Below are positions 1 to 26,055 of a stretch of 26,055 nt of DNA, piece after piece (position 1 is the stretch's first letter; the number at the start of each line of letters is the position of its first letter). Source of the stretch: an uncultured Frankiales bacterium (lineage in GTDB: Bacteria; Actinomycetota; Actinomycetes; Mycobacteriales; SCTD01). Location of the stretch: NCBI GenBank assembly GCA_946479905.1, contig CAMLIA010000037.1:1-26055 (forward strand), read 5' to 3'. The notes beneath the pieces are model-generated. The model was given only the letters and a program-made list of their open reading frames with translations. It had not been told where the DNA came from and searched no databases. The position numbers and the translations under genes are program-made.

Positions 1-636
1 CAGCGCGAGCAGGTTCTGCACCGTCTCCTTGCCGAGGTAGTGGTCGATGCGGAAGACGTCGTCCGCGGTGAAGACGTGGTCCACCAGGCCGTTGAGCTCC
101 ACCGCAGAGGGCAGGTCGTGCCCGAACGGCTTCTCGACGACGACCCTGCGCCAGCTGTTGGTCTGCTCGTTGTCGGCCATCCCGGTGCGCTCCATCTGCT
201 TGAGCACCGTGGGGAAGGCCGCCGGGGGGATGGAGAGGTAGAAGGCCGCGTTGCCGCCCGTGCCGTGGGAGGCGTCGAGGTCCTTGAGCAGCTGGGCGAG
301 CTGGTCGAAGGCCGCGTCGTCGTCGAAGGACCCGGGGAGGAACTTGGTAGCGGCCGCGATGCGCTGCCACACCTCCTCGCGCCAGCCGGTGCGGGCACCC
401 TTCTGCGCCGCCTCCTTGGCGATCTGCTCGAAGTCGCCGTCCCCCCAGTCGCGCCGGGCGAAGCCGAGCAGCACGAAGCCGGGAGGGAGCAGCCCGCGGT
501 TGGCGAGGTCGTACACGGCGGGGATGAGCTTCTTGCGGGCCAGGTCGCCGGTGACGCCGAACACCACGAGCGCGCACGGCCCCGGCACCCGCGGCAGCCG
601 CCGGTCCCGCGGGTCGCGCAGGGGGTTGTGCGTCAC
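1..636 (-). CDS. zwf: Glucose-6-phosphate dehydrogenase, N-terminal part (cut by left edge)
   Basis: Oxidises glucose 6-phosphate to 6-phosphogluconolactone with NADP+, the cytoplasmic entry step of the oxidative pentose phosphate pathway. Only the first 212 codons are in the window. The translation starts [19 protein letters not shown] and then gives the dinucleotide-binding fingerprint VVFGVTGDLARKKLIPAVYDL. It carries VVEKPFGHDL in the middle and ends at the substrate-binding/active-site signature FRIDHYLGKE, just before the edge. The start is GTG at 634-636, whose bases form a GTGA overlap with the pgi stop, so translation of the two is probably coupled. It is the fourth gene of a tkt-tal-pgi-zwf operon. 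In actinobacteria opcA and a 6-phosphogluconolactonase gene usually follow, which would lie outside the window. The visible motifs are intact. Confidence is high. Confidence 0.96.
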   Translation of the reverse strand, partial: MTHNPLRDPRDRRLPRVPGPCALVVFGVTGDLARKKLIPAVYDLANRGLLPPGFVLLGFARRDWGDGDFEQIAKEAAQKGARTGWREEVWQRIAAATKFLPGSFDDDAAFDQLAQLLKDLDASHGTGGNAAFYLSIPPAAFPTVLKQMERTGMADNEQTNSWRRVVVEKPFGHDLPSAVELNGLVDHVFTADDVFRIDHYLGKETVQNLLAL

Positions 637-2204
637 GCAAGCACCTTGAGGACGTCGCTGAGCGACTTGCTGCTGAGCAGGTGCAGGCGCAGCACCGGCC
701 GGCCGTGGTCGCCGAGGACCTTCGCGTCGCCTGCCGCCTGCGCGGCGATCAGGCTGCCGTAGCTGAACTCCCGGTCGGGGATCGGCAGGTCCTGCAGCAC
801 GTTGCCGGTGATCTGCAGGAAGACGCCGACCGGGGGACCGCCCTTGTGGTACTGCCCGGTGGAGTGCAGGAAGCGCGGTCCCCACCCGAAGGTGACCGGT
901 CGCCGGACGCGGCGGGCGAGCGAGGACCGGACCGTCTGGAGCTGGCCGTCGCGAGGGCGGTCGAGGTAGGCCATGACGGCCAGGTAGCCGTCCTGCGGCA
1001 CGGCCGACAGCAGCTGCGCGACCGCGCCCTCGACCGTGTGCTGGCCGGTGAGCAGGCCCTCGGTGGCGTAGACCTCGATGGTGCCGTCGGTGAAGGCGGG
1101 CTGCTCCGGCTCGGGCTGCGCGTCGAGCAGCCCGCGGGCCGCCGCCTTCGCGCTCTCGACGTCGGGCTGGTCGAAGGGGTTGATGCCGAGCAGCCGGCCG
1201 GACACGGCGACGGCGTACTCCCACAGGACCAGCTGCTGGCCCAGGGTTCCCGTCACGTCGGTGCCGACGTGCGGCGGTTCGCCGGCGATCCGGACGACGT
1301 GCACGTCGGAGTGCGGCCACTGCAGCTCGGGCGCGTCCGGCTCCACGACGACCGGCAGCAGGCCCCTGCCGTCCTTGCCGGTGGACTCGGCGATGAGCTG
1401 CTCCGCCCAGTCGCCGAAGCCCGGCAGCGGCGAGAGGTCCGCGTCGATGACGATCTTGTCGCGGCCGTCGGCACCCAGGGCGGCGCCGAGCTGCAGGGCC
1501 GGGTTGTCGGCCTCGGTGAGCCGGCCGAGGAAGGTCTCGGCCTGGTCCAGCAGCAGCTCGACGTCGGCGCCGGCGAGCGCCGACGGCACCAGCCCGAAGG
1601 CGGTGAGCGCGCTGTACCGGCCGCCGACGTGCGGGTCGGCGAGGAAGACGGCGCGGTAGCCCTCGTCGCGGGCCAGCTGCTCCAGCGGGGAGCCCGGGTC
1701 GGTGACGACGACGATCCGCTGCTTCGCGTCGATGCCGGCGTGGGTGAACGCCTCGACGAAGGACCGGCGCTGGCTGTCGGTCTCCAGGGTGCCGCCGCTC
1801 TTGCTCGACACCACGACCACGGTGCGCTGCAGGTCGCCGGTGAGTGCCGTGCGGACCTGGTCGGGGTGCGTCGAGTCGAGGACCGTGAGCGGCACCTCGG
1901 CGTGCTTGCAGATCACCTCGGGTGCCAGCGAGCTGCCGCCCATGCCGCAGAGGACGACGTGGTCGACACCCTCCTCGCGCAGGGCGTCCCGCAGCTTCAG
2001 CAGCTCGGGGACGATCTTCCAGGAGACCTCGACGACGTCGAGCCAGCCGAGCCGGATGCTGGCCTCCTTCTCGGCCGCGGGACCCCAGAGGCTGGCGTCG
2101 TGGGCGAGCAACCGGGCCGGCACGTTGTCGCGCTGCAGGGCCTGCAGCGCCTTGCCGGCGTGCTCGCGCAGCCCGTCGCCGTTGACGGTGACGGAGACGA
2201 TCAC
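633..2204 (-). CDS. pgi: Glucose-6-phosphate isomerase
   Basis: Interconverts glucose 6-phosphate and fructose 6-phosphate in the cytoplasm, linking glycolysis to the pentose phosphate genes around it. The 523-residue product has the sugar-isomerase (SIS) signature [17 protein letters not shown] and the PGI-family signature [15 protein letters not shown]. The length is close to the usual 530-550 residues. The open frame continues upstream as an antisense-frame shadow of tal, so it looks far longer than the gene. The start chosen is GTG at 2202-2204 ([11 protein letters not shown]), which overlaps the tal TGA as GTGA. The 3' end overlaps zwf in the same way. Two successive GTGA junctions suggest that tal, pgi and zwf are translated as a coupled series. 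M. tuberculosis keeps pgi elsewhere, while Streptomyces-type operons place it here (from memory). Confidence 0.95.
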
Positions 2205-3295
2205 GGCCGCGCCTTGGCGAGCTGGTCGGTGACGGACTCGAGCAGCTCCGCCCACGAGTCCTCGAACTTCTGGACGCCCTCCTTCTCGAGCACCTCCGTG
2301 ACGTCGTCGATGTCGATGCCGGCGGCCTTGAGGTCGTCGAACACCTGGCGGGCCTCGGCGTAGGCGCCGGTCACCGTGTCGCCGGAGATGTCGCCGTGGT
2401 CGGCCACCGCGTGCAGGGTCGCCTCGGGCATCGTGTTGACGGTGCCGGGCGCGACGAGCTCCGTGACGTACATCGTGTCGGGGTACGCCGGGTCCTTGAC
2501 GCCGGTCGAGGCCCAGAGCGGGCGCTGCGGCTTGGCGCCCGCAGCCTCCAGCGCGCGCCACCGGGCGCCGGAGAACACCTCCTCGTAGGCCTGGTAGGCC
2601 AGCCGGGCGTTCGCGATGCCGGCCTTGCCCCGGAGCGGGTGGCCCTTGCCGAGCCGCTTGTCGACCTCGGTGTCGACCCGGCTGACGAAGAAGCTCGCCA
2701 CCGAGGCCATCCGGGTGATGTCGTGGCCGCCGGCCTTCGCCTGCTCCAGGCCGGCGAGGAAGGCGTCCATGACGGCGCGGTAGCGCTCGATGCCGAAGAT
2801 GAGGGTCACGTTGACGCTGATGCCGTGCGCGAGCACCTCCGTGATGGCGGGCAGGCCCTCGACGGTGGCGGGGATCTTGATGAGGAGGTTCTCCCGGTCG
2901 ACGAGCCACCACAGCGCCTCGGCCTCCGCGACGGTCCGGTCGGTGTCGGCGGCCAGCCGCGGGTCCACCTCGATGGACACCCGGCCGTCGACGCAGTCGG
3001 TCGCGTCGTAGCGCAGCTTCAGCACGTCGCAGGCCCAGCGGACGTCGTACGTCGTGAGGGCCCGGACCGCCTCGCCGAGGTCGACGCCGCGCAGCGCGAG
3101 GTCCTTGACCTGGCTGTCGTAGGCGGCGCCGTCCGACAGCGCCTTCTGGAAGATGGAGGGGTTGGTCGTCACCCCGACGACGTGCTGCGTGCTCACCAGG
3201 TCGGCGAGGTTGCCGGACCGCAGCCGCTCGCGGGACAGGTCGTCGAGCCACACCGCCACGCCTGCGGCGGAGAGGTCTGCCAGGTGGTCGGTCAT
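2201..3295 (-). CDS. tal: Transaldolase
   Basis: Transfers a three-carbon dihydroxyacetone unit between sugar phosphates in the non-oxidative pentose phosphate pathway. The protein has 364 residues, typical of the long actinobacterial transaldolases. The family signature [10 protein letters not shown] is at residues 41-50, and the Schiff-base lysine is expected at K140 within [11 protein letters not shown]. The start is ATG at 3293-3295, 13 bases after the tkt stop, preceded by a GAAGGAAG ribosome-binding site at suitable spacing. The stop overlaps the pgi GTG start. It is the second gene of the tkt-tal-pgi-zwf operon. No anomalies were seen. Confidence 0.96.
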
Positions 3296-3308
3296 GGGGA
3301 CTTCCTTC

Positions 3309-5408
3309 TCAGTTGCCGGTGGTCGAGCCCTTGGTCTGGCCGAGCTTGGCGAGCGAGGCGTGGGCTGCCGCGACGGCCCGGTCGGCCGTGAGTCCGAACT
3401 GCTCGTAGAGCGTCTGGTACGGCGCCGAGGCGCCGAAGTGCTCCAGGGACAGCGGTACCCCGCCCTCGCCGAGGTACTTCCACCACGACTGCGCGATCCC
3501 GGCCTCGATCGTGACGCGGGCCCGCACGGTGGGCGGCAGCACGGTGTCGCGGTAGGCCTGGTCCTGCTCCTCGAACCACTCGAGGCAGGGCATCGACACG
3601 ACCCGGGTGGTGGTGCCCTCGGCCTCGAGGGTCTCCCGGGCGGCCAGCGCGATCTGCACCTCGGAGCCGGTGGCGATGAGGATGACGTTCGGCTGGCCGT
3701 CGGAGGCCTCCTCGAGCACGTAACCGCCCTTCGCCACCCCGGTGGTCTTCGCGGGGTCGAGGGTCGGCACGTTCTGCCGGGTCAGGGCGAGCGCGGCCGG
3801 CCGGTCGGTGTGGCCCAGCACGGCCTGCCACGCGGCCGCCGTCTCGTTGGCGTCGGCCGGCCGCACGACGTCGAGGCCGGGGATCGCCCGCAGCGCCGCG
3901 AGGTGCTCGATCGGCTGGTGCGTCGGGCCGTCCTCGCCGAGGCCGATCGAGTCGTGGGTCCAGACGTAGGTGACGGGCAGCTTCATGAGCGCCGCCAGCC
4001 GCACGGCACCGCGCATGTAGTCGCTGAAGACCAGGAAGGTGCCGCCGTAGACCCGGGTCCCGCCGTGCAGCGAGATGCCGTTCATGATCGAGCCCATGGC
4101 GTGCTCGCGGATCCCGAAGTGCAGCACGCGCCCGTAGGGACCGCCCTGGAACTCCTTGGTCTGCCGGTCCTGCGGCAGGAAGCTGGGCGCGCCCTTCGGC
4201 GTGGTGTTGTTGGACTCGGCCAGGTCGGCGGAGCCGCCCCACAGCTCGGGCAGCACCGGCGCGAGCGCGCTCAGGACCTCACCGGACGCCTTGCGGGTCG
4301 CCATCCCCTTCGGGTCGGCGGGGAAGGACGGCAGCGCCTCGGTCCAGCCGGCGGGCAGCGTGCGGGTCCGCAGCCGGTCGAGCAGCGCGGCGCCGTCGGG
4401 GTTGCCGGCGGCCCAGGCGTCGAAGCCCTGCTGCCACTCGGCGTGCAGGGCGCGGCCGCGGGTGACCACCTCGCGGGCGTGCGCCAGGACCTCGTCGGGG
4501 ATGAGGAAGGACCGCTCCGGGTCGAGACCGAGGATCTTCTTGGTGGCGGCGACCTCCTCCGCGCCGAGGGCGGACCCGTGCGCCTTGCCGGTGTTCTGCT
4601 TGGTCGGCGCGGGCCACCCGATGATGGTGCGCAGCGCGATGAACGACGGCCGGTCGGTGACGGCCTTCGCGGCGCGGATGGCCTTGTCCAGGGCGGCCAC
4701 GTCCTCGACGTACTCGCCGTCCTTGTGGAGCCAGTCGACCCGCTGGACGTGCCAGCCGTAGGCCTCGTACCGGGCGCAGGTGTCCTCGGTGAAGGCGATG
4801 TTGGTGTCGTCCTCGATGGAGATGTGGTTGTCGTCCCACAGCAGCAGCAGGTTCCCGAGCCGCTGGGTGCCGGCGAGCGAGCTGGCCTCGGCGGACACGC
4901 CCTCCTCGAGGTCGCCGTCGGAGGCGAAGCAGTAGACGTCGTGGTCGAACGGCGACTCACCGGGCGCGGTGTCCGGGTCGAGCAGGCCGCGCTCCCGCCG
5001 CGCCGCCATCGCCATGCCGACCGCGTTCCCGACGCCCTGGCCGAGCGGCCCGGTGGTGGTCTCGACCCCGATCGTGTGGCCGTGCTCGGGGTGCCCGGGC
5101 GTCAGCGAGCCCCACTGCCGCAGGTGGCTGAGGTCCTCGACGGTGAGGCCGTACCCGCTCAGCAGCAGCTGGATGTACAGGGTCACGCTGGAGTGGCCGC
5201 AGGAGAGCACGAAGCGGTCCCTCCCGACCCAGCTCGGGTCGCTCGGGTCGTGTCGCAGGTGCCGCTGGAACAGCAGGTACGCCGCCGGCGCCAGGCTCAT
5301 CGCGGTGCCGGGGTGACCCGAGCCGGCGGCCTCCACCGCGTCCATCGCGAGGGCGCGGACGACGTCCACCGCCTGCTTGTCCAGGTCGGTCCACTCGAGC
5401 GTGCCCAC
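3309..5408 (-). CDS. tkt: Transketolase
   Basis: Thiamine diphosphate-dependent transfer of two-carbon ketol units in the non-oxidative pentose phosphate pathway. The 699-residue length is standard. It has the N-terminal [19 protein letters not shown] motif, the CGHSSVTLY segment, and the ThDP/Mg-binding region [20 protein letters not shown] followed by [11 protein letters not shown]. The second-half active-site stretch is [19 protein letters not shown]. The ThDP motif reads SDGD rather than the classical GDG, which I recall as the usual form in actinobacteria. The start is GTG at 5406-5408, supported by GAGGGG eight bases upstream and a TAGGGT -10 element. It is the first gene of the operon and is divergent from ctaB, as in mycobacteria. 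Confidence 0.97.
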
Positions 5409-5441
5409 AGCGCTTTCCCCTCGCTCCTGATGATCGGTTCG

Positions 5442-5447
5442 ACCCTA
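5442..5447 (-). promoter_or_regulatory. -10 element of the tkt-tal-pgi-zwf operon
   Basis: Read on the minus strand the hexamer is TAGGGT, 33 bases before the tkt GTG. Transcription would begin near 5435 and leave a short leader holding the GAGGGG ribosome-binding site (5417-5422). No good -35 hexamer is seen. A near-perfect dyad at 5449-5468 lies immediately upstream of the hexamer. Confidence 0.5.
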
Positions 5448-5448
5448 T

Positions 5449-5468
5449 CCCTGGGGCGTGCCCCGGGG
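5449..5468. promoter_or_regulatory. Dyad beside the tkt promoter, possible operator
   Basis: The arms GGGGC and GCCCC flank a central GT. Outer CCC/GGG pairs extend the dyad to nine bases per side, with one T-G pair. It sits upstream of the tkt -10, between the divergent tkt and ctaB starts. In such GC-rich DNA a dyad of this composition can arise by chance, so a regulator site is only a possibility. Confidence 0.25.
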
Positions 5469-5516
5469 ATCGGCGCCCAACCGGGGCGGCGGCAGGACGG
5501 TCGCGTGACGTCCCGC

Positions 5517-5522
5517 TAGAGT
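5517..5522 (+). promoter_or_regulatory. -10 element for leaderless ctaB mRNA
   Basis: TAGAGT lies seven bases before the ctaB GTG at 5530. A transcription start at the usual distance would fall on or next to the start codon. No ribosome-binding site precedes the GTG, which fits a leaderless message. No clear -35 hexamer is visible. Confidence 0.6.
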
Positions 5523-5529
5523 CTCGGGC

Positions 5530-6456
5530 GTGACGAGCCTGGCTGAGACGAGCCCGGCCGTCGCTCCCACGGTCTCCGCGTCGGCCCGTGCGCGGGCGAC
5601 GGTGGGTGCCTACGTCGCCCTGACCAAGCCGCGGATCATCGAGCTGCTGCTCGTCACGACCGTCCCGACCATGGTGCTGGCCGCCCGCGGCTGGCCCGGC
5701 TGGGGCCTCACCGCCGCCACCCTCGTGGGCGGGTCGCTCGCCGCGGGCAGCGCCAACGCGCTCAACTGCTGGTGGGACCGCGACATCGACGTGGTGATGA
5801 ACCGCACCTCGCGGCGCCCGCTGGCCCGGCACACGGTCACCCCGACCGCGGCGCTCGTCTTCGGTCTCGTGCTGGGGGTGCTCGCCACCGCCGAGCTGTG
5901 GCTCACGACCAACGGGCTGTCGGCGCTGCTCGCCGACGCGGCCATCGCGTTCTACGTGTGCGTCTACACGATGATCTTGAAGCGCCGCACCTCCCAGAAC
6001 ATCGTCTGGGGCGGCGCGGCGGGCTGCATGCCGGTGCTCATCGGCTGGTCGGCGGTGACCGACTCGCTGTCCTGGGCCGCTGTCGTGCTGTTCGCGGTGA
6101 TCTTCTTCTGGACCCCGCCGCACTTCTGGGCCCTCGCCATGAAGTTCAAGGACGACTACGCCCGGGCCGCGGTCCCGATGCTGCCGGTCGTGGCCACGCC
6201 GCAGACCGTCGCGCGCCGGGTGGTCGCCTACTCCTGGGCCATGGTGGCCACCTCGCTGCTGCTCGCGCTCGACGCGTCCGGCCCGGTCTACCTCGCGTCG
6301 GCCGTCGTGCTGGGCGCGGTGTTCCTGCGCGAGGCCCACGTGCTGCAGCGGCAGGTGCTGTCCGGCGGGGCCTTCAAGCCGATGCGGCTGTTCCACTTCT
6401 CGATCACCTACCTGGCGCTGCTGTTCCTCGCCGTGGCCGTCGACCAGCTCGTCTGA
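5530..6456 (+). CDS. ctaB: Protoheme IX farnesyltransferase (heme O synthase)
   Basis: Integral membrane prenyltransferase that adds a farnesyl group to heme B to give heme O, the substrate of CtaA and so the precursor of heme A for aa3-type cytochrome oxidase. The 308-residue product is UbiA-like, with about nine hydrophobic helices. It has the N-terminal [20 protein letters not shown] segment and the prenyl-diphosphate/Mg-binding signature [18 protein letters not shown], with aspartates spaced DxxxD-like. A second conserved patch is [20 protein letters not shown]. The start is GTG at 5530, chosen because TAGAGT lies just upstream and the protein begins as homologues do. It is divergent from tkt, a classic actinobacterial arrangement. 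Its pathway partner ctaA is nearby on the other strand. Confidence 0.96.
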
Positions 6457-6484
6457 CCTTGCGTCCTTCTTCCTGAGCCTGACC

Positions 6485-7354
6485 GTGGGATCGCTTCCTA
6501 GGACGTTGCGGGTGGGGCTGGCCACCTGCGCGGCGTGGCCGGACCTCGACGCCGACGGCCCGGAGCTGCGGGCGGCCCTGGCCGCGGAGGGCCTCGCGGC
6601 CGAGGTCGCCGTCTGGGACGACCCGGCCGTCGACTGGGACGGCTACGACCTGGTCGTGATCCGCTCCACGTGGGACTACTGGGACCGCCGGGACGACTAC
6701 CTCGCCTGGACGCGCCGGGTGCCGCGGCTCGCCAACGGACCCGACGTCGTCGCGTGGAACACCGACAAGGCCTACCTCCGCCGGCTCGCCGACGCCGGCG
6801 TCCCCGTGGTGCCGACCGCCTGGGTCGCACCGGGGGAGCCGTTCACCGCGCCCGAGCACCCGTTCGTCGTGAAGCCCTCGGTGAGCGCCGGTGCGCGCGG
6901 GACGGCCGCCTACGAGGCCGGCGACGAGCGCGCCGCGGAGCACGTCGCGCGGCTGCACGCGGCGGGCAAGACGGTGATGGTGCAGCCGTACCTGGCGGAG
7001 GTGGAGGACCGCGGCGAGACGTCGGTGCTGGTCTTCGACGGCGAGGTCTCCCACGGCGCGCGCAAGTCGGCCGTGCTCACCAAGGGCGCGGGTGAGGCCG
7101 AGCCCGGCAGCTGGACGATCTCGGCGCGCGAGCCGTCGGCGGAGGAGGTCGCGCTCGCGGAGCAGGTCGTGGCGGTGGCCGCCGGCTGGGGCGAGGACCT
7201 GCTCTACGCCCGCGTCGACCTGCTGCCGGGGCCGGTGGTCGTCGAGCTCGAGGTCACGGAACCGTCGCTGTTCCTGCTGCAGGCGCCGGGGTCGGCGGCG
7301 CGCTACGCGCGGGCCGTGCGCGCGTGGACAGAGCGAGCCAGCTCGCGACGGTGA
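6485..7354 (+). CDS. ATP-grasp domain protein, substrate unknown
   Basis: Predicted ATP-dependent carboxylate-amine or similar ligase with a RimK/glutathione-synthetase-like ATP-grasp fold. Visible family features are VIRSTWDYW (about 59-66) and NTDKAYLRRLADAGVPVVPT. The nucleotide-binding lysine strand is HPFVVKPSVSAGARGT, and the Mg-ligand strand near the C-terminus is VVVELEVTEPSLFLL. The length, about 280-290 residues, suits single-domain members. No reaction can be assigned from sequence. The start is uncertain: GTG 6485 gives the longest frame, TTG 6506 gives the N-terminus most like homologues (xRVGLATC), and GTG 6512 lies seven bases after a TAGGAC hexamer and could be leaderless. No ribosome-binding site supports any of them. 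The 3' end overlaps ctaA on the other strand by 101 bp. Confidence 0.82.
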   Translation: MGSLPRTLRVGLATCAAWPDLDADGPELRAALAAEGLAAEVAVWDDPAVDWDGYDLVVIRSTWDYWDRRDDYLAWTRRVPRLANGPDVVAWNTDKAYLRRLADAGVPVVPTAWVAPGEPFTAPEHPFVVKPSVSAGARGTAAYEAGDERAAEHVARLHAAGKTVMVQPYLAEVEDRGETSVLVFDGEVSHGARKSAVLTKGAGEAEPGSWTISAREPSAEEVALAEQVVAVAAGWGEDLLYARVDLLPGPVVVELEVTEPSLFLLQAPGSAARYARAVRAWTERASSRR

Positions 7355-8162
7355 ACACCGAGGTCGCGAGGGCCACGTGCACGGCGACCAGGCCGGCGGG
7401 CACCCCGTTGTAGTACTGCCAGTAGCCGACGGCCACCTGGGTGGCCAGCAGGCCCAGCAGGGCCAGCCCCCAGGGGCGGTACGACGTCCGCCACGCCACC
7501 ACGACGGTGGCCAGCAGCAGGCCGGTGAGCAGCCACACCGCGTCGGCGTGCAGCTGCGTGACGTCGCGCGGGTCGAAGGGCAGCCGCTCCACCTTCGGGT
7601 CGCCCGCGTGCGGGCCCGTCCCGGTGACCAGCGTGCCGAGCACCAGCACGACGCTGGTCGCCCCGACCACCCCCCAGCTCAGCCCATGAATGCTTGCTGG
7701 GACTGCCCGTTCGGGCTGAGAAGGCAATCCCAGTGAGCATTCATGGCGGAGGCGGGAGAGGAGGGCGGCGGCGGCGAGGACCAGCGGGAAGCTGGTGAGG
7801 AAGTGCAGGATCAGCACGTAGGGGTTGAGGCCGCTCAGCACCAGCAGCCCGCCGATGACGGCCTGCAGGGGGACGACGGCTGCCTGCACGAGCGCGAGCC
7901 GCTGGTGCTGCGGGGCGTACCGCCGCACCGCGACGACCAGCGCGATGCCGACGGCCTCCATGACCACGGCCAGCAGCCGGTTCCCGAACTCGATGTAGCC
8001 GTGCGCGCCGAGCGCCGCGGTGTTGGTCAGCGACGACCCCGTGCAGCGCGGCCAGGTCGGGCACCCGAGCCCGGAGCCGGTCACGCGGACCGCCGTCCCC
8101 GACACGACCAGCAGCATCTGCAGTCCCAAGGCGAGGGAGGTGAGCCGTCGGACCAGGAGCAC
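7254..8162 (-). CDS. ctaA: Heme A synthase (COX15/CtaA family) with an in-frame palindromic insertion
   Basis: Membrane enzyme that oxidises the C8 methyl group of heme O to the formyl group of heme A for cytochrome oxidase. The product has 302 residues and about eight helices in two four-helix halves. The first half carries the conserved cysteine pair in GSGLGCPTWPRC (C34, C40), the H54/E58 region in AHGYIEFGNRLLA, and H120 in ILHFLTSF. The second half carries matching histidines in VTQLHADAVWLL and AVHVALATS. The start is GTG at 8160-8162, six bases downstream of TACGCT. Codons 140-160, in the loop between helices four and five (expected cytoplasmic), are encoded by a 63-bp palindrome with AT-richer codons than the rest of the gene. 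The frame is intact, so the enzyme is probably functional. The last 101 bp are antisense to the ATP-grasp gene. Confidence 0.94.
   Translation of the reverse strand: MLLVRRLTSLALGLQMLLVVSGTAVRVTGSGLGCPTWPRCTGSSLTNTAALGAHGYIEFGNRLLAVVMEAVGIALVVAVRRYAPQHQRLALVQAAVVPLQAVIGGLLVLSGLNPYVLILHFLTSFPLVLAAAALLSRLRHECSLGLPSQPERAVPASIHGLSWGVVGATSVVLVLGTLVTGTGPHAGDPKVERLPFDPRDVTQLHADAVWLLTGLLLATVVVAWRTSYRPWGLALLGLLATQVAVGYWQYYNGVPAGLVAVHVALATSVFTVASWLALSTRARPARSAPPTPAPAAGTATVP
7684..7746. repeat. 63-bp palindromic element inserted in frame in ctaA
   Basis: Two 24-base arms (7684-7707 and 7723-7746) are inverted copies with 21 of 24 positions matching, around a 15-base loop. Each outer end is CCATGAATGCT read inward. 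As plus-strand RNA, two of the three differences become G-U pairs. The element is 63 bp, a multiple of three, and reads through without a stop. Its GC content is about 57%, far below its surroundings. On the ctaA strand it uses CAT, GAA, TCA, TTG, TCT, CCA, GCA and ATT, codons nearly absent from the flanking gene. It resembles a REP/MITE-like or Rickettsia-type palindromic coding insertion, but no family is recognised. Confidence 0.8.
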
Positions 8163-8168
8163 GGCGTC

Positions 8169-8174
8169 AGCGTA
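8169..8174 (-). promoter_or_regulatory. -10 element for leaderless ctaA mRNA
   Basis: On the minus strand TACGCT lies six bases before the ctaA GTG, so transcription would begin at or next to the start codon. No ribosome-binding site is seen. The promoter shares the 81-bp divergent region with that of the MFS gene. Confidence 0.55.
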
Positions 8175-8209
8175 GGCGGGCGTGTGACCGACGCCCTACC
8201 AGGAAGCGG

Positions 8210-8224
8210 ACCGGAGAGTCCGGT
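8210..8224. promoter_or_regulatory. Perfect 15-bp dyad, candidate TetR operator
   Basis: ACCGGA-GAG-TCCGGT is a perfect inverted repeat located over the expected -35 region of the MFS promoter (-10 at 8232-8237) and between the divergent ctaA and MFS starts. An odd-centred 15-bp palindrome in front of an exporter whose TetR regulator is encoded in the same operon is the usual arrangement for autoregulation. The link is inferred. Confidence 0.45.
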
Positions 8225-8231
8225 TGTGCCC

Positions 8232-8237
8232 TACGGT
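8232..8237 (+). promoter_or_regulatory. -10 element for leaderless MFS-tetR mRNA
   Basis: TACGGT stands six bases before the ATG at 8244, and no ribosome-binding site is present. The spacing matches that seen before ctaA and the SARP-type regulator gene. Confidence 0.55.
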
Positions 8238-8243
8238 GCCCGC

Positions 8244-9689
8244 ATGGCTCCCTCCCCCCGGCGGACGCTGCTCGTCCTGACGCTGCCCGCCTTCGGGTAC
8301 TCGCTGGCGCAGACCATGCTGGTGCCCGCCTTCCCGGACATCGTCCGGGAGCTGCACACGACGGCCGCCAACGTCACGTGGCTGCTCACGGCGTACCTCG
8401 TCAGCGCTGCGGTCTGCACCCCGCTGGTGGGTCGCCTCGGGGACACGGTCGGCAAGCGCCGGATGCTGGTCGTCTCGGTCGGGGCCTTCGTCGTCGGCAA
8501 CGTCGTCTCGGCCGTCGGCGGGACCTACTGGCTCGTCCTCGCCGGCCGCGTCGTCCAGGGGCTCGCGGGCGGCATGTTCCCGCTGGTCTTCGGGATCCTG
8601 CGCGACGAGCTGCCGCCGGAGCGGGTCGGCAGCAGCATCGGGTTCGTCTCGTCGACCCTCGGCATCGGCGGGGGAGTCGGACTGCTGCTCGGCGGTGCGA
8701 TGGTGGACGCCCTCGGCTACACCTCGATCTTCTGGCTCGGGGCCGCCGCGTCGCTCGTCTCCCTCGTGGCGATCGTGCTGCTCGTCCCCGAGTCACCGAC
8801 CCGCGCCCCGGGACGCACGGACCTGCGTGGCGCGACCCTGCTCGCGGCCGGCCTCGTGCTCGGGCTGCTCGGCGTGTCCCAGGGGACCGCCTGGGGCTGG
8901 GACGACCCGCGGGTGCTCGCGCTGCTGACGAGCGGCCCGGTCGTCCTCGTGCTCTGGGTGTGGGTCCAGTGGCGCACCCCCGAGCCGCTCGTCGACATGC
9001 GCACGCTGCGGTCGCGGCCGGTGCTCCTCACGAACGTCGCGACCCTGCTCGTCGGCTTCGGCATGTTCGGTGCGTTCGTGCTCGTCCCGCAGATCGTCGA
9101 GGCACCGACGTCGACGGGCTACGGCTTCGGCGGCAGCGCCACCCACGCCGGCCTGCTGATGCTGCCGGGCTCGCTGTGCATGCTCGTGCTCGGGCCGGTC
9201 TCCGGGAGCCTCGGCACCCGCTACGGCCACCAGCTCTCGCTGCTGCTCGGGGCGGGCCTGTCGGCTGTCGGGCTCGGCCTGCTCGCCGCGTTCCACCGCT
9301 CCGACGCCGACATCCTCGTGTTCCTGACGGTCGTCAACGCGGGCATCGCGTTCGCCTTCGCCGCCATGCCGAACCTGATCGTCGCGACCGTGCCGGTCAC
9401 CCAGACCGGCCAGGCGACCGGCTTCAACGCGGTCGTCCGCTCGGTCGGCTCGTCGGTGGGGACGACGGTCACCGCTGTCGTCGTCGCCGCGAGCATCGCG
9501 GCCGGTACGACGATGCCGCGCGACAGCGGCTTCGTGCTCGCCTTCGCGCTGTGCTCCGGGACCTCGGTGCTGGCCGCCGTGCTCGCCCTGCTGGTGCCCG
9601 CCAGCCGGACACCCCACGTCCTTGCCGGGCAGGAGCGCGGCGCAGCCTCGATCCTGCCGGACCCGGCCCTCGCGGCCGACCGGGCATGA
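8244..9689 (+). CDS. MFS multidrug-type exporter, DHA2 (14-helix) family
   Basis: Proton-driven exporter of the EmrB/QacA type in the cytoplasmic membrane; the substrate is unknown. The 481-residue length and about 14 hydrophobic segments fit the DHA2 family. Motif A is visible after the second helix as GRLGDTVGKRRM (63-74). An arginine-containing motif B-like segment is LAGRVVQGLAGGMFPLVFG, and a motif C-like glycine-rich helix is GFVSSTLGIGGGVGLLLGGAMVD. The frame is open upstream of 8244, but that part is antisense to ctaA. ATG 8244 is chosen because TACGGT lies six bases upstream. The tetR gene overlaps its stop as ATGA, so the exporter and repressor form one unit. The pair separates ctaA from the ABC and suf genes, which are close neighbours in many actinobacteria, and so is probably an insertion. 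Confidence 0.9.
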   Translation: MAPSPRRTLLVLTLPAFGYSLAQTMLVPAFPDIVRELHTTAANVTWLLTAYLVSAAVCTPLVGRLGDTVGKRRMLVVSVGAFVVGNVVSAVGGTYWLVLAGRVVQGLAGGMFPLVFGILRDELPPERVGSSIGFVSSTLGIGGGVGLLLGGAMVDALGYTSIFWLGAAASLVSLVAIVLLVPESPTRAPGRTDLRGATLLAAGLVLGLLGVSQGTAWGWDDPRVLALLTSGPVVLVLWVWVQWRTPEPLVDMRTLRSRPVLLTNVATLLVGFGMFGAFVLVPQIVEAPTSTGYGFGGSATHAGLLMLPGSLCMLVLGPVSGSLGTRYGHQLSLLLGAGLSAVGLGLLAAFHRSDADILVFLTVVNAGIAFAFAAMPNLIVATVPVTQTGQATGFNAVVRSVGSSVGTTVTAVVVAASIAAGTTMPRDSGFVLAFALCSGTSVLAAVLALLVPASRTPHVLAGQERGAASILPDPALAADRA

Positions 9690-10234
9690 GGGTCCGCGCG
9701 GACGCCGTCCGCAACGCCGAGCGGGTCCTCGACGCCGCCCGTGAGGTGTTCGCCGAGCGCGGCCTGGCCGCCGGCATCGACGAGGTCGCCGCCCGCGCCG
9801 GTGTGGGGAAGGCGACCGTCTACCGCTGCTGGCCCACCAAGGAGCAGCTCGTCGCGGCCGTCGCGGGCACCCGGGTCGACGCGTTCACCGACCGGGTGCT
9901 CGACGCGCTGAGCGACCCCGACCCGACAGGCGCGTTCGAGGCGCTGCTGCTCTCCGCCGCCGAGAGCTCCGCGGCCAACCGGCTCCTCCACACCGGCCTC
10001 GCCGCCTCCTGCGAGACGCCGGAGCTCGCGGCGAAGCGGGCCGCCTGCCGCGCCGCGATGCAGCGGTTGATGGCCCGTGGCCAGCAGCAGGGCGGCCTCC
10101 GGCGGGACGTCACCGCGGAAGAGGTCACCGTGCTGTTCAGCGGCTTCACCGCCATGCTGGCGGCCGCCGGCGAGTCCGACCCCGCGGTGTGGCGCCGCTA
10201 CGCGTCCCTGGTGGTCGCAGCCACCCGCGCCTGA
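9686..10234 (+). CDS. TetR-family transcriptional regulator
   Basis: Probable repressor of the upstream exporter gene and of itself. The 182-residue product opens with a TetR helix-turn-helix: RVLDAAREVFAERGLAAGIDEVAARAGVGKATVYRCWPTKEQL is spread over residues 12-54, with recognition helix around VGKATVYRCW. The rest is an alpha-helical ligand-binding domain with LLSAAESS and AMQRLMARGQQQGGLRRDVTAEEV, typical of the SBT-type C-terminal domain. ATG 9686 overlaps the MFS stop (ATGA), which indicates translational coupling. A candidate operator is the 15-bp dyad at 8210-8224. The stop codon forms part of the left arm of a shared terminator. The ligand is unknown. Confidence 0.9.
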   Translation: MRVRADAVRNAERVLDAAREVFAERGLAAGIDEVAARAGVGKATVYRCWPTKEQLVAAVAGTRVDAFTDRVLDALSDPDPTGAFEALLLSAAESSAANRLLHTGLAASCETPELAAKRAACRAAMQRLMARGQQQGGLRRDVTAEEVTVLFSGFTAMLAAAGESDPAVWRRYASLVVAATRA

Positions 10235-10287
10235 CTGGCGCCTCCCCGCCCGCTCTGGTGATCAGCAAGGTGGGGGAGAGGCAGTCA
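10232..10287. terminator. Bidirectional terminator built around two stop codons
   Basis: An inverted repeat covers the whole gap between the convergent tetR and ABC permease genes. The outer arms TGACTG (10232-10237) and CAGTCA (10282-10287) contain the tetR TGA and, on the other strand, the permease TGA. An inner stem pairs CTCCCC with GGGGAG. There is no T-tract, as is common in high-GC actinobacteria. It should serve both converging transcripts. Confidence 0.6.
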
Positions 10288-11046
10288 CTCCCAGCGGAAG
10301 AGGCGGGCGGCCAGCGCCAGCCCGGTGACCGCCCAGGCGGCCAGTGCGAGCAGGTCGCGACCGACCAGGGCGCCGTGCTGCAGCAGCTGGCGCAGCCCGT
10401 CGGACAGCGCCGCGGTGGGCAGCCACCGGAGCACGTCCGCCGCCCCTCCGAGCTCGCTGAGCGGGAAGACGATCCCGCCGAGCACCAGCAGGACGAACCA
10501 CAGCAGGTTCGCCGCGGCGAGCGTCGTGAGCCCGCGCAGCGTGCCGCCCAGCAGCAGCCCGAGCCCGCTGAAGGCGGCGGTGCCCAGCACGACGAGCAGC
10601 ACGACCCCGCCGGCCGACCCGTGCGGGTGCCAGCCCAGCGCCAGCCCGACCAGGCACACGAGCGCGACCTGCAGGACCTCGACCGCGAGCACGGCAAGGG
10701 TCTTCGCCAGCAGCAGCACCGACCGCGGGAGCGGGGTGGCGCCCAGCCGCTTCAGGACGCCGTACTGCCGCTCGAAGCCGGTCCCGATCGCCTGTCCGGT
10801 GAAGGCCGTCGACATGACCGACAGCGCCAGCACGCCCGGCACGAAGAAGTCGACGCGCCGGCCGGTCACGTTCACGAACGGCACCGTGGTCAGCACGACC
10901 AGCAGCCCGAGCGGGATGACGAGGGTCAGCAGGACCTGCTCGCCGTTGCGCAGCAGCAGCGTCAGCTCGGCGGCGGCCTGCGCGCGCAGCATCCGCGAGC
11001 GGCTCGCGGGCGCCGCCTGCGGCACCAGCGACGGCCACGCCGTCAT
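10285..11046 (-). CDS. ABC-2 type transporter permease
   Basis: Membrane subunit of an ABC exporter, paired with the ATPase gene just upstream. The 253-residue product has an N-terminal cytoplasmic stretch with RAQAAAELTLLLRNGEQVLLTLVIPLGLLVVL and about six helices. It shows the ABC-2 features FFVPGVLALSVMSTAF, GTGFERQYGVLKRLGATPL and LLWFVLLVLGGIVFPLSEL. The open frame extends upstream to 11139, but ATG 11046 is chosen because it overlaps the ATPase stop as ATGA and gives the usual N-terminus. In M. tuberculosis an ABC exporter of unknown substrate occupies the equivalent place beside the suf operon (from memory). The substrate here cannot be deduced. The 3' end meets tetR at a shared terminator. 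Confidence 0.9.
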   Translation of the reverse strand: MTAWPSLVPQAAPASRSRMLRAQAAAELTLLLRNGEQVLLTLVIPLGLLVVLTTVPFVNVTGRRVDFFVPGVLALSVMSTAFTGQAIGTGFERQYGVLKRLGATPLPRSVLLLAKTLAVLAVEVLQVALVCLVGLALGWHPHGSAGGVVLLVVLGTAAFSGLGLLLGGTLRGLTTLAAANLLWFVLLVLGGIVFPLSELGGAADVLRWLPTAALSDGLRQLLQHGALVGRDLLALAAWAVTGLALAARLFRWE

Positions 11047-11948
11047 GCCCGCAGCTCCCGGCCGGTCAGGTCGAGGAAGACGTCCTCCAGCGTCCGGCGG
11101 GTCTGCAGCCCCTCCGGCAGGACACCGCGGGTGGCGCACCAGGCCGTGACGCCGGCGAGCAGCTGCGGCCCGTCCGGGCCCTCGACGAGGTAGGTGCCCT
11201 CGGGCGACTCCTTGCCGGCGCAGTCCGGACCGAGCCCGCGCAGCAGGTCCTCGACGTCCAGCCCGGGCGGGCCGGTGAAGCGGACGAACGCCTGCGTCGA
11301 GGCGGTGAGCTCGGGCACCGTGCCGTGCGCCACCACCCTCCCGTGGTCCATCACGTAGACCTCGTCGGACAGGTGCTCCGCCTCGTCCATGAGGTGGGTC
11401 GTGAGCAGCACCGAGACCCCGTCGGCGCGCAGCGCCTCCACGAGGTCCCAGGTGGCGCGCCGCGCCTGCGGGTCGAGACCCGCCGTCGGCTCGTCCAGGA
11501 ACACCAGCTCCGGGCGCCCGACCACCGCCATCGCCAGCGACAGCCGCTGCTGCTGCCCGCCGGACAGCCGCCGGTAGGGCGTCCGCGCCACGTCGGACAG
11601 CCCGAGCAGCTCCAGCAGCGACACCGGGTCGTGCGGGTGGGCGTAGAACCGGCTGAACAGGGTGAGCAGCTCGCGCGCCTGCAGACCCGGGTACCCGCCG
11701 CCGCCCTGCGGCATCACGCCGATCCGAGCCCGGGCTGCGGCAGGGGAGCCCCCGAGCACGCGGACCGTGCCCGCGTCGGGTGTCCGGAAGCCCTCGCAGA
11801 CCTCCACCGTCGTCGTCTTGCCGGCCCCGTTCGGCCCCAGCAGCGCGGTGACGCTCCCGGCCGGCACGGTCAGGCTGAGACCGTCCACGGCGGTCCGCTC
11901 GCCGTACCTCTTCACGAGGTCCGAGACCTCCAGGGCAGGCGTGCTCAC
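11043..11948 (-). CDS. ABC transporter ATP-binding protein (DrrA/CcmA-like)
   Basis: Nucleotide-binding subunit of the two-gene ABC-2 exporter. The 301-residue protein has Walker A GPNGAGKTT (38-46), a Q-loop at MPQGGG (about 79-84) and signature LSGGQQQR (128-135). Walker B with catalytic glutamate is LVFLDEPTAGLD (148-159), and the switch histidine is in LLTTHLMDEAEH. A C-terminal extension of about 90 residues carries RRTLEDVFLDLTGRELRA, typical of drug- or lipid-export ATPases. The start is GTG 11946-11948, seven bases after TAGTCT on this strand, with no ribosome-binding site. It is divergent from sufR across a 101-bp region. All catalytic motifs are intact. Confidence 0.94.
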   Translation of the reverse strand: MSTPALEVSDLVKRYGERTAVDGLSLTVPAGSVTALLGPNGAGKTTTVEVCEGFRTPDAGTVRVLGGSPAAARARIGVMPQGGGGYPGLQARELLTLFSRFYAHPHDPVSLLELLGLSDVARTPYRRLSGGQQQRLSLAMAVVGRPELVFLDEPTAGLDPQARRATWDLVEALRADGVSVLLTTHLMDEAEHLSDEVYVMDHGRVVAHGTVPELTASTQAFVRFTGPPGLDVEDLLRGLGPDCAGKESPEGTYLVEGPDGPQLLAGVTAWCATRGVLPEGLQTRRTLEDVFLDLTGRELRA

Positions 11949-11955
11949 GGCGCAG

Positions 11956-11961
11956 AGACTA
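11956..11961 (-). promoter_or_regulatory. -10 element for leaderless ABC exporter mRNA
   Basis: On the minus strand TAGTCT stands seven bases before the GTG of the ABC ATPase, giving transcription that starts at or next to the codon. No ribosome-binding site or clear -35 hexamer is seen. Confidence 0.55.
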
Positions 11962-11976
11962 GGCGTGATCTTGGCT

Positions 11977-11988
11977 AAGGGTGCCCTT
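11977..11988. promoter_or_regulatory. 12-bp dyad AAGGGTGCCCTT in the ABC-sufR divergent region
   Basis: AAGGG and CCCTT arms with a central TG lie between the ABC and suf promoters, 16-27 bases upstream of the ABC -10. It does not match the IdeR/DtxR consensus as I know it. Its role is unknown; it could be an operator for either direction. Confidence 0.3.
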
Positions 11989-12013
11989 CGTGGCGGCGGT
12001 CACCCGGCTCCGG

Positions 12014-12043
12014 TTAGACCTGCGGCAGGATTTTCGACACACT
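12014..12043 (+). promoter_or_regulatory. sufR/suf operon promoter (-35 TTAGAC, -10 CACACT)
   Basis: TTAGAC (12014-12019) and CACACT (12038-12043) are separated by 18 bases. They place the transcription start close to 12050, the first base of the sufR GTG. The -10 overlaps the SufR-type operator at 12039-12053, so a bound repressor would block RNA polymerase directly. The -10 is a weak match, keeping only the A at position 2 and T at position 6. Confidence 0.45.
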
Positions 12044-12053
12044 GGTGTTGTGA
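12039..12053 (+). promoter_or_regulatory. SufR operator overlapping the sufR start codon
   Basis: The site reads ACACT-GGTGT-TGTGA. It is an exact match to the ACACT-N5-TGTGA sequence that I recall being reported for M. tuberculosis SufR. A second, wider dyad with TTTTC (12031-12035) and GAAAA (12052-12056) arms and an inner CAC-TG-GTG is centred 2.5 bases upstream. The operator covers the -10, the predicted transcription start and the GTG start codon at 12050. Confidence 0.7.
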
Positions 12054-12663
12054 AAAGCATGGGAGAGGGCACCGGCACGCGCGAGCGCGTCCTCGGCCTG
12101 CTCCTGGAGCTCGGGACCGCCACCGCCGCCACGCTCAGCGAGCGCCTCGACGTCACCCCCGCCGGCATCCGGCGGCACCTCGACGCGCTGCTCGCCGAGG
12201 GCGTCGTGACGACCCGCGAGCCGCGCCGCCGCGTCGTCACCCGCGGCCGGCCCGCCAAGCTCTACGCCCTGTCCGACGCGGGGCACGCCGCCGGCCCGTC
12301 GGCCTACGACGCGCTCGCGGTCAGCGCGCTGCGCTTCATGACGCCCGACCAGGTCGAGGCCTTCGCTGAGGCGAGGGGCCAGGAGCTCGAGGCGCGGTAC
12401 GCCGGGACCACCGGACCCGTCGAGCTGGCCGCCTCCCTCAGCGAGGACGGCTACGCCGCCTCGGTGACCGAGCAGGGCCTCGGCGTCCAGCTCTGCCAGC
12501 ACCACTGCCCCGTCCAGCACGTGGCTGCGGAGTTCCCGCAGCTGTGCGACGCCGAGACGGCCGCCCTCGGCCGCGTCCTCGGCGTGCACGTCCAGCGACT
12601 CGCGACCATCGCCCACGGCGACGGCGTGTGCACCACCTTTGTCCCCACAGGGAAGGTCGACGC

Positions 12664-12667
<4 letters not shown>
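12050..12667 (+). CDS. sufR: Fe-S cluster-sensing repressor SufR
   Basis: Winged-helix regulator that binds an Fe-S cluster and represses the suf operon when clusters are sufficient. The 205-residue product has an N-terminal HTH: residues [12 protein letters not shown], then [27 protein letters not shown], then a wing with [15 protein letters not shown]. Cysteines that could hold the cluster are C149, C153, C166 and C194, spaced CX3CX12CX27C within [18 protein letters not shown] and [12 protein letters not shown] 12050 is preferred over upstream in-frame codons and over ATG 12059. It gives VKSMGEG, like the MKNVGE-type start I recall for relatives, and it falls at the predicted transcription start. 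The gene is the first of an eight-gene operon, and its TGA overlaps the sufB ATG. Confidence 0.92.
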
Positions 12668-14068
<1,401 letters not shown>

Positions 14069-14076
<8 letters not shown>

Positions 14077-15154
14077 CACGGACGCGCGCCCTGAGCGGCT
14101 GACCTCGCGCGACCCGGACGCCTTCCCGGCGATCACGGGACGCGAGGAGGAGTGGCGCTTCACGCCGCTCTACCGGCTGCGCGGGCTGCACGACGGCACC
14201 GCCGTGGTCGACGGCTCGCTCACGGTCGAGGGGGACGTCGAGACCATCGGACCAGACCACCCGCTGGTCGGGACGGCGCTGACACCGGCCGACCGGCCGG
14301 CCGCGCTCGCGATGCGCGACTTCAAGGAGGGTCAGCTCGTCACCGTCGACGGCGAGCTGGCCGAGCCGATCACCTTGCGGTTCAAGGGAACCGGCGAGAC
14401 GAGCTACGGCCACGTGGTCATCGACGCCAAGCCCTTCAGCAAGGCGGTCGTCGTCCTCGACCACGTCGGTGACGGCACCCACGCGGGTGGCGTCGAGGTC
14501 CTCGTCGGCGACGGCGCGGACCTCACGCTGGTCTCCGTCCAGGACTGGGACGACACCGCGGTGCACCTGTCCAGCCAGGCGGCGAAGGTCGGACGGGACG
14601 CGCGCTTCAAGAGCGTCGTCGTCACCTTCGGTGGCGACCTGGTCCGGCTCGCGCCGACCGTGACCTACGCCGGCACCGGAGGCGACGCGGAGCTGCTCGG
14701 GCTCGCCTTCGCCGACGCCGGCCAGCACCTGGAGCACCGCCTCTTCGTCGACCACCGGTCGCCGAGCTGCCGCAGCCGGGTGACCTACAAGTCGGCGGCG
14801 CAGGGCACCGACGCGCACACCGTCTGGATCGGCGACGTCCTCATCCGGGCCGAGGCGACGGGCACCGACACCTACGAGCTCAACCGCAACCTGCTGCTGT
14901 CGGACGAGGCTCGCGCGGACAGCGTGCCCAACCTCGAGATCGAGACCGGTGAGATCGCGGGGGCGGGGCACGCCAGTGCGACGGGCCGGTTCGACGACAA
15001 CCAGCTGTTCTACCTGCAGTCGCGCGGCATCCCCGCCGACGAGGCGCGCCGGATGGTCGTCCGCGGGTTCTTCTCCGAGGTCGTCCAGCGGGTCGGCGTC
15101 CCGGCGCTGGAGGAGCGGCTGCAGGCCGCCATCGACAGGGAGCTGTCGGCATGA
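14069..15154 (+). CDS. sufD: Fe-S cluster assembly protein SufD
   Basis: Partner of SufB in the SufBC2D complex, needed for iron acquisition during cluster assembly. The 361-residue protein starts with [23 protein letters not shown], whose EEWRFTPL stretch is a hallmark of SufD. It ends with the shared SufB/SufD C-terminal pattern: [20 protein letters not shown], then [18 protein letters not shown] conserved segment [16 protein letters not shown] lies at about 230-245. The start is TTG at 14069, giving an 8-bp overlap with sufB, chosen from the GGAGGG site five bases upstream. The TGA overlaps the ATG of the Rieske gene. Confidence 0.95.
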
Positions 15155-15453
15155 GGGCCTGCGCGCTCAACGACATCCCCGAGGAGGGTGCGCACCGCGT
15201 CGTCCTCAACGGGATCGCGCTGTGCCTGGCCCGCAGCCAGGGCGAGGTGTTCGCGATCAGCGACGTCTGCTCGCACGCCGACGTCTCGCTGTCGGAGGGC
15301 GACGTCGAGGACGGCACGGTCGAGTGCTGGCTGCACGGCTCGCGCTTCGACCTGCGCACCGGCAAGCCGCTGAGCCTGCCCGCGACCAAGCCGGTCGCCA
15401 CCTACTCCGTCACCGTCGAAGGCGATGACGTCAACGTGAAGCTGGAGAAGTAG
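15151..15453 (+). CDS. Rieske-type [2Fe-2S] ferredoxin of the suf operon
   Basis: Small soluble electron carrier of the non-heme iron oxygenase ferredoxin family. In 100 residues it has the Rieske ligand pattern C40-x-H42 (DVCSHADVSL) and C59-x2-H62 (VECWLHGSRFD). The 16 residues between the pairs and the downstream FDLRTGKPLSLPATKPVATY fit the family. Both neighbours overlap it: ATGA with sufD, and TAGTG with sufC. This position suggests it is co-made with the SufBCD complex. It could deliver electrons for cluster assembly or for sulfur reduction, but this is inference. It occupies the same place in many actinobacterial suf operons. Confidence 0.92.
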   Translation: MRACALNDIPEEGAHRVVLNGIALCLARSQGEVFAISDVCSHADVSLSEGDVEDGTVECWLHGSRFDLRTGKPLSLPATKPVATYSVTVEGDDVNVKLEK

Positions 15454-16199
15454 TGACCACCCTCGAGATCCGCGACCTGTCCGTCAGCGTGGACGACAAG
15501 CCCATCCTCACCGGCGTCGACCTGACCATCCGGTCGGGCGAGACGCACGCCATCATGGGCCCGAACGGCTCCGGCAAGTCGACGCTGGCCTACAGCCTCG
15601 CCGGTCACCCGAAGTACACCGTCACCGGCGGCACCGTGACCCTCGACGGCGCCGACGTGCTCAGCATGTCGGTCGACGAGCGGGCCCGGGCGGGCATGTT
15701 CCTCGCCATGCAGTACCCCGTCGAGGTGCCGGGTGTCACGGTCTCCAACTTCCTCCGCACGGCCGCGACAGCGGTCCGCGGGGAGGCGCCGTCGCTGCGC
15801 AACTGGGTGAAGGAGCAGAAGGGGGCCATGGCTGCCCTGGAGATGGACCCGGCGTTCGCCACCCGCAACGTCAACGAGGGCTTCTCGGGCGGGGAGAAGA
15901 AGCGCCACGAGATCCTGCAGCTGGAGCTGCTGAAGCCCAAGATCGCCATCCTCGACGAGACCGACTCCGGCCTCGACGTGGACGCGCTGCGGGTCGTGTC
16001 CGAGGGCGTCAACCGGGTGCGCGCCACCGGCGAGACCGGCACGCTGCTCATCACCCACTACACCCGGATCCTGCGCTACATCGAGCCGGACTTCGTGCAC
16101 GTCTTCGTCGGCGGCAAGATCGTCGAGGAGGGCGGCAAGGAGCTCGCCGACGAGCTCGAGGCGAACGGCTACGCGAAGTACACGCCGGCGGCGGTCTGA
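15453..16199 (+). CDS. sufC: Fe-S cluster assembly ATPase SufC
   Basis: ABC-type ATPase of the SufBCD complex that drives its conformational changes during cluster building; it is cytoplasmic, not a transporter. In 248 residues: Walker A GPNGSGKST (36-44), the SufC-specific Q-loop region MFLAMQYPVEVPGV (about 82-95), signature SGGEKKR (145-151), Walker B IAILDETDSGLD (164-175), and H-loop LLITHYTRIL. The start is GTG 15453, which shares one base with the Rieske stop (TAGTG). sufS begins one base after the stop. All motifs are intact. Confidence 0.97.
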   Translation: MTTLEIRDLSVSVDDKPILTGVDLTIRSGETHAIMGPNGSGKSTLAYSLAGHPKYTVTGGTVTLDGADVLSMSVDERARAGMFLAMQYPVEVPGVTVSNFLRTAATAVRGEAPSLRNWVKEQKGAMAALEMDPAFATRNVNEGFSGGEKKRHEILQLELLKPKIAILDETDSGLDVDALRVVSEGVNRVRATGETGTLLITHYTRILRYIEPDFVHVFVGGKIVEEGGKELADELEANGYAKYTPAAV

Positions 16200-16200
16200 G

Positions 16201-17418
16201 ATGACCTTCGACGTCGAGGCGGTCCGCAAGGACTTCCCTGTGCTGTCCCGGGAGGTGCACGGGCACCCGCTCGTGTTCCTGGACAGCGCTGCGTCGTCGC
16301 AGAAGCCCCGCCAGGTCCTCGAGGCCGAGCGGTTGTTCGTCGAGGAGCACTACGCCAACGTGCACCGCGGCGTGCACACGCTGTCGCAGGAGGCGACCGA
16401 CGCCTACGAGGCCGCGCGCGCGACGGTCGCGTCGTTCATCGGCGGCGCACCGCACGAGGTCGTCTTCACCAAGAACGTCACCGAGTCGATCAACCTCGTC
16501 TCCTACGCCCTCACGGCGAGCATCCGCCCCGGCGACGAGATCGCGGTCACCGAGATGGAGCACCACTCCAACCTCGTGCCGTGGCAGATGCTCGCCGAGC
16601 GCACGGGCGCCACGCTGCGCTGGCTGGGCCTCACCGACGAGGGCAGGCTCGACCTGTCCGACCTCGACGAGGTCGTCAACGAGCGGACCAGGATCTTCGC
16701 GTTCGCGCACATCTCGAACCTGCTCGGCACCGAGAACGACATCCCGGCGCTCGTGGCCCGCGCCAAGGCCGTCGGGGCGCTCACCCTCGTCGACGGCGCA
16801 CAGGCCGTGCCGCACCAGCCGGTCGACGTCCGCGCCCTCGACGTCGACTTCTACGCCTTCACCGGGCACAAGATGCTGGCGCCGACCGGCGTCGGGGTGC
16901 TGTGGGGTCGCGACCTCGACGCGCTGCCGCCGTTCATGGGCGGCGGCTCGATGATCGAGGTCGTCGAGATGACCGGGTCGACCTACGCGAAGGCCCCCGA
17001 GCGCTTCGAGGCCGGCACCCCGGTCATCAGCCAGGCGGTCGCGCTGGCGGCGGCCTGCGACTACCTCTCCGCCCTCGGCCTCGACAGCGTCAAGCAGCAC
17101 GAGACCGCGCTCACCGCAAGGCTCCTCGACGGCATCCGCCGGCTGCCCGGTGTCTCCGTGCTCGGTCCGGACACGACCGAGATGCGGGGGAGCGCCGTCT
17201 CCTTCGTCGTGGACGGGGTGCACCCGCACGACGTCGGCCAGTCGCTCGACGACCTCGGCATCGCGGTCAGGGTCGGGCACCACTGCGCGGCCCCGGTGTG
17301 CCGCCGCTACGGCGTCCCCGCGACGGCCCGGGCGTCCAGCTACGTCTACAACAACGAGGCCGACATCGACGCGCTGCTGGAAGGGATCCAGCGGGTGCAG
17401 GAGTTCTGGAAGCCATGA
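16201..17418 (+). CDS. sufS: Cysteine desulfurase SufS (class II)
   Basis: PLP enzyme that removes sulfur from cysteine and carries it as a persulfide for Fe-S assembly. The 405-residue protein has the N-terminal LDSAASSQKPRQVLEAERLF and HYANVHRGVHTLSQEAT segments. The PLP Schiff-base lysine is K224 in FTGHKMLAPTGVGVLWG, and the persulfide cysteine is C362 in RVGHHCAAPVCRRYG. The short loop around C362 is the class II type, which needs a sulfur acceptor such as SufU, encoded immediately downstream. ATG 16201 lies one base after sufC, and the stop overlaps sufU as ATGA. Confidence 0.97.
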   Translation: MTFDVEAVRKDFPVLSREVHGHPLVFLDSAASSQKPRQVLEAERLFVEEHYANVHRGVHTLSQEATDAYEAARATVASFIGGAPHEVVFTKNVTESINLVSYALTASIRPGDEIAVTEMEHHSNLVPWQMLAERTGATLRWLGLTDEGRLDLSDLDEVVNERTRIFAFAHISNLLGTENDIPALVARAKAVGALTLVDGAQAVPHQPVDVRALDVDFYAFTGHKMLAPTGVGVLWGRDLDALPPFMGGGSMIEVVEMTGSTYAKAPERFEAGTPVISQAVALAAACDYLSALGLDSVKQHETALTARLLDGIRRLPGVSVLGPDTTEMRGSAVSFVVDGVHPHDVGQSLDDLGIAVRVGHHCAAPVCRRYGVPATARASSYVYNNEADIDALLEGIQRVQEFWKP

Positions 17419-17870
17419 CCGACGCCAACAGCTCGATGTACCAGGAGATCATCCTGGAGCACTACAAGCACCCGCACCACCAGGGGCTGCGCGACCCCTT
17501 CGACGTCGAGGTCCACCACGTCAACCCCACCTGCGGCGACGAGGTCACCCTGCGCGTGAAGGTGACGGACGGCATCGTCGAGGACGTGTCGTACGAAGGG
17601 CACGGCTGCTCGATCAGCCAGGCAGCCACCTCGGTCATGACCGACCTGGTCATCGGCAAGCCGGTGCCCCAGGCGCTCACCACCCACGAGGCGTTCCTGG
17701 AGCTCATGCAGTCCCGCGGGCAGCTCGTGCCCGACGAGGACGTGCTCGAGGACGGCATCGCCTTCGCCGGTGTCAGCAAGTACCCGGCGCGCGTCAAGTG
17801 CGCGCTGCTGGGCTGGATGGCCTGGAAGGACGCCACGTCCCAGGCCCTTGAGAGGACTCCTCAGCCGTGA
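17415..17870 (+). CDS. sufU: Zinc-dependent sulfurtransferase SufU
   Basis: Accepts the persulfide sulfur from SufS and passes it to the SufBCD scaffold. The 151-residue protein has the expected zinc ligands C40 and D42 (NPTCGDE), C65 (GHGCSISQA) and C129 (RVKCALLGW). It also has the N-terminal YQEIILEHYKHPHHQG typical of IscU-like folds. A family insertion around LMQSRGQLVPDED distinguishes SufU from IscU. The longer upstream open frame is a shadow of sufS. ATG 17415 overlaps the sufS stop (ATGA). The stop codon lies in the loop of a small hairpin that precedes sufT. Confidence 0.95.
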   Translation: MTDANSSMYQEIILEHYKHPHHQGLRDPFDVEVHHVNPTCGDEVTLRVKVTDGIVEDVSYEGHGCSISQAATSVMTDLVIGKPVPQALTTHEAFLELMQSRGQLVPDEDVLEDGIAFAGVSKYPARVKCALLGWMAWKDATSQALERTPQP

Positions 17871-17875
17871 GGCTG
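17862..17875 (+). promoter_or_regulatory. Small hairpin at the sufU stop, before sufT
   Basis: CAGCC and GGCTG pair around a GTGA loop that contains the sufU TGA. An alternative pairing CCTCA/TGAGG uses overlapping bases. It ends just before the purine-rich ribosome-binding site of sufT and might tune sufT translation or stabilise the upstream message. It is weak and could be chance. Confidence 0.25.
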
Positions 17876-17889
17876 GAAAGGAACAGAGC

Positions 17890-18246
17890 ATGAGCGAGGC
17901 AGTCGACACGCCCACCGTGGCGGACGACCCCAAGTCCAAGCCGTCCGAGGAGGACGTGCTCGAGGCGATGAAGGACGTCGTCGACCCTGAGCTCGGCATC
18001 AACGTCGTCGACCTCGGGCTGGTCTACGGGGCGATGGTGCACGACGACGTGACGGTCACCCTCGACATGACGCTCACGTCCGCGGCCTGCCCGCTGACCG
18101 ACGTCATCGAGGACCAGACCCGCAACGCCCTCGAGCCGCTCGTGAACGACGTCCGCATCAACTGGGTCTGGATGCCGCCGTGGGGCCCGGACAAGATCAC
18201 CGACGACGGCCGCGAGCAGCTGCGGGCCCTCGGCTTCAACGTCTGA
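17890..18246 (+). CDS. sufT: MIP18/DUF59-family Fe-S assembly factor SufT
   Basis: Accessory factor thought to help Fe-S cluster maturation or delivery in the cytoplasm. The 118-residue protein has the family core EDVLEAMKDVVDPELGINVVDLGLVY (about 21-46). A conserved cysteine, C67, is in LTSAACPLTDVIEDQ, and the C-terminal WVWMPPWGPDKITDDGREQLRALGF is typical of the actinobacterial members. ATG 17890 has a GGAAAGGAA ribosome-binding site directly upstream. It is the last gene of the suf operon, 19 bases after sufU, and is followed by a terminator hairpin. Confidence 0.93.
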   Translation: MSEAVDTPTVADDPKSKPSEEDVLEAMKDVVDPELGINVVDLGLVYGAMVHDDVTVTLDMTLTSAACPLTDVIEDQTRNALEPLVNDVRINWVWMPPWGPDKITDDGREQLRALGFNV

Positions 18247-18248
18247 CC

Positions 18249-18279
18249 CCCGCTGTGGCCTCCTGAGGCCTCGAGCGGG
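18249..18279 (+). terminator. Terminator of the suf operon
   Basis: A two-part stem pairs outer CCCGCT with AGCGGG and inner GGCCTC with GAGGCC around a CT centre. It begins three bases after the sufT stop. There is no T-tract. Its last base touches the -10-like hexamer of the next gene. Confidence 0.65.
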
Positions 18280-18284
18280 ACAAT
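18279..18284 (+). promoter_or_regulatory. -10-like element for leaderless regulator mRNA
   Basis: GACAAT lies six bases before GTG 18291, with no ribosome-binding site. It keeps A at position 2 and T at position 6 of TANNNT. The terminator stem ends on its first base, so termination and initiation are packed tightly. Confidence 0.4.
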
Positions 18285-18290
18285 CCGGGC

Positions 18291-21200
18291 GTGACCGACA
18301 GCGCGGGGGTCGTCACGCGGGGGCGACTGATCGAGCGGCTGCACGCCGCGGTCACTCACCGCGTGACCGTCGTCGTGGCCGATGCCGGGTTCGGCAAGAC
18401 CGAGCTGCTCGAGCAGTGGCTCGCGGCCCGGCACGCCGACGCGGCCGTCCTGGTCCGGCCGGCCCAGCGCGAGCTGGCCGGCATCGCGGCCGCGCTCGCC
18501 GGGGCGCTGCGGGAGCGCGCGCCCGAGGACGCCGCCCGGCTGGCGCTGGTCGTCAGCGGCCGCCCGCAGGAGCCCGAGGCCGTGGCCGGGATGCTGTGCG
18601 GCGCCCTCGCGGCGCTCCCCGGCCTGCACGTCCTCCTCGTGCTGGACAACGCCCACCAGCTCACCGACGCCACCCACCGCTTCCTCGAGTCGCTCGTCCG
18701 GCAGTCGCCCGCGACGCTGCACCTGCTGCTGCTGTCGCGGTCCGACCTGGGCTTCGCCGTCGACCGGCTCCCCGATCCCGTCCAGCGCTTCGACGGCAGC
18801 GACCTGGGCTTCGACGACGCGGAGCTGTCGGAGCTGATGGTGCGGGTGGTGGGCGACGACGAGCACGCACCGGCCGTGCGCGCCTTCCTCGGCCGCTGGC
18901 CCGCCGCGGTGCGGATGGCGGCGGAGAAGCTCGCCCAGGTGCCCCCCGATCGTCGTACCGCCGAGCTGCTCCGCCTCAAGACGCACGGCGAGCGAGGGCT
19001 GATCGAGCTCGCCCAGGAGGTGATCGACGCCGAGCCGGAGCACAACCGGCGGCTCGCCCAGCTGGTCTGCTCCTTCGAGGAGTTCGACGCCGACCTGGCG
19101 GAGACGCTCGGCTGCGACGGCGCCGAGGACACCATCGCCGAGCTGCTGTCCCGCGGGATCCTCGTCCGCACCGGAGACGGCGGCTACGCCTTCCCCCGGC
19201 TGCTGCGTGACTTCATCCGGGCCAGCCTGCCGCTCGGGCCCGCCGAGCGGCAGCGGCTGATGCGCACCGCCGCGGGCTGGTTCGAGGACCACGGCCGGCC
19301 GGAGTCGGCGCTGCTGTGCGCCGCCGACCAGCAGGACAGCGACCTGGCGGCGACGCTGCTGCGCGCCCACGGCCGGGACCTGGTGGAGCAGGGCGGCGAG
19401 CACGCGGTCGAGCAGGCGCTCGCCGTCATCCCTGCCGAGGACCACGACGCCGACCTCGACGAGGTCGAGGGGGCGCTGCACGACGCCCGCGGCGACCACC
19501 TGCGGGCCCTGGACCGCTACGCCGCCGCCACGCGGCGCCGCGGCTTCGCCTCGCCCTGGCTGGCCTACCGGACCGGGTTCCTGCACTACTTCAGCGGCAA
19601 CCTCGCGGAGGCGCTCACCGCCTTCGGGAGCGCTCGGCCGGACCCCGCGTCGGCCGACGACTCCCTGCTCAAGGCGTGGCGGGCGACCGTGCTCTGGGCG
19701 CAGGGGCAGCCCGATGCCGCGCAGCAGCTCGCCGCCGAGGCCCTCGCGACCGCGCAGGCGCTCCAGGACGGGCGACCGCTCGCGGCGGCGCACACCATCC
19801 TGGCGATGCTGCACGCGCACCGGGGGGAGCGGCCGGAGAGCCGTCAGCACTACGACGAGGCGCTGCGGCACGCGGAGCGGGCCGGTGACGTGCTGCAGGT
19901 GGTGCGGATCCGCAACAACCGGGCGGCGGCCCTCATCGAGGAGTCCGAGCTCACCGCGGCGCTGCCCGAGCTCGAGGTGGCGATCGAGCTCGCCCAGGCC
20001 ACCGGCCTCACCTTCTACCTGTCCGCTGCGCTCACCAACCGTGGCGAGATCCGGTTCCACCAGGGCCAGTACGACGCGGCGATGGCCGACCTGGAGAGGG
20101 CACGCGAGCTCGACCGCGTCGCGGGGATCTCGTCGAGCTCCACCCGGATCTACCTGGGCCACGTCTACCGTCACCGCGGGTACGCGAACGCCGCGCGGGT
20201 CGCCTACGAGCAGGTGCTGGCGGCCGGCCGCAGCACCGGCGACGCGACGCTCGTGGTGCCGGCGCTCTGCGGACTCGCCCAGCTGCTCGCCGAGACCGAC
20301 CCGGACGTCGCGCTGGGCATGGCCGAGGAGGCGCTGTCCTACGACGCCGGCGTCAACGGCGTGGGCGTCCTGACGACAGCGGGATGGGTCGCCCACAGCC
20401 AGGGCCGCGCCGCCGAGGCGCACCGCTTCGCGGAGCAGGCACGGGAGCAGGCTGCCGCGAGGCTGGACAGGCTGGGAGAGGCGGAGGCGCTGCAGCTGCT
20501 CGCCGTCAGCGACCCGCGGCCGGGCGTGCAGGACCCCCGGCTGGAGCGCGCGGCGGCACTGCTCGACGAGGTCGGCGCCCCCGTCTGGCGGGCCCGGGTG
20601 CGGCTGGAGCAGGCCCGCCGGATGCCCCCCGACCAGGCGATGCGGGTGGTCGACGAGGTCACCCGCCTCGCCTCGGCCCTCGGTGCTCGCAACCTCGCCG
20701 ACCGGGCTGCGGCCCTCGCTCGGGACCTCGACGCCGAGGACCGGCTCCCGCTCGTCGAGGTGATCACGCTCGGAGGGTTCCGGGTCCGCCGGGCGGGCAA
20801 GCCGCTCGGGCCTGCCGACTGGAAGGACGAGACCGCGCTCGGCCTGCTGATGCGGCTGACGTCGACGCCGGCCCTGACGTGGACGCGCGGCGCCCTGCAG
20901 CGCAGCCTCTGGCCGCGCTCGGCGCCGGCGCAGGCCCAGTCGCTGCTCGACGGGGCGATCCTCTCGCTGCGGGCGACCCTCGACCCCGACCGGGCGTCGG
21001 GCGGGCGGTTCGTCGTCCTCCGGGGAGACGCGGTCGCCCTCGAGAGCGTCGAGGTGGACGTCCACACGTTCCTGCGCGAGTCCGCGACGGGCGAACCGGA
21101 CCAGCTCCGGCGCGCCGAGGCGCGCTACGCCGGCGACTACCTCGAGGAGCACCCGGGGGAGCCGTGGACGGTCGCCCTGCGCGAGGAGGCCCGGGCCCGC

Positions 21201-21479
21201 TACGTGGAGGTGGCCCGCGCTCTCGCCGTCGCGGCGGTGGGGGAGGGCGAGTACGACGCCGCCGCGCGGTACAGCCGGCGGATCCTGGAGCGCGACCCGT
21301 ACGACGAGGGCGCCCACCTGTCGCTCGTCGCCGCGCTCGCCTGGTCGGGTCGTGAGCAGGAGGCCCGCTCCTGCTACACCGCGTACGCCACCCGGCTCGA
21401 CGAGCTCGGGCTCGAGGCGGTCCCCTGGGACATGGTGACCGAGTCGGCTCGTCATCCGCACTCCGCGGCAGCGCGGTGA
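18291..21479 (+). CDS. Large ATPase/TPR transcriptional regulator with C-terminal SARP-like (HTH-BTAD) module
   Basis: Likely a cytoplasmic transcription factor controlled by nucleotide and ligand or protein binding. In 1062 residues: an N-terminal MalT/LAL-like P-loop ATPase with Walker A ADAGFGKT (30-37) and Walker B LLVLDNAH (115-122). A helical middle (about 330-810) has many TPR-like repeats, for example AWRATVLWAQGQPDAAQQLA and AALTNRGEIRFHQGQYDAAM. At about 820-915 there is a winged-helix domain starting VEVITLGGFRVRRAGKPL. A BTAD segment follows (about 925-1045), with DVHTFLRESA, YLEEHPGEPWTVALREEAR and YSRRILERDPYDEGAHLSLV. SARP proteins such as AfsR carry this module at the N-terminus; here it is C-terminal. 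Start GTG 18291 is chosen from the -10-like hexamer. Targets are unknown; the neighbouring secreted-protein gene is one candidate. Confidence 0.85.
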   Translation: MTDSAGVVTRGRLIERLHAAVTHRVTVVVADAGFGKTELLEQWLAARHADAAVLVRPAQRELAGIAAALAGALRERAPEDAARLALVVSGRPQEPEAVAGMLCGALAALPGLHVLLVLDNAHQLTDATHRFLESLVRQSPATLHLLLLSRSDLGFAVDRLPDPVQRFDGSDLGFDDAELSELMVRVVGDDEHAPAVRAFLGRWPAAVRMAAEKLAQVPPDRRTAELLRLKTHGERGLIELAQEVIDAEPEHNRRLAQLVCSFEEFDADLAETLGCDGAEDTIAELLSRGILVRTGDGGYAFPRLLRDFIRASLPLGPAERQRLMRTAAGWFEDHGRPESALLCAADQQDSDLAATLLRAHGRDLVEQGGEHAVEQALAVIPAEDHDADLDEVEGALHDARGDHLRALDRYAAATRRRGFASPWLAYRTGFLHYFSGNLAEALTAFGSARPDPASADDSLLKAWRATVLWAQGQPDAAQQLAAEALATAQALQDGRPLAAAHTILAMLHAHRGERPESRQHYDEALRHAERAGDVLQVVRIRNNRAAALIEESELTAALPELEVAIELAQATGLTFYLSAALTNRGEIRFHQGQYDAAMADLERARELDRVAGISSSSTRIYLGHVYRHRGYANAARVAYEQVLAAGRSTGDATLVVPALCGLAQLLAETDPDVALGMAEEALSYDAGVNGVGVLTTAGWVAHSQGRAAEAHRFAEQAREQAAARLDRLGEAEALQLLAVSDPRPGVQDPRLERAAALLDEVGAPVWRARVRLEQARRMPPDQAMRVVDEVTRLASALGARNLADRAAALARDLDAEDRLPLVEVITLGGFRVRRAGKPLGPADWKDETALGLLMRLTSTPALTWTRGALQRSLWPRSAPAQAQSLLDGAILSLRATLDPDRASGGRFVVLRGDAVALESVEVDVHTFLRESATGEPDQLRRAEARYAGDYLEEHPGEPWTVALREEARARYVEVARALAVAAVGEGEYDAAARYSRRILERDPYDEGAHLSLVAALAWSGREQEARSCYTAYATRLDELGLEAVPWDMVTESARHPHSAAAR

Positions 21480-21481
21480 CC

Positions 21482-21495
21482 GCCCGTGAGCGGGC
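21482..21495 (+). terminator. Weak hairpin after the SARP-type regulator gene
   Basis: GCCCG-TGAG-CGGGC forms a perfect five-base stem with a four-base loop, starting two bases after the stop codon. It lacks a T-tract and could be a weak terminator. The 117-bp gap to the next gene otherwise holds only a second hairpin (21568-21582) and the ribosome-binding site of the secreted-protein gene. Confidence 0.35.
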
Positions 21496-21567
21496 TCTGA
21501 CGCTGCGCTGAGCGGCCCGAACGTGCCATGGCCAACCAGGGCCGCGAGGCCGCAGGGTGGGCAGCGT

Positions 21568-21582
21568 CCCTCGACGCGAGGG
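21568..21582 (+). promoter_or_regulatory. Leader hairpin before the secreted-protein gene
   Basis: CCCTCG-ACG-CGAGGG is a perfect six-base stem with a three-base loop. It ends three bases before the ribosome-binding site GGGGGAG. It could modulate access to that site. No known riboswitch core was recognised. Confidence 0.35.
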
Positions 21583-21585
21583 CAT

Positions 21586-21592
21586 GGGGGAG
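21586..21592 (+). promoter_or_regulatory. Ribosome-binding site fixing the start of the secreted protein
   Basis: GGGGGAG lies four bases before ATG 21597. It favours this start over ATG 21528, which has no such site and would bury the signal peptide behind 23 extra residues. Confidence 0.6.
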
Positions 21593-21596
21593 ACGC

Positions 21597-22997
21597 ATGC
21601 TCACTCGGCCCGCTCGACTCGTCCCAACCGTCGCTGCTGCGCTGCTGGTGCTCGCGGCACTCGCACCCGCCGCGTCGGCGGCCAAGCCGCAACCGGGCGG
21701 CAAGGCGTACGCCGCGACGGCGTCCCCGCAGGTGGTCCGGCTCCCTGCCGGCAGCACCGACGTCGTCAGCGTCAGCCTGCGCAACTGCGGGTGCGACGGC
21801 GTCGCTGACAGCGGGCAGCCGTTCGCCTCGGCGCAGCTGCGGGTGCTGCGGACCGATGGGCTCGACCTCGGCAGTGCCACGGTCAGCCGCACCGGGTGGA
21901 GCGTCCGGCCGGCCGTCGAGGTGGGCGACGACGTGGTGCTGGAGCTGGTCAGCAGCGGCACCGGCACGACCACGGCGGTGCCGGCCGGCGACGCGCTCGT
22001 GGTCACGGTGCCCGTGAAGGCGACGGCCGCCCAGGGGGCCGTCACGGTCCGCACGGCGGTGAAGCAGTCCAACGACTTCAGCGGCGTGGGGAACGACTTC
22101 GTGCGCGTCGGCAGCGACCCGGTGGTCTACCTCGGTGCCGGCCCTGCCGACCACCTCGTCTGGGACGTCCAGCCGTCGACCGTCCAGGTGTCCTCGAGCT
22201 CGGCGGTCACCGGGACGGGCGTCACCCCCGTCGTGTCGATGTGCCCAGCCCCGCAGGCCCGCGTCGTCGACGCCGCCGGGCGCACCGTCACGGCGGCCCG
22301 CACGGTCACCCTTACCGCCGTCGGCACCACCCTGGTCGTCGGCGGCACCACCTCCGTCGTCACCGTGGCGGGCGTCGCCACCTTCGGCAGCTGCGCCGCG
22401 GGTGTCACGTCGAGCACCCTCGGCCGCGGCTTCCGGGTGTCGGCCGGCTCGACCGGCCTCACCTCCGCGACCTCGACGACCTTCAGCGTGCTGCCGACGT
22501 ACGGCACCTGCGCGACGACGTGCACGGTCACCGGTGCGACCGGCGCGAACAAGACCGTTGCGGGCGTCCAGGGCGATCCGGGCACCGGCGCGGGAGCGAC
22601 GGACCGGCTGTCCTTCGGCGTGGGCGTCGACGCCTGGAGCGCCGCCGACCTCGCAGCCTGCGACCCGGACCCGGAGTCCACCGGGCGCGCCAACCCCTAC
22701 CGGGATCCCGTGTCCGTCGACCTGGCGCACCACGACAAGACGGTCACGCTGCGCTGGTCGAAGCAGGCGGTGCAGTGGGCGACCAACAACGGCTCGTCGC
22801 AGTGGCGGGTGTGCCTGGCCGCCGCTGCCGCCTTCACCGGCAGCGTCCAGGTGGGTGCGTGGTGGGTCGGCCAGCTGCAGCCGTGCGGCGCCGCTCCCGT
22901 CGGGGACCCGTGCGTGGCCGACCTGCGCCGCAACAACGGCGAGCAGCTGGCGACGATCAGCGTGCCCGACCGGCCGGGCGACCCTCGGATGATCTGA
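21597..22997 (+). CDS. Secreted Ig-like, cysteine-containing protein of unknown function
   Basis: Exported protein of 466 residues, not recognised as a known family over its full length. It begins with a Sec signal peptide: arginines in MLTRPAR, a hydrophobic stretch VAAALLVLAALAPA, and an Ala-x-Ala site at ASA-AKP (about residue 28). The mature part is rich in Ser, Thr, Val and Gly. It includes a bacterial Ig-like segment: QPSTVQVSSSSAVTGTGVTP, then ARVVDAAGRTVT, then VAGVATFGSCAAG, then RVSAGSTGLTSATSTTFSV. About ten cysteines are spread through it (for example NCGC, GTCATTC, QPCGAAPVGDPC), an even number that suggests disulfides. No LPxTG motif or C-terminal anchor is seen. Its last 41 bp are antisense to the cyclase-domain gene. 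A role with the flanking signalling proteins is only a guess. Confidence 0.78.
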   Translation: MLTRPARLVPTVAAALLVLAALAPAASAAKPQPGGKAYAATASPQVVRLPAGSTDVVSVSLRNCGCDGVADSGQPFASAQLRVLRTDGLDLGSATVSRTGWSVRPAVEVGDDVVLELVSSGTGTTTAVPAGDALVVTVPVKATAAQGAVTVRTAVKQSNDFSGVGNDFVRVGSDPVVYLGAGPADHLVWDVQPSTVQVSSSSAVTGTGVTPVVSMCPAPQARVVDAAGRTVTAARTVTLTAVGTTLVVGGTTSVVTVAGVATFGSCAAGVTSSTLGRGFRVSAGSTGLTSATSTTFSVLPTYGTCATTCTVTGATGANKTVAGVQGDPGTGAGATDRLSFGVGVDAWSAADLAACDPDPESTGRANPYRDPVSVDLAHHDKTVTLRWSKQAVQWATNNGSSQWRVCLAAAAAFTGSVQVGAWWVGQLQPCGAAPVGDPCVADLRRNNGEQLATISVPDRPGDPRMI

Positions 22998-25900
22998 CCC
23001 GCGGGGTCGGCAGCTCGATCGGCAGGACGCCCAGCACGATGCCGAGCCGGCCGGCCAGCACCGCCAGCTCCGTCACGAGAGTGGCCGGCTCCGGCGCGCC
23101 CGTGACCTGGTGCCACCTGCGCAGCGCCGCCAGCGCCAGCACGAGGTCGTGGTCGGCGCCGCGACGCCGGGCGGCCGCCACGGCAGCGTCCAGGTCCGCG
23201 CGGCCCGCCTCGGCGTCCCCCCGTGCCGTCCTGGCCAGGCCCCGGACCCGCAGCAGCAGCGGGTCCGCAGTGCCAGGGGGGAGCGCGGCGAGCTCGGCCA
23301 GCGCGAGGTCGGGGGCGCCCGCGACGAGCTGGCACTCGGCGGTCCGCAGCCGCGTCGCGAGCACCTCCTCCGGCTCGCCGATCTCCTCGTACAGCCGGCG
23401 GGCCTCCGCCAGGTGGCCGAGCGCCTCCGTCGACCGCCCGCGGGCCGCTTCGTACCGCCCGAGCAGCCCGAGGACGAAGGCGGTGTGTCCGGGTGCGGCC
23501 GACGCCCTCCCCGCCCGCAGCGCCGAGCGCAGGAGGGGCTCGGCCTGCTCCAGCCGTCCCTGATCGAGGAGGATCTCCGCCTCGTTGGCCTGCGCCAGCG
23601 CAGCGGCCCACAGGTCGCCCGCCTCCGTGAAGGCGGCGTGGCACTGCCGGTAGGCCAGCCGCGCCCCGTCCCAGTCGTCGGCGTACCAGGCGCGGATGCC
23701 GAGCTCGTTGAGGCACCGGCCGAGCTGCCAGGGCCGGTTCCCCAGGCGCCGCAGCACGTCCAGCGCCTCGCGCACGTGGCTCCCGTCACCGTGCCCGAGC
23801 ATCAGCTCACTGACGTCGAGCCAGACCAGCGCCTCGGCCGCGACGTCGAGAGCACCGGCCGCCCGGGCCAGCCGAGCCGCCTCGCTCCCGTCCCGTGCTG
23901 CGTCGGCGTGCCGGCCCTGCCAGTGCCGCACCGTCGCCCGCACCACGAGCGTCTCGGCCACCAGCCGGATCGCCTCCGGGGTCGTCGCTGCCTGCTCGAC
24001 CGCCCGTCGCGCGCGGGTGGACCACGTCAGTGCCTGCGGGTAGCTGCCGCTGCGCTCGGCGCAGAGCGCCGTCTTGTGCCGCAGCCGTGCGGTGTCCAGC
24101 GCCCCCTGGGATCGTCGCCGCGCCTCGCCGTACGCCGCCGCGGCCTCGGCGAACTTCGCCAGCCGGAACCGCGCGTCGCCGAGCCCCTCCCAGGCCTGCG
24201 CCACCTGCTCCCCGAGGTCCAGCGCACGGGCGGCGTCGAGCGCACGGACGTAGAGCTCGGCCGCCTCGGCGTGCGCCCGGGCCTCGGCGGCCTGGACGGC
24301 CGCGGCGCGGGCGTGCTGCCACGCCTGCTCGTGCCGGCCGGCGCGGGCGAAGTGCAGCGACAGCTCCACGTCACTGCCGCGTCCGGTCAGCAGGTCACCC
24401 ACCACGCCGTGCAGCAGGCGCCGGCGGCTGTAGGGGAGTCCTTCGTACGCCGTGGCCTGGACCACCGCCTGGCGGAACCGCCGGGTGCCCGGCCCGGTCG
24501 AGACGAGGAAGGCCCCCAGCCGCCCGAGCGAGGCCGGCCGTACCGGGACGTCGACCTGCTCGCCCACCCGGGTCAGGAGCTCGAGGTCCACGTCGAGGCC
24601 GAGCACCGCAGCGGTGCGCAGCAGCCGGCGGTCGTCGGGGGTGAGCTGGTCGATCCGCGCGGCGATCACGCCCTCGACGGAGCTGGGCAGCTCCTCGACG
24701 GTGGCGTGCGCCGCCATCGCGGCGAGCTCGGTGAGGAACAGCGGGTTGCCGCCGGCGCGCGTGACGAGGGCGTCGGCCTCGTGAGGGGCGAGCGGGTGCG
24801 CCTCGGTGAGCAGGTGGAGCAGCTCCAGGGCGCTCTGCGGCCCGAGCGGCCCCAGCACCAGCCGCTCGGGGCCGGCGACAGGAGCGTCCTCCCGCAGGCA
24901 GCGGAGCAGCAGCCACGGCGAGCCGGCAGCGCGCGTCTGCAGGGTCACGAGCAGCGACGCCGTGGACGGGTCGAGCAGCTGCGCGTCCTCGACGACGACG
25001 AGTGCGGGACCGGGCAGCAGCCGGAGCAGCAGGTCGGAGGTGACCTCCTCCTGTCGTCGTACCCGGAAGCGCTCGTCGAGGGCGGTGACCTCGGTCGTCG
25101 GTGGCACCTCGGCGCCGAGGACGACCGCGAGCAGCGGTGACCACGGGACGAGCTCGGGAGCGATCCGGGGCAGGGCAGCGCGCAGCGCGCGGCCGGCCTC
25201 GTCGGGCGGTGCCTCCTCGGGGACGCCGACCAGCTCGCGCAGGACGCGGCGCACCGGCACGTAGGCCGCCGTCGCGGTCCAGGGGTCGCTGCGCAGCTCG
25301 ACGACACGGCCGTCCACGGTGCGGCCCAGCTCGCGGGCCAGCCGCGACCGGCCCGCCCCGGCCTCACCGACGAGGGAGCACACCTGCAGGCTCCCGGTCG
25401 CTGCCGCGGCCCACAGCCGGCGGAGCTCGGCCAGCTCGGCCTCCCGGCCGACCAGCCGGACGTCGTCGTCGCCGTCCGCTCCTGCAGCCGCCACCGGCGG
25501 ACCCACGACGCACGCGAACACCGGCTCGCTCTTGCCCTTGACGCGGAACGGCGGGAGGGCCTCGGTCGCGAACGGCGTCCGGGCACGACCGAGCGTCGTC
25601 GCGGCCGCCAGCACGGTGCCGTGGGCCGCCTTCGCGCACAGCCGGGCGGCGAGGTTCACCGCGTCGCCCTTGACCGACATCGTCCGGCGGTACGCCGGCC
25701 CGAACTGCCCGAAGAACACCCGGCCGCTGTTGACCCCGACGCGCACCGGCAGGGCGCCCCCGGCCTCCACGACCTCCCGGGCCACCGCGAGCATGGCGTC
25801 CTCCTCGTCGCCCGTGCTCCCGGGTGCGCCGGCGACGAGCATCACCTTGCCGCCGTCCTTGCTGATGTCGGTCTCCCAGAAGGACACGCCGTGCCGGAGG

Positions 25901-26055
25901 CACGCCTCCTGGCAGGTGCGCACGACGGCGTCGACCGCCGCGCCCGTCGCGCCGGGTCCCTGCTGCTGCAGCAGCGCGTCGGTGCCGCTGAACTCCACGA
26001 AGGCGACGCTGACCAGCCGGTGCTCGGCGTCGTCGCTCCCCGTCAGCAGGTGCCG
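22957..26055 (-). CDS. Cyclase-domain / STAND ATPase / TPR protein, 5' end cut by right edge
   Basis: Large signalling protein; 1032 residues are visible and the frame is open to the window edge. The visible N-terminal part is a class III nucleotide cyclase-like domain: RLVSVAFVEFSGTD, then ISKDGGKVMLVAGAP, then LPVRVGVNSGRVFF, then SVKGDAVNLAARL. The first metal position, usually Asp, appears to be Glu. Next comes a LAL/STAND-type ATPase with P-loop GEAGAGRSR (about 230-238), where Arg replaces the usual Lys, and Walker B LVVVEDAQLL. From about 560 onward are TPR-like helices, for example AWEGLGDARFRLAKFAEAAA. Relatives often have a second cyclase domain further N-terminal, which would lie beyond the edge. 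Whether it makes cyclic nucleotide is uncertain. It is convergent with the secreted-protein gene. Confidence 0.85.
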   Translation of the reverse strand, partial: RHLLTGSDDAEHRLVSVAFVEFSGTDALLQQQGPGATGAAVDAVVRTCQEACLRHGVSFWETDISKDGGKVMLVAGAPGSTGDEEDAMLAVAREVVEAGGALPVRVGVNSGRVFFGQFGPAYRRTMSVKGDAVNLAARLCAKAAHGTVLAAATTLGRARTPFATEALPPFRVKGKSEPVFACVVGPPVAAAGADGDDDVRLVGREAELAELRRLWAAAATGSLQVCSLVGEAGAGRSRLARELGRTVDGRVVELRSDPWTATAAYVPVRRVLRELVGVPEEAPPDEAGRALRAALPRIAPELVPWSPLLAVVLGAEVPPTTEVTALDERFRVRRQEEVTSDLLLRLLPGPALVVVEDAQLLDPSTASLLVTLQTRAAGSPWLLLRCLREDAPVAGPERLVLGPLGPQSALELLHLLTEAHPLAPHEADALVTRAGGNPLFLTELAAMAAHATVEELPSSVEGVIAARIDQLTPDDRRLLRTAAVLGLDVDLELLTRVGEQVDVPVRPASLGRLGAFLVSTGPGTRRFRQAVVQATAYEGLPYSRRRLLHGVVGDLLTGRGSDVELSLHFARAGRHEQAWQHARAAAVQAAEARAHAEAAELYVRALDAARALDLGEQVAQAWEGLGDARFRLAKFAEAAAAYGEARRRSQGALDTARLRHKTALCAERSGSYPQALTWSTRARRAVEQAATTPEAIRLVAETLVVRATVRHWQGRHADAARDGSEAARLARAAGALDVAAEALVWLDVSELMLGHGDGSHVREALDVLRRLGNRPWQLGRCLNELGIRAWYADDWDGARLAYRQCHAAFTEAGDLWAAALAQANEAEILLDQGRLEQAEPLLRSALRAGRASAAPGHTAFVLGLLGRYEAARGRSTEALGHLAEARRLYEEIGEPEEVLATRLRTAECQLVAGAPDLALAELAALPPGTADPLLLRVRGLARTARGDAEAGRADLDAAVAAARRRGADHDLVLALAALRRWHQVTGAPEPATLVTELAVLAGRLGIVLGVLPIELPTPRVRSSEGRPAGRAR

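Follow-up and report, generated by a model that had tools for sequence, protein, structure and literature searches.

The window analysed here, a 26,055-nucleotide stretch of DNA from an uncultured Frankiales bacterium, carries a long palindrome inside the reading frame of ctaA, the gene for heme A synthase. The question it raises is whether a mobile DNA element has come to be translated there as part of a membrane enzyme. The inverted-repeat arms at 7684-7707 and 7723-7746 are complementary at 21 of 24 positions (88%) and are separated by 15 nt, exactly as a sequence-only reading of this locus had described (Table 1). That reading also held that the arms pair better as plus-strand RNA, and two of the three arm differences, read from the sequence, do become G-U pairs. 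The plus-strand RNA from 7670 to 7760 folds at -53.2 kcal/mol, compared with a shuffle mean of -33.1 (z -5.56; none of 200 shuffles equalled it). The GC content of the palindrome is 0.571, compared with 0.67 to 0.78 for the 1-kb blocks of the window. The GC3 of the overlapping codons is 0.45, compared with 0.96 elsewhere in ctaA, and at 8 of the 22 overlapping codon positions the codon occurs nowhere else in the gene, bearing out both the deviant composition and the otherwise avoided codons noted earlier. A palindrome scan of the whole window returned no second palindrome.

Table 1. Coordinates of the palindrome and its host gene in the window, with the sites shared by two related genomes.
Feature	Position	Strand	Description
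Inverted repeat as first described	7684..7746		24-nt arms, 15-nt loop
Palindromic core, 59 bp, the unit common to relatives	7686..7744		20+19+20 build of the G007 and G005 copies; matched by model R2 with filters off
Left arm, 20 nt	7686..7705	+	
Spacer, 19 nt	7706..7724		in the ctaA sense, 13 of 19 bases equal the G007 ctaA copy
Right arm, 20 nt	7725..7744	-	inverted copy of the left arm
ctaA, heme A synthase (COX15-CtaA)	7254..8162	-	ORF through the palindrome; Pfam PF02628; 4 invariant histidines
Sites shared by G007 and G005			ctaA, L176/L205, L178/L347, L182/L340, L183/L214, L190/L197

The ctaA frame stays open through the palindrome, with no stop codon on its strand, and the insert falls in frame at the linker joining the two helix bundles of CtaA; both points had been made before and hold. 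The palindrome overlaps codons 139-160, with its ends off the codon borders, and the 59-bp core encodes approximately residues 140-159. Since the unit common to relatives is 59 bp, a length divisible by three, as claimed for the first-described repeat, is not a property of the element, and the flanks set the frame. The predicted structure (mean pLDDT 72) places the insert between helices 113-143 and 156-182, and the pLDDT drops to less than 50 over residues 145-153. The linker presumably faces the cytoplasm. Residues H54, H120, H205, and H262, which we take to be the heme ligands, are invariant across 37 aligned CtaA rows and intact in the window. P0001, a near twin, matches the window CtaA in all of 259 kept columns outside the loop and differs at 3 insert residues, and by this comparison the insert changes fast. 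At its 3' end, ctaA overlaps a called plus-strand gene (6512-7354) by approximately 100 bp, tail to tail.

A palindrome could arise by chance in a variable linker. Linker length varies in every CtaA row examined, and when the window was simulated 200 times with a first-order Markov model, 2 of the copies contained one or more palindromes of equal quality. On composition alone the palindrome is unusual but not impossible, and the case therefore stands on the comparison with relatives. We compared 24 genomes of one family, reached from one related locus, 22 of which contain ctaA. Palindromes related to that of the window are referred to as type A (in G007 and G005), and those of the other type as type B (in G004 and G009). 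The ctaA linker carries a type A palindrome in G007 and G005, each in the genome's own arm sequence or dialect, a type B palindrome in G004, and a weak one in G008; it carries none in G006, G001, and G009. In the window, G007, G005, and G004, the palindrome is in frame and translated. Three relatives have palindromes with different arms at this linker, which speaks against chance, as do the two tests of family membership below, and we consider a chance origin extremely improbable.

The relatives also carry such palindromes dispersed over their genomes, with approximately 27 copies in G007, approximately 40 in G005, and at least 31 in G009. Used as a query, the ctaA palindrome of G007 gave 42 matches in its own genome (E<=10; the weakest look like chance), that of G005 gave 51 in G005 (E<=1), and that of G004 gave 81 in G009 and 10 in G004 (E<=1); matches of these queries in other genomes were few and weak. 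The dispersed copies are near-perfect palindromes, and both arms occur in order in 80 of the 81 elements kept after two chance hairpins were taken out. Their core length is nearly fixed: 59 bp in 24/26 G007 and 23/23 G005 copies, and 67 bp in 30/31 G009 copies. Within one genome, the arms are much better conserved than the spacers. A model that included the window copy (R1) gave matches at E<=0.1 in 6 of the 24 genomes (G005 81, G007 54, G009 11, G002 6, G004 2, G016 1), usually on both strands of one element. Unbiased palindrome scans covering 400 kb of G006, 336 kb of G008, and 252 kb of G001 yielded a single type B-like element, in G006, and a doubtful one in G008. A palindrome of another kind, with 35-nt arms matching at 31/35 positions, lies at L263:4294-4366 of G006.

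Does the window copy belong to this family? Model R2, from which all ctaA copies were left out, recovers those of G005 (E 9e-18) and G007 (E 1e-13). With filters off it also finds the window copy at 37 bits (E 3.7e-9) in the exact register, and the second-best place in the window reaches 16 bits. Under default filters R2 missed the window copy, together with L085, L086, L310, and L333, and the sequence-only model R3 missed it as well, finding only the copies of G005 and G007. Across 1.42 Mb in 79 other actinobacterial loci, no match under default filters was better than E 0.31. The mean identity of the window copy to 47 family copies, two of them from ctaA, is 31.7 of 59 positions, compared with 16.1 for position-permuted window palindromes (0/2000 as high), which exceeds what palindromicity alone would give. 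The window copy is therefore a member in build and in sequence, in a clearly different dialect. The exact arm pattern, whose search had been proposed as a check, had no match in the genome contig collection, which fits genome-specific arm sequences, and against plasmids and phages the window palindrome gave short pieces only. The proposed dispersed family was thus found as same-build families in related genomes, and these relatives suggest that the genome of the window organism would carry one too. A palindrome test from protein sequence with free loop length was discarded as too noisy. With the 59-bp geometry fixed, 6 of 37 rows reached p<=0.01 (the window, P0001, P0002, P0010, P0012, P0014), a result of little weight because P0010 has no insert by the length rule and P0014 is G005 itself.

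Dispersed copies are concentrated at gene ends. Convergent gene pairs occur at 12/26 elements in G007 (12/106 other gene pairs), 14/23 in G005 (6/84), and 11/31 in G009 (12/110), and a fuller census gave 13/27 in G007 and 22/40 in G005. The median distance from the core to the facing stop codon is 8 bp in G007, 6 bp in G005, and 25 bp in G009, and 34/35, 33/37, and 21/36 facing stops, respectively, lie within 30 bp of the core. Among 67 G005 and G007 copies, only the two in ctaA lie wholly inside a called gene, with genes taken from a home-made caller that missed ctaA itself, so that ctaA was labelled by hand; one G009 copy lies wholly inside a called gene. Orthologous empty sites in G006 include L206/L257 and L210/L255 (G005) and L230/L262 (G009). 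At L210 of G005 the element supplies the stop codon, and the corresponding G006 gene has its own stop and no element. Target-site duplications, which had been suggested as a sign of insertion, were not obvious on inspection of three empty sites. The 4 bases after the core are G-and-C-rich in both the type A and type B alignments, and there is no T-run directly after the stem. An ordinary intrinsic terminator was rejected on this ground, leaving terminators that lack a T-run as candidates.

The strong fold invites another reading, namely that the ctaA transcript contains a conserved RNA hairpin maintained through selection on the mRNA or on an antisense RNA, the dispersed copies having to be explained separately. 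In the 48 type A rows, 18 of 25 stem pairs have undergone double changes (0/500 shuffles had as many), which would agree with this reading, but these rows are almost all extragenic copies and the count is inflated by relatedness within dialects, and the type B rows (n=31) show no covariation above shuffles. Moreover, the close relatives G006, G001, and G009 have a ctaA without the palindrome, and the same sequence family is present at unrelated loci. We regard such a hairpin as very unlikely to be the explanation.

Symmetric changes on the two arms were also counted within single genomes. They are in clear excess in G005 (22, compared with 8.9 in shuffles; 0/2000), to which its two dialects contribute, in mild excess in G007 (12 compared with 6.1; 19/2000), and absent in G009 (0, with 4.5 expected). 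In the G009 copies L218-L245, the mismatches in the stem fall repeatedly on the same inner positions (core positions 15-17), and left and right variants never coincide; columns 20/56 and 21/55 are unpaired in 14/31 and 10/31 rows. It is as if an irregular stem were kept in these copies. Searches of 16 sources against Rfam gave a cobalamin riboswitch alone at the gathering score (RF00174; G007 locus L169:517-658, minus strand), and 8 further sources gave two weak matches, both away from the elements. Elements L333 and L195 had no match in phages.

Each genome has its own arm dialect. At 7 diagnostic columns, own-genome alleles are in the majority in 24/24 G007 and 23/23 G005 copies, including those at shared sites, with the majority narrow at some copies (4 to 3 at L214). 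G005 (L193-L217, L339-L353) holds two dialects side by side, GAATGGACACTGCGCTGCG and GAATGGCTACAGCACTTCG; the G004 copy L309 belongs to the second of these. A further dialect of approximately 60-68 bp, GTGATCAAGCAGCAGTGCTGCGG, is found at L310, L315, L319, and L321 of G002, a more distant family member.

Among the 27 and 40 copies of G007 and G005, six sites are common to both genomes with both flanks matching beside the element (Table 1). L186/L342 is a probable seventh, L169/L346 matches on one flank only, and at the G007 site L189 the G009 counterpart is an element of the other type. At the six sites, ctaA included, each genome carries its own dialect. This could come about if the drifting specificity of a trans-acting factor rewrote both arms of all resident copies, including that in ctaA, at each dialect change, a process we consider possible and on balance unlikely. 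If it were true, the linker of a housekeeping membrane enzyme would be periodically overwritten for a selfish or architectural DNA element. The ctaA copies of the window and G007 look as though a single old insertion had undergone a concerted change of both arms: 13/19 spacer bases are alike compared with 21/40 arm bases, and, by reading, five stem positions are changed on both arms. This is a single case, and the spacer is coding there. The window and G005 ctaA copies share 6/19 spacer bases.

The same sites could instead be hot spots, the ctaA linker among them, which the dialect active at the time hits independently in several species while residents are left unrewritten; such a reading opposes rewriting in place and not the mobility of the element. 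At seven shared pairs of G005 and G007, spacer similarity does not exceed that at unrelated pairs (8.14 compared with 8.06 of 19; p 0.49), and neither does arm similarity (29.7 compared with 29.9 of 40). This favours replacement or re-insertion, or plain saturation. The history of the ctaA site also bears on the matter. Loop rules sorted 128 CtaA rows, several of them near-duplicates, into 17 type A, 9 type B, 65 without insert, and 37 other; the short loop of these 65, by the length rule, and the empty G006 linker agree with the earlier suggestion that relatives may lack these residues. All type A rows lie within one supported 39-row clade, and the type B rows lie outside it. A tree of 36 rows needs 6 state changes, 3 of them forced by starred branches, and a single clade of the 18 insert rows apart from the 13 insert-free rows was rejected (AU p=0.00014). 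Inserts have therefore been repeatedly gained or lost, in a tree that does not separate gains, losses, and allele exchange. P0008 and P0052 have insert boundaries unlike those of G007-like rows and stand beside the insert-free P0018; from a reading of the loops, they look like a separate insertion and P0010 like a loss. Against independent hits, the spacer and paired stem changes of the window and G007 fit one old insertion, and an identical left boundary and frame every time is much to ask of independent events. We place repeated hits at slightly less than an even chance.

Several known systems resemble this element in part. REP elements, as the available part of PMC3733652 describes them, are short, dispersed, species-specific palindromes that lie mostly outside genes, on their downstream side and frequently between convergent ones, with some intragenic copies known. 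The relatives' copies resemble them in being palindromic and species-specific, in lying 3' of genes, and in their convergent bias, and the ctaA copy is intragenic. An irregular stem is a further REP feature (PMC8266576, in the part available), and the G009 copies retain an inner mismatch. They differ from REPs in their core of near-fixed length (59-67 bp, compared with 20-40 bp) and in having no GTAG or CGTC tag, as the 4 bases flanking the core showed no such consensus in either the 48 type A or the 31 type B rows. The RAYT-type transposase that had been anticipated did not appear: Y1_Tnp (PF01797) was found in 0/7 relatives at E<=0.01, all draft genomes, with working positive controls. Rickettsia palindromic elements (RPEs), according to the part of PMC10969869 at hand, are palindromes of approximately 150 bp inserted in frame in protein genes, translated, and frequent inside genes. 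The earlier comparison with them stands for the in-frame, translated insert seen in ctaA of several genomes; it fails for the size of approximately 60 bp and for the copies outside ctaA, almost always extragenic, with no other G005 or G007 copy wholly within a called gene. The element thus seems to work like a REP caught in a protein gene, its features matching neither class fully.

MITEs, ERIC, NEMIS, and Myt-1 are small non-autonomous stem-loop repeats near gene 3' ends (PMC1590033 and PMC2267715, both in part), from which our elements may differ, no clear target-site duplication or parent IS having been seen. A check for a parent element with the G007 arm pattern gave 45 matches, 42 of them inside complete palindromes by our reading, and almost no single arms, in draft genomes, which often miss repeats. 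Dialects of a dispersed motif are likewise known among the DNA uptake sequences of Neisseriaceae (PMC3630211, in part), and in Haemophilus, for which approximately 1300 copies are quoted, uptake sequences form inverted pairs at gene ends (PMC5217627, in part). An uptake sequence was rejected, given tens of copies and the near absence of single arms. Beyond the family, strict filters over 249 genomes of the order gave 10 matches at E<=0.001, six outside the family. Two of these, G103 and G115, hold 40 and 41 matches of one element type at E<=0.1, and the other four have none at that threshold. The G103 and G115 copies (L322, L328-L338) are dispersed palindromes, CGCGAGCAGACRCAAAA. A Mycobacterium ulcerans plasmid record contains a similar element (E 4e-3, 77% over 84%), and similar palindromes presumably exist in M. 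tuberculosis. Myt-1 of M. tuberculosis, with 72 bp and 75 members in the part of PMC2267715 available, may be related to the G103/G115 dialect. None of the literature matches listed describes these elements, which is no proof of absence.

Taken together, we assign a probability of about 0.8 to the reading that the window palindrome is a ctaA-resident member of a short, dispersed, non-autonomous, REP-like element that is spread by a trans-acting factor and tolerated in CtaA. A copy would have entered the ctaA linker as DNA, and would have survived there because the loop tolerates approximately 20 extra residues. A transposase, a recombinase, or a site-specific DNA-binding protein may spread the family and keep it uniform. 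The extragenic hairpins probably act at transcript 3' ends, and the peptide encoded in ctaA is presumably a passenger.

Extragenic palindromes seldom receive a natural experiment inside a protein. Here, one coding site, in a membrane enzyme, has captured insertions, losses, and switches of dialect over many species, and it can therefore show whether such elements are re-inserted or rewritten in place. The findings also point to similar-build palindromes in other genomes of the order, and to the presence of a putative mobiliser or binding factor in a lineage in which no Y1 transposase was found.
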